64,000 bases of DNA from Purpureocillium takamizusanense (lineage: Eukaryota; Ascomycota; Sordariomycetes; Hypocreales; Ophiocordycipitaceae), in NCBI RefSeq assembly GCF_022605165.1, contig NC_063072.1:372001-436000 (forward strand). The letters are read 5' to 3'. Of the stretch, positions 1 through 64,000 are shown piece after piece. The position numbers and the translations under genes are program-made. How positions within the stretch are numbered: position 1 is the first letter of the stretch; every line of letters starts with the position of its first letter. The notes under the pieces are model-generated. The model was not told where the DNA came from and ran no database searches. It was given only the letters and a program-made list of their open reading frames with translations.

Positions 1-2800
1 CTTAATGTTATTAAGGACGAACCTAAGATTTAAAGGTATAAAGCTACGCTATATTAGGCTAAGATTAAGAACTTTAATATAAGTAAAGAGATATAAGTCT
101 ATAATATTTATAGCTTATATCCTAGTACTAGTACTAACGTTAAGAATGCGATATTAGTATAGCTTAAATAGTACGAGAAAAAGGCAATTATCTAAAGCTA
201 GAAAACAAATATAATATAAGATATTAAGCCGCTTATAGACATACCTAAGAAATAGTAGATTATATTATTTTTCGATATATTAAATAAATAGCGTTTTATA
301 TAAAAGTAATATAATATATAGATATATAATAAGGAAATATATTATTCTTTTTAAGAGGTAAATAAAGATTAAATAATAAAAACTAGGCATTAAATATAGA
401 AGTAATATATACTGCAATACGCTATATATTAGTAATAAGACGATTAAAGAATACGCGATATTAATAGTCCCTTAATAGGCTAACTATTTATTACTAACCC
501 TCTTATATATTACCTATATATTAAATAGTAGGCATCGCTTTAGCTACTATAAATAGGACTTTAGATATTTAAAGAATCGCTTTTAAGTTTAATTATTAAT
601 AAAATTATATATAGGAATAAGTTATTAAGATAAATAGGCATAATAAAATAGCTAAAGATAGATACGGTATAGGCTAATATAAAACTAGTCGAATATTATA
701 AGTAAATATATATACTTAATAAATAGTTACTCTATTAGCTAGCTAGCTACTAGGCGTAATTAATTTATATATATATATATATTATAGGTCCTAAAGGATA
801 ATAAACGAGCTTTAAGTCTTTACTATACGAGCGTCCTAATTTACCTTAATGCTTATATTATAGTACTATTTCCTACTAATAAGCTATATTAATTATTTCC
901 TAAGCTTTACGCTATATATAGTCTATATATAGTTTTTAAATAATCGAGGCTTATTAAGAAGTCTCTTAAATACTTATATAAGGGATAGTAATAAATAAAT
1001 ATAGTATAAGGCTCTTTATACTATAAGTAAACCTTCTTAATATAATCTATTATATATAATATATAATTAAAGGTATATATATAGTCTATATAAGATAGCT
1101 ATTTATTTTTAATAGAGTAGATATACTATATTTTCCTTAAAACTAAGGGAATCTCTTTTAGTTTTAATATAAAATCTACTTTAAAAGAAGTTACTTAATT
1201 ATTATTACCTTTATACCGTAGTATAAATAGCTATAGCGGGCATACTTTATAATATATAGCTAAATAGACTATTAAGTTAATATTATAAACTTTAAAATCT
1301 ATAATATCTTTTAGACTTATATTTATATTAAAGTTATATAGGAGGGCTTAAAATTAAGTCTATTCCTAAAGGTAATACTAGATTAATAGCTTAATACGCT
1401 CTTTAATCGCTATATTACTTAATTGCCTTTTTAATTTAGTATTATATATATAATAATAATACTTATTTTAAAATACCTTTATTATATCGTCTTAAAAGGT
1501 CTTTTTAGTATTTTTAAGATCCTTTTATAATTAATTATATTTACTTAATCTCCTTAAATATATATATAATAAAGCTATATTCTTACTATATCTATATAGC
1601 TATATATTTAACTTATATTATAAGGCTAACTATAATTAAGTTACGCTTAAGTTTATTTAACTTAATTTTAAGAATCTTTTTAAGTACTTTTAGGTTATAT
1701 CGGATATTTATATAAGTAAAAGTATATATTAAGCTATTAATATATAAATCCCTCTCTAGGAATATATCTTATATATTAAAACTAACTTAATAGTTTAGGT
1801 ATATATTTATTAAATAGCTAATTAATAAGTTATATTTTATAACTTAGTCTATAATAAGATTAAGCATAACTATAAGTAAGGTATTTATATTATTATAATA
1901 TAGGTAATATAATATTTACTTTTATTTTAATCGTAAATTAAATCTAACCCTAACCCTATATACTCCTTTAGTCTTTAATTATATAGGTAGCTACTTTTAG
2001 CTATAGGGCGGCGTTATTTAGACGTCGATTTAACTAAAGGGGTAGGATATTATTGCCGTAATAAAAGGCATAGCGGAAGATAGCGCTTAAGACGCTAGCG
2101 TTAGTATACTAATAGGACTAGGGCCCCAGGGGGGGGGGGGGGGGGGAAGGGGCAGGCGCCCTAGCGGTTATAGCTACTAAAGGCAGTATTAAAAGGAGCT
2201 ATTTTTAATAACTAGAACTAAGATACTTAACTTTATTATATAATCTTTTTAAGTCTAAGGCTTAAATATAAGAGATATAGCTAATATATAAGATATAAAG
2301 TAATTAAATATCTATAAGATATTTCGCTTTTTTATTATCTTACTTATAGCTTTAATATTAAATATTATTATTATAAACGATATTATTATATATATCTCTA
2401 TAATAGAGAATAGTTTACTTAAATAAATATACTTTTTTATAAAAAAGGGAATAAATATTTTTAGTTAAAGATAAGATAAAGCTTATTAAACTACCGCTTT
2501 TAAATAAACTTATTTAGTCTTATAAAATATCTCTTATTTAAGTCCTATTAGCTAAGACTAGAATTATATAGCTTATAGTAATAAAGATCTTTTTACCTTA
2601 ATAAAGCGCGTATATTAGAATCGATATAAGCATTTATAGGGGTATAAATCGGCTATAGATGACTATACTATATAGCCTAGTTTCTCTTTATGATCTACTT
2701 ATAATAGCTAAGTAAAGACGAAGTATCTTATTAATATAGCCGTTAAGATATATAGCGCTCGTTAAAGAAGCATATAGTAGAGATAGCTTGCCTATTCTAA
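1..2800. repeat. AT-rich RIP-like block, probably subtelomeric
   Basis: About 2.8 kb of very TA-rich sequence in which CA and TG dinucleotides are scarce and TA is greatly over-represented, the composition left by repeat-induced point mutation. No reading frame of useful length survives on either strand. A short telomere-type repeat (CTAACCCTAACCCTA) lies at 1943-1957 and a run of 18 G at 2129-2146. The original element cannot be identified by eye. A RIPped transposon or telomere-linked repeat at a contig or chromosome end is the likeliest reading. Confidence 0.75.
1943..1957 (-). repeat. short interstitial telomere-type repeat
   Basis: CTAACCCTAACCCTA, two and a half units of the fungal telomere repeat TTAGGG read on the minus strand. 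It sits inside the AT-rich block. The array is too short to be a functional telomere and may be a relic of chromosome-end turnover. Confidence 0.6.
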
Positions 2801-3527
2801 TAGCGTCTAATTCTTTCTATAGGGCCGCTAACTTATCTGTGTAAGTACCGAGTAGACATAGGAGAGCACTAAGAACCGAAGCGGTAGAGTCGCTGCCCGA
2901 CACGACCGCCAGTTCGCAATCAAGAAGCAAACTCTAACCTCTTATGCCCGACACCTCCGCACTCGCGTAGTCATCTTCCAGGAGATAGCTAAAGAGGTCG
3001 TGACCCGAGGTTAAACTCTTCAGTACGTATCAGCCCGATATTTGCGGGCTATTTAAAGACTACCTACTTACCTTCTTTCTTTCCTCTACTTCTTCGATAC
3101 ACCACTACATCCAGTCTTTCACCGTAGATCGGAAAAAGGGCAGGTTGCGAAAGAGTATTGTTGCCCAAGGCGCCCATAGCATCAGTCCCCTAAGGTACTT
3201 ATTGGACCTAAGCTATGTGAACGCGCTGTGTGTTGAGCCTTACTGTAGCATATTAAAAGATCTTCCGAAAGCAAACAAGCCTATTGCCTCAAAAGTCATC
3301 CGATGTAGGAGCTCAGTAATCTCCACCGCTTGCCCCACGGTAGATAAAAGACAACAAAGGAGCTATTCGCAGCATTGCCGAACATCGCCTTCATGTACCA
3401 ACATAGCTACACAGACTTGTTAGCAGACGCTCGTAGATATATATGAGTTTATAGCATAGCTTACCAGTAGGGCTAAAGGCCTTCTGCCAAACCCGTTTCT
3501 ATCGCTGGTGAAAGGTCCTATCCCTTA
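2801..3527. other. transition region, possible LTR-like relic
   Basis: Base composition returns to normal here. A TATTTAAA motif near 3050 is followed by a pyrimidine-rich stretch (about 3060-3125), resembling the promoter side of a fungal LTR. I could not find matching terminal repeats or any polymerase remnant, so the LTR reading is weak. No convincing gene. Confidence 0.25.
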
Positions 3528-4074
3528 TCATGAGCAGAGACTGGCTTGGGTGATGCAGGTCAAAAGAGGGGCCTCGGTCATATTTGGCAACGCCTCGGAT
3601 AGCGTTGGGATCATTGACCGATATCTCACGAGGCCCTCAACGCGGTCATTTAGCCTTTGGGTCAAGCGGCTGAAAACAACAAGAACATACTGATGCGAAC
3701 GAAGCGCCGTGAATCTTGTGCATTTTTTGCACTTCAAGATGCCATTTGCGGTCCACGGCCGCGACCTTGATCCATCTTGATATACTCAGTCTCGCGGATA
3801 TGCGTCCTGGAAAGTTTCTCAATGGATGTTTGAGCAGGCGATATGCCGCAATCGACGCACATAGCGACGAGACGTAGCACGAGCAAACTTGAATGACCAC
3901 GACAGCAATGCTGTTGAGACTCGCAGCCAAACACGACAATACGAGGACAAGCGGTGCAGTGCCGAAACAATGGAACAGGATTGGCGCGTGTTTGTCCCAT
4001 TCTCCTCGTACGAATATCGCATAATGAGATAGAACGCCTGCAAACGAGCTGAGAGCGAGGACACCTGAGGACAT
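3528..4074 (-). pseudogene. truncated cytochrome P450, N-terminal fragment
   Basis: From an ATG at 4074 the minus strand encodes three hydrophobic segments followed by the P450 membrane-proximal signature: a HPLRNFPG proline hinge, then a basic stretch and a WHLEVQKMHKIHG segment matching the helix-A entry of fungal CYPs. Multiple N-terminal membrane segments are typical of some secondary-metabolism CYPs. The frame breaks after residue ~128, with a possible donor at 3690 (GTATGT). A second frame down to 3528 resembles the next P450 segment only weakly. No I-helix, ExxR or heme-Cys region exists downstream, because the sequence runs into the RIP-like block. I read it as a gene cut off by the repeat. 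That it is a P450 is fairly sure; its substrate is unknown. Confidence 0.6.
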
Positions 4075-4152
4075 CTTGGGATACGTCGCTTGACCCGACT
4101 TCCGCGTAGACGGGGCGGCCAATGTTAGATCCAAAGGCCACTGCCGGTACAA

Positions 4153-5982
4153 ATGAAGCCCGATTCCAGGGAGGTGGGTGGTATTGACGTTGCCCTCTTG
4201 ACCGGGTACGTGTCACAACGCAATCTGCATTGATGCCTCAGCCACAGGCAGTTTTTTCTGTTTCAGTGCCCTTACAGTGGCGATGCACAAGAGTTTATCG
4301 CTCTGCATTGTGCTGCGTGTTGTCTCGGCTGTTCCCGTTTGTGGCTGCGGAACAAGCACGGCGCAGTCTGCGCTGGGGGCTATCAGGGTTTGGGAAGCCC
4401 ATTACCACGGCTTGGATCGCCATTTTGGCATTGAGACCGCAGATTGGATGCTTTTTCGAGGACAGTGACTGGAGAGATGCGCAAATTTCGACCGTACAAT
4501 ATATGCACCTCCTGTTGGAAGCCACCATCGTCACTTACTGCAATATGCGAAAGTACGACAAGAGCCACAGGGTCGCGATTGCCGATGTGTCTCCATTACA
4601 CGGAAGTTTGGATCATACAGGCGACTTCAGCTGACCACACTTCGTACATATGCGTGTTCTTCGAGCGCCCCCAAACCGTTATATTGATCTCCATCTCGAG
4701 CCGCGAGCACCGTCGACCTACGGCCCCGGGGTGTGAAGGCCGGTGTAATGGGAGAATGATACTTCGACCCGAAGCATCAAGCGCCAGGCAAGCTGCACAT
4801 ATTACTCAATCACCTCTGCGTGGCTGATGCTGAAGCCTGCACGTGTACTAGAGGGAACCCCGTCGACATTGAACGTGTCCGCCCCTGGTTCTTGGGCACT
4901 CGATGAATCGCAGGAGGCCTATGAGGTGTAAGTAGCGGTAGCCAGCGGTAGCCAAGAAAACTGAAGGTGAAAGAAACCGCAGGCACAAGTCAGCTCACAG
5001 GTCATGTCTAAGGCTGAAGGAGGGTGCCGGTGTGACTTTGCCTGCACCGCCAAGAACATGAAGCTAATCGACACGCTTCATGTTCTGGAATCGGACCCTT
5101 CGCTAGAGACAATATAGCCTGCGCTATTGTGACCGAATGGCACTATGCAGCACGTGTGGATCGGAGTCCTGGGTTCGCACCCAATTCGTTATACCAGTAC
5201 GAATAGATAGGAAGCTCGTTGGGCGCCGATGACTTTATATTTAGCAGCAGATGACTTGCCACCGCCCGGCATGCCATCAAGCGTATTACTCCCCCCCACT
5301 ACCGAAGTGTCTCGTCTACTGGAGAGTTGACCGTCTCTGTCGTCGGAGTTACGCACGTCGTGCATTAGACCGACGGCTGCGTCGCCGTTGAGATCCGGTA
5401 GTTGGGCAGTGCAACCAACTCCGCCCTGGTTAGGCTTGCTCTCTGCCTCGCCGCAATCCCCGCATCAATTGCGTGTAGTCTTAATCTGGAGGCGCTTCGC
5501 CTCAGATAGACCATTCCGCCTAGACACCCGACGCAAAAAACGTCCAAGACGATTCGTTGTACCAGCTGGCGCGGTGGAGTTGTCGCTGTAATCAGTCCTC
5601 GGATGGCGCGGGGGATATGGAATCAGCATGTAAGCTGTCCGAAACTATGCTTAAACCTTCCACCGCTGTTCAACAGCCACGAGCGTCGTGCTCAAACCGA
5701 AATGGTGCTTTTCTTAGTTGTGAGGGTGATCATGGAAATGCCATCAAAAGTGCTGTGCAGAATATCCTAAAAAGCTGCAGCTCCCCGCCAACCTTCACAT
5801 GCGATCTGCAACGCTGATACAACATTCCTCGGCCGGAACGTCCCTGGGCCCAGCCAATATCACTGCTCAACGTGTTTCACTCGACCTCTTCTGCAAGCAC
5901 TGACCCCACATTCCCACCCGTTGTATCGGCTCCGCGCGAGCCAAGGCCAACGGCATTCTCGAGACTCGAGCGAGTATCAAGA
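4153..5982. other. gene-poor stretch upstream of the GMC gene
   Basis: About 1.8 kb without a recognisable gene. Reading frames here are short, overlap on both strands and show no domain motif. A GGGTTCGCACCC segment near 5170 recalls a tRNA T-arm, but no D-arm or acceptor stem pairs with it. The right part presumably carries the promoter of the oxidoreductase gene that starts at 5983. Confidence 0.5.
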
Positions 5983-7844
5983 ATGGAATCGTCAACGTTT
6001 GACTTTATAGTGGTGGGCGGTAAATATCCCCCTGCCTCGTCTCCTCGGATCACAGGTAGTTCATCTAACCATGTATTGTCTCACGCGCAGGAGGTCCAGC
6101 GGGATGCGCCGTGGCAGCGGGCGTTGCGAACACCGCCAAGAAGCCCAAAGTGCTGCTCATTGAAGCCGGCGGCGACAACGGCGACAAGACGCTCCGGGTC
6201 GACGGCCAAAGATGGATCACCGTCGCGAACCAGGAGATGAACTGGGGCTACAAGACGACGCCCCAGGAGCACTGCGACGGCCGCGAGCTCGACTACTTCC
6301 GCGGCAAGGGGCTCGGTGGCTCCAGCGCCGTCAACTTTGGCGTCTTCACGGTCGGCGCGCGCGACGACTACGCCGAGTGGGTACGCATCGTCGGCGACGA
6401 CTCGTTTGGCTGGGACAGGATCCAGGGCCGACTGAAGAGGCTCGAGACGTTTCACAACGACCTTCCTCGGGACCTGCAGGGCAAATATGCCAGTCCAAGG
6501 GCAGAGGACCATGGCACGTCTGGACCCCTGCACACCGGATATGCTGCAGAGTGCGAGAAGGACCTGCCGCCGATGCTCGATGTTTTCCAGGAAGCTGGCT
6601 TCCATTTGAACCCAGATCACAACTCGGGCAATCCGATCGGCATGTCTATGCTCATCAACTCGTGCGCCAAGGGTCTGCGTTCTACAGGCCAAGACCTGCT
6701 TCAGCCTCGGCCAGAGAACCTCACCGTCATCAGCTCGTCACCCGTGCAACGGATCATTCTGGAAGGAAATAAGGCCGTAGGTGTTGAGTCGAACGGCAAA
6801 CGATGTAAGTTTTTGCCGATGCTTCTGGACAGATGCTTTTAACACGTCGGCTCACATCCTGCAGACCTCGCGTCGAAGGAAGTCATTCTCTCGGCCGGGT
6901 CCTTGGATAGCCCAAAGATTCTCATGCACTCCGGCATCGGCCCCGAAGGACAGCTGCAAGAGTATGGAATACCCGTCGCCAAGCATGCAGCCGCCGTGGG
7001 CCAGGGTCTGCGAGACCACCAATTCTGCCCGCTCGCCTTCACTCGCGTGGAGGGCGACACCGACCGCGCCGAGTTCTACGGGGACCAAAAGGTCATGGAT
7101 GGCGCAATGGAGCAATGGAAGAAGGACCAGACGGGCCCCTGGTCCAAGTTTGCCTGTCAGCTAGGAGTCGGCTACTTCAAGCTGGACAAGCTCACGGCGT
7201 CGGACGAGTTCAAGGCGCTCCCGGCCGAGGAGCAGGCCTTTCTAACCAAGGAGACGATTCCTCACTGGGAGATCATCACGCACGCTCCGATCCATTGGTT
7301 CTCGCCCGACTTTCCCCAAGACTGCCTCAACGCGTCCGCCTTCATCGTGTTTTACTACAACGCCCAGGCTCGGGGAGAGGTGACGCTGCAGTCCAAAGAC
7401 CCCAACGTGCCGCTCAAGATGGACCCCAAGTTCCTCGCGACGCCGTTTGACCGGCGCGTGGCCATTGAGGCGCTCCGCGAGGCCCTGCGGGTGGCCAAGC
7501 AGGACAGCTACGCCAAGAACAGCGTGGCTATGATCGCGGGGCCGAAGAGCGACTCGGACGAGGACCTGTTGGCGCACTGGAGACAGACCATCTCGTCCAG
7601 CTGGCACATGACGGGCACGATCAAGATGGGCAAGGGCGGGGACGCCGACGCTGCTGTGGACGCTGACTTCCGGTTCATCGGCATTGATAACCTCCGGGTG
7701 GCGGACATGAGTGTGGTTCCTGTCCTGCCCAGCGGCCACACCCAAGCTGTTGCCTACCTCACGGGCGTGACTTGTGCGGAGAAGATTGTTGAAGAGTATG
7801 GGCTCGCCTGGGCGGGCAATGAGGTGACTACGAAGAAGATGTAG
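5983..7844 (+). CDS. GMC-family FAD-dependent oxidoreductase
   Basis: Three exons: 5983-6019, 6091-6804 and 6865-7844, giving about 576 aa. Joining exons 1 and 2 recreates the FAD-binding glycine motif VVGGGPAGCAVA at the extreme N-terminus. Further GMC hallmarks are LLIEAGGD, the signature region GLGGSSAVNFG, and SAGSLDSPKILMHSGIG. The C-terminal catalytic pair is in SSSWHMTGT (His) and LPSGHTQAV (second His). Length fits the family (aryl-alcohol, choline, glucose or methanol oxidases and relatives). There is no signal peptide, so it is probably cytosolic. Substrate cannot be read from sequence. It lies among accessory oxidative and ligase genes, so a role in secondary metabolism or detoxification is plausible. 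Both introns have GTAAxT donors and CAG acceptors. Confidence 0.9.
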
Positions 7845-8909
7845 TCGGTGTAGTACAGAACAGTGGCGTACAGTATACGTTGATGCAAAGAGGTGAGGAT
7901 GAGCCAGCGCGGGAGTAGTACAGCCAAATAGTTGATACTGAAAATTGAAGACCTTGCGAATTCGCGGGCACACGGCCGTCGGTTACACATTCCGCCTTTG
8001 ACAAGTCCCGAGCACTGAATTTGATGGGCATGCCTGTGTGGCTGGACCCTGTACGAAGTAGCCCGTGGTAGCGTCTCATATGCACATGCAGTGACGTCTG
8101 GTAGCAGAACCACCCCGTCTTTCCGCCTCTAGGGTCCAAATACGCAATACAAAAAGCAAAGATAAACAAATGTTATTAACGAGCCATCTCAGCTCGCCTC
8201 GGCCTCTCGCACTATCTGGTGTAATGAGGTGAGACGGCTCGCGCGTGTGACCAAAAGTGCAGCTCACGCAGTTCGTTGAATCAAGGGTTCAGGCATGGTA
8301 TCTCGTTGACTGGTGTACTGTAAAAGTCATGAACTCTTTATTAATCCATGCTGAAAGACATCTCAACGGTTCACTAATTAGGCACTGCGTATGGCGGTCG
8401 CCGCGAAGAAAGCATGGCATTCGAGGTCGAGGCCCCAAACCTTTAAGATTCGGTGCAAGCAAGCATTCCGAGCCGGGTGGCGAACAGGTAACGGCCCCCA
8501 GGCCAGTAGTACATAAGCTCAAGTAAACAGTCTCTTATCTCAGTGCAATGCCTGCCAGTGGATAACTTGCACGAACTCCCACAGCCCCAAGCCCACCCGG
8601 AGCATGCCACGGGATAGCGCCCCACGTCGCTGTCTATGCTTCCGCCCGAAACAAAGTCTCAGTCGAGGGATTTCGCTGCTCGGTGACACTTAGCCGAGCC
8701 AACCGCCGTCGTCTCATATTGTTTGTGTCTTCATTGTCTCGAACAGGTTACTATAGGTTGTGCAAAAGTTCGTAGCAGTGATATAATAGAGTGCCCTCAT
8801 TGCTCGTTTTGCCGATATTTTCACTTAACCCTCATCTCTGGCCAATACCTCACTATAAGTCTGCCCGCCACATTCAATTCCAAAACTCATCGCTACGACT
8901 CCGCTCAAC
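7845..8909. other. intergenic, nothing recognised
   Basis: About 1.06 kb between the oxidoreductase stop codon and the start of a small secreted-peptide gene. Frames are short and overlap on both strands. I see no RNA gene and no repeat. The last ~150 bases probably hold the secreted-peptide promoter. Confidence 0.5.
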
Positions 8910-9180
8910 ATGAATATTTCCGCGGTCATCTCTTTTCTTGCCCTTGCTGGCCTCAGCCTTGCCTCCCCCACGGGGCAGCAGGAGAAGCGCGCCACTTGTG
9001 CGACATGTCGGCAAGGATGTCTTCGTACTGACACGGGCGAATGCTATCCAAACTGGCCTCAGTCGGTTTGCGACATCTACCTCAGTGTAAGACGCCATTG
9101 CTCACATGGAGCACCAAACAGAGGCCCTTGGCTTGCTAATCGGTTGTCGCGTATAGCAAGGCTGGCAGTGGTGCCCATAA
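8910..9180 (+). CDS. small six-cysteine secreted peptide with Kex2-type site
   Basis: Two exons, 8910-9086 and 9157-9180, joined in phase 0. The 70-nt intron has a GTAAGA donor, a GCTAAT branch site and a TAG acceptor. The product is 66 aa: a signal peptide (about residues 1-19, ending ASP), a short pro-segment ending in the dibasic pair KR (residues 26-27), then a ~39-residue mature peptide. Its six cysteines are at 30, 33, 37, 45, 54 and 65, and it ends QWCP. An even cysteine count and a KR site fit a secreted, disulfide-bonded peptide such as an effector or antimicrobial. I do not recognise the family. Reading through without splicing gives a longer but cysteine-poor tail. The spliced model is preferred because it adds the sixth cysteine. 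Confidence 0.65.
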
Positions 9181-9606
9181 TCGTGCATACTGGCAATATG
9201 GAAAGTTTATGTTGGAGACGATGGGTGACAACGACATTGACGTTGTCCATCGATTCAGCCGACGAGAACATGGGCTCAGGACGGGGCGATACCCAATCGA
9301 CTTATTCTTGGTCTACCTAGACTCTGTAGACGGAAAGAAAGGTCCATTTTAAGTCTCAGAAGGCTTAACGTGACTGGATTCCATACAGCCCATTTCGTGT
9401 CATTTTTTCCGTCATTGACAGTCCCTCAAGCCGACATGGATCAATGCAAGCAGGGTGTTCCGATGCGACTGCGCAGAGTCGCGGCTCAGGGCCAGATGTA
9501 TTATATTAGTTCCACGGCTACTGCCGCTGACAGGCCCGCGAAGGACATTTTGTATTTGTTGTTGGGTAAGTCTACTGAAAATCGGCAGTGTGTCTGTTAG
9601 AGTAAA
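9181..9606. other. 3' region of the small peptide gene; possible relic exons
   Basis: Frames of 60-76 codons are present on the plus strand (for example 9370-9600) but none can be spliced in phase to the upstream peptide gene, and none shows a motif I know. They may be untranslated sequence or a relic. Confidence 0.3.
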
Positions 9607-11614
9607 CTACGCACACGACTGCCTACAGTAGTCTGACATATGCGTCGTTGCCCCTACTGGTATAGGAGGGTGGTCTAAAGCCTCTACACCCGGACTTGGG
9701 TCATCGGCTCTCCAGAAGTCTTTGACTCCGAAAAATTGCTCCAGGATGTCTCGTTTCCTTGGCTTCAGCGATACGGTTCGCGGTATCTGCTCTCCGTCTT
9801 GTACGATGCGTAGGAGACATGGGAGCATGTACGGGGGTAACGTCTCCGATAAATCGGCTCTGATGCGAGTCAATGATACCTCTGCTCGAGGCAAAATCCT
9901 GCTGCTCAGGCAAATGAGAGCTCCACAGAGGTGTCTTGCCTCTTGGTCAGGGACTCCAAGAATATATGCTTCAGAGACATATGGGAGAGCCGTCAGCGCA
10001 CCCTCAACCTCCAGGGCTGGTATTTTACAATGGTGAAAGCGTATATCTACAAACTCGGTCAGAAATTCTGGCAACTGCATGTCACAATTATATATCTGGA
10101 GTCCTTGGAAAACGTACAGTCGGAGTTTGCTCGACCGTCAAATATGAACTCGCCATCGATGATGTGCGCAAGGTCCCCGGTTCGCAAGAAGCCGTTCTCG
10201 TCGAATGCGGCTTTTGTGGCTTCTTCGTCCGCCAGATAACTAGCCAAATACCTGAATTAGCACCTCACCGGACAGCCGCTCGCCGAGTCCTATTGCGTTG
10301 TTACATGATAGGGGCACGTACCGGCTGAGCATGGCCGTATGTTTCACCAGGATTTCGCCATGGTCTTCCTCTGAGAGCTTGACGTCCACTCCTGCCACTG
10401 GGAACCCAAGGGAACACTGGACAGAGCAAATGTGGGGTTAGCCGATGGGTAAGCCGAGGCTTGGGTTGGCCCTATATTCCGTACCTCGTTGTTGACTGAC
10501 TCTCGACAGTCCGTTTGCAGAGCAATAGCTCCAATTTCCGTCGAGGCATAGACACTCACAAAAGGCTTGCCACAGAGGTCTGTCCAGAATTGACGTGTTC
10601 TTCTTGAAACCAAGGCGCCACCTATTGTGATTTTGTCCAGGTTCTTGAAGCCATCGAGGTACTCCTGAAGCTCGCTGTCTGAGATGTGAGACAGCTCGTC
10701 CATATATATCTCTTCTAGCTGTCGAAGCAACCCCGGGGCGAAACACATGTATGTGATACGATGGTTCTTCAGTGTATCCCATATTGCTCTCGCGCCGGCT
10801 CCTTCTTTCAATATGTGGGTTTGCATGCCGCTCAAAACGGGCTGAAGCAGATTTGCTAGGCCCCCCATCCAATTCGGTGGTCGACAGCTGATAGTTGCAC
10901 TGTTGTGCTCAGCCATGCTCTGCAATGCAAGGCATTGCTTAGGCAGCACCGCAGCCTTGGGGATACCGGTCGTGCCCGAGGTAAAGATGACCAGACCAGG
11001 ACTTCGTGGGTCAATCTGTAGAGATTCGCTGATTGAAACGTTGAGGTGATGCAGAGGCGGCGCATCACTGGAAATGAGGACAACGGTAACACATAAGGCC
11101 GAATCCTCAGTCTGCCCCATGCACTTGCCGATGCTGTCGGCTTGGTTGTGATGTGATTGATCGGCTAGCAGGCCGATCGCGTTGGCTTTTAATAGTATGA
11201 CTTGTATCTCGTGCGAACGAGTACCGGAAGCTATCAGCACACATTTTGTTCAGCGCTGTCATTATTGCTGTGTACCAAAAGTACGAGATGTGATGTTTAC
11301 CCACCCAAAGGTATGCAAGCTCCTCCAATGGCCCGGATGGCGAAGAAACCGACGATAAATTCGTACCCGCTGTTAGCCAGAATAATCACATACGGGCGGC
11401 TTTTCTGCACAAGGCCCTCGCTATCCAGCGCTGCCGGTGGCAAACGGGTCCGAAGGAGATTTCGCGTTTGGATAACATCTCCCAGTAGATCTGCGTATGT
11501 TTTGTCGAAGCCGTATCCATCGTGGATCATAGGTTCTGTCGTCCGCCTTACCACTTTGAGTAGCTGGACCAGCATTGGGTCATTCGGGATGATGTTACTT
11601 GCGGTAGAGGCCAT
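9607..11614 (-). CDS. AMP-dependent acyl-CoA synthetase/ligase, 4CL-like (possibly inactivated)
   Basis: Adenylate-forming enzyme of the 4-coumarate:CoA ligase/acyl-CoA synthetase group. Exons on the minus strand are 11614-11305, 11230-10485, 10416-10322, 10251-10118 and about 10053-9607. Landmarks: P-loop-like FTSGTTGIPKAAV, an A5-type YASTEIGAIAL, the hinge region with GFLRTGDL then FIFDGRANSD, and a C-terminal lobe with CKIPALEVEGALTALP and a terminal Lys in TVSLKPRK. Expected size is about 576 aa. Four exon joins are in phase. The last one, between donor 10117 (GTACGT) and acceptor 10054 (GAG), is one base out of register with the C-terminal lobe, so the gene may be frameshifted or use splicing I cannot see. 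Substrate is unknown: fatty, aryl or malonyl-type acids are all possible. The small C-terminal lobe carries the CoA step. Confidence 0.75.
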
Positions 11615-12764
11615 GGTTGGTTACAGTCTGTCTCTATGCGAGACTCATGCTCAGCTTGTGCTGCGTCTTGCCGCGTAGGCGGCGAAGGGTGCAATCTACA
11701 ATGGGTTTAATGGACTGTTTGCGCGAGTACGGGCAATCAAAGCCAACCCAAATTCGGGTGCTGAAAGCAGCTACAATAAAGACTAGCCACGACTTGCCAC
11801 GTACATCTAGTGGAGCACGCGTTGACGTGTCTTTCTGAGCTTCAGTAGCGCATGCATGCGACCCTGTCTTTATTTTTTGCAAGACATCACATGCATCTAC
11901 GTGTCAGACATACGGTGTGGTAATAAGTCTTTTAGACCAACAAGGGTACTTTTAAGTCGTTTATAATCTCGTAATATAAACCGTTATGATATAACTGGTC
12001 TCTGCTTGATGTTCTTAGGTCACCCCAGTTTTTTACGTGAGATAGCTGCATGTCCGATATTCATTGCCACGGTGCGGAGGCTCCGCTATGCCCTGCTCGG
12101 GTAACTTCTATATATCGAACCTTATATAATGAGTATGTAGTATAAGGAGGTTACTCCTGTATGTATTTATCAGGCATATAGATGGTACAATACAGTACTG
12201 GAGTCTCTGTGAAACATGGGAGTTAAACCAACATCAGCTACAAACGGCAGCGGGACACCGTCCCGTTTACCAGTCCTACCTTCCGCTTCTATGCCCAAAG
12301 ACATGCTGTTGATGAAAGGGCATCTCTGGAGCAAGTGGTCAGAAAGAGCACCGCTGATGAACGATACGTAATCAAACATGAATGTCACAAAGCTGAAATA
12401 TGACCAGAGGTTTGCTCGTATTGCACTGTTTTACTGCATGGTGAGGCGTTGTGGCGGGCTGTAGTGAGACAGGTGCGTGGCATGGCGCTTTTCAAAAGCA
12501 GGACAGCTGGCACAGAACTGGCCCTTTGCAAAACCCCAGGTGGCCCAAAATCGGCCTTGAGCGTGACCGCTTTGCGTCTCAACTACGTACCTCCACCTGC
12601 GCCCGATACGAATTGAAGCGAATCTTTTCCAACTTTTCACTACTGATGCCCACCCTTCGGTATAAAACTATAGACATAGGAACTTTATGATATATAGTAG
12701 GCTGGTCCTTAACGATACATTCTACGCCAAGAGCAAGAAGCGCCTCTCACACTCAACTCACAAC
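11615..12764. other. divergent promoter region, AT-rich centre
   Basis: About 1.15 kb between the starts of the ligase (minus) and the opine-synthase-like gene (plus). It therefore holds both promoters. The middle (11880-12170) is AT-rich and mildly RIP-like. A TATAAAA motif at about 12660 lies roughly 100 bases before the ATG at 12765. No gene seen. Confidence 0.5.
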
Positions 12765-13902
12765 ATGACGGTCTCCAAGAGCTATACGCAGTCACGCAAG
12801 ATTAAAATACAATGGCCTCAGCTAGACACCACAGTTACCGCAGTGCTGGACGATCAATTAAACCCCCGTCTCGTGGATCTGCTCTTCGAGCATTTACCGT
12901 ATCGCTCTCTTCAGAACCATGCCTTGGTCTCTGGCAACCACCTATACCACCTTGTACCATCCGAACGACTTATCGTATGTTATCAAAAGTCAAATTTGAA
13001 CAGTCCCTAGCATATAAGTGCGCCTAACGGGTCTTTCTAGTACACCAAGGCAGATTATAAGGTTCCAGACCGGACCACGGAGCCGGATGGGACTTTATTC
13101 CTTTCCGGTTTGCAGCACCTGGCTGTCAAGTATGGCCCTCTGTCAGAATATTTGCCAGCCGCGCCTTGTGGCCACATCGTCCCCGAGGACATGAGCCGCC
13201 TACGAGAAGTCGGGAACTCGGTGTGGAAAGCTTGTAAAGACTCAAAACAGGTGATTGAGGTTGTCGTGTGGGACGCCTCACAGCCCCAACCGACAGATCC
13301 CATTCCCTTGGCTACCGAAAGGACGGGTTCTTCCGCGGAAGTAAAAGAGCTAGTTGAGGAAATCCATGCCGAGGTACGTTTATTAGCTCTACACGTATTC
13401 TACAATAACTCGTGCTGAACCTCTCTAGACCAAAAAGTCATGGTCTGGAATATCGGACGACCTTCTTAAGGTACATCAGGGCCGGGGACCTTCAGGCGCG
13501 GGCTCTAAGGAGTCTTACTTTGCCACTATGTTGTTCATTAACGGCGAAATCCGGCCGCTTGGCTATAACGTGTTGAACAATATACTCAAAATTGCAGCAA
13601 CACAGCCGCAGTTCGATCTACAGCACCTCGTAACCCTCTACGATATTTTCGTCTCCGTACCATCCGAGTTTGTTGGATACGCCGGCGCAACGTTCCTTTA
13701 CGCAACGTTTCGGAAGGTCGCCAGGCTCATAGAAACAAGGGTCCTAGCTAATAGCGACCTAGAAGAGGCTCGCGAGGATTTCCTAGCCATGGTCAGTGCT
13801 TTTGCTCGCTATGTCAATCTGCTAAACGCCCAAAATCTGCATTTATTTCCCTGGAAACACACCAAGGAATATCCCTTGCTTCCAGAGTCTCAGCGGGTTT
13901 AA
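12765..13902 (+). CDS. cucumopine/mikimopine synthase-like protein
   Basis: Three exons (12765-12974, 13041-13373, 13429-13902), all joined in phase 0, give 338 aa. The N-terminal ~170 residues resemble the cyclophilin-like domain of opine synthases of the cucumopine/mikimopine type. Landmarks are an IQWP strand, a D-x-NP-x-L-x-D-x-L segment, a LQNHALVSGNHLY stretch and CGHIVPEDMSRLREVGNSVW. The C-terminal half is helical with NGEIRPLGYN and a LNAQNLHLFPW ending, which fits the helical bundle domain of that family. In Agrobacterium such enzymes condense an amino acid with 2-oxoglutarate. The fungal substrates are unknown. The family call is from remembered pattern and is moderate. There is no signal peptide, so it is likely cytosolic. 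A DUF3830/cyclophilin-like protein of other function is the main alternative. Confidence 0.6.
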
Positions 13903-15310
13903 CCATCATAGGAATGGTGCCAGAGGCGGCGAAAACTAGGCATACTAAATTTTTATTGTTAACATTTATATTATTTAAGTATATAGTTATATGGGAACTA
14001 TTAATTTAATACCTCTAATATTATTCTTTCGAGATAAGATACATATTGACCTTAGTATAATATATATTACTTAAGCGTGAATTTCATATCTTTACACTCT
14101 AAAAAAAAGATATAGCTAAGCTACCTTATAATCATACGTAGCGGCACGCAACGAGATACCACTTTACCATCCAAGTTATGAGCCGCAGGGCGGTTTCGTG
14201 GTTTGGTCACCATGCGCAGTTAAAGTCTGGCTTGAGTCTCTCTCTACTGACGACGACCGCCTTTTCCTCCCCGCCTGGCCTTGGGCTTTAGAGTGTGCAG
14301 CCTGGACGGCGCTCTCTCGCGAGTTTGTGTCGAGCTATACGATTCGCGCTCCCGGGACCCGAGGGAAATAGAATAGCGGGGGGAAGGGGAATGTCGCCTT
14401 GCTGCCTTTCTTCGAAATGGGAACCTAGTACGGATATGTCGTTGGTATCGGCATGGTTGGACCTATCGTCGTGTGGTTTGAGCGCTGCCTGGCGGTGGTC
14501 GATCTGCCCGCTTAGATCGTCGAGCCGGCGCTACCAGCCCGGGATGTTGTTGGTGAGGTTCTTGAGGGCGTCCATGGCCGTCTCGTGTGGCTCCATTGTC
14601 CGGTGCTCAAGGGAGGTATGGAACACACTGACTACAGAGCGGACACGAGGAGGACTATGGAGAGCATCTCCGCGGTGATGTCGTCGTCAGTTTAACAATG
14701 GACACCTAGCTATCATCAAGGGAGACCAATATCCCGGTCATCAATCAGGCAACTCGGACTTCTCCTCTACGGTCCCATGACAAACTGTAGGCCCTATATT
14801 ACGTCATCTACTCAACTATCTCCTCTCGGCAAGAAGTCACCAGGAGGACGATGTTGCAGGGATGTCTGGTAATTAGACGGTACTAATCGAGTTTTTCAAT
14901 TGGGACTAAGGAAGCTAGATCCCTGCTGCTCAGCTCACCTTTTAATATCATCGCATAAGATTAGACCACAAGACGTTCTACAGCCGTTACGCGGCTCCTC
15001 GTCTTCCAATATAATGATTGAGTAAGCCATTCCGCATAATATAAATTTTTTTGAGCTCACGCGCATTTAAATTCCCGTGGGGAGAGTAGTGAGCTCACGC
15101 GCATAAGTGAGGCTACAAGACGCATGAATGACGCTATGCTTTATAGGTCGTCCTGGCTAGGGATGCAGGACCCTAGGTAATTACGTTAACGATCGTTCAT
15201 GGTTAAAAAGTGCCGAGAGGAATGATATGAGATGCGTTACGCTTAGACATCGCACCTGCAGATTTCGAAAAACCTCTGCGTTCCGTCTCAGCCGCTATTA
15301 CGGACTCATT
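13903..15310. other. intergenic with short RIP-like patch
   Basis: About 1.4 kb. The stretch 13940-14140 is TA-rich and RIP-like. The remainder has normal composition with no convincing gene. A 14-base direct repeat (15053-15066 and 15091-15104) lies about 210-260 bases upstream of the next start codon and may be a promoter element. Confidence 0.45.
15053..15104 (+). promoter_or_regulatory. 14-bp direct repeat upstream of the enterotoxin-like gene
   Basis: GAGCTCACGCGCAT occurs twice in the same orientation, at 15053-15066 and 15091-15104, start to start 38 bases apart. The second copy ends 206 bases before the ATG at 15311. A paired transcription-factor site is possible; no factor can be named. 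Confidence 0.35.
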
Positions 15311-17338
15311 ATGAAGCCCAAGTATCTTGTGTTCTTACTGTCAGGCCTTTTGGCCTCTGCTGCGGAAGACCCGGGGCGTGGTCCCGGGGCGGCCAACGGT
15401 GCAAACGGCGGCACCTTCACACCGGAGGATAGCGGTCCGGGTGGTGAGCTTACAGGTTTTGAGGAAGCCACACCCAAAAAGGGGCCAGGCCTACCACCAG
15501 GCCACGAAGCTCCGGAGTCAGATGGTGCCAACTTTTGGAACCCATCGAACTGGCGGGGTGCCGAGAAGATTGACGCAAAGGCGGCGTCTGAAATTCCGAC
15601 TCCTAAGAATGAGGGGAGTGCCAAAGGCTTCCTTTACTCTCCACGACCTGCAAATCAAGAGCTCGGTGACGTCTTTGACAACGGCCTAAAGCGCACTCAG
15701 CTTGCTGTCGAAGCCAAGCCCGTTGGCATCAAGGAGACGCATTTTGTCCAGCTCACCGGCTCGGCGCAAGTAGCATATAAAGGCTCGATCAGGCCCGGCA
15801 CGCCGGCCTACTTTCTCAAGATCTCGCCACAGAATCTTGAGGATGGGTACTACCTCCCCAGCAGCCATCCCGAGTTCACCGAAGCCAAGAAATACACGTT
15901 CCTTACGCCGGGGAATGTCCCCAGAGAGAGCATCGTCGGCGCTTGGAAAGTCCGCGCTCGGGACTTGGAGGCGCCCCAGCTCGAGTGGGTGCCCAATCCT
16001 CACTATTCATGCCTCGACAAGATCAAAGACTTTTGCACCAAGCCGCGTGAGCAGTGGCGCGTCAAAACCCGATCTAGCTGCTTTCCAAGAATGTTCAAAA
16101 GAGGCGTCGGCGCCGGTTTTGAGCCATGCCTGGAACCGCTTGAGGAGACGGCAAGTGAAGGCGCCGCCGCCGAGGGCGCCGCCGAAGTCGCAGTGGAATC
16201 GTTCGTCAAGGACGTATCGCAGCCAGCACTACAGAAGGAGGAACTTGAGAAAATCGCCGACGACTTCGCGGAGTCGCTGTTCCAACGCTGGGTGGCCAAG
16301 TACGGGTTCAAAAACATGAAGTCTCTCGACGGGGTGCCGGTTAAGGACCTCTATCCTAAGTTCCGGGCACAGATGAAGGGCTACAAGACTCTCTACATGA
16401 AACCAAGCAAAGCATCCCCGGGCATGGGCATTGTAGCTGTTGTGGGCGTGGGGTTCTGGGTCAAGGATGTCGTCGACGCCTTTAAAAGGGACCTCCCCTG
16501 GGAAGAGAAGGCTGCGGTCGCTACATCCATCGTGCCGATTGTGGGGTGTGCAACGAGATTTGCCGCTGATGGCGCCGCCGATGGGAGCAGCTTTGACGTG
16601 GCCAAGATTGCTGACACGCAAGCTTGCGTTGCTGCCGACACCCTACTTCTCAGCCCCGCGTGGCCGCTTGGCCTGGCTATACACGGTGTACGAAACCTCG
16701 TCAAAACGATACCCGCCGCCCTCAAGATGCAGGCTGAATGGGACAAGCTGAGAAGTGCCGAAGGCCTGAAGCAGCGCTACAAGGAAGAATGGTCCTCGAT
16801 CCGTAATCAGATACTGAACTCAACGACGATCCACTTGACCGAGCTTCAGGTAGATCGAAACATAACCATTTCTCGTCTGTCGGATCTCATGGTGGCAGCA
16901 GAGGCGGGTGGCATCCTCAAAGCTGGCCAAGTCAGCAACACTACAGATCAGGCAGCGCGACAGAGACTGCTGGAAGACGAGGAATTCCCCGGTCGCCAGG
17001 AGCTCGAGAAAGTCATATGCGACAAGTTTACGAATCGGACGAGTACAGTTCGCATCGACCTGGACCAGTCGAGACAAGCTATCAATCATCGAATCGCTAC
17101 CGAGCGACGCAAATTTATGCGGAACTTCATAGGGCACTATACGACATTCCTCGTGGACAATATACCCAGGGGGGCCTATAATATTCCACCGAGGGAGAAG
17201 TACGTTCAAAAACTTAGAAATCACGTTAAAGATGTGGCGACAGAGATGGATAAAACAGTGCGTGAAGGCGAAGTCGGCCTAGAGGATATTGATAAAGTGA
17301 TGAGAATCCCTCCAATTCCTCCTACCTGTATGGAGTAG
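15311..17338 (+). CDS. secreted heat-labile-enterotoxin-A-like protein
   Basis: Single exon. The ATG at 15311 is preferred over one at 15227 because it places a clean signal peptide first (MKPKYLVFLLSGLLASAA), giving about 675 aa. A Gly/Pro-rich linker follows. Residues ~105-240 show the layout of a cholera/heat-labile-enterotoxin A-chain ADP-ribosyltransferase fold. The C-terminal half is helical, with a hydrophobic segment (about residues 375-395), a LPWEEKAAVATSIVPIVGC region and long amphipathic helices. Such helical tails occur in the enterotoxin-like proteins expanded in insect-pathogenic hypocrealean fungi. By eye the N-terminal arginine, the Ser-Thr-Ser motif and the first glutamate of the catalytic pair look substituted, with one glutamate kept, so enzymatic activity is doubtful. 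N-glycosylation sequons (NST, NIT, NTT, NRT) fit secretion. Family call is moderate. Confidence 0.6.
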   Translation: MKPKYLVFLLSGLLASAAEDPGRGPGAANGANGGTFTPEDSGPGGELTGFEEATPKKGPGLPPGHEAPESDGANFWNPSNWRGAEKIDAKAASEIPTPKNEGSAKGFLYSPRPANQELGDVFDNGLKRTQLAVEAKPVGIKETHFVQLTGSAQVAYKGSIRPGTPAYFLKISPQNLEDGYYLPSSHPEFTEAKKYTFLTPGNVPRESIVGAWKVRARDLEAPQLEWVPNPHYSCLDKIKDFCTKPREQWRVKTRSSCFPRMFKRGVGAGFEPCLEPLEETASEGAAAEGAAEVAVESFVKDVSQPALQKEELEKIADDFAESLFQRWVAKYGFKNMKSLDGVPVKDLYPKFRAQMKGYKTLYMKPSKASPGMGIVAVVGVGFWVKDVVDAFKRDLPWEEKAAVATSIVPIVGCATRFAADGAADGSSFDVAKIADTQACVAADTLLLSPAWPLGLAIHGVRNLVKTIPAALKMQAEWDKLRSAEGLKQRYKEEWSSIRNQILNSTTIHLTELQVDRNITISRLSDLMVAAEAGGILKAGQVSNTTDQAARQRLLEDEEFPGRQELEKVICDKFTNRTSTVRIDLDQSRQAINHRIATERRKFMRNFIGHYTTFLVDNIPRGAYNIPPREKYVQKLRNHVKDVATEMDKTVREGEVGLEDIDKVMRIPPIPPTCME

Positions 17339-18110
17339 CACTATATTGGGCTCACACTCGAGGCCACGGCTTGCGGGGGGGGCGGGGGGGCGCGACGGCA
17401 AGGACTCGGATAATGGAGACAAGAGGCTCCTAGCTCACTCTTGACGGACTCTAGGAAGCTTGTCCTGGACGCGCAGTTCTTGCAAGATCCAAGATCCATC
17501 CTGCGCCAATTCACATATCGTGACGTGATAATGTGCATAACCAGACGCATATCCCCATACATGTACCCCTGCCTGCACGCCTACTGTCGTGCACCCACTA
17601 TGAGTGCAACGCTGAAAATTATTCCAATTGGCAGATGCGTCCGTAATGGCGTCACAACCTCTGCAAGAAAGCGGGAGGGTTATAATAGTCGGTCGTTGTT
17701 ATTCGGCGGGTGAGTGCATCATTACAGTATAGTTGTTGGCTGGTATCAATTAGACCACACAACCATGACCGTGTGTAGGCGAGATACTGAGGCCAGCCTT
17801 CCGCATCGACCTCTTGACGCCTCCAGCCAAACATGCCGCGTACACGAAAAGCAGTCCGCCTAGCGAAAGGGATCTCGGTGCGGGTGCAAGTTAATGCAGT
17901 CGGGGTATGGATGATGGTGGCGACACGTGACCGGGATTGGGCGACGCCGGTGGTGCCACGCTCAGCTCGGCCGAAGCTCGTCCGGTATCGCCGACCGACG
18001 GAACGACTTGACGATGACATCCAAACGGACAAGGGCATTCATCACCAAATCATCAAATCACATGCCCAGTCCATCCAACGCGTTGTTATGACACTGTAAG
18101 GCCCCGCGCA
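17339..18110. other. intergenic, nothing recognised
   Basis: About 770 bases between the enterotoxin-like stop codon and the start of the double zinc-cluster regulator. A G-rich patch occurs near 17370-17395. Short frames on both strands show no motif. The right-hand part should contain the regulator's promoter. Confidence 0.45.
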
Positions 18111-20432
18111 ATGCCCGGCAGACAAATCAAGACGTGCGAGCGCTGCCGCCTGTTCAAGATCAAGTGCGACCGCGAGCAGCCCGCCTGCCTGCAGTGCCGG
18201 CGCGCCCACGCCAAGTGCTCGCAGTGGCCCCCCGCCGCTGGGACGTCGTCGTCGTCGACGTCGTCGGGCGGGACGTCTCCAGCTTCGGCCGACACGAGCG
18301 TGACCGCGGGTTCAGCCGAGGCGAGCGAGGCGGCTGCTCCTCGTCCGGCCGCGAACCTTGACGACGACGACGACGACGACTCGGCGAGCCGTCCGCCGCC
18401 CGCAGACGTAGACGCAAACGCCGTCGACGCAGACGGCCGACATGACGCCCGCGAGGATGCGCCAGACGCCCATGACCGGATGAGCCCCGCGAGGAAGAAG
18501 CGCCGCAGGGCTTGTCTCTCGTGCGTGCGCTGCCACCGGCTCAAGGTAAAGTGCGACAAGAAGCAGCCCTGCACGCGCTGTCGCCTGTCGGGCTGGGGCC
18601 GCCAGTGCGCCTACACGCATCGCGTCGAGGATGAGGCGACGATGATGGCGCGCGACGATCCGTCGACTCCGGCTTCTGCCGATGCCGTGCCCTTTGTCGT
18701 CACCGAGGAGGAACCCGAGACCGTCATCACCACCTGGCACGCGAGACACCGAGGGCTGAGCCACTGGAGGGCCCTTCTCTGCAGGGTGCGTGAACCCTGG
18801 CCCATGCATATATCATGGCCAAGTCGCTGACGTTTGTAACTGCTCAAGCTGGACTCTCTGAGCGACCTGACGAGTCGGGTCCTGCACACGCCAGCCACCG
18901 ACATCGCGCAGCAGCACACCCAATGCGCCCAGGGTCGCGCCCTGCCCGGCAACTTCCCCTTCAACAGCCCCGGCGCGGTGCGCTTCGCCGCCTCGCCCTC
19001 CCTCGAGCCCGTGCGGCAGCTCCTCGAGACGCACCGCGCCCGCCACGAGCTGTATGTCGACGCCTACCTCGCGCTCTACCAGCCGCTGCATCCCGTCATC
19101 GACACGCCGCGCTTCCTCACCGAGACGGCGCGCTTCTGGGACGACCCCTCCGGCACGCACGTCGGCTGGCTCGCCGAGATGCTCATGGTGATGGCGCTGG
19201 GCTGCTTTGCGGTCGAGAGCCGCGGCGGGAGGGACCCCGAGTCTACCGTGGAGCTCTGCATGGCCGCCGAGGCGTGCCTCGCCCGCACGCCCTTTATGCT
19301 GAGGCCGACCGTATCGACGATGCGCACGCTCTGCCTCATGCTGCTGGCTAAGCAGGTCATCAACGGCACGTGTTGGTCCTTTGACTCGTGCTGGGCCCTG
19401 CTCGGCGTCGTGGTCCGTCTCGCCGTTTGCATGGGCATCCACCGGCCCGAGCCGCCGCCCGACGCGCCCGCCGTGGCGTTCCGCGACTGGGAGGCCGGCC
19501 AGCTCCTCTGGACGACGATTCTGTACTTTGACGTCCAGATGGCCGTCACGACGGGCATGCCGTCTTGCCTATCCGCGGACGAGCTGCTGCGCGACAACGG
19601 CGGCATGTCGTGGACGTTCCCCACGCTGGCCACGCCCACGGCGGCCTGGCACGCCGTCATCCACACCGCGTGCCCGACCATCCTGCAGGTGGTGACGCGC
19701 GTCAACTCGGCAGTCGACCGGCCGTCGTACGAGGAGATCATCGAGCACAGCGCCAAGGTGCGGCAGCTGATGGGCATACTCGAGCGGGTGCGCGGGCCCG
19801 AGGTGACGCCCGCGCTGCGCATCGCCATCGACGTCTTCTTCCGCCGCGTCCTGCTCGTGCTGCACCGCCGCCACGCCCTCGAGCCCGACGCGCCCGCGCG
19901 GTACCCGATATCGTACTGGGCGTCGCTCGAGTGCAGCCTCGCGCTGCTGGTGCAGCACCGGGAACTCTGCGACGCCGAGGCCGAGGCGGCGGCGCGGCTT
20001 GGCGGCAGTAACAACGACAACATGAACAACAACACGAACAACGCCAACAGTAACGAGAGCACCGAGGCAGCAGGCGGCGACGCAGGCGGCGACGCAGGCG
20101 GCGGCGGCGGCGGCTATGACGAAGAAGCCAAGCCGCCGCCGCTACCGATATGGGACGTCCGCGGGCTGGGGCCCCTGGCCGACATGTACATGCTGGACTT
20201 CTTCGCGGCGGCCCTGACGGCCAGCCTGCACCTCCTGCGCGAGGACGCGCCCCTGGCGGACGGCTTCGCGATCCCGCCGCGGCGCACCATCCTGGAGACG
20301 CTGGAGCTGTGGACCGACAGCTACGCCAGCAGGCAGCATCGGTCGCTGTGCTTCCGGAGCGGATACCGCCTGCTCAAGTCGGTGGTCTCCGAGCTGTCGG
20401 AGCGCGCCAACAGTTCCGCTGCGAAGCCGTAG
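18111..20432 (+). CDS. transcription factor with two tandem Zn2Cys6 clusters
   Basis: Two exons (18111-18785, 18849-20432; phase-0 intron with GTGCGT donor and AAG acceptor) encode about 752 aa. The first binuclear zinc cluster is at residues ~9-36 (CERCRLFKIKCD...CLQCRRAHAKC). The second is at ~140-170 (CLSCVRCHRLKVKCD...CTRCRLSGWGRQC). They are separated by a Ser/Asp/Ala-rich linker containing a run of aspartates. The second half is a fungal_trans-type regulatory domain: helical, beginning near SLEPVRQLLETHRARHELYVDAYL and including HPVIDTPRFL and GCFAVESRG. An Asn/Gly-rich low-complexity insert lies near its C-terminus. It is nuclear by family. One zinc cluster is the rule, so the tandem pair is unusual. 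The gene stands about 700 bases upstream of, and in the same direction as, a galactonate-dehydratase-like gene, a possible target. Confidence 0.88.
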
Positions 20433-21065
20433 CCATGCTTATGTAGCGTGTGAATCTACCAGGGTAAAAAGCAACAAGTCAGGCAGACATGTTCAGCCTC
20501 GTCCCAGTGATGCAGCCAGGAGTACGAGGTCTTTTGTTGTTGCGCCACGAGCTCGACTCAGCCTCAACTGCAATGCGTGCCTTGCATCTATGTCATGTGT
20601 GACAACCACCCATTTGATCCTCCACAGGGCATCCCTGCCGGCACTCAGGGGGGAGGGCATCGGACGCACGTCGCCGGAGCCGGGCCGATGCGCGCCAATG
20701 ACAACAGGCCGGGCCCCCTCCTCTCCGGCGGTCCAGCCTCACTCAGTCCCCCGCGCCGGTTACGGAGCGGGGCCGGGGCCTGCGTATCTGGTCGTCCGTG
20801 GGGGGTCGTACGTAGTCCGATATATGAACCCCGCCCCTCGCTGGCCGGCAGATGGTGATGTTACTCTCACCCAACGGAAGCTGCTGCCGCTGCCGCCGCA
20901 ACCCTCTTCCCGCCCTTGGTTCCTTTCTGCTCACTCATAAACTCGCACGACGCACACACTCTGCGCCTGTGCCAGACACACAACACAGCCCAGCCCAACC
21001 TTGCTTTGCTTCAAACAGCGCTCTCTACCGGCTAATATCGAGACCAGCCCGAGACGGGGGCGACC

Positions 21066-21109
<44 letters not shown>

Positions 21110-21138
21110 TCCGTGCGTGCGTGCGTGCGCCATCAACC
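20433..21138 (+). promoter_or_regulatory. promoter/5' leader of the galactonate dehydratase-like gene
   Basis: About 700 bases with no gene. A (TC)n tract at 21069-21106 and a GTGC repeat directly precede the ATG at 21139. CT-rich tracts at this position are common in fungal 5' leaders. Confidence 0.5.
21069..21106 (+). repeat. (TC)19 microsatellite in a 5' leader
   Basis: An uninterrupted TC dinucleotide run 33 bases before the start codon at 21139. It may be a length-variable promoter or leader element. Confidence 0.9.
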
Positions 21139-22842
21139 ATGGGCAAAATCGCCAGCATCGAGTACTTCCGCGTCCCGCCGCGCTGGCTCTTCGTCAAGAT
21201 CACCGACGAGGACGGCCGCGCGGGCTGGGGCGAGGCCTCGCTCGAGGGCCACACGCAGGCCGTGGAGGGCTGCCTGGATGCCTGGGCCGCGCAGTACACG
21301 GGGCTGGAGGCTGAGTGCGTGACCTTTCCCACATACATACCCACCGATCCTGGTGGTGATGATGCCCCGTCTATGCCTAGACGACAGCCTCTGACTGACT
21401 GTTGCCCCTATTTAATCTCTCTTTCTGCGTGTCAGTGACATTGAGCACATCTGGCAAATGTCCTGGCGCAAGTCGTTTTACCGCGGCGGGCCCGTCCTGA
21501 TGAGCGCGCTCGCCGGCATCGACATTGCGCTTTGGGACTTGAAAGGTGCGCATCTTTCTCTCTCTCTATCTCTCCCCCTCCCCTGATGCCAATGTGTGCC
21601 CTGCCTTCGATGTGTGCAGTGTAGTTACACGGCCGCTCCTTGCGGGTGGAGATGCCCGCGTGTATTTGCAAGGGGTGAAGGACGGGCGGTGTTTATCAAC
21701 GCTGACGATGAGAGAGGGCAGCGCGCAAGCTCAACGTCCCCATCTACCAGCTCCTCGGCGGCAAGCTGCGCTCCAAGCTCAAGGTCTACGCCTGGATCGG
21801 CGGCGACCGGCCGAACGACGTCGAGGCACAAGCGTACGTCGTTGTCCCCCTTTTATCCCCTCCTTTTTTTATTTCATCCTACCAGAAACCACCCGGCCAC
21901 AAGCCTCCGCACACACATACAAGATCACCCCTTTGCGTTTGCAAGCCTGGCTGGCCCCCTTTCATCGCTCGCTCACCCCGCCGCTTCCCTTGCAGGTCCG
22001 CCCGCAAGGCGCAGGGCTTCACGGCCGTCAAGATGAACGCCACCGGCGACGTCGGGTGGCTCGACTCCCCCTCGGCGCTCTCCTCGTGCGTCGCGCGCGT
22101 CTCCGCCGTGCGCTCCCTGGGGCTCGACGCGGCCGTCGACTTCCACGGGCGCCTGCACCGGCCCATGGCGAAGCAGCTCGCCGCGCGGCTGGCGCCCCTG
22201 CAGCCGCTCTTCATCGAGGAGCCGCTGCTGAGCGAGCACGTCGAGGGGATCCGCTCGCTCTCGCAGGCTTCCTTTAGCGGCAGTGGCGGAGTAGGAGCAG
22301 GAGCAGGTGGAAACGGAGGAGGAGCATACGGACCCGTCCCCATCGCGCTGGGCGAGCGCCTGCACTCCCGCTGGGACCTCAAGCCGTTCCTCGAGCCGGC
22401 GTGCTGCATCGACGTGCTGCAGCCCGACGTGTGCCACGTGGGCGGCATCTCGGAGCTGCGTCGCATGGCCACCATGGCGGAGGCGTACGACGTGGCGCTG
22501 GCGCCGCACTGCCCGCTGGGACCCCTGGCCCTGGCCGCGTGCATGCAGGTGGACGCCGCGGCCGCCAACTTTGCCATCCAGGAGATGAGCCTGGGCATCC
22601 ACTACAACACGGCCGCCGCCGCCGCCGCAGGAGGAGGAGAGGGGGGTTACGATCTGCTCGACTACCTGGCGGAGGGGAGTCGCGACGTGTGGCGCGTGGA
22701 GGACGGGTACGTGCGGCTGATGGACGGGCCGGGTCTGGGGATAGAGATTGACGAGGGGAAGGTGAGAGAGGCGAGTCGCGGCGCGGCGGCGTGGGTGAGC
22801 CCAGGGTTCTTTGGGCCGGGGGGCGAGCTGAGGGAGTGGTGA
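21139..22842 (+). CDS. D-galactonate dehydratase-like enzyme (enolase superfamily)
   Basis: Four exons (21139-21314, 21436-21545, 21722-21833, 21996-22842) give about 414 aa. All joins keep frame. The protein follows bacterial DgoD closely: [11 protein letters not shown] and GWGEAS at the N-terminus, [23 protein letters not shown], a GGDRP motif, KMNATGD, metal and catalytic residues in DFHGR (D181, H183), EEP (E207/E208) and GERL (E253), then [14 protein letters not shown] (H304) and GIHYN. It should dehydrate D-galactonate (or a close sugar acid) to a 2-keto-3-deoxy sugar acid in the cytosol, Mg2+-dependent. Two low-complexity inserts, a Gly-rich one at ~residues 226-245 and an Ala/Gly-rich one near 340-355, are absent from bacterial relatives and probably lie in surface loops. 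The zinc-cluster regulator just upstream may control it. Another sugar-acid dehydratase specificity is possible. Confidence 0.88.
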
Positions 22843-23151
22843 TGCGCGTGCAGACGTTGAGGAGGTGGTCACTGTAGAAATTCACTTCCATGCAGTCACA
22901 CTTCTCCAGCAGCGTACGTAGGAGCCGCGAGCAAAGAAGCCCTCATTGTCTTCTGTCAAAGCCACATGTATATCAGCCCGCAACTCATCTCGAAGTTGAG
23001 GCAAACTCTTAACCAAAGCACAAACGTAGCCATGGGAACATGTACTCGCGCAGTATCCCTACTGGACAATCGTGGACGAGGACATGCGCAACACGTATCC
23101 TAACAACATATCGAGCACACGCAGTTATCTCCTGTCAATACCAGACATGCT

Positions 23152-23209
23152 ACATACATACACATACACATACACGCACACGCACACGCACACGCACGCA
23201 CACATACCA
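23152..23209. repeat. CA/CACG microsatellite
   Basis: Imperfect ACACATACACGCACACGC-type dinucleotide and tetranucleotide repeat between two convergent genes. Confidence 0.85.
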
Positions 23210-23660
23210 CCCCATACAACAAAACACACTTCGAACACGACCATTCGCAACTTCAGAAGCAGTTCATCGTAGCATGTAGTCTACCTCATGCACGAGGGTG
23301 AGAGTCACCTAGATCCGGCACGCGGCCAATCATCAACCCAAACATGAAGCCCAACCGCATCTCACCAGACATCATCATCTCACCTCAGCTCAACTCAATT
23401 CATCTCGCCTCACCTGTTTCAACTCACCTCAACTCACCCCTCACCTCATCTCCTGTCAACTCATCTCTCAATTCCCTTCCCTTAGGCTCCATCTCACACA
23501 ACCCCCACGCCAGCGCACCTCCATGTCATTTTTTTCACGTCCACTCCCCACACCGCACGTCCCAGTTGCGCATTCCGTGGTATGATACCAATATCATCAA
23601 CAACGATTCAGATAACACTACGGTTCTATAGCAGGGTACACGCATTGGTCCCGCCGCCTT

Positions 23661-23710
23661 TACCTACCTATCTACCTACCTGCCTGCCTGCCTGCCTGCC
23701 TACCTACCTG
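23661..23710. repeat. (CTAC)/(CTGC) tetranucleotide repeat
   Basis: Alternating CTAC, CTAT and CTGC units in tandem over about 50 bases. Confidence 0.85.
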
Positions 23711-24144
23711 AAACCCTAACAATTGCTGCGCAGGGCCACAAGCATCACACCCCATCCCCACCATCACTACCACCACAACCAGCACCACCATCAATACACA
23801 TGTACGAAGTACTCGACTATAGCCCTCCGCGCAACACTATTTCACTACGCGCGGCGCAAGCACCAGACATCATATCACCCCAAAAAATACCACAACACGA
23901 CCCGCGCCCCCCCTCACTCAATTACAGGTACCTAGCTCACCTGCGTCAAAACGACCTACGCACAGTATACCAACGTTACTAACTCGTTAGCCAAGGTACT
24001 TCGTACATACGTGCAGTGCAATAATACTACTACTACCTACAGTATACATACATACATCCGTGCCCCGTGCTGCTGCGCTGTGCCGTGCTGCCATGCCGTT
24101 TCATACCACTTGACCACGCACCATACATGCAGCCCATGCGCCAG

Positions 24145-24148
<4 letters not shown>

Positions 24149-24178
<30 letters not shown>
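24149..24178. repeat. (GA)15 microsatellite
   Basis: An uninterrupted GA run in the convergent intergenic region. Confidence 0.9.
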
Positions 24179-24181
<3 letters not shown>

Positions 24182-24961
24182 CGCAGGTGATCGATTCCCG
24201 TTCTCGTCGTACGCACAACCAACCCCCCTCCCCTCGGCGGAACGATAGCCGAAGCCGTGAGTGAGCGCAGCGCTGCCCACATGCACAACATATGCGCACG
24301 TAAATACAGTATATATGCGAACAACAGTCCCATCTCAATTGACTTTTAGACTTTGGGGGGTAAGGTACACACGTTGTAGGTAATTATGTACGTTATGCGT
24401 AGTGCGTAGGCGCGGTGTACCCAACTTAGTCTACACACTGCATGTGCGTTGAGAGAAACCATTGAGCTGCCCGCATTCGGACTTGACGTGAGACATGCTA
24501 CAGCAAACACATGGTCACCTCGCGGCGCTGCTTCCAAGACAAGACAAGACACCAGACAATAGTACTCCGCGTGCTCCATACACTCCACACCACTTCACAG
24601 GAAAGAATGACAAGGCCCAGAATGGGGCTCCATGGCACGGCGACGCACACGTATCCATACAAGTCACTTCTCCTTCTAACCCGAGAATATAGATGAAAAT
24701 GGAATAAAACAAGGCACGCTAGGTGAACCTGCCCGCTCGCATCGAACCGCTATCAGCGCCGGTGGGTGCGTCCCCCGCAAAACGCAGTAAAAGAGCCTCC
24801 AAGCTCCTCTCGAGTCGTCCTGCCTGGCCGGCTGCCAAAATGTCGCCGCCGGCCCATGCGCCTTCGACAGAGCGCACGTGCCCACCATCGCAAAGCCAAT
24901 CGCCATGCGTAAATTGCTCCTCTCCTGCTGATAAGCCACCACGCCGCGTCTCGTTGTTTCT

Positions 24962-26483
24962 CTAACCCACGGGCGCGCATGAGAAGACGCCCTTGGTGGT
25001 CCCGTTCTTAAACTGCATAATCTATGACGAGTCGGGTTAGCCAACTAGAAGGAAAAGTTGCGGCACATGAGCCGTGGGTCAAAAAACTCACAATGTCGTC
25101 TATGCTGGCGTACGTTCCGCAGACCAGCACGATAATGCCTATGACAAAGCAGGTGCCGTTGGCGATGCTTCGGACAATGTTCTCCCGCGATCGCCACGAG
25201 CCCTTCTTCAGCAGCTTGAACCACATCATGGCCGGCAGGTAAAAGGTGAAGCCCGAGACGAAGAGCGATGAAGAGATGGATAGCAGATCGGAGAAGAACG
25301 GGATGACCTCGGCGATAATAAAGGCGGCGAGGGTGATGACGGAAATGACGGCCAGCCAAGTAACCCAGCCCTTGGTCGTGTTGATGAAGCGCGTGATCGA
25401 ATCCTTGTACATGCGTCCGTGGATATAGCGGCCCACGACAGTCGTGTTGATGGATCCCGAGATGAAGATGACGGGGAGGCCGACGCCAAAGGCAATCTTG
25501 GAGATGGTCGCGCCGGCCGAGAGGAGCGAGGGCGACTTCACGTCGGCGCCGACAAACGCATAGACCAGCGCGCCGGTAAGGGTATAGATGGCAATCTCAA
25601 TGATGCCCAGGGCCCAGATGGACTTGACGTAGTCGCGCGGCGTGTGCATTTCGTCCATGAAAGAGAACTGGCACATGGAGAAGCTATAGGCGAAGACAAT
25701 ATTGGTGATGGCGATGAAGGCCTCGGCAAACGTCACGTTCTCCTTGGGCCAGGCGGACCAGTTGACGTTCTCGAAGCCAATCTTGCCGGCGTGGATGCCC
25801 GTGGCGATGATGGTGATGCCAATGGCAGCCAGGATGGAGACAAAGTCAATGTAGCCCAGGATGGCCACCTCGGCAAACGAGGGCGGGATGGCAACGATGA
25901 GCAGGATGATGGCCGAGACGACTCCAAAGACGACGGAGCAGGCGCCGTTGTTGGTAATGTTGCCAAAGGCGATGGAGCCCGTCAGGCAGTGAGAGCCGAC
26001 GAGAAAGGTCAGCTGCAGCACAAACATGGCACCGACAAGCTCGTATCCGAAACGGCCCATGAGCAGGCGACCAGCGTCCGCATAGTGGGCAACCTCGGGG
26101 AACTTGATCTTGACCTGGCCGACAATGTCACTGGTATAGATGGCGACGAGACCGAGGCCGATGGAGCAGGTGACGCCGGCCACCATGCCGAGGGTGGCAA
26201 AGGCGGCGGGCAGACTGAGACTGCCGAGGGCGATGGCCTCGACGATGAGGACAATGGTGAGGCGCTTCCAGCCGAGACGGTTGAAGTGGGCGCTGCCCTG
26301 GGCCGTCTTTTGCTTCTCGAGATCGGCGCGCCGCTCCTCGAACTCGCTAGTCTCGCCGGCGAGAGGGCCGGACAGCGGCGGGCTGCCACCGGGCTGGGAC
26401 GACGTGCGTGTAAGCGGCGAGTTGGACTTGGAGTCCTTTTCCGAGCGCATGGGCGCATACGTAGTTCGATTTGACCCGTCCAT
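24962..26483 (-). CDS. AAAP-family amino-acid transporter
   Basis: Two exons on the minus strand: 26483-25092 (464 codons) and 25012-24962 (16 residues plus stop). The 79-nt phase-0 intron has a GTGAGT donor, a GCTAACC branch site and a CAG acceptor. About 480 aa. A ~75-residue hydrophilic Ser/Pro-rich N-tail precedes about eleven membrane segments of the Aa_trans fold, beginning WKRLTIVLIVEAIALGSLSLPAAFATLG. Related fungal proteins include the Neurospora neutral amino-acid permease Mtr. It should be an H+-coupled amino-acid importer in the plasma membrane. The first exon can be read without a stop well upstream of 26483, but MDGSN at 26483 fits the family's usual N-terminus. The short last exon (FKNGTTKGVF...) replaces an unspliced hydrophobic tail. 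The exact substrate is not readable. Confidence 0.9.
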
Positions 26484-29400
26484 GGTGGCTGTGATGATGC
26501 GTCCGTCAACGGGCGCAGAGGATATCCCGGAGTGGACTGGACAGAGATACACTCCGAACACGAGCCGCCGGTGTGAGTCGGGCGAGCGGGCGGGGCGAAA
26601 TGCCTCTGGCGTGGGCGGAACGTATGGGTATAGTATAAATGGGTATCGAAAGCAAGTCGCGTGCACACGACCGGAGGAGGAAGTGAAGGGAAAGAAAGGA
26701 GAGGGTAGATGGTGGGTGGAGGGGAAAGGGTCCAGAGGAGGGTTACGCCTTGCGGGGGGGGCGAGAAGAGTGAGTGAGGAAAGAAGAATGGAAGGTGGAG
26801 GGAAGAGGGTTTGTCTTAAGTCAAAAAGACACAAAATGAGTCGCAAGCGACGTGGGGAAGAGACGGACTTGGCACAGAGATAAAGAAGCAGCCTTGGGGG
26901 AGGCGTGGAAGTGACGGGGTGGAGTGGGAGCGTTGACCCCAGGGGCGCTCGTGCTGGGATGAAAGTACAAGTACCGTAGGTACAGTACAATGCTTGCCGC
27001 AGCCGCGACGTGCAAGGTATGGTAGGGAGGAGGGCTTGGGAGGCGGAAGTCTGGAGCGCCGGGGAGGGCGGGCGGCCGCAACTCTATGAGGTAGGTTATC
27101 GAACGGGCAGAGACACTCCCGAGGCTGGGGGATCCAAGCCAAGTTTGCAAGAGGAAGCGGATGCCAAGTGGGTCGAGGGGGGGGGCGGGCTGCGCGACGA
27201 TGATCGAGGAGGTTTGCTGCAATAGAGTGTGCGTATGGAAGTTGGGAGGGAGGGGAGGGGAGGGGGGAGGCAAGAGAGAGAGAGAAAGAGCCGCTACCAC
27301 TGAGCAGAGGCGCATTACAATACACTACACATGACACTCGTCCATGTCGGCGGCAGCTTGCTGGCTTGGCTCGCGCACTTTGCGCAAGATTCACTGCCTC
27401 GAGAACGGGGTACGGCTGGCTAGACTGGAGACCTGTGCTGTTTGTCCACCACCGGGTTCGCCGTGGGACAACGAGGGAGGCATCACATAATGTGTGGCCT
27501 GGGTCATCGGACTGCTGGCCGCCGGGTGGCCTTGGCTCTGGCTGGCCCCGACGCGCGAGAGAGGATACGGTGATGGGCTCGACTCGAGGGCAGTGGGCGA
27601 TGGGGCGGAAGGTTGTTGTGGGGAGAGGGGGGCCGCGCGGGACTCGAAAGGATCATGCTCGTCGTGGTCGAGTTGGAGGGCGGCGTGCGGCGTCAGCAGC
27701 AGCAGCAGCATCAGCAGAAACGGTAATGGTGAATGCTGGACTGGACGGTACCCCAGATAGAGGCGTTCACCACCCCCGCAAACGTTGCTTGCCATACGAT
27801 GTGACGGGATCGGCCCTGAGACGCCGTGTGCGGCGGCGGTTACGGCTGGCTGCTCGTAGCGTAGCGTAGCGTCATGGACGACGACGAGGTTGCATGGACT
27901 CGTTCGGACTTTGCCACGGCAGCTGGGGCCGGGAGGTTCCAAGGCTCCAAGCAAAGTGTGGACGAGGTGAGAGAGACGGAGGGTCGGTGTGGGGCAGCGC
28001 GCGTCCGGTCCAGTCGTTGTCCGACTGTCGAGGCGCGCCTGTCTGAGTCCGAGTTTTCCGCTTCCGCCGCGGCGTCTCGACGTCGTGGGTGGGCGATCAG
28101 GACGCGATGTGCGTCGCTGGCCTAGCGCACCACCACCACCACCACCACCACCTTGCCGCACCCCCCCCCCCCCCTCCCCCCAGGCGGGCTCTTCTTCTCT
28201 TTCTTTCTGCCTTCCCTTCTGTCTCCCCCATTCTTCTGTATCTGGCCTGGCCGGGGCCGAGTCAGTTTCCATGTGTCAAGGTATGTCCGAGAAATCCCGC
28301 TATCCCAACGATTCCTGGGGTAGCGCCGCTATTCTCGCAGGTCGAGCATGCCGGAACAATGGGTCGAACCACAGTTTAGGGCAGGGGACAGAGAAGGGGG
28401 GCCCAGCAGAGGCGGGACCCGTTTCGACGCAAGAGAACGGTGCGACCAAGAGGGAGGGGGAGGGCAGATCAATCGCTGGATGGGTTTCGCAATGGAAAAA
28501 CATAGGCAGGCAGGCAGGCAGCAACGCGCATGAACGACAGCTCGGCGGCAGACGACCAGGATTGACAGAGAGTGAGGTGCCTGTTGGCTTGGCGGCAGTC
28601 GATTTCGGATCGCGGCAGTGACGAAACGGGAAAGGAAAAAAATTCAATCTCTCACGTCTTGTTCCCGAAAGAGGGTGTGCGCCAGTCGAAAAAAGCCCTT
28701 GCCGCTGCCGCCACCACCGCCGCCGCCCGGGAGAGCCGCAACCGACAGTGGGAGAGGCTGCAGCCAAGCCTGGCGTGCCAGCCACAGTTGAGGCTGGCAG
28801 CCTGGAACGTCGGGTCGGGTCCCTCCACTGATCCAATGGAATTGACCACTCACAGCGGCCGGGCTCCGCTGGAGCAGCCCTAAAGAGCCCGCCCAAGCAA
28901 CGATGGACGGGACTCAACGCGGCGCACCACCCGTCAATGCCGTTAGTGAATTGCAGTACCTACAGGGACGCACAGCACAGCGGGTAGAGCACTGAGGCGC
29001 CTGCCAGCACCCGACGAGACACCCGCCGAAGGCGCATCGACCCCGTGATGCATTCTTCACCATAGGGACGACGAGGCGGCCGTGACGACCCCTCACTGCG
29101 CCTCCTCCTCCTTCTTCTCCTCACCATCGTCATCATCACCATCACCATCAGGTCCATCACCATCATGTGACTTCATCGCCCGCCACATGCATCGTCTGTG
29201 CCTGCCGCCTCAATGGCAGCACGGACGCATGATTCTTCCCCCCCTGTGGACCCCTCTCCCCTGTGATGCGTCCGCCACCTCACCTCACGCAGCCAAGACG
29301 GGGCCCGAGCCGCAGCGCAGACCACTGCAGAAGAACTTAGGGAACCCACCCGGAGCCCTCGTCGCTCTGTGCTTTTATAGCGCATCTGACAGCGGCTTCT

Positions 29401-32400
29401 AGAGGAATTCCAGCGCGGTGCTGCCACCACCTATGGAACCGTCCGGGCGTCCCCTCACGGCGGCTCTCGACGGACTGAAGCCCGCTGCAAGTACTAGGAG
29501 CGTGAGTGAGCGTGACTGCACCATGGCGGCGGCGCCTGACCTTCCCACCTGCATTAGATTCTTCTTCCCCTCCACTACACCAGTAAGTACCTTGACGCCC
29601 AATCTTCATCACGCATCGTCAGCATCGCCGCAGCCGCCATCGTCACCACCATCATGCACCACCACTCGCCCACCAAAAGAAACCCCTCCATCCCTCCTCG
29701 CCAGGAGACCGCGCTGCATCATTCGCGCGCGCGCGCACACACACACACACACACAACTTGGCCTCGGCCGGCCCACACACAGGGGGTGGCAAGCTGTGAT
29801 GGCTGTCTCTCGTTCGCCCGCCGCTTCGGCGCCATTCCCTTCGCGTGCTGGCGTCTCACTTACTGCCGGGCATTACGGCTGGGATCTGCGGAGGCAATCG
29901 GCGCTGGAAGCCTTCTCGAAGGTTGCCCGACGCGGCGAGGCGAGTCAAGCCCAGCCAACGCGGCAAGAGAAACGCCCACCTGATTGCTGATATGCATGAG
30001 ATAATCTGGGTCCTGCTGTCGCTGCCAGGCGCATCCATCCATCCATCCACCCACCAATGCCACCGCGCGCCCCGAGACAACGCAGCACATCGCGCACGCG
30101 CCAGAAGGAACATGCGCCGGCGCCCTGGTCCCGGTCACTGCCCCCATGCCACGAGGCTCCGCCAACAATGCCTGCGCGCAGGAAAGAAAAAAAAATCGCG
30201 AGTGCTACAGTGACAATCGGGACCCGTCGCTGCCCTGTCCGTCTCCACGAAACAACGCCGATGGCTCACCCAGCCCAGCTGCTGGCCCGGCCGGTCCCTG
30301 GTGACCTGACCCGTCCGGCTCCGGCGGTAATACGAGTGCCCGCAGGTACTGTACTCTACCTGTCGTACTGGCTTGTGTTGGCACGAAGCGGTGTGTTGTA
30401 CCCTCATTCCCGCCGAGGGGCACGTCTCGTGCAATGATGCAGTGCAGTACAGCACGGCAAGCTATAAACCACCTGTCCCCGCGACGGCCAGCCGTCATCT
30501 ACACACAGGTGTTGCCCAACGTGCATCTCCTCTCAGGTGTGATGACGCCCCTTGCAGGATGTTCTGCGTCCGTGGGCTGGCTTTGTTGGTTTTCCTACGC
30601 CCTCTTCATCGGCGTAATTCTTGCTGGGCTTGCCTTCTCACTCTCGTTCGAGACACAGCCGGAACCGTCCATCGTGCGCCACCCACTGGGTGAAACCCGT
30701 CTGCGCATCTGTCTGCATCTGCAGCTGCACGCCACCCACATCTGGCTTGACGGCCCGATCACCGCAAGGCAGCAGCAACAAAGAGCGTGCATACGTACGT
30801 ATGTACATGTCAGGGCGAGGCACAGCAGCCACAGGCGGCCTGCGACCGCCCACCCCCCCATACGGCTGGCTTCTGCCACGGCTGTGCTGGCTCTGTTGTT
30901 GTGCGTCTGAGAGCGCCGTCGCTTCCGGCCCGTGGCTGTCATTCGGAATTGCCGGCTCAAGCTGGTGTGTCTTTTCGCCGTCCGTCCCAGATGCGTATGT
31001 ATACGGGCGCAAACTTCAAGGTTCTACGCATCTCCCGATACGTCAGCGCCCCAAACGCGTCTCATCATCACGTCCGCGATTGGCGACTGCTAGTCCATTG
31101 ACCGAGTCTCCATCGTCCCCCACGGGGAGGCACACGGGGGAGCTCCTCCTTTTTGCCGCAGCCTTCGTACTAAGCACTACTAGCCAGCCAGTGCCAGGCT
31201 CGCTCTGCGCTGGCGTCTCCATCGCCATGTAAACGCACGCGCGGCAATTCGTCTCCTCTCCTGTTACGTACAAGGAACTAGGAACAGCCGGCTCGAATCC
31301 ACGGAGCCGCTGGCCCAAATGGCGGAGGCGGGGACGTGGAAATGAAGAGTACCGAGTCTGCCCGCCGCGATTGGCGGCTGATACACCGACGTCCCTCAGC
31401 CGAAGCGGATCTCGCGATGCCCATGCCCATGCCCCCTTCCTTGCCCATGGGGTAGCGACCAAGGTTAGTGCTAGCACACGAGATATTGTTGGGGAAGAGG
31501 GCTCCCCCTACCTCCTCGTTTAGTACTTCCAAGATGTACAGTACTTCTACTACGATCCATCTACTACTATGCGCAACACGACGTCAGCGCCCTCTCTTGC
31601 TGACACCCTTGGCCTGGCAACGTCCGGACAGCCAAGGCAGCTTGCAGGACACGGCGGCGGGAACGCTACGTCGGCTACGGCCTGAAATGTCGATCCGGAC
31701 GGGACCCCCAGCCCTCCGTTGGCCGCTGCTGGCCGAGCTTACCCTGTATCCCGCCGGTTTTTTATGGTGACATTGCGCCGCCCGATGTGCATAACCATGC
31801 GCGCCGACTGAAAAGCTGTCCGGACTGCTGACAGACTTGTTGCTTTTATTTTTCCCTGTCTCTCCGCCGTTGATTGCCTCTGCACGAATTGTGATGGTCT
31901 ATCAGCGCGAGCCACATTAGCCGCAACCGGCACGCTGACGCCTCCCCGGAGCTGTCTTTGGCTGAACAATGCTTAGCAATTCTGTAGACGCTGCATTCGT
32001 GACTCAGAGACAAAGAGACTGAAACACATGGCTTGACATAGGTGAGACGGATTTTTGGAATTGAAGGGCGCAGAGCGGCTCGCCAATGTTTGAAGTGATG
32101 CTTTCGCCGCGTGCGGCATCCGACGGATGACGTTGGTTCGCGGCCCGCTTCCGCTCACCTCGGTGTGCAATGCCGACCACCACCGCCGATAAGAATATCT
32201 TATCTTATCGCGATAAGATTTTTTTTTCTTCGTCTCCCGCACCACGGGCTGTGCTGCCCCGCGTTGGTGGGCGACATCAGAATCTTGAGGGACATCGGGT
32301 CGCACAACGTCTCTGCTACCATCGCCGTATTTGTCACTTGACAGCTGCAAGCCGCATCCAAGTATTCTTGTCGGACATCTCTGTCGAACACACACACACA

Positions 32401-32407
32401 CACATCG
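26484..32407. other. 5.9-kb gene-poor region between divergent genes
   Basis: Between the start of the transporter (minus) and NOB1 (plus). GC-rich with purine/pyrimidine-asymmetric tracts, poly-G/C runs (27178-27186, 28160-28174), CCACCA repeats (28129-28154) and a (CA)n tract (29736-29755). Long frames exist on both strands, for example the minus-strand frame of 27391-28272, but they are Pro/Ser/Arg-rich GC artefacts without domain motifs. The first ~500 bases upstream of 26483 are pyrimidine-rich on the transporter's sense strand, as in long fungal leaders. An unrecognised ncRNA or rapidly evolving gene cannot be excluded. Confidence 0.4.
32188..32219. promoter_or_regulatory. cluster of four GATA motifs with an 18-bp palindrome
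   Basis: GATAAG at 32188-32193, CTTATC at 32199-32204 and 32204-32209, and GATAAG at 32212-32217. The last two lie in the perfect palindrome ATCTTATCGCGATAAGAT (32202-32219). It lies ~190 bases before the NOB1 start codon. GATA-type zinc-finger factors (nitrogen, iron or light regulators in fungi) bind such sites. Confidence 0.55.
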
Positions 32408-33784
32408 ATGGCCACGCCCACCGAGGCTGGCCCCGCGCCGCCTCAGCCCGTCCCTGAGCAGCAGCAGCAGAAGCCCATCCACAGCCTGGTCCTCGACACG
32501 GGCCCGCTCATCAAGAACGACCCCCCCGTCAGCACCCTCCTCGCCAGGGCCGAGCGGCTGTACACGCTACCGGTGATCCTGAGCGAGATCCGCGACGCCG
32601 TCACCCTCGCGCGCGTCGAGACGACGCTCCTGCCGTTCCTCATGGTGCGCGCCCCGCGCCCGGAGAGCGTCCGCCACATCCGCGACTTTGCCCGCCGCAC
32701 GGGCGACCTGGCGGTGCTGAGCAGGCCGGACGTCGACGTCCTCGCCCTCGGGTACGAGCTCGAGTGCGAGCGCAACGGCGGGGACTGGCGGCTGAGGAAC
32801 ACGCCCGGGCAAAAGGGCCTGAACGGGCGGCCGGGCGACAAGGAGAGCAGGGATGAGCAACCTACGACATCAGATGCGGAGGCTGCGGTCCAAGATCCAG
32901 TGGAGGATGCCGCTGGTGCGTCGCAAGGCGAGGAAGCTGCTCCGTTAGAACAGCAGGTGGAGGAGAAGCTCGAAAAATTGGACCTGAACGAGGCCTCCGT
33001 TGGCCAGGAACCGCTCGTCGAGTCATCAGACGCCGACAACGTCCAAGCCCCAGAGGCCTCTGGAGAGAAGCAAGACGAGGTCGTGTCCGCACAGCAAGAC
33101 GCAGAAGAGGAAGGCTCGGACTCGGACTCGGACGGCTGGATCACGCCCTCCAACGTCAAGAAGCACAAGGACCACGACGCCAACGCGGCAGCCCACCCCT
33201 CGGGCGGCTCCTCCTCCTCCTCCACGCCGCTCGTCCTGCAGGCCGCGGTCCTCACCTCCGACTACGCCATGCAGAACGTGGCGCTGCGCATGAACCTCAA
33301 CCTCGTGGCGCCGTCGCTGGCGCGCATCACGCGGCTCAAGAGCTGGGTCCTGCGGTGCCACGGCTGCTTCGCCGTCACCAAGGACATGGAGAAGCAGTTC
33401 TGCCCGTCGTGCGGCCAGCCGACACTCATGCGCGCCAGCTGCTCGACCGACGAGCGCGGCAACTTCCGCGTCCACCTCAAGAAGAACTTCCAGTGGAACA
33501 ACCGCGGCAACGTCTACAGCGTGCCCAAGCCCGTGCACGGCAGCGCCAACGGCCGTCACCGCGACGGCGGCGGTGGAAAGAACGGCTGGGGCTCGGACCT
33601 GGTGCTGGCCGAGGACCAGAAGGAGTACACGCGCGCGCAGGACGAGCAGCGCAGGGAGCGCCGCCTCGACGTCATGGACCAGGACTACCTGCCGGGGATC
33701 TTGACGGGGTCGCGGTCCGGCGGCAGGGGCGGCAAGCTTCGCGTGGGCGCTGGACGTAACGTCAATTCGAAGCGCAAGCATTAA
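32408..33784 (+). CDS. nob1: NOB1, 20S pre-rRNA D-site endonuclease
   Basis: Single exon, 458 aa. The N-terminal PIN domain begins LVLDTGPLIKND (catalytic Asp ~30), with SEIRDAVTLARVE, a LSRPDVDVLALGYELE segment and, after a long acidic Gln/Glu/Ser-rich insert (~residues 140-260), the last PIN strand VLTSDYAMQNVALRMNLNL. A zinc ribbon follows (CHGC...CPSCG), then the conserved KNFQWNNRGNVYSVPKP and a basic tail. NOB1 cleaves site D to make the 3' end of 18S rRNA in the cytoplasmic pre-40S particle. The acidic insert between PIN halves is normal for NOB1. A CA repeat (about 32390-32404) abuts the start codon. It converges on NOP10, another ribosome-biogenesis gene. Confidence 0.96.
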   Translation: MATPTEAGPAPPQPVPEQQQQKPIHSLVLDTGPLIKNDPPVSTLLARAERLYTLPVILSEIRDAVTLARVETTLLPFLMVRAPRPESVRHIRDFARRTGDLAVLSRPDVDVLALGYELECERNGGDWRLRNTPGQKGLNGRPGDKESRDEQPTTSDAEAAVQDPVEDAAGASQGEEAAPLEQQVEEKLEKLDLNEASVGQEPLVESSDADNVQAPEASGEKQDEVVSAQQDAEEEGSDSDSDGWITPSNVKKHKDHDANAAAHPSGGSSSSSTPLVLQAAVLTSDYAMQNVALRMNLNLVAPSLARITRLKSWVLRCHGCFAVTKDMEKQFCPSCGQPTLMRASCSTDERGNFRVHLKKNFQWNNRGNVYSVPKPVHGSANGRHRDGGGGKNGWGSDLVLAEDQKEYTRAQDEQRRERRLDVMDQDYLPGILTGSRSGGRGGKLRVGAGRNVNSKRKH

Positions 33785-34316
33785 ATGGGAGAAGAAGAAG
33801 AAGAAGAAAAGAAACAAGGCCGGAATACGTCTGTCCGTCTGTCCGTCTGTCCGTCTGTCTGGGGGGTTATAGCGTAATGTTGCTACGACTTTCAATCGGC
33901 ACCCATCACCATCATCACCATCATCATCATAGAGGCGTACGTGGGCATACAAGGGCGAAATGCTCGTAAATTGCATTACATTGCATTGCATCTGATTTGA
34001 ACTGAACTGAATCGGAAATCCAAACTCCGAGGCCGTGGTAACCGTGGCCCGCAAACGCCAGCCCATGAGGTTCCCTCAACCCACCTCTCTCCCCCAACTC
34101 ACAAGACGAGGGCTGGAGCGCGAGCAGCCACCTGTCCAGCCTTGTCGTCTCCCCTAGTCACTTTTCGCGCTTTACTCCTCCTCGCCGTCTTTGTCGTAGT
34201 CGTCCGCTTCAACTCCAGCCTTGTTGTTGCCTCTCCCATACATTGACACACGTCTATCCCCCTCGCGCATCTTTTGTCGTTATGGTCGTGCGATTCGGCG
34301 CGCTGTCGCTGTCAAT
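33785..34316. other. convergent 3' intergenic spacer with repeats
   Basis: About 530 bases between the NOB1 and NOP10 stop codons. It contains a GAA run (33789-33811), a GTCTGTCC tandem repeat (about 33829-33860) and a CATCAT tract (33906-33931). No gene seen. Confidence 0.6.
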
Positions 34317-34769
34317 TTACTGCTTCTCCTCCGCTGCAAGGACTCCAGTTAGCATATGTACACACAAGCACACACACAAGCACACAAGCCCATAAGACGC
34401 AGCGCCCTCAATCCCTTCCACGAGTGCCAAAACTCCCAAGCCCGAACCAAACCAAACCAAACCCGGAACCAAACAACCGCCAAGGTAATGAAAGAACATC
34501 AATTGACACAGGACGGGGCTAATTCGTTCGTAGCAAGGGAAGATGAGGCGCGGAACAATGGCCAAGGAAGGAAGGGAAGGAGGGGGGCACTCACGCTGCT
34601 GGGTCAACAGCAGGCCGAAGCGGCGCTTCAGCGTCACCCGCTGCCGGGACCACTTGTCGTCGGGCGAGAAGCGCGCCGGGTGCGCCGACTTGGTGACCTG
34701 CCCGTGGGCGACCTTTTTGAGCGTGTAGAGGCGGTTGCCCTGCGCGTCGAGCGTGTACATGAGATGCAT
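34317..34769 (-). CDS. nop10: NOP10, H/ACA snoRNP subunit
   Basis: Two exons on the minus strand: 34769-34595 (58 codons plus one base) and 34333-34317 (17 bases), total 63 aa. The first exon carries the whole NOP10 fold: [19 protein letters not shown], the [16 protein letters not shown] core and [11 protein letters not shown]. The last exon adds only PEEKQ. The 261-nt intron has a GTGAGT donor, a TGCTAAC branch and a CAG acceptor. NOP10 is a nucleolar component of H/ACA pseudouridylation particles with Cbf5, Nhp2 and Gar1. The usual zinc-binding cysteines of archaeal Nop10 are absent, as in other eukaryotes. Confidence 0.93.
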
Positions 34770-36185
34770 CGTGATGTAGAGGCCTTGCGTTTTGTTTCGG
34801 TTCCGGTTTTGGTTTCGCCGTGTCTTTTTTTCTTTCTTTTTTTGGGTCGTTGTGTGGCGAGGGGGGGTTGCGTGTGCTTGCACGACGGACGGGCGTTTGC
34901 GCGGCAAACAAGAGAGAGAAAGAGAGTTGGGTTTTGTTCGCGGGTGGTGAGAAGTGGTGATACTGGATGGGGTGTGCTTGCGGCGGTGGGTTGGGTGGGT
35001 GGTGTTGAAAAATTTCGGAGGACCGCGCCGCCGCGCTGGATAGTGGGTCACGTGCCTGCTTATCGATTTCCGGTGGGTGGTTGCGCCAACGACCTTGAAC
35101 GCCGATGAGCCAGCCTCGTCTCGTATATTACGTAGTGTCCCACGGCGTTGCGTAGCGGGTCATAGATAGCTATTAAAGAGCGTAGGCCGTCCGGCCTGCA
35201 GCATAGCCGTAAAGCTTATCCGACCCGTTGCGATCCGCGCAGTACTAGCTTGTCATCCTACATTCGTAGGCGTCAACTTTACACTATTTACGAAGTAATT
35301 AGGCCCGGAGGATTCCAGTTTTCAATCATTCGAGATACACCGTCGTACGTAGGTGAGGGACATAAGACGCAATATATATATATAGCTCCATATCTCACAC
35401 TCCACGATCTCATACTGTTTCAAGAATTTCACCTTAGTGCCTTCCACATAGCTCTCCGACATAGGCAGTACGCAAGAGCCTTTATCTTACAGTATTCGAA
35501 TGTCACGCTACATGTCTTCTCGATAGATGTCTTCCTACTACAGCCTGATGAACATTCAATGTTGCATGGCGGCGGGAAGGCTCAAGTTAGTCTTCCTTCA
35601 TACCTGAGGTTCCTTCTGCTCGCAGAGACGAGGGATGAATGGTGATGGGGGATGCTACAAAAGGACTACTGGAACAAGTTCGTTTTGATGCAGATGTATT
35701 TGTATGTGAGGCTGAGTTTTATATGTGTGTGATGTGTGCGTCTGTGTCAGTGTCTTTAGCGCTCGACAATAAAGTGCAGCCTGTTGCCCGCTTAGTATGT
35801 TTGTTAGAGGAGCACCATGTACAAAGTATAGCTATGCCGTTTCTCTATTTAATGGCTCATCCAAGATCCGCCAAGTTGGGGCCTAAAAGGGCCACACTGT
35901 CCCCTGCTGGGCTGCCGGGCTACAGCCACGGCATTTATGCCAGCGGGCCGCGCGAGCGCTACGCGCACTAAAGGCATCGCAGGATGCCGAGCTGCAGCCT
36001 CTAGAGCAGCTGGGTGCGCGCGATTGAGGCCTGAGAGCAGACCAGCTCGCTACGTACAGCGGCATATGGAACGGCACTGTGACTCGCTATGGGATAGGGG
36101 TTGCTTTGCTATTGTCCGTCACGGGCTTGGCAGGCCACGGCATGTGTGGATAGAGATACGCATGACTGTAAAGAATGATACTTAT
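34770..36185. other. intergenic, degenerate sequence
   Basis: About 1.4 kb between the NOP10 start and the 3' end of a secreted-protein gene. The NOP10-proximal 350 bases are the likely promoter. The rest is of mixed composition, with an AT run at 35371-35382. Short frames show no motifs. Confidence 0.4.
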
Positions 36186-36870
36186 TTAAAATTGAAATTC
36201 GAACTCAGAGACGATGCGAAAATTCCGCTCGCCATCACTCCTAATATAATCGCGGGACCATTCCTTCGACTCGGCCGCCGTCCAGAGTGGCCAGGAGATC
36301 TCGGCGTTTTTATCACATACCGCCCTCTTCTTCCCCTTGGGCGTCTTGCACCTTAGTGGAGGTCGACACTATTCCAAATCAGCCCTGCGGTCCAAGTGCC
36401 CGAAGCGGCCTTGTTGGAGGATACATGTACGGAAGGGGGCTGCCATGGGTTGACAAGAGCCGGGGTACGCGTGCGTGGGCATCAGACTTACTCGGTGGCT
36501 CCGATCACAACGCCGTACAGTCCAACCAGGATCGACCAGAAGGGCTTCTCCAGCCTTGATGTTCTCTTCGGCTTGGTATCGCCATATTCTCTCGTAACAC
36601 TCCCCATTGGTCAAACACCTCTAGGCACATGGCAGCGTAAGCACTCGTTCCTCTAACAACATATTGATCAAGAGAAGCGATGTTGTTGCTCACCCCCCAC
36701 GCATCTTCATGCGTGTTGCGCCAGTGGGCGATGTTTTCTCTGAAGGTGTCCAGGTCCTTGACTGTAACTCTGGCCTTCTTCGGTTGCTCTGGTTGCGTTG
36801 ATTTGTCCATGGCCAGCACGAGGCCATAGAGCGTCATCAAGAGTAGAAAGAGAGCGGTTCTAACGCTCAT
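36186..36870 (-). CDS. small secreted cysteine protein, member A of a three-gene family
   Basis: Predicted exons on the minus strand: 36870-36694 (59 codons), 36620-36492 (43 codons) and 36368-36186 (60 codons plus stop), both introns in phase 0. About 162 aa. Signal peptide MSVRTALFLLLMTLYGLVLA. Exon 1 ends ...EDAWG. Exon 2 begins RC and ends CDRSHR. Exon 3 begins with Cys. Six cysteines at about 61, 67, 97, 103, 109 and 119 (spacings 5, 29, 5, 5, 9) match the two paralogs at 38631 and 40722. Donors are GTGAGC and GTAAGT, acceptors CTAG and AATAG. Exon 3 has alternative acceptors (for example after 36410) that would give a shorter tail lacking cysteines. The chosen one is supported by the family pattern. 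Function unknown; secreted and disulfide-rich, so effector-like. It is the most divergent member and lies on the opposite strand. Confidence 0.6.
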
Positions 36871-38630
36871 CGCGTCCGACTCGCCGCAAAAGTTTGCGCG
36901 TTGGCCAAAGGGTAAAGGCAAGCAGCCAGTAGCTTAGATAGCGGGTTGAAACGGTGCCGTACTGACGTCTGGGGAGGAAAAGAAGGAGGCGGAGAAGCAG
37001 ACAGCAACACTGTAGTTATATAGACTTGATATCTGCACAGATATTGCCGCAATGCGTGCGCGAAAAAAAAAAACCATGGTTCGTATGGATGACCAACAGG
37101 GCGGGTTGATGTTTCAACATTCAACGCCGCCCTGGCCATCAAGGCCCCGCATCTCCTTATCGACACAGCAGCAGGGCGATGACATGACCTTTTCCTTACG
37201 ACATCATATCGTGTGCTTCCAAGAACGATGGCGCAGCGCCAGCCATATACCAGGTCCAATGTCCATGTCGGGCGTAAGGCCTGGCAATATGACATGAACG
37301 ACAAGGCAAAATGTACGGAGTATGAGAAGGGGCTGTTGAGGTGATGGGATCATGGCCTTTATCATGATCGCTTTAGACCCCGAAGTAGCATGCAAATCAC
37401 CATACGTTCTCCAGCAGACGAAACCACTTTCTGAAAAAGTTCATTCCTTGTAGGTGCACGGAGGTTGGTTGTAGTTGGTCAATCCCGCCGCAAAAAAAAA
37501 AGGCGGCTGGCTAGCCGGGTCCCTTGGCGCAGGAAGCGACCTACATGGAGGCCAACAGGGGTTGAAGATAAACGGATGAGGGGGGAACGAAACTGCACAG
37601 GAGAGTCCACGGTTGTGGACATCGAGGTTGCTTGTCTGCTCTTGGCACGTAGCATTTCCTTTGCGGTTAATGTGTGAGCGCAACCCAAACTCTAGTGATG
37701 CAATTCGACATGGGCATCTTTTATTGACCCCACGTGAATGCCTTTGCTTTGAACAGAAGGGAGAGCACCTTGCTTGTCTCGCAAGCACGATTCTCTTCCG
37801 TAACGACCGCAACCTCGTTTACAAAACGGCAACAGGGAGTGTCACGTTCGACACATGTACACGAGTAACGATGACCAAGGCGCATGACCGTCAACCCGAT
37901 CGCATGCACCTGTATGGTTACGCATGGGCTTTCAAAATGAAGACGAACCATTCATCACCCCTCTGATGGGCAAAGTCGCCTATGCCCTGCGCGATTTGCA
38001 GGGGCCGTACTTGGTGTCCAGGATGCAGCACAGAGGTTTGAGCACCGACGCCCCTTACCGTGCGCACAACACGCATCACCGGCTCGTTCGCCGCTGAGTC
38101 GTTGAACAATGCACTGACCCTCGCCCGGGTCAGGACATGCTTCCACTGCCGTAGCGGCGGGGCGCGTGTCGCCTTGCTACGCAGTGCCTCGCGAAGTCAC
38201 GGACAGTGCAGGGACGCAGAAGGCCCCGGGCGACACGGCGTTGGGTCGGGTTGCGCAAGGCCTGCTTCGCAATCATCTACATTTGACGCAGGTCATGCTC
38301 GACGGTGAAGTAGCCTCGACCAAGTACGTAAGTGTTAGCCAAGAAGCCGGTGTAAATTCGTGGGTAGCCGTTGGGCCAAACGGCTAGAGTGATTGCTTAG
38401 AACTCTGTGAATTGGTAACCAAGCTCTTCTGGTCTTTCTTATTACTAGACTTCTATGCGCCAATATGAATGATGAACCCTGCCATCGCCTCCTTTCGTTT
38501 TCACGTCCCTCTATGGCAAGACGTCTTGGAGTCCTCCAAGGCAACTCGCAACATTGCTTCGCATCGCACAACCATCAATACGAAGTACTAGCAGACAGAC
38601 CTTCCTGGGACGGGAGGAAAACCGACCACC
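36871..38630. other. divergent promoter region between family members A and B
   Basis: About 1.76 kb between the two divergently transcribed secreted-protein genes. I searched it by eye for a further exon with the family's cysteine pattern and found none. Frames are short and without motifs. Confidence 0.45.
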
Positions 38631-39321
38631 ATGAAGCACCTCGGCCTCGCACTCCCATCAACGCTGCTACTGCTGCTCTTCAGTGGCGGGAGCCACGCGA
38701 AGGGAAGACACTGGATGAGTGCCCTCGACGGGCCGCAGGACTTGAAGACGGCCCAGGTGTCCGTTCAGGAGTGGAACGGCAACATCACGGGGGTAAGTGA
38801 GCACTGGGCTTCCGGTCGACCCCCGTTTTCTCTTCCCATATTCCACACCCCGTCTTGTCCAAAAGCAGGCGTCCGGGATCCCACGTGAAGGTGAAAGCTA
38901 ATCAGAAGCTTCCCCCGGTACCCGTCTCGCGATGCAGGAATGCTCAGAAACCACTCAGAGATGCGAATTTTCCAACTTCGCGGTAATTGATCCTCGGTAC
39001 AACTACAACAATGGCCAGCCCGTGAAGTTCAGCCATATAAAACGTGGCCTGCCTTGCGCCAAGGATAAACCGGTAAGCAATGGCGCGGCCCTTGAAGATG
39101 GCCAGCAGACACCAGCCCATTATGATTGGAAATAAGTGACGGGATCTTGGGCTGACCAAGAAACCCCCTTCTCTACCGATATATAACAGTGCAAAAACCC
39201 GCCCGGCAAATGCCAGCATCCGGATCCCAACCGCGCTGCAGATTGCACCGTGCCCTGGAAGGCCGGAAGCACGCGGCAGGCCGAACCGTCTGTGGCACCT
39301 TCGTCGACCGGGGGCCGTTGA
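38631..39321 (+). CDS. small secreted cysteine protein, member B of a three-gene family
   Basis: Exons 38631-38792 (54 codons), 38938-39072 (45 codons) and 39190-39321 (43 codons plus stop). Both introns are phase 0 with GTAAGT and GTAAGC donors. 142 aa. Signal peptide of about 23 residues (MKHLGLALPSTLLLLLFSGG, then SHA). Exon 1 ends EWNGNITG. Exon 2 is the conserved block, starting ECSETTQRC and ending GLPCAKDKP. Exon 3 begins CKNPPGKC. Cysteines at about 56, 63, 94, 100, 107 and 118 (spacings 6, 30, 5, 6, 10). The tail after the last cysteine is Ser/Pro/Gly-rich. It resembles member C in exon 2 (C-x3-TQ-x-C-x-F) and shares splice positions with both relatives. No known family recognised. 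Expected to be secreted with three disulfides. Confidence 0.75.
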
Positions 39322-40189
39322 TACTGCCGTGGTGCGGGGGGAGAGCCTATGCTGTATCTGCAGAGAGCTCCGGCTGGCGGTAGACTCGACCTGCACCGGG
39401 GGCGTAATGCAGTGTGCAACATCATGCGGGAGGTTGAAGTTGATTGGGGCGAGGATGCATGCGTTGGTGGATATTTTCCGCGGGGTGGGGGATATGGAGA
39501 GACTTTGACGAGACTTGAAAAAGTAGAATGACTTGTGTCGATGCAGTTTATCGCGATGTACCAAGCGACGGATACCCGCTATGCGGCAAAGACGAGGCAG
39601 CCTATAGAACTCAAGAAACGGCTCAATTGCTATATCACCATGGTTAGTCCAGTCACCAGCACGACGTTTCCCTTGTGTGTTCCACCACCCGCCCTTTCTC
39701 CCTTGAATAGCTGACCGATGTCCTCAGCGTCTTGAATGTTCTACTTCTTCGTCCTCCTCCAGTCCTCTTCTCGTACGCCTCCTCACAACAGACGTTACCA
39801 TGCCAAAAAGAAGAAGATGAAAGAAGAAAAAAGACATTAAAAACGAATAGCACCCAAGGTCCATGGCCAAGTTATGTCATCTTCCCCTTCACCACACAGT
39901 AGATCAGATACTGGCCTCCCCTCGAACACTCAGCCCTCCTCCCGCAAATATCCAACTCACCACATGACCCTCGCCGCGCACCAAGAAGGGTAGGTCAAAA
40001 AAAAAAAAGAAAATACGGAAGAAGCCGCCAAACGCACGGTTGAGTACCCATCTCCGGTGCGTGCGTGCCCAACCCACCCAGCAAGACACGCACACGCACA
40101 CACACACACACACGTGCCATGTCGCTGAAACAACTCCAGGCCCTACCATTTTGCAAATAAGCACAGGCATCCGGGGAAGCGAAAAGATA

Positions 40190-40224
40190 AGAAGGACAAG
40201 AAGAAGAAGAAGAAGAAGAAGAAG
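40190..40224. repeat. (AAG)n microsatellite
   Basis: About eleven AAG trinucleotide units in tandem in the spacer between two secreted-protein genes. Confidence 0.85.
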
Positions 40225-40308
40225 GGCAAAATTGGCAAAGCTTTAGTCAAACGACGTTGTGAACGAGCTGTGTTACGGGCCCCATTCATGTAAACGAGTT
40301 GTCGTTGC

Positions 40309-40339
40309 AGCATCATCATCATCATCATCATCATCATCA
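40309..40339. repeat. (ATC)n microsatellite
   Basis: About ten ATC units in tandem, 85 bases after the AAG tract. Confidence 0.85.
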
Positions 40340-40721
40340 GCAACGCGCCAGCCCGGCACCGGCGGCGTCAGTGCGTGCGTGCGTGCGTGCGTGCCAGGCT
40401 TGAATGAACTGACGTAAAAACGGATTTCATGGAGTGAATTCCCTCTGCACGTCGGCTATGCCATGATATTGACCAGAAAAACCCCCCCTATATTATCCAT
40501 ACAACCCTCCTCTTCCCGCTTCCTTGCCCCCCGTTCTTCTTCTTCCTCCTTTCTTTCCCCTTTTCCACACCGTTCCAACACGGAGCAGGAGGATAACAGA
40601 ACGGATTACTCTTCGGTTTTTCTTCTTCTTCTTTCTTTTCACAAAACACGACCAATAACGCCCAACAGGACAGCTTTCCTTCCTGGCCCCCCCCCCCCGC
40701 GTCCCATTCGGATCGGAAACC

Positions 40722-41573
40722 ATGGCACGAAGCAGCCTCATCCCCTCCCCCGCCTCGCTCCTGCTCCTCCTGCTGCTGCCCCTCCTCGGCAGCAGCCACC
40801 CCGGCAGCGGCGGCTTCGGCGACGTGCCGGCCGACCTCCGATTCCACGGCAGCTACCCCAGCGAGGACGACGCCAATGACGCAATCAGAAAGTTCAACTG
40901 GAACAGCCTCGGGGTGCGTTAGGGTTATGGTTGTGTCCTTACCCCCCCCCCCCCCCGGGCGCGCGCCCCGTGCCGTTTGTTTTTTTTTCGTTCTTTTTTT
41001 TTTGAACCCCCTTTCCCACAACCACACTATACCTACAGTCGTTATTGAACGAGCTCGAACCATTGAACCAAGTAAAACTAAAGAACACCTGCGGGGGGCC
41101 GGGGTGGGGGGGTTGTCAACCACCACCACCCCGACTCTTTGCACACGCACGCAGAAATGCGACGACGTAACCCAGACCTGCTGCTTCGAGTACGCATTGA
41201 TCGTCTTCCCGGAAAGGATGGTCGTCGGGCACCCGTGGGACGTCCATATCGGTGTGACGACGAAACCTTGCCATTCGTGGCCCCGTGTAAGTCCCCCCCC
41301 CCTCCACCCGGATCCCTTCCGACCACCACAACCTACATAACCCTACCTACTTTACCCACCTTACCCACCTTACCTACCTTACCTACCTTACCTACCACCA
41401 AAGTCAGATTACACCAGGCCCCCTGGCAAGCAAAACAAAGAAAGACACGAAAACATTGAAATAAAGAACCCATATTGGCTAACAAATTTTGTCGCGTTGC
41501 CTAGTGCCCTGAGGGGGGCGGCAATTGTCGGTTTTACGAGGTCACAGATAAGAGTGTGTTTTGCCTCTACTAG
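40722..41573 (+). CDS. small secreted cysteine protein, member C of a three-gene family
   Basis: Exons 40722-40913 (64 codons), 41155-41286 (44 codons) and 41505-41573 (22 codons plus stop). Both introns are phase 0 with GTGCGT and GTAAGT donors, and a GGCTAAC branch site lies in the second. 130 aa. Signal peptide with a poly-Leu core (SLLLLLLLPLLGSS). Exon 1 ends FNWNSLG. Exon 2 begins KCDDVTQTCCF and ends PCHSWPR. Exon 3 begins CPEGGGNC and ends CLY. Family cysteines at about 66, 73, 103, 109, 116 and 128 (spacings 6, 29, 5, 6, 11), plus one extra Cys at 74. It resembles member B in exon 2 and shares identical intron phases and positions. Function unknown; effector-type secreted protein. 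Confidence 0.75.
41345..41398. repeat. TTACCTACC/TTACCCACC minisatellite in an intron
   Basis: About six copies of a nine-base unit within the second intron of family member C. It expands the intron without touching exons. Confidence 0.8.
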
Positions 41574-41936
41574 CTAGTACCGGCGGCTGTGTAGGTTGGT
41601 GACGACACGAAGGAAATCAGAGTCAACATGCGCCTCATCGCATCGAAAGAAATCTTGGGAGTTGGCAAGTACTGTTTGTATTCAATCGCAGCTAGGAGCA
41701 CCAAAGAAAACACTGGGTTATTCAAAGACAGAAACGGATTCGCGGCCAGACCGGATCAATTTGATAGGGATTTGGCCCACCAAAGAAAAACAAGAAAACG
41801 CACGCATCAGCAGGCGCGTCATGACCGAGTGATTCGGCCAGCCCGAGTCAAAGTATAGAAACCGCAAAGGCACAATCAGGAGCAACTGGCACAGAGACCG
41901 CCGTCAACACAACACCCAGGGTCCAATCACATCACA
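41574..41936. other. short convergent spacer
   Basis: About 360 bases between the stop codons of family member C (plus) and SPE2 (minus). Frames present are short and featureless. Confidence 0.5.
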
Positions 41937-43493
41937 TCACATGTTGACCTCGCCGACGCGCGCGGACTTGTCGCCCAGCCAGTCGTCGCGCTCGTAGAAT
42001 CGGAATACGAGATCGTAGTCCTCAAAGTCGTGTACGATGCGGTCGACGCGGCGGTACCCACGCACCGGGTCGACGAGTCGCTGCATGGCCAGGTTCTTGA
42101 GCGTGCCGTCGCCCATGCCGTAGGGGTTGGCGCCGCGGCCCTTGGCCTCGAAGAGGGTGACGCTGAAGCGGCCGGGGCGGAAGATGCTGACCACGTGCTC
42201 AATGATTTCGGCCGTGGTGCGCCCGTTCTGCCCGCTGGGCACGTTGGTCTCAAACGAGGCGTACGAGAAGCCGGGCTCGGGCGTGACGTGCACCGTGAAG
42301 TAGTGCGTCGAGTTGTGCGGGTCCGCCTCGGCCGACGCCGGCGCCGGGATGACGCCGTTGGCGGAGAAGCCGCAGGGGCTGAACAGGTAGGCGTCGACGC
42401 GGGCATCTGGGTATACCGATGTCGGGTAGACCTGGGACAGTCCGCAATTGTCGGAGACGACGGTGCCCAGGGCGTGACCCTCGGTGGTGAGCTCCTCGGC
42501 GGTGAGCTCCTGGGTCGCGCTGGTGAGCTTGGCCTTGGCCTCGTCCAGGTCCGAGTCACCGCAGTTCTCGAACACGTCCACCTCGTCGGGCGGGGTGGAC
42601 AGGTCGCCCAGGCTGTCGACGGCCGCCTGGCGAGCCTCCCGGGCCTGCGCAGCCATCTTGTCGGTCGCGACCGCACTCGCGTCGGACAAGAAGAACTGCT
42701 TGGCATTCTCGGGGTCAAGGTCCGTCATGAGGATCTCAAGCGTCTCGTCGTTGTGGTTGGCGCCGGGCGTGTTGGCACCCGTGGACGCGACCGAGTACTC
42801 GGGCGTCGGCTGGCCGTGTGCCTCCGACTCGGGCGTCAGGGGCGGCGTGAGCGTCTGCCTGGGCGACGTGATGTACAGGTACCAGTGGTCACCGTTCATC
42901 TTGCCCACCATGTAGGCGCTGCCGCCGCCCTCGAGCGAGTCGTCGAGGTACTTGACCTCCTGCTTCCAGCTGCGGTGTGGGCCGCGCTGCTCGTTGGGGA
43001 ACAGAAAGTTCTTGCGGCTGTAGAAGACTCGGTACGGGACGGCGGCGGCGCGGATGTCGCCGACCGAGGCGGCCTTGTGGAAGGGGAAGCCCGCGTCGGC
43101 GGCAGCGATGTGGAGCAGGCGCTGGAGGCCCAGAAGCAGCGTCGTGGTGCCGCATGTCTTGAGGATGAGCTTGTGGGGGAAGACGAACATGCTCGACTCG
43201 GACAGCAGGTAGGCGTCGACGGCCTCGGACTCGAGGACCGAGAGGATCTTGCAGTTGACCATGTCGAGCATGCCGACCCAGGTGTCCTTGGAGACGCTCT
43301 TCAGGCCGTTGGCACGGACGCCGCTGGGCAGCGTCGCGGCGCTGGGGGCGAACCAGACCTCGAGGAGCTTCTCGGGCCCCTCAAAGGCGCCGCTCGAGTC
43401 GAGGTCTGCCGCGACATCATGATTGATAGTCAGGTGCGGGGTCCCCTCGCTGGGAGAAAAAGTGTAGTTGTTGGGGACCGAGAGGTTGACCAT
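41937..43493 (-). CDS. spe2: S-adenosylmethionine decarboxylase proenzyme
   Basis: Single exon, 518 aa, start at 43493. AdoMetDC makes decarboxylated AdoMet for spermidine and spermine synthesis in the cytosol. The self-processing site is LSESSMFV, with cleavage expected between Glu99 and Ser100, Ser100 becoming the pyruvoyl group. The conserved KTCGTT (Cys114) follows. Further family blocks are YSRKNFLFPNEQ, DHWYLYI and a C-terminal VHVTPEPGFSYASFE segment. An acidic, low-conservation insert (about residues 210-310) is fungal-type. The 5' leader contains a perfect hairpin and lacks upstream ATGs for ~500 bases (separate entry). The gene converges on secreted-family member C. Confidence 0.96.
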   Translation of the reverse strand: MVNLSVPNNYTFSPSEGTPHLTINHDVAADLDSSGAFEGPEKLLEVWFAPSAATLPSGVRANGLKSVSKDTWVGMLDMVNCKILSVLESEAVDAYLLSESSMFVFPHKLILKTCGTTTLLLGLQRLLHIAAADAGFPFHKAASVGDIRAAAVPYRVFYSRKNFLFPNEQRGPHRSWKQEVKYLDDSLEGGGSAYMVGKMNGDHWYLYITSPRQTLTPPLTPESEAHGQPTPEYSVASTGANTPGANHNDETLEILMTDLDPENAKQFFLSDASAVATDKMAAQAREARQAAVDSLGDLSTPPDEVDVFENCGDSDLDEAKAKLTSATQELTAEELTTEGHALGTVVSDNCGLSQVYPTSVYPDARVDAYLFSPCGFSANGVIPAPASAEADPHNSTHYFTVHVTPEPGFSYASFETNVPSGQNGRTTAEIIEHVVSIFRPGRFSVTLFEAKGRGANPYGMGDGTLKNLAMQRLVDPVRGYRRVDRIVHDFEDYDLVFRFYERDDWLGDKSARVGEVNM

Positions 43494-45716
43494 GCTGCTT
43501 CCGGAGGCGGGCGCCAGGCGTGAACAGGGACGAAAAGGCTCAGGAAAGGTGTTGACGGTGGTTGTGTTCTTTGCCCGGCCGGCAGAGTCCGCGGAGCACT
43601 AGCTGCCACTCAAACAGACCTTGCGGTGTCTGTTTGAGAGAGTAGGCCCACAGGAAGGGTTGGAACCAAAGACGCTGGCGGAAGCCAGCAGCAATGAGCC
43701 GTGTGGGAGGAGGCTAACGTCACAGAGGTGGACGTTAAGGGGGTCGGAAGCGGAGGGAGTGGAGGAACAGCTTCTGCGACAGAATGTTGGTCGATTGGAG
43801 GGCGGTCCGATACCCGGGGGACAAGTACCGGATCGAGGGGGGCAGAGGAAGCGTCTGCTGCGAGGGCCGAAGCTGAGCAGCGGAGAGGCGGCGAAAAGGC
43901 TGGACTGGCTGGCTGGCTGGGGTGGCACGAGGGGTGCTATCCGGGCCTGCGAGAGCGAGACGAACGGTCAGCGCGTTGCACGGAGGAGCGGAGCGGAGCC
44001 ATGCCATGCCATGCTATGCGGTGCGGAGAGGCAAGGCGAGGCAAGGCAAGGCGAGGCAAGCATGGAACCGAGCGAGCTGACGACAGGCAAGCCTCTCGCT
44101 GTGGTGGTACTCACTTGGAGGGACGCGAGAAGAGGAAGCGAAGCGGATCAGTCGAGCGCATGAAAGGCGGAGCGACGCAACTCGGGGAGAAGCAGACGGA
44201 GGGGCTGGCGGCGGCGGCGGCGCGTCTCAGGCGACGGCCGTCGGGAGTCTCTTGAGCAGAGACAGACGCGGCGTGAAGAAAAAACCGGTATGTTTATGGG
44301 CGCATGGGAGCGTGGGGAGTGTCGAGGACGGCGGGTGGAAGGTGATCGTGTGAGTGAGTGTTGATGTGGGAAGACAAGATTTTTCTCTGCTTCGGGCTGC
44401 CCCGCGCCACACTTTACCGGGTACGGAGAGGTAGGTAATAATTATTGGGCGGGCCAATTGCGGTGACGTAGCGGGCCTTGCATTAGTACAGTACGAGGGC
44501 GAGGCCACGGGTACCTTGGTCGGTATATATACAACCCCGGGATGATCTGTCAATCAACACGAGGCAAGTAACCAATTAATGCAACAAAGAAGAGTTTGTT
44601 GACAGCTCAAGTCAATGGGCGATTGTGGGCGGCACGCAGCGACGCCGGCTGTTGTTGTCGTCGTTGCCTTGTCGCGCTACAAAGTTTGTCGCAGGCTTTT
44701 TGTGTTGCGACCACTATACTGTAGGTACTAAGCTACGGCGTCCGGTTCCTGGGGATGGACGATCCAATGCTGGTTGCCGTGGGAGGGTGACGGCGCGTGT
44801 GGGTGGGACAAAGACGCAGTCCCTGTTGTGCGACGGCCAGCACCTGCACTGCACGGGCTGGACTGGACTGGGCGCAGCGCAGCGCAGCACACCTAGCCAC
44901 TGTACCTAGTAGGAAAACCGGAACTCGTCAGGGCAACCAGGCACCTCCTCCAGGCTGGGCTTTAGGGCAGGCTCGGGGTGGCACGCCGGCTGGCCACTGG
45001 CGCCGCAGCTGCAGCCCGCTGGACTGAGGTGATATGCTCCCACTGTGACCGGGCAGCGCAGCGCCCATCCACCCATGCAGAGAGGAGGATGGACGGCCCC
45101 GTTTGGGCACAAATCGTGTGCGCGCGGGGCATCGGGTTAGGCCTAACTCTGGTGGGGCCCTGGGGCAATGCAGTTGCATGAGCGATGGTTGGCCGCCGCC
45201 ACGACCGGGCGCCGTGGCCTGGCGCACTATACATCCTGTCACCGGCCTCGTCACACACGCAAACAGAGAAAAAAGACTCGCGAGAATTCGTGCCGCCTTC
45301 ATTTGGGCGTTCTTGAGCTGCAGCAAATGTGGCTTATGGCCCCGTCAGCGAGTCTGCCGGTTTCCTTCCCACTGCCCGTGTCGGGCGCCTCATCTGGGGG
45401 GAAGCTGTGGCCGGCCAGATGCTCGTCCATCCACGTCGCTGCTAGGGCTGTGTTGGCTGTGCGCCTTCGGTTAGGGCATCATCGCTCGATTGCCTGCCTG
45501 TCATGTCGGCTCGACGTCGGGAGGCCCTAGCTCCGCGTGCGCTTCACGTTCGTAGACCCCTCGCCGATCAACGAACTGCTCGCGCCCCCCCCCAACCCAG
45601 GTACCTGGCCAGCTGGCAATGATCATCTCGCCGCCGTGGCTGGACCTGCGGGCCGCTGCGACCGCCCTTGCTGAGAGTCTTGGTTCATTCGCTCGTATCT
45701 GCAGCCACCCGTTTGT
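43494..45716. other. SPE2 leader/promoter and spacer to CFD1
   Basis: About 2.2 kb. The part next to 43493 is the SPE2 5' leader. A GGCAAGGCGA-type minisatellite lies at about 44031-44058 and CCATG repeats at 43999-44014. The remainder toward the CFD1 stop codon at 45717 holds only short GC-rich frames. No gene recognised. Confidence 0.5.
43609..43638 (-). promoter_or_regulatory. perfect 11-bp hairpin in the SPE2 5' leader
   Basis: CTCAAACAGAC (43609-43619) and its exact reverse complement GTCTGTTTGAG (43628-43638) are separated by eight bases. The hairpin would sit ~115-145 nt upstream of the SPE2 start codon if the leader is unspliced. Polyamine-dependent translational control of AdoMetDC is known in plants and animals, so a structured leader is a plausible regulatory element. 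Confidence 0.5.
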
Positions 45717-46742
45717 TCATGTCGCTTCCGCCGCGGCAATGCTCTCCCGGAGCGTAGTCGCAATGTCCCGGAAGACGTGGCAGAGCGAGCACGCCGTGTA
45801 CTTGTTGACCAGCATTTCGCCGCTCCCGTCGCCCTGCTGCTGCTGCTGCTGCGGCGCCCCCTCGTCGAGCTCGTCCGCTCCGACGTCGGCCCCCGAAATG
45901 TCCTGCCCGTTGACCCGCGTGCCCACGGGATAGCGCGGCCTCGTGCCCTCCTCGATGAGGGCGATGAACTGCGCGTCCATGGGCACCGACCCCAGAAACG
46001 GCACCTTGAACTCGTCGGCCATGGCCCGCCCGCCGCCGGAGCCAAAGATGTCGGTGCACTCGGAGCAGTGCGGGCAGACGTAGCCGCTCATGTTCTCGAC
46101 GACGCCCAGCACGCGCACGCCCGTCTTGAAGCAAAAGTTGAGCTCCTTGCGCACGTCCGACGTGGACACGGCCTGCGGCGTCGTCACCACCACGGCGCCG
46201 GCCACCTGCCCGGCCCGCGCCTCGGCCTGCAGCGTCTCCACCAGCGAAATGTGCTCGTCGCTCGTGCCCGGCGGCGTGTCGATGAGGAGGTAGTCGGTGT
46301 CGGCCCACAGCACGTCGCGCAGGAACTGCCGTATCATGGCCGTCTTCTTGGGCCCGCGCCAGACCACGGCGTCGCCCCGGTTCGGCAGTAGGAAGCCCAG
46401 GCTCATGGCGTGCAGGCTGCCCACGCCACGGACGGGATCGGCCTCGTGCACCGCAACGGGCGACCAGCCGCCCGGCACCTGCGTGACCTTGGACGACTCG
46501 ATGGAGAGCATGCGCGGGATCGAGGGCCCGGTGAGGTCGACGTCGAGGATGCCCACCGAGTGGCCCGCGAGGGAGAGCGAGAGCGCGAGCTGCGTCGTCA
46601 CCGACGACTTGCCGACGCCGCCCTTGCCGGAGAGGACCTGCGCGTGGTATTGTTAGTTGGTTTCGCTTTGTTGTGGTGATGCGTGAGAGGCAAGGTTGCG
46701 GGTGCGCACCAGCACGATGTGCTTGACCTTGGCCAGGCTCAT
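45717..46742 (-). CDS. cfd1: CFD1, cytosolic Fe-S cluster assembly P-loop NTPase
   Basis: Two exons on the minus strand: 46742-46710 (11 codons) and 46637-45717, with a 72-nt phase-0 intron (GTGCGC donor, GCAG acceptor). 317 aa. Joining the exons places [12 protein letters not shown], the deviant Walker A of Mrp/Nbp35 ATPases, at residues 12-23. [26 protein letters not shown] and the C-terminal CPHC (Cys199, Cys202) that coordinates the bridging [4Fe-4S] cluster follow. The protein lacks the N-terminal four-cysteine ferredoxin-like domain of Nbp35, which makes it CFD1. It forms the CFD1-NBP35 scaffold of the CIA pathway in the cytosol. The tail has a poly-Gln stretch and an extra CSLC motif. 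Confidence 0.95.
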
Positions 46743-47816
46743 GATGTCGGAGGGGCCGCTGGACAGGCTCCCAGGTGTGCCAGGCAAGCAGACGTCGGAG
46801 GAGCGGGATTGGCAGGTCGGTGTATGACGGTCGTGATGTCTGGGGGAAACCAGATTTTGCCAAAGGAGAAAGCTGTGCCGTCGGCTCGGAGACGTCGGCG
46901 TCGTGCTGATTTCAAAGCAGCCGAGTGCACTTCATCCGGGCAATATGGATGGACGGAATTGCGCCGATGGGCGGAGGGGCCGCCACCACAGCGGTAGTGG
47001 GGTGCACTGCTCCAGGCTGCTCTTGCCATTGCATCAGCGCCCGTGACTGAAGCGGGCCCCCCGCGAGGGGTCCTGTCCAGTGGGGGAATGGGCAATTGCT
47101 CAGTGGCGGAGAAGGCTCTTCGGCCCGCCGTTCCCGCCCTGTGGATTGCTTGCCTCTTTGGGAGCCTGCAGAGCCCTCACTCCAATTGCTGGACCAAAGC
47201 GATCAGATAGTCCAGGCCAGCACCTCCTAACCCTAACCCTAAACCTTCATCAACCCTCAACATGATCGTCTCGCGCCTTGTTACATCACATCACAGATCG
47301 TCGCATGCCCATACAAAGCAGTTTGACAGAGAACAGCCGCGTTTTATTTTCTCAGTCGTATCCTGTGTCGCTTTTATTCTCGCGCCCACGACTCCCGATT
47401 GCTCTAGAGCGCCTTCGCGTGTGTCGCTCTATATCCTTGTCCTTGTCTTTCATGCCTGCTGTCTTGTGACTCTTTGTATGTCTCGCCCGCCCTGTATCAT
47501 GCATGCCCCAAACGCCCCAGGGTATAACCAAGCGGTCCTGCCGGCTCGGTCGACAAATCAACAACTCCCCGCCTCCCCATGTGCCGCGGGCCTCGTCATC
47601 ATAACAGAACGTGAAGGGCTATTTTCGTTGCCAGTGAGGGTATCCGCTGCCGCATGCGCACAACGCATCATAAGCACATCCATGCTATGCATATAACAAA
47701 AAGAAGAAAAAGAAAAGAGCTGGTAGCCGTGACGACTCTCAGCCGCCGAAATCGCCCATCATTTTGGGTTCAATCGGCTGAGAATTGGGTCCTCCGCTTC
47801 GGGCGGTGATGGCGGT
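46743..47816. other. intergenic with telomere-type box
   Basis: About 1.07 kb between the CFD1 start codon and the stop codon of the four-TM gene, both on the minus strand. It contains CTAACCCTAACCCTAAACC at 47227-47245. No gene seen. The CFD1 promoter occupies the left end. Confidence 0.5.
47227..47245 (-). promoter_or_regulatory. telomere-type (CCCTAA) box
   Basis: CTAACCCTAACCCTAAACC, two full TTAGGG units and a partial one on the minus strand. Short telomere-like boxes act as binding sites for Tbf1/Teb1-type Myb factors in fungal promoters. It lies ~485 bases upstream of CFD1. It could instead be a chance or insertion relic. Confidence 0.4.
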
Positions 47817-48988
47817 CTACTCTTTCACCTCCTTGGAGGACACAAACTCGACGCTGCCCTTTTCAAAGACGACAATGGGTCGGTTCCGCGTCCCGTGGCC
47901 GAGCACGGTGCCCTTTTCGCCCGCCGCTGCGGCCGCCGTACCGCGCAGCGGGCTGACGAACCTCACAATGGGCCCGCCCCCGACCGTGAAGCCGATGAGT
48001 TCGGCCTCGTGTTGCGCCTCCTCGTCCCCGATGCTCTCCTCGCTCGGCGATGCATGTATCGTGTTTCTGCGGTGGCTAGTCAGTGGACGTTGCTATACCT
48101 CCTCAACTGTCCAAGCGGTATCTTGGGGACGGGGGGAGGAACGGAAGAGAAAAAAAAACACGTACGCTTGGCTCACTGTCGGTGTCCCGACAATGCTCGG
48201 TAATGTCCGACTGCGCTTCACGTTCTTTATCCTCTTCTTGGTGCAGTCGTGGAAGAGGTGCATGAACCCGGCAATGACGAGCACGGGCGTCCCCAACGCG
48301 AGAGCCCACGGCCTGCGAAACACACACCGTCAGCACAAATATGCACACTCCCAATCTTTGCCTGCTTGGATTTTGATTTTGATTTTGACCGCCCCCCCCC
48401 ATTGGAGGACGCCAAGCGCGTGGTGACGGTACGTACGGGTGCTTGCTGTCCCTTAGGGAATGCAGCATGGCGAGGATGGTGCCGACAATGGCGACCAGCG
48501 AGCCGACCTGCACCATGGCCCACGTCGACCAGAAGAGCGGCATGAGTGGCTCCCCGTCGCAGAACTGCACCGCCAGGAGGGCAAAGGCCTCCATGACGAC
48601 GAGGACGGTCGAGACGCCGACGGAGCCGAGGGCGATGAGTATGTACGTCCGTATGCTCTTGGCTCGCTGTCTCGTCTGCGGGCCGTGGTTCTCCAGCGTT
48701 TGTTGGGCCCTACATGAAGCACACACACACCATGTTAGTTTTCCCAGTGCCAGCTGTTTCAAGTTTTGTTTGTGGGCAAACATCGGATGTGAGGAAGAAG
48801 AAGAAAAAAGGAGCAGTTAACTGGCTGGCGGCGTACTTGGTGTATATCCATGCCGCGAAGAACAGCACGCCCAGGTTGACGACAAACAGAACCCAGTAGA
48901 TGACCTGGAACTGCCACATGGACATGTGAGAGGCGAACTCGGCATAGTGCTTGCACAAGGCAGGATCTGGCCCGTAGCTGCCGACCAT
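47817..48988 (-). CDS. four-transmembrane protein of unknown function
   Basis: Four exons on the minus strand: 48988-48837, 48709-48437, 48312-48166 and 48066-47817. All joins keep frame and give about 273 aa. Four hydrophobic segments are clear: VIYWVLFVVNLGVLFFAAWIY, YILIALGSVGVSTVLVVMEAFALLAV, WAMVQVGSLVAIVGTILAML and ALALGTPVLVIAGFMHLF. A basic stretch (KKRIKNVKRSR) and a soluble C-terminal domain of ~90 residues follow, rich in acidic residues then Gly/Val (GFTVGGGPIVRFV, RNRPIVVFEKGSVEFV). No signal peptide. I do not recognise the family. It looks like a conserved fungal membrane protein, with the C-terminal tail probably cytosolic. Exon joins rely on GTACGC, GTACGT and GTACGT donors. 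Confidence 0.75.
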
Positions 48989-51900
48989 TGTCGCGGCCGA
49001 CTCTCTGTAGTATTCGTGTTGGAAGGCTGTTTGATGTCGCCACGGTGATGTATCGTCCAGCGGATGTCGAGTTGAGAGACTGGGAGAGTGTGTTCGGCTC
49101 CGGGAGGTGTTGAGATGGGTTTCGGCCGAGAGAGGGTCTCTACAGACGTATAACCCAGATCCAAGCACTCTTGAACTGGCGGCCAGGGGGCGTGACCCAA
49201 GCCCTTTAATACTTGCAAACCGTAGTAGTTGTAGCAGCAGCTGTAGTAGTAGATATAAGCATCTTGCTAAACTAGCACGGATGGGCTTGGCTTCAATGTG
49301 GTACACTCGGGGGTCATGGGGAGGCAGTACGTAGTGGCATCGACAGGGACCATGACCGCTTACGTCGACCCCGACGCTTCCAAATCGAGCGAGCACAACT
49401 GGAGGTGGTCAATGATGCAGCCGCCGCCCCCCTTTCCCCCCTCCCTCCGGACTGGCACTGGACTGGACGACGCGCAATCCCAAGCCAGGCATGTGTCCGC
49501 CAAGCCTCGAAAGGTCTCGTCAAAATGTGCCCGACGACGGCGGTGCCAGCATTAGCGGACATGGATGGGTGCATGTGGGTGGGGGGAGGGCAAGAAGCGT
49601 GAACAATACCTGAGGGCTATGTGAGACATGACGGGCGCTGCCTGGAATTGCGCATTGCCCGGCAGCGGCGTCCTTCAAGGGAAGGGCAAAAAAAAAAAAC
49701 TAAACTAAAAAGACTCGGACCGCTGGGGACGGCTGAGACAGCGAGATCTTGGCATACAGGGCAGGTAGTCAGGCAGACAGGCAAGCAGTCGACGTTTTGA
49801 CAGAGACAGCGGACAAAGGCATTGATTTGCGCGGGGCGTTTTACTGCGTACTAAGGCTCTAGAACTGCACTGTCAGTGCAGTGCATTTCTCTTGCAACAC
49901 GACTGAATCAACCCGACGGTACCAGACGTTGATGCAGTAGGTAGTATCGTATCGGTGGCGCAGGGGTTCGTCCACCAAACAAACATGTCTGGAGCCCATC
50001 AACGTTGCTAAGTTGGTAACCTTATCAGTTACAAGCTCAAAGGCAGAGGGGGCGGAGGGGCGGGGGGGCAGGCACTAACTAACTGCGCGGCAGTTGAAGA
50101 TGGCGCCAAGGAATCATGACGGGAGCGGACGGTATCAGGTGTGGGATACGTGGAGGATTGGTTTTTACCGGGGATGCTGCGGAATGCCGCATTGGGGGGG
50201 TTGGGGGTCTGGGGAGGAGGGTGTTCGGACAAGTATGGACGGGGGTTCCCTCCCGCTCCGCGCGTTGCAGACGGAAGAGCATTGATCTTGGTGCGTACGT
50301 AGCCCACTGCTCACATCAGTCTCGTCACTCTCTGGGGGCGGTTCCATACATGGTGATCGGATCGGAGTTGTGGGCTCTGATCGAAAGGATACTATATCGA
50401 ATACTGCGCATGGACAATGGTGGTTTCTGGGTTGGGAGCTGAGGTGTTGGTGACGGTTGACTCTGTAAGTCGACTTCACCACCTACCTCATCCTCCACCG
50501 CTCTAGCACCACCACCGGCTGGCCGGGCTGTGCTGCTGATTGATGGATTGCCCCGAGGCGGAGCGTGTAAGCCAAGCAACCCAACCCAAGACCAGGGCAC
50601 ACCAATGACAACCCCTGCGACGGTCGCGATAGGGAAAGTCTACCGGCGGCGCTGACGCACCCGCGCTTCCCGCCATGCCAGCCCTCAGCCCTCAACTCTC
50701 CCCTCCCTGTCACAGGGCGGAGAGAGAAAGCGATTACGAGCTGCCCACCGCCGCCGCCTCCTCCTCCTCCGCCATTGGTGTGCCCCCCATCCTCGGCGGC
50801 GCGGCGGCATCTGCCCTGTCCCGGGCGCCGCCGAGATTGCGGCGCCGGCAGTTGGGCGGTCCGTCCATCCATCTCCATCCATGTCCTCCCTACGCACATC
50901 GGGCTGCATTGACTCGCGTCTTGGCTTCTTGACGCCTGGGCTGGGCTGGGCGCACATACGTTCTTGGCGGGCGTACAATGCACGACGTTATGTATGTATG
51001 TACGTACTCCCGTATGTACGGGCGGCATGTAATTATTTGCGGTAGTCAACGTAGTACGTTAGTACGTTCGCCAAGACCCTCCGGGCGCGCACTGGGCTGC
51101 GGTTGAGGCGGTGATGGTTGTTTGCAACACAGTCGGCCCCCCCCCTGTGTTGTTGTCGCCGGCTCCGGACTGGACCGGACTGGAGAAGGGAAGAAACGTG
51201 CTCACCCACCCGGCCGGCTGGAGCTAGAGGGGGGGATCGACACGGGGCGATGCAAACAAGGGGGGAAGAGGGAGGGACGTTGGGGTTCACTTCTGGAGAG
51301 TTACATACCGGCTGGCTGCCCACGTGCATCCATGGAGCAGGAGGCCTCAGCTTCTCTCTGCTGTCGCGACGAAGAGCGAAGGGAATGGCGTGCTAGTGAG
51401 TACGCAAACAAGACGAAACAAAGACCAAAAAGCACAGCGCGCCTATTCTTGCTAACCACCACAGTCTCACGTTGGCGAAGCATGGACAATCCGGGACGAG
51501 CAAGTCTCACCAACACAATGCGGCCAATCTCGCTCACTCTTCTTCACTCGCCCACCACAAAAACAAAAAAACTCAGACACATTCGTCATGGTCGGTCGCA
51601 CACACGCACACACGCACGCGGCGCAGAACACCATGCCGCCGCCATCCATGGATTATGCTTACATTTAAAGTTGACGTGTGTGTGAGACAGACACCCAGCA
51701 GAGCCCAGCGGCGCACGCACCCGCCACTCGGGCATCCCCCCCCTTCCCTGCCTCCACAAACCCACTCGGTGCGACGATACGTACATGGTTTTGGCTGGGA
51801 GCAGCGGCCTTGCCTCCGGGGCACGAATGGTGATGGTGATGATGATGATGTGTGTGTGTGTGCCCTACTAGCAGAGCCGCTGGGTTGCGCCCGCGAACAC

Positions 51901-53567
51901 TTACACACACACAGGCTCTCTTGGCATAGAAGGGACACAAATACGAAGTACATACATGCCTACACCCTACAACACTGGTGTAACAGAGGGTAGCATCGTC
52001 GTAGCATTAGCGTTTGCACGTGCCATGGCGCTCGTTTCTTGGCGGGCGACGGGCGGCGCATCAGTTGCCATGGTGTTGCGTCCGTACCTCAGTAACATAC
52101 ACACATTTTTGATGCTCGCCGCCTGCACAGCCGCAAGGGTCGCCGGTCGACCGGAGCCCCTGGTTCAATGCGCTGGCGCACACACAACGCTTGCGCGCGC
52201 TTCAGCGTTTGCAGAAACAAAACGATGAAACGCACCCGTTTGGCCCAGTAGCAGCACACTACGTAGCCGCAGCCGCCAGCAGCAGCAGCAGCAACTCAGG
52301 TTTGTCGGGGGCGCTGTGATGCCCGAGACACGAAACGCGGGCCCGGCGAGCGTCCGCCCGCCGCCCGCACCACGTCAGCACGTGCGGGCATGTATGCAGC
52401 TGGCTGCGCGTCCGATAATCTAAATATTGCTGCGGTTCTACGGAGTACATAGTACTACTAATGTAGCGGATATTTTCCGAATCGCTTCCCGCGGGGAGGA
52501 GCCCGGCGCGTTAACGGTGGAGAAGAGAGAGTGAGCGGCTGGCTGATGGCCAGGGTCAGGGGTCTCACAAATCTGTCCAGCTTGGCGCTGGGCTGAAGTG
52601 ACGAAGCCGAGGACGAAAAAGATGACGCTCCCAAGTGGTATATACGCAGCTTAGTGTCTTACTGTCATGGGTCAGGCCTATAGATAAGGTCGGCGTGCGG
52701 CGTAACTAGCAGTATGCCGAGAGAGATTCACGGCGCACAGGCGGTAAGATGGAATAAACAGACGGATGATAGCCACAGCGCGAGAGAAGCACGAGAACCC
52801 TGATGGACACCTGCCTTCTTTTTACCATTTTTAGATTTTGCTTCCGATGTCACAGCCAGATCGGTAGTTGATGAAAGAAAGAACCGGGGTGAGTTGCAGG
52901 TCGGTGAAAAGCCAGCACAGACCGGGACGTCCGGTGTCGATCGATCTACGTATTCCTCGACTCAACCAAGGCATCCATCTGTCGGTCTGTGCTGCCGTTG
53001 CTCTGCTGTCGCAATTCCGCGCCGGCGTTCCGATTCCTTCCAACCCCATCTTCCGGGAAGTGTCCCTGTCCCTGACGTAAACTAGCTGTCCTGGGTTGAT
53101 GGCATCAAACAGTCCAGTATGTCGGTAGGCCGACCGGTGGCGATCCCCGGAACGAATCAGCGGCGGAAAGTTCTCTTCCCGCACCGCGCCGCCGGAGAGG
53201 GCCGGAGAAGAGGAGGGAGGGGACGTTGTCAATCAAATGCTGTCTGGGGAAAGGGGAAGGATGAACGGATGCATGAGGGCTTGGCAAGTTCAACGCCTCC
53301 CATGACGTTATCTCGCGGTACAATGAAGATGATGATCTGGTCCCGATCAACAGATCCGTTGTACGTACACATCTCGTATTCGAGTTTCATCATGGATGAC
53401 GACGCGCAATATCAACAAACGCGACCATGTGGAGAGAAGGAAGGATGTACAGCAAGTACACACTACTCCTTGTTTCTTGGCCGACGTGCATGAGGAGATA
53501 TGATTGATGCCATGATGCGTCATGTCAATGGCGCCCGTCCGCCCGCCCGCCGTTCGTCCACCTGGCT
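48989..53567. other. 4.6-kb gene-poor region with microsatellites
   Basis: Between the start of the four-TM gene and the stop of the CobW-like gene, both on the minus strand. It contains poly-A/G runs (49689-49700, 50187-50205), a GATG/GTGT tract (51829-51862) and CA repeats near 51600 and 51902. Frames of up to 190 codons occur on both strands, but they overlap, change composition with the repeats and carry no domain motif. I see nothing I can call a gene. Confidence 0.4.
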
Positions 53568-56201
53568 CTACGCCTGAACCATGTGCCGACGCCCATGCTC
53601 ATGCCTGTGCCCATCATGCTCATGCTTGTGCCCATGCTTGTGCTTGTGCTTCTTCTGCTCGCGACTCGCACGGCCGTGAGCATGGCCGTTGCGACGAGCA
53701 TCTTCCTCTCCATCAGCGTCCATGCCCTCCCACTCCTCATCATCCTCCTCCTCCTCCTCCTCGTCATCATCATCATCATCATCCTCCGCCCATTCCGGAA
53801 ACCCATCCTCAAACAGCTCCTCCAGGCGCTCCCTCCTCGTCCCCTCATCCAGCCCCTCCTCACGCATCACCCCCTCCCACCGCGCCATCTCCCCCTCCGT
53901 CAGCAGGCACGCGTCCAGCATCGCCGCCAGCGCCTCCCGGTCGAGCCCCTCGCCGATGAAGACGAGCTCCTGCCGCCGGTCCCCCCACTCGCCGCCCTTG
54001 CGCATGTCGTGCCGCACCAGCGCGTCCACCTGCGGGTCGCCCGTCGCGTACTCCTCCGCGGGCAACGTGCAGAACCACGGCCGCCCGCCCGTCAGCGTGA
54101 GCATCGCCCCCGCCTGCGACCAGTCGCCCGCGCGGTGCGGCCGCGTCGCGAGGAGGAACTCGCCCTTGGAGCGGAAGAGGCGCCGCAGCGTGGGGTGCGA
54201 CCGCTTGTTGGCGAGGATGATGTCGTTGGCGGGGATGTCCAGGGGGTCCTCCTCCGCCGCCGCCAGTTCCTCCTTGTGCTCCTCCTCGTCAGTGTCCATC
54301 CCGATGTTGTCGACGGCCTGCATGGACTGTACTCCATCGTCGCCTGTGCTTGTTTGTGCTAGCACCTTGGCTGCAGTCGGTGAGGGCGCGGTGCGGGCCG
54401 TGGAGGCTGATTGAGCGCTCAGGGGAGAGGTCCCCAGGAGACCTGTGCTCGCGGAGGATGAGGGGGAGGACGAGGACGAGGAGCGAGAGCTGTCCGAGTG
54501 TTCTTCTTCTTCATCATCCAGCTGGCCCTGCATCTCGACATCGTCCGTGCCATCCCCCCCGTCCTGCATGTCGTCATCACCGTCCCCCTCGTCTTCGTCA
54601 TCGTCATCGTCCTCCTCCTCATCAGGGTGCTCCATCTGCAGGATAAACTTGTCGTACAGCAGCGCAAACAGGCGCCGGGGGTGAAACGGCCTGTATCGGC
54701 TGTAGATGAAGCTCTGCACGTTGTACTCCTCCGTCTCGGGCTTGGGCGTCAGGACGTTGCGCCCGTTGACCTGAGCGTCGCACGTGTCAGTGAAAACAAC
54801 GCACTTGCACTTCAGCACGCACACATGCGAACTAATGACGTGCGATAGATGTATCCCAGCGAGCCGGGAAGAGCAAGCAAGGGTAGGTGAACTGCGGTTT
54901 GAGGAGGGCACACGTTACCTCGCGAACAGTCATGGCGTGGAGATCTTGCAGCCACCCGTACCCGGACTGTGCCACGTCCAGCTTGAACAGGCCTGTGTTG
55001 ACGAGCTCCTTGACGTCGACCTTGCCGTACGACGCCTCGATGATCTTGGCGCGGTGGTTGAGCCGTTTGATGAGGCCGCGCGTCTCGTTTTTGGTCTCTT
55101 CATTGATCTGTGCACGGGGGGCGGTCAGCTGCGGGCTGGCATCTGGATGAAGACGGGTTTAATTTGGGGGTTTGGGATTGATGGTGATTTAGGGACTTGA
55201 GGTTGTTGCTCCCTCTGTGCCTGCTTGGGGCCACGAACCATGTCGGTCTTGTTCAGGATGATGACATCCGCAAACTCGATCTGGTCGACCATGAGGTCAG
55301 ACACGGTGCGCTCATCCTCGGGCGTGACGTCGTCGCGCCGCGAAGACAGCAGGTCCGCCGTGTCGAAGTCGTTCATCATGGTGAAGGCGTCAATGACCGT
55401 CACCGTCGTATCCAGCTTGGCAAACTTTTCCAGACCGCCAGCCTTCTTCCTTATATTCCACCCTAGTTAGCACAGCACAGCACAGCACAGCATAGCAAAG
55501 CGCAGCGCAGTCTGGGGAGGGGGAGCACATACAGTTGCTTGAGGACCTTGACCATGCTTTCGTCGAGCTGCGCCGCGCCCGGCGCCTCGGCCATGTCGCC
55601 CATGGTCTCGGCCAGTCGCGCGTCAAACGTCTCGGCGACCTGTTCCGGCTCGCTGATGCCGCTGCTCTCGATGATGATGTAGTCAAACTCCTGCAGTTGG
55701 GCGAGGCGCACCAGCTCCTCGAGGAGATCGCCTCGCAGGGTGCAGCAGATGCAGCCGTTTTGCAGTGCGATGACCTTTTCGTCCGTCTTGGTGAGCTGGT
55801 GCGTCTTCTTGATGAGCGCGGCGTCGATGTTGATGCTAACATGTACCAGTACCCCGATGTCAGCTTGCGTGCTCGGATGACTGAATGAAGCCGACTCATG
55901 GCCCCCTTGGTCAACACTCACGCTCCAATGTCATTGACCACCACCGCGATGCGGAGGCCATGTTCCGTCTTGAGGATATGCTGAAGCAGAGTGGTTTTGC
56001 CAGACCCCTGACTTTGTTATTAGCAAAGTCACGTTGCCAAAATGGCGACATATTGATACCGCGCAGCATGGTCAGTCTTACCAGGAAACCCGAAAGGAGA
56101 GTCACTGGGAGCGGCCTTTCAGGAACCTGCGTCCTCCTGGCTCCATGTCCTTTTCTAGTCTTCTTCGAGATGGTCCGCATCTTGCCTCGCGCGTTTGTCA
56201 T
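53568..56201 (-). CDS. CobW/ZNG1-like metal-chaperone GTPase
   Basis: Six exons on the minus strand: 56201-56082, 56007-55922, 55835-55533, 55449-55239, 55107-54919 and 54770-53568. All are in frame, about 703 aa. The first join creates the P-loop [15 protein letters not shown]. The G3E/COG0523 signature CxCC is in [10 protein letters not shown], with [17 protein letters not shown] and the guanine-specificity motif LNKTDM. The C-terminal CobW_C domain ([12 protein letters not shown] ... [10 protein letters not shown]) is interrupted by a ~170-residue Asp/Glu/Ser-rich insert. The protein ends in a His-rich tail ([19 protein letters not shown]), a likely Zn2+ store. Members deliver zinc to client metalloenzymes such as methionine aminopeptidase in the cytosol. 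The start could also be the second Met at 56180. The exon 4 donor is GTTCGT, slightly unusual. Confidence 0.92.
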
Positions 56202-57060
56202 TCACACAGAACTTCTTCACGACTTGTCTGATTTTGAGCAGGGGAAAAGAGATACGATGGAGCAAAACGAATTGTGCGCGTACGCAGCCTCACTTATATA
56301 CATTTCGACGGCCAAACACTCCCTCGAGGGCTGAAACCTACTGCAACCTCCCGTCTCTGCCCATGTAAGTGCTGAGGCGAGGTACGTGATGCGGGTCATC
56401 AGGGTTCTGGCGACTGACCATCAAGGTATTGTGGGTTATCAGCGATTACATCTCGGCGCCAGTGATTGGTCCCCAGATTGAAAGGAGACTTGCGACTAAA
56501 GCCGGGGTTTGCTTGCGCCATTCCCGTAACTGGGATATGCGGCCATCTTCGCAGTTGGCCGTACTGTTCGGAGCCGTGTTAGTCGCGACACGCCTGGCGT
56601 CGGGCGTGGACAACAAGGTGCGCGCGCACAATGTACTCTACGGACGTATGCCACCGAAGTCGGCGTTAGATGGGCGCACAAAACTGGACATATGATTAAA
56701 AAGAAAATCGAGACCGCGTGTATATGTTTACACGAGTGGAACGAGCCGAAAGCCATGGAGACGTGTTGAGGCTGGCGCGAGGCGCTGGGTGCCCAACTGC
56801 AGAGAGGCAAACGACATGACAGCACCTGCGCTCGACCGCCTCGAAAAACAACGCCCATGTGGATGTGGTGGCTCGGCTGAGATGGGGCCCGGGCTGTGAC
56901 ATGAAGTCTCCGCAGCTATCGAAGCCTCCGATCAAGAACCCGGGGAGAGAAGCGCGGTATTTGCGACGGCAAAGGCAAATGGGACAGTTGACGTTTTTGC
57001 GTGACGCTATAGCCTTTTCCGTTATTTTCCCCTCTTAATGGTCTAATGCGGGGTTCAGCG
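56202..57060. other. promoter side of the CobW-like gene and spacer
   Basis: About 860 bases upstream of the CobW-like start codon, running into the RIP-like block. Short overlapping frames only; no gene recognised. Confidence 0.45.
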
Positions 57061-58280
57061 TTGAGCAATAAGTCGACCGACCGCGAGGTATAGATCTGGA
57101 ATGTCTATATTGCGTTATGGCATAGACTTTAAAGACCAGGCGTTATACCGTTATATACGGTATTGCTTGACTTATCGAGCATATATGACCATAGCCACAA
57201 GAATATTCGGGATCCCGAACGCTAAAACTCACTTTAGTGTTAACGAGTGCTAAGAATATAATTTAAAAACGGCCTCAGGTGCTCTTTAATACCCGCATAA
57301 ACTACCCAAACAGTCGTATAGAGTTTTACGCTTTATTTGAAGACGAAGCTCCTGAAAGAATCTCTTTCCCCGAAGCCTATACCATCTATACTCTTACCGC
57401 CTGAATACAGCGGGTCTATACTTAAAGTTGAGCCTCGTCGGCAAATACCGATAATAGGCACTACGACGTAATATATTCATAAATATAAATAGCCTCGTAG
57501 CTATATATACTAATAAGGTAAACGTCGAGGAGGCTAAACTAATATACCGCGAGACGTTAAGGCGTTATCGATAGAGGTTTAGCGATTAAGATCCCGATAT
57601 ACTTACGTATAAGGACGACTTAGCCCTTTTCCTTTTCAACTAGGGGAAGTATCGGGAAGCCAAAGCGATAAATCGCGATACGTTAAAGCTATATCGAGAG
57701 GTACTCGGCGATAAGTACCCCTATACGCTCATAAATATAAACAACCTTGCATAGATGTTTTTCGGGCAGGGCAGGTACGACGAGTCCGAGACGATATACC
57801 GCGAGACGTTATAGAAACGTCAAAAGCTAGTATACTTATCCGACATCTACACTGCCTATCTCGATGCTATTTAGCGAGTGTAAGAGCAAGTCGACGAGAT
57901 AATGCTCGGATAGAAGCCTACGGAGGACCTGTCCACAATCGCCGACGATCTTACTATTAAGGTACCGGGATGGTATTTCCTCGATAGCCTAGAGAATGGC
58001 TTTCTAGGAAAATATGAGGGCATAACGCATCGGGCCTAGTTATCTTCTTCTCCCGGTACGGCGCTCGCTAAGGCAGGTCAATAGCTAAGCTACTCCTAAC
58101 CATTATATCTCGAAGCTAGTATCGACCTTATAAGGAAGATCTTTATCGTACTTTATTTAACGGCTAGGTTACCTAGTAGAGGCACCGAGATCACAAGTAT
58201 TAAGCTACGAAACATAAAGCTAGCGACTAGGAACGTGTTCGTCCGTAAAGGGCAGATAATCATTGTGATCCGCTACAGCA
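57060..58280 (+). pseudogene. RIP-decayed tetratricopeptide (kinesin-light-chain-type) gene relic
   Basis: TA-rich, RIP-like block in which the plus strand still reads as tandem 42-residue TPR units of the kinesin-light-chain/NLR type. Recognisable pieces are EEAKLIYRETLRRYR near 57525-57570, YREAKAINRDTLKLYREVLGD near 57655-57710 and NNLA followed by MFFGQGRYDESETIYRETL near 57740-57810. Stops (TAG where CAG is expected) interrupt most units, the C-to-T signature of RIP. Fungal TPR arrays of this kind often form the C-terminus of NB-ARC receptors. No NB-ARC part is visible here. Confidence 0.65.
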
Positions 58281-58484
58281 AATCTTGAGCTTTAAACAAC
58301 CACGTTTTCTATATCGCACGCTTCCTGACGTGTTTGTGAATAGATTGAATAATCTGGCGAGATTCGAAAGGCGGGTGGACATTGACGCAAAAAGTAAGAT
58401 TAGAGCGCGCTGGTTATCTAGATCCAGGAGGATGACACGAGGGTTGCAAGCTGGTTCAGCGCCAGGGAAGAGAGCGACAACTAG

Positions 58485-60553
58485 TTACAGCTTGAATTTA
58501 GGGACTGCGACATAATATTCGTCGTTGTAGCCCTTCTCTACAGCGTCAATTTGCAAGGCAAGCATCCGGGAGTACTGCCTGGCCCAGCTGATGGCCCCCG
58601 ACATGCACCACACCCCCGGAACACCGCTTGGGCGCCACCACTAGATAGTTAACAGCAGGTATTAGTGGACTATCAATAAACATAGCGTATTGTCTCTGAA
58701 AACATGGGACAGGGGGCCAATAAAGACCCAAGACAGAGCGGAAACAGAAACGGCAAAAATACACTTACCCCTTTACGCTCTGATTCATCGTCCAGATCTC
58801 CCCATTCCTGAGCTTTGACTGCGTCGGCCATGTCCTTACCAAGTAGCCGTTCAACAACTTTAGCGGTGCGTTCCCAGCCAGTTGCCAGGACGATCACATC
58901 TGACTCGAGCTTAGTCCCACCATCAGCCAATACAAGGCCGTGGTCGTAAAACGCACTGAGTCCCTTCTTGGACCTGTGGATTTTGATCCTGCCGTCGGCA
59001 ATCATCTGAGCGGCGCCATGGTCGATGTAAAAGTGGCCAGATTTCAAAATCAGATGGTCCAACAAGCCGACGCCGTCCTCGCCTTTCCTGAACACCATGC
59101 CCGCCTTCTCCATGCCCTCAATGAGCTCCTTGTCGAATTCTGCGCAGAGAGGCATGGTGCCAGACTCGAGAGTGAGCGCGACCACGTTGGGAAAGGACGT
59201 CTCTATTAGGTCCGCGTCCTCGGTACTCAGATTGGGGGTCATCCAGAGGCCAAGCATAATGGTCTCCAGCGACTCCAGCGAGACAAAGATGTTTGGATTC
59301 CGCTGGATCATGGCCACGCTCTTGGCGCCGTGGTTGACAAAGTCCTGTGCTATGTCGTGCGCGCTAGTTCCGGTCCCGACTATTGTAATACTCTTGCTGG
59401 CGAGGTTGGACACTCCAGATGCCGACTTGTGCTTGGACGAGTGGTATATTTCGCCTCGGAAGGCATCCTGGCCTGGTAAACCCAGCCGGACTGGCTGGTC
59501 GCTATGGAGACCGGTCGAGAGAACAACATGCTTGGTCGTGATGATGTATGAAGTTCGATTCGTTTCCAGTTCAACCCTGTAGCTGTGATTGTCTCGATCA
59601 CGCACAATTCTCTTGACTGACGTACTCGTGCGCGTCTTGAGTTTCATGATTTTGCTATAGCACTCCATCCAATCACCATACTGATCCTTGGTCATGTTTC
59701 TGGGCCAATTCGTTGGGTAGCGCAAGAATGGGAGGCTGTCCATGGTGGTAGGTGTATGCGTCTTAAGAGAGTTATATCGGTTGCGCCACGAGTCGCCAAT
59801 CCTGGGAGTCTTTTCAATCAGCAAATATCGAAGGCCCATGTGTTCAAGATGCGCGGCAAAGCTTAATCCGCATTGGCCTTTTGGGTCAACCCAGTTCATG
59901 GCGTCAGCAATATTAACACTAATAGAAATAGAATAGGGGGCAGAGCACTGTGTGTTGGGTGAAGATTTGAGCGTACCACCGCCGACGACTACAACCTGTA
60001 GCTGGCCTGCCTTTTGCCCCGCTTGTTCATCTACTTGTCGGATTACATATCGTGGCTCTTTTAGCCGCTCCAGTTCTGTCGATGCAGTCCACGCCTTCCA
60101 TTGGTTATTGGGCCCAACGTTGGCTAAGCGAATTACGCCCCGGCCAGAGCCAAACTTATTGGTAAATGTGAAGGCAGCCTGTATAAAGGTCGCCGGCCCC
60201 AGCTGCTCCAGCCTCGGCTGCAGCGAAGGCGACTGGATCACATTGATTTGCCCGAGTCCGAACGTTGACCCGAGCACATAAGCACTGATAGCCTTGGGGC
60301 CAAACTTGGAGGCCACGTTCCAGGTCAGGGCGACAAGATCCCGCCACCACGATTCCTGCACAAACAGGATTTCAAACGCCTTAGCGTTTCTGTGGTCAAT
60401 GGAATCGGCCAGGTCTGCAATCCACTTGTCCACGACTTGGCCAGCGTTGACATCCTCACGGCTAATGGACGCATCAAGGGTAAGGCTAGGGATAGGCGTG
60501 CGAGGTGGATACTCGGCCCATCCTTCAGCAGCTGCTGTCACCCGAGAAGACAT
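58485..60553 (-). CDS. flavin-containing monooxygenase (FMO/Baeyer-Villiger-like)
   Basis: Three exons on the minus strand: 60553-59977, 59877-58769 and 58640-58485. About 613 aa. The first join (GTACGC donor, AAAG acceptor) restores the FAD motif VVVGGGQCGLSFAAHLE at ~residue 188. An N-terminal ~180-residue NTF2-like/SnoaL-like domain precedes it, as in a group of fungal FMO-like enzymes. Other landmarks are RIGDSWRNRY, an NADPH motif TIVGTGTSAHDIA, and VIVLATGWE. The last exon supplies the conserved end PSGVPGVWCMSGAISWARQYSRMLALQI. Expected to oxygenate a heteroatom or ketone with NADPH and O2 in the cytosol; substrate unknown. It is divergently transcribed from a BBE-like oxidase, so the two may share regulation and a pathway. 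Reading on without the last intron gives a false hydrophobic tail. Confidence 0.9.
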
Positions 60554-61614
60554 TTTCCAGTTGAAGAAAACGTGAAACAGAGCGTTTGGGTGAAGTTAGC
60601 TTACCAGGGATGGCTGATGTTTGGTTGGTGTAAGATGTGTAGGTCAAGTTCAGAGGATGGACTCTCGCAGAAATGTTGCGTTCTGAGCTCATATTTATAT
60701 GTACATGATGTGTCTGCCTTAAGAGCTCGCAGGTCGCTTCTCTTCTTTCTAAAATGAGAAACTGGCAATTACTCTAAAAAAATTAGCCGATAGCATAGAG
60801 GTTTCGGTAGTGACATCATTCGGTTTGCAAGGGCATACAGTGATACCCAACAAAAAGCCATACACGCACGATCGCGAGACACTGTCTCAACATGGCAGAT
60901 CGAAAAGTCGTCACGGGAATAGTAGTTTGCCTTTTCATAGATCTCATGATCAGCTTATTGAACCCAAGGTCGACTTCCAAGCCCTGTTTGTGATGTTGTC
61001 TCGGGCATGTTTCAGCAAAATGATTTGGGTGTCTTATCCAGTGGCATCGAGGCCCAATCATGAACACCACAATCGTGGTCCAATCATGAACAGACACGGA
61101 GCGGATTCTTTGATTTATTTGATGATAGCAAGTTCGTTTCATGTTTAGGTGATTTATGTATCTGTTTTTGCTTTGATTGCTTTCTTTTTTGAGCGGCGCC
61201 ATGCTTCTCGGACTGATCACCGCAAGACACTTGACGTCTAACTACGCCTAGACTTACACTGGCGCCGGCCGCCAACCCACTTCAGATGGAAAGGGCGGTC
61301 AGTCACACTGATTATCAAAAAAAAACAAACTGCATGATGGGGTTATTGAGTGCCATGCTATTCCGTGACCGACTTGTGGGGCGTGGGGGAGCAGGTGAGG
61401 GGAACGCTTCTATTGGATGTGGATAATATGTCGTCTGCCTATTCGGCGACTACATATACTGCGACAGCGCCTACAGAAGAAGTGACCAAGCAACATTTAT
61501 TGGGAGTCTCATTGAGTCCTGACATTGTCTATTTACATTATCACCTCTTTGCAGTTGAAATTACATAACCGTACGTACATCCGGATCAAGGCAATCTGCT
61601 TTGTGCTTGGTAAC
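60554..61614. promoter_or_regulatory. shared divergent promoter of the FMO and BBE-like genes
   Basis: About 1.06 kb between the two start codons, which point away from each other. No gene is visible inside. CCAATCATGAAC occurs twice (61055-61066 and 61080-61091) and GGCGCC-type GC motifs lie near 61194 and 61261. A bidirectional promoter is the natural reading. Confidence 0.5.
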
Positions 61615-63180
61615 ATGTCTACTGCCATCTCAGAGCCTGTCGAAACCGATTCCGACCAGACCAGTATTCCATGGGTAGATCCAAACATTATCCACCCAAG
61701 GAGCCTACTCCTCAAACTCACGGAGCGGCTGCGGCTCAACGGCATAGAAGTCCATGAAACACAGGGCGACAAGGAGGCTGTACCACTCGATGCCCGCATG
61801 CATGATCGAGCGGCCATTGTTCCTGCGCTTGTCGTGTCGCCAAGAGGTGAATGGGCTATTTCTCAGGCTTTGCAGGCCATGAATGATCTCAGCGTTTACC
61901 AAAAGATACCCATCTCTGTCAAGAGCGGCGGCCATGGCTACTTCAATGGAGCAACCTGCTCTGGTATCATGCTGAACCTGGGGCAGATGACGGCCTGCCG
62001 CGTCACGGGCGACATCCTCACCGTGGAGCCGGGATGCGTTCTGGGACGTATCGTCTACATTTTAGCTAAGCATGGTAAGGCTGTACCGCATGGAGATTGT
62101 TACGGCGTAGGTGCGGGCGGCCACTTCACCACCGCTGGGTGGGATCTTCTTTTGACCCGCCGTTACGGAATCGGCTGCCAGTCCGTCGTCGGCGGGCGCA
62201 TTGTTCTTTGGGACGGCATTGTCCTGGACGTTGACGAGCACAATCACCCAGACTTGCTGCATGCCATACGCGGTGGAGCCGCTGCCGGCGCCGGAGTTGT
62301 CTCTGAGATCCGGCTCCGTGTCATAGACGAGCCGGCCCACGCAACGTGGCGCCTCACGTCGCTTGACAAGAGGCAGCTACAGAAATGCGTAGACCATCAC
62401 GCGTTCTCAAGGGCCGCGGAGTTACCCGAAGACATTACTGTGGCCTTTCGCTTCTTCTTTGTTCAGGATCAGGAGGATCCTATATGCTCCTTCAACATTT
62501 TCAGCATGCTGGGACCAGCCGAAACCATGCAGCACCTCTATCGTCATCTCGGTGCTGAGGTTGCTACGTTACTTGATGATCCAGACATGTGGAATGAAAA
62601 AACGCTGCTGGACCTCCGACTGCTCCCAGCCTCCAGGATACTATCTACCAACCCAGATATGCTCTCCGAGGTCTCAGCTACCCGGCTGCAAGATAGCCCG
62701 CTCCTTTTCTGGGAAAAAGGCATGATCCAGCGAGAGATGGGCAGCTCGTTCCTGGAGACGTCCTCCTACTGGGTAAAGACGGACTGCGACGAGATGCTTC
62801 CCAAAATCTACGAGCGCTTTCAAGAAGTGAAGAACTTGCCCATGAGGGAGAGGATGTACGCCCTCGTCATCATGGGGGGCGGCGACAGCCTTAGACGCCA
62901 GCACGAGTGCTCCATGCCCATAGGAAAGGCTTTAGCCAGGTTTGAGGTGCATTGGGACGATGTGGACGATGCATACGAGTGCCGCATGTTTGCGGGCACT
63001 GTCTCCAACGTGCTGCGTTCTCAACAGGACGACGGTGTTGGCAGGCCATTCCGCGGGGATATTTGGAAGCAGGAACAGGCATGTAGCAAGGCGGATCGCT
63101 TGCGCGGCATTCTGGGGCAGTTTGATAGGCGGAAGACCAGAAAGAGTGGCGGCAGACAAGCACGCACTATGAAGCTGTGA
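61615..63180 (+). CDS. BBE-like FAD-dependent oxidase
   Basis: Single exon. The start at 61615 (MSTAISEPVE) is preferred over 61525 because the extra 30 residues are hydrophobic and irregular. 521 aa. PCMH-type FAD domain with KSGGHGYF, whose His107 is the covalent 8-alpha FAD attachment, and DCYGVGAGGHF, whose Cys162 stands where bicovalent BBE enzymes bind C6 of the flavin. The usual GGGxG after this motif is replaced by TTAGWD. The C-terminal domain is less conserved and the classical C-terminal NWQ(x)YYG-type motif of the BBE domain is not obvious. No signal peptide is seen, unlike many secreted BBE oxidases, so it is probably cytosolic. Such enzymes oxidise alcohols, sugars or close rings in secondary metabolism. 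Divergent neighbour of the FMO gene. Confidence 0.88.
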   Translation: MSTAISEPVETDSDQTSIPWVDPNIIHPRSLLLKLTERLRLNGIEVHETQGDKEAVPLDARMHDRAAIVPALVVSPRGEWAISQALQAMNDLSVYQKIPISVKSGGHGYFNGATCSGIMLNLGQMTACRVTGDILTVEPGCVLGRIVYILAKHGKAVPHGDCYGVGAGGHFTTAGWDLLLTRRYGIGCQSVVGGRIVLWDGIVLDVDEHNHPDLLHAIRGGAAAGAGVVSEIRLRVIDEPAHATWRLTSLDKRQLQKCVDHHAFSRAAELPEDITVAFRFFFVQDQEDPICSFNIFSMLGPAETMQHLYRHLGAEVATLLDDPDMWNEKTLLDLRLLPASRILSTNPDMLSEVSATRLQDSPLLFWEKGMIQREMGSSFLETSSYWVKTDCDEMLPKIYERFQEVKNLPMRERMYALVIMGGGDSLRRQHECSMPIGKALARFEVHWDDVDDAYECRMFAGTVSNVLRSQQDDGVGRPFRGDIWKQEQACSKADRLRGILGQFDRRKTRKSGGRQARTMKL

Positions 63181-64000
63181 ACTACAATCAGGTCAAATGA
63201 AGCTAGCTATTCGAGATCTATACAAAGCTCCTCCTGCTAATCACTGACGATCGCCTGGGATTTTCTGAGGGCAATTAATTGGGGGGCCTAACCACTTTAC
63301 CATGGGGACCGTCTTAGGGGGGCCGTGTGGCTGTCCCTCCAAATCGGGTAGTTGAACATTCTATATGTTGTCATCAGCCACAAAATGGCTTCTCGGGCAA
63401 GGGTTCTGTCCAGATCTTATATCTCTAGAGTTCTATAGCAGTTCGATACGCGAGGAGAAAGTCACACGATGAAAGACTTGCTACAGCAGGGTTCAAAGCC
63501 ACTACACTCCACTATACATCCGAGGATATAGAATGTATATTATTAAATATTACTATTGCTTAGGATATACTATACTAGGTTACTAGAGGCTTGATTTTCT
63601 GTTTATTACTGAGACCTATACCTACTATATATATATATGAGTACTGCTATTCATATAGCTCGATTTTGCTATTCATACAGCCAGTGGGTCGCCAAGAAAT
63701 TTTTGGCCAATTACGTACCGCGCAGCCTCTACCCCGCGGTTGGGCAATGGCATTACGAGCAGCGCGCAGCCCAGGCCGCCGTCTTCGCGGTCCGGCACGG
63801 TCTACGCACTCGCCCGGAGCGGAATAATATGCGCCCGATGTCATGACATCGTGAAGCATAGCGGAAATGCGTTTTTGAGCGAATTGAGCCCGGCCAGCGC
63901 GGCGGCGCGGCAGCTACGTTATGACGATGTGATTCAACGGCATTCTGGCGCGCCGCTACAGTCCGTTACCTACCCCTGCGTACTGGAAATGCCTGGCGTC
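63181..64000. other. 3' region, AT-rich then GC-rich, nothing recognised
   Basis: About 820 bases. 63500-63680 is TA-rich with a short (TA)n run. From 63700 the sequence is GC-rich with overlapping frames on both strands, possibly the edge of a repeat or of a gene beyond the window. No gene can be supported. Confidence 0.4.

Follow-up and report, generated by a model that had tools for sequence, protein, structure and literature searches.

Diverged paralogues sharing an exon and cysteine architecture in Purpureocillium takamizusanense, with possible kinship to the PAF/AFP antifungal proteins

We analyzed a 64,000-nucleotide window (the whole stretch, positions 372,001 to 436,000 of contig NC_063072.1) from the insect pathogen Purpureocillium takamizusanense (PMC9302088). 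Three predicted genes lie there between an open reading frame with a NOP10 domain and SPE2, a location proposed in a first-pass annotation and borne out by Pfam matches to both flanks. The cluster of three described at that time stands as far as genes 1 to 3 are concerned, but a fourth member was found 60 kb away. All gene models are sequence-derived predictions, and signal peptides were called from hydrophobicity and small-residue cleavage sites only. The features are as follows.

34317..35051, minus strand: flanking open reading frame with a NOP10 domain (PF04135, E=1.2e-19)
36186..36870, minus strand: gene 1, predicted to encode a secreted protein of 162 aa (exons 36870-36694, 36620-36492, and 36368-36186)
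38631..39321, plus strand: gene 2, predicted to encode a secreted protein of 142 aa (exons 38631-38792, 38938-39072, and 39190-39321)
40722..41573, plus strand: gene 3, predicted to encode a secreted protein of 130 aa (exons 40722-40913, 41155-41286, and 41505-41573)
41937..43493, minus strand: flanking SPE2, S-adenosylmethionine decarboxylase (PF01536, E=1.5e-116)
C5:473546-474053 (contig coordinates): fourth gene, 60 kb from genes 1 to 3, found by an architecture scan

Genes 1 to 3 have a common layout in which a signal-type exon with a final Gly is followed by a phase-0 intron, an exon of 43 to 45 codons starting with xC, a second phase-0 intron, and a third exon starting with Cys. With the stop included, the exons comprise 59/43/61 codons in gene 1, 54/45/44 in gene 2, and 64/44/23 in gene 3; the layout, phase, and codon counts reported earlier for the first two exons were recovered unchanged in the re-derived models. 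All six introns are GT..AG and in phase 0, and retention of any one of them leads to a frameshift or a stop. A branch-like CTRAY or CTTAC sequence lies 14 to 40 b before the acceptor in five of the six (a raw count, taken without a chance control), and in intron 1 of gene 3 the sole branch-like candidate is CTAAA at −77. Gene 3 has long introns (241 and 218 b) with many repeats, which would suit the view that the models are chance constructs on noncoding DNA.

The cysteine spacings are x5, x29, x5, x5, and x10 in gene 1; x6, x30, x5, x6, and x10 in gene 2; and x6, x29, x5, x6, and x11 in gene 3. The formula first proposed for these genes therefore holds for its first four spacings, but the last is x10-11 rather than x9-11, and gene 3 has seven cysteines (with an adjacent CC) instead of six. 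With the fourth gene included, the C2-C3 loop spans 27 to 30 residues and the C3-C4 interval 4 to 5, and the C-terminal end reads C4-x4/6-C5-x10/11-C6.

The first-pass annotation had held that such a layout is hard to obtain by chance and had proposed a genome scan for further copies by architecture. When 294 kb of the same contig was scanned under loose limits for the cysteine architecture of exons 2 and 3, four matches were found, namely, genes 1 to 3 and the fourth gene, compared with 158 matches in 7126 dinucleotide shuffles of the 294 kb (∼0.02 per 294 kb). Requiring a signal-type exon 1 as well gave 0 matches in 60 shuffles. A scan without fixed spacing returned the same four genes only (six rows, with two genes appearing twice) and 0 matches in 25 shuffles. 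A Gly-ending exon 1 was available for each of the four genes even when Gly was not required, and the choices listed for the fourth gene (at most two per row) included one alternative exon 1, ending in Tyr. Chance gene models are very improbable, given four matches against 0.02 expected, the retrieval of the fourth gene with the pattern, and the residue similarity between genes 2 and 3.

This similarity exceeded that of loop shuffles (P = 0.002), whereas the remaining five of the six gene pairs did not stand out (P = 0.13 to 0.74 by loop shuffles). Genes 2 and 3 therefore depart from the near absence of sequence identity that had been claimed for genes 1 to 3. Together, the excess of the architecture over shuffles, the fourth gene, and the resemblance of genes 2 and 3 give good support to the duplication and subsequent deep divergence that had been suggested from the layout. 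Judged from these sequence comparisons, the four genes are well supported as diverged paralogues, which would make up a single family encoding small secreted proteins with disulfides. Protein searches of the fungus's own genome gave only the query genes and two weak matches on contig C4 (E 0.11 and 0.26); the queries were the exon 2 translations of genes 2 and 3, each of the four complete spliced proteins, and the core of the fourth gene. We took the weak matches as due to chance, as inspection by eye of the three forward frames at both loci revealed no signal/xC/Cys layout. The rule based on exon junctions and cysteines retrieved a fourth gene that was absent among the matches listed in whole-genome sequence searches with genes 1 to 3.

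Common origin has likewise been argued from intron position for the RNase-like (RALPH-type) effectors of powdery mildews, in which a conserved intron marks shared descent while the sequence erodes (PMC12830362, PMC6759760). Membership in that group is nevertheless extremely unlikely. The RALPH-type effectors are described as carrying a YxC motif along with the conserved intron position (PMC12830362), and Y-x-C is missing from all four proteins here, which contradicts this identity; the cysteines and intron layout also differ, as each of the four genes has two introns and encodes a protein with six or seven cysteines.

A gamma-core, defined as GxC-x3-9-C (PMC6062912), is present in all four genes as GxC-x5/6-C, and its Gly-x-Cys straddles intron 1. 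A stretch of 31 to 39 residues separates it from the likely signal peptide. The relevant parts of genes 1 and 2 are the following.

36612..36620, minus strand: start of exon 2 of gene 1 (R-C1-L), giving the gamma-core GRCLTNGEC with the last Gly of exon 1 (motif definition from PMC6062912)
38938..39072, plus strand: exon 2 of gene 2, with gamma-core cysteines C1 and C2 followed by a C2-C3 loop that is long, at 30 residues (versus 12 to 13 in PAF-type proteins)
39190..39321, plus strand: exon 3 of gene 2, with the C4-x6-C5-x10-C6 stretch, which aligns with PeAfpB-type antifungal proteins (phmmer), and a tail

CS-alpha-beta proteins are marked by C-x3-C and C-x-C spacing. Fungal defensins of this type are likewise small, secreted, and six-cysteine, and some of their genes have two introns (PMC4165938). 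The spacing here contains neither C-x3-C nor C-x-C, and the two-intron defensin genes described in that source have phase 0 followed by phase 2, in contrast to phase 0 for both introns here. Cysteine spacing and intron phase together contradict a defensin identity, which we regard as highly improbable.

The PAF/AFP proteins offer a closer parallel. They are secreted (as predicted here), with six conserved cysteines in a similar order, and PAF has a gamma-core at the start of its domain, in the N-terminal motif GKCTKSKNEC (PMC6062912). AFP spacing is about x6, x12-13, x7, x6, and x10, so that intervals 1, 4, and 5 agree within 2 residues, and the C-terminal end described above compares with x6 and x10 in PAF, NFAP, and Efe-AfpA. 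The C2-C3 and C3-C4 intervals differ, at 27 to 30 versus 12 to 13 and 4 to 5 versus 7, respectively, as does the 31- to 39-residue stretch before the gamma-core. Class A and B AFP genes are described as having two introns, as do all four of our models, and class C genes as having one, which does not fit them (PMC6182064). Efe-AfpA, a class A protein, comes from Epichloe festucae, in the same order, Hypocreales (PMC7827515, PMC9605492), although its mature protein is 55 aa long with ordinary AFP spacing. By our own reading of the guide site, exon 1 of Efe-afpA covers the Gly codon of ITYEG-TC up to its second base or further, which agrees with the position of intron 1 here.

Resemblance of gene 2 to AFPs extends beyond the cysteines. 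Its phmmer score to five AFPs was reached by 1 of 400 within-loop (cysteine-preserving) shuffles and by 0 of 400 global shuffles. Gene 2 was the only one of the four genes tried to pass this test, the scores of genes 1, 3, and the fourth gene being reached by 282, 145, and 291 of 400 shuffles, i.e., no better than chance. All four matches listed for the gene 2 core among 177,635 PDB sequences were antifungal proteins (best E=0.67), with both halves aligned in three of them. Cysteine-anchored scores to four AFPs lay above the within-loop shuffle mean in all four genes (z = 1.34, 2.67, 0.85, and 1.71 for genes 1, 2, 3, and the fourth gene, respectively). A profile-profile comparison with AFPs aligned 52 columns (P = 0.013), with an hhalign probability of only 3.3%. 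Domain profile A4, with gene 2 among its members, listed eight PDB sequences, six of them AFPs (E 2.4 to 9.9), and ranked two scorpion toxins above these. The toxins, LITX and LaIT1 (E 0.09 and 0.29), were rejected: they align only briefly, near C-x5-C-x4-C, and no PDB match was listed for gene 1 on its own.

Other searches gave no relatives. No AFP was among the five PDB matches listed for profile A2 (these included collagen IV, cystatin-C, islet amyloid polypeptide, and LITX, judged to be chance). Those listed for gene 3 were unrelated chains only (chemokine, RNA polymerase, and NAB2), likewise judged to be chance, and nothing was listed for gene 1 or the fourth gene alone. A PAF scan of genome contigs and a scan of viral contigs with AFP alignment A3 confirmed no relative. 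Searches of the fungus's genome with PF11402 and with Efe-AfpA were also empty, an outcome that carries no evidential weight with this method, and 14 control genomes were empty as well. No Pfam model matches the proteins: PF11402 matched none of the four at E 5, while matching all five AFPs supplied as controls. That no described family is known to have this pattern, as first stated, accords with the Pfam result and with the literature listings examined (titles and abstract starts), in which no description of this exon/cysteine family was found, but gamma-core, C-terminal spacing, two introns, and gene 2 residues point to PAF/AFP.

Core charge at pH 7 is about +5.9 in gene 1 and +2.9 in gene 2, against +0.1 to +5.8 in five AFP yardsticks, but about −2.0 in gene 3 and −1.5 in the fourth gene, which are mildly acidic and, unlike AFPs, not cationic. 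The two acidic members are in keeping with a true paralogous family with its own fold, unrelated to AFPs, whose members would target insect hosts as effectors and would be diverging under selection. The lack of a Pfam or convincing PDB match, the absence of AFP similarity beyond Cys in three of four members, the strong divergence among members, and the insect-pathogenic lifestyle (PMC9302088) also favor this account, and we consider it a real possibility, somewhat short of an even chance. It makes coincidences of the gene 2-AFP similarity, the gamma-core, the C-terminal spacing, and the two-intron layout, and its selection and infection role is a proposal. The family is most likely, at about an even chance, a PAF/AFP offshoot of diverged paralogues with a lengthened C2-C3 hairpin; in terms of classification, it is probably an expanded-loop AFP-like family and not a filed member of the AFP family.

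The AFP fold consists of five beta strands with three disulfides, which in PAF pair C1-C4, C2-C5, and C3-C6. Exon 1 here would encode the signal peptide and the 31- to 39-residue stretch, perhaps a pro-region, and exons 2 and 3 a compact beta domain with three disulfides, paired as in PAF. The proteins would function extracellularly, with antimicrobial or toxin-like effects on competitors or the host, the cationic members (genes 1 and 2) possibly at membranes and the mildly acidic ones (gene 3 and the fourth gene) shifted to another target. An effector function is a guess, antimicrobial use being at least as likely.

Beauveria bassiana belongs to the same order as the source fungus. Bubble protein we take to be a class C AFP. 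Its use as a template for PeAfpC implies the same. Seven bubble-protein-like secreted proteins have been predicted from structure in B. bassiana, also an insect pathogen (PMC12099005); our likening of these to the present family is by description. Efe-AfpA has been proposed to be both antifungal and an effector (PMC7827515, PMC9605492), and the antimicrobial-to-effector idea was previously raised for it (PMC7827515). It is conceivable, though rather doubtful, that an AFP scaffold was turned into a diversifying secreted effector set in this insect-pathogenic fungus, with the gamma-core and C-terminal hairpin kept, the C2-C3 hairpin doubled, the charge flipped in some copies, and common origin betrayed by little beyond exon junctions and cysteines.

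Should the AFP link fail, the genes remain a well-supported family, though an ordinary one, of orphans encoding small secreted cysteine proteins. If the link is true, the family would join the antifungal-protein and fungal-effector literatures, and one genome would show a scaffold varying in loop length and charge. The same exon-junction and cysteine rule could expose hidden members in other Hypocreales and test the change from antimicrobial to effector.

Rebuilding genes 1, 2 and 3 (window 36186-36870, minus; 38631-39321, plus; 40722-41573, plus), which are predicted to encode small secreted cysteine proteins, from the DNA sequence confirmed the exon lengths, intron phases and cysteine positions of the first-pass annotation with small corrections. 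Every intron of the predicted genes has GT..AG, and five of the six have a branch-like site within 40 b of the acceptor. The annotated cysteine spacings held overall, except that the last interval is x10-11 (not x9-11) and gene 3 has seven cysteines (not six).

The trio is flanked by NOP10 and SPE2, both verified with Pfam, and sits in a low-GC stretch (0.525-0.554 per 2 kb, 34 to 42 kb); GC is 0.605-0.657 in the two 2-kb bins preceding this stretch and the three following it. Elsewhere, window 1-2000 is an AT-rich block (GC 0.208 versus 0.408-0.683 in the window's remaining 2-kb bins). Other features of the window are as follows.

9607-11240, minus: parts of an AMP-binding enzyme (PF00501, PF13193) over two ORFs, split through an intron or decay
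15227-17338, plus: ORF of 703 aa that no Pfam model matches at E 0.001; a signal-like stretch is visible by eye close to the start
18111-18830, plus: 239-aa ORF with two Zn2Cys6 cluster stretches

Meimuna opalifera is a cicada. Synnemata on this species were the source of PT3 (PMC9302088).

The scan for further copies that had been proposed covered 264 kb, later 294 kb, of contiguous sequence (window included) out of the 35.6-Mb genome. Over the 294 kb, the original pattern matched genes 1 to 3 only, and a loosened pattern added one gene (at C5:473792; C5 is contig NC_063072.1).

C5:473546-474053 (L018:7546-8053), plus: fourth gene, outside the window, found by the loosened architecture scan

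Its predicted exons, in phase 0 throughout, comprise a signal-type exon 1 of 57 codons (hydrophobic start, Gly last), a 41-codon exon 2 that opens with KC, and an exon 3 whose 18 codons, not counting the stop, open with Cys. The cysteine spacing is x6, x27, x4, x4, x10, with a seventh cysteine within the C2-C3 loop.

Against dinucleotide shuffles in 2-kb blocks, the exon 2 plus exon 3 architecture occurred 4 times in the real sequence versus 158 times across 7126 shuffle runs, which bears out the earlier view that such agreement is unlikely by chance. A spacing-free scan, demanding a signal-type exon 1, an exon 2 starting xC, an exon 3 starting with Cys and three cysteines in each of exons 2 and 3, returned the same four genes (six rows, as an alternative acceptor doubles two genes) versus 0 in 25 shuffles. 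All four had a Gly-ending exon 1 even with Gly not required, the choices listed for the fourth gene including one alternative, Tyr-ending exon 1. Because of these two scans, we conclude that genes 1 to 4 form a genuine family. A sequence search of the fungus's own genome listed no paralogues beyond the query genes.

When each of the six gene pairs was compared with shuffles within cysteine-bounded loops, genes 2 and 3 were similar (P = 0.002) and the remaining five pairs were not (P = 0.13 to 0.74). The family is therefore based on architecture, with residues backing one pair, genes 2 and 3, contrary to the annotated near absence of sequence identity among genes 1 to 3. Thr-Gln ahead of C2 is common to genes 2, 3 and 4 (TTQRC, VTQTC, RTQIC).

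The family had been taken to resemble no described one. Pfam gave no match over cut-off for the family proteins, but gene 2 and a shared motif point to PAF/AFP-type antifungal proteins (AFPs; PF11402). Among 177,635 PDB sequences, the four listed for the gene 2 core were all PeAfpB-kind antifungal proteins, one named chimeric (best E = 0.67), with GECSettqrCef aligned to GECSKEHNTCTY plus the C-terminal cysteines. All four genes have a gamma-core, defined in PMC6062912 as GxC-x3-9-C, formed by the final Gly of exon 1 and the initial xC of exon 2. PAF and NFAP in the search output, and Efe-AfpA in Table 1 of PMC9605492, follow C-x6-C-x12/13-C-x7-C-x6-C-x10-C; intervals 1, 4 and 5 are near-equal in genes 1 to 3, whereas here the C2-C3 loop is long and the C3-C4 loop shorter. 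AFP genes of classes A and B carry two introns (PMC6182064), those of pafB being 63 and 62 nt (PMC5788923). PMC7827515 places the Efe-afpA guide site and PAM in the first exon; the site translates as I-T-Y-E-G in the frame accounting for the T-insertion stop, given the presumed place of the T. Exon 1 would therefore extend into the Gly codon of G-T-C1, to its second base or beyond, as in the genes here.

Similarity tests conflicted. Gene 2 scored 14.2 bits to five AFPs with phmmer, a value reached in 1 of 400 shuffles within loops and in 0 of 400 global ones, but the scores of genes 1, 3 and 4 were reached in 282, 145 and 291 of 400. Cysteine-anchored scores to four AFPs exceeded the within-loop shuffle mean for all four genes (z = 1.34, 2.67, 0.85 and 1.71 for genes 1 to 4), gene 2 alone being individually significant on this null (P = 0.008). 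Aligning family and AFPs with hhalign gave 52 columns (P = 0.013; probability, 3.3%). Against the PDB, no chains were listed for gene 1 or gene 4 alone, gene 3 matched unrelated chains only, and AFPs were absent among the matches listed for the family profile A2. The domain profile including gene 2 (A4) had 6 AFPs in 8 matches, all weak, with two scorpion toxins ranking above them. A4 positions 41-60 match two insecticidal peptides of scorpions, LITX and LaIT1 (E = 0.09 and 0.29), across C-x5-C-x4-C, a short likeness that is probably convergent. Core charge is cationic in genes 1 and 2 (+5.9, +2.9) and mildly acidic in genes 3 and 4 (-2.0, -1.5). On this evidence for and against, we leave the family outside PF11402 and regard its being AFP-like as an even chance.

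In the proposed scheme, exon 1 would supply the signal and a stretch of 31 to 39 residues. Exon 2 would contribute the gamma-core together with the long loop, which probably forms a hairpin, and exon 3 the closing part, C4-C6; three disulfides would make the domain tight and protease resistant. A membrane-acting antimicrobial role would suit cationic genes 1 and 2, and genes 3 and 4 less well. Seven bubble-protein-like proteins are predicted in Beauveria bassiana (PMC12099005, section 12), and PMC7827515 proposes Efe-AfpA as simultaneously antifungal and an effector. These same-order relatives would lend support to both uses, antimicrobial and effector.
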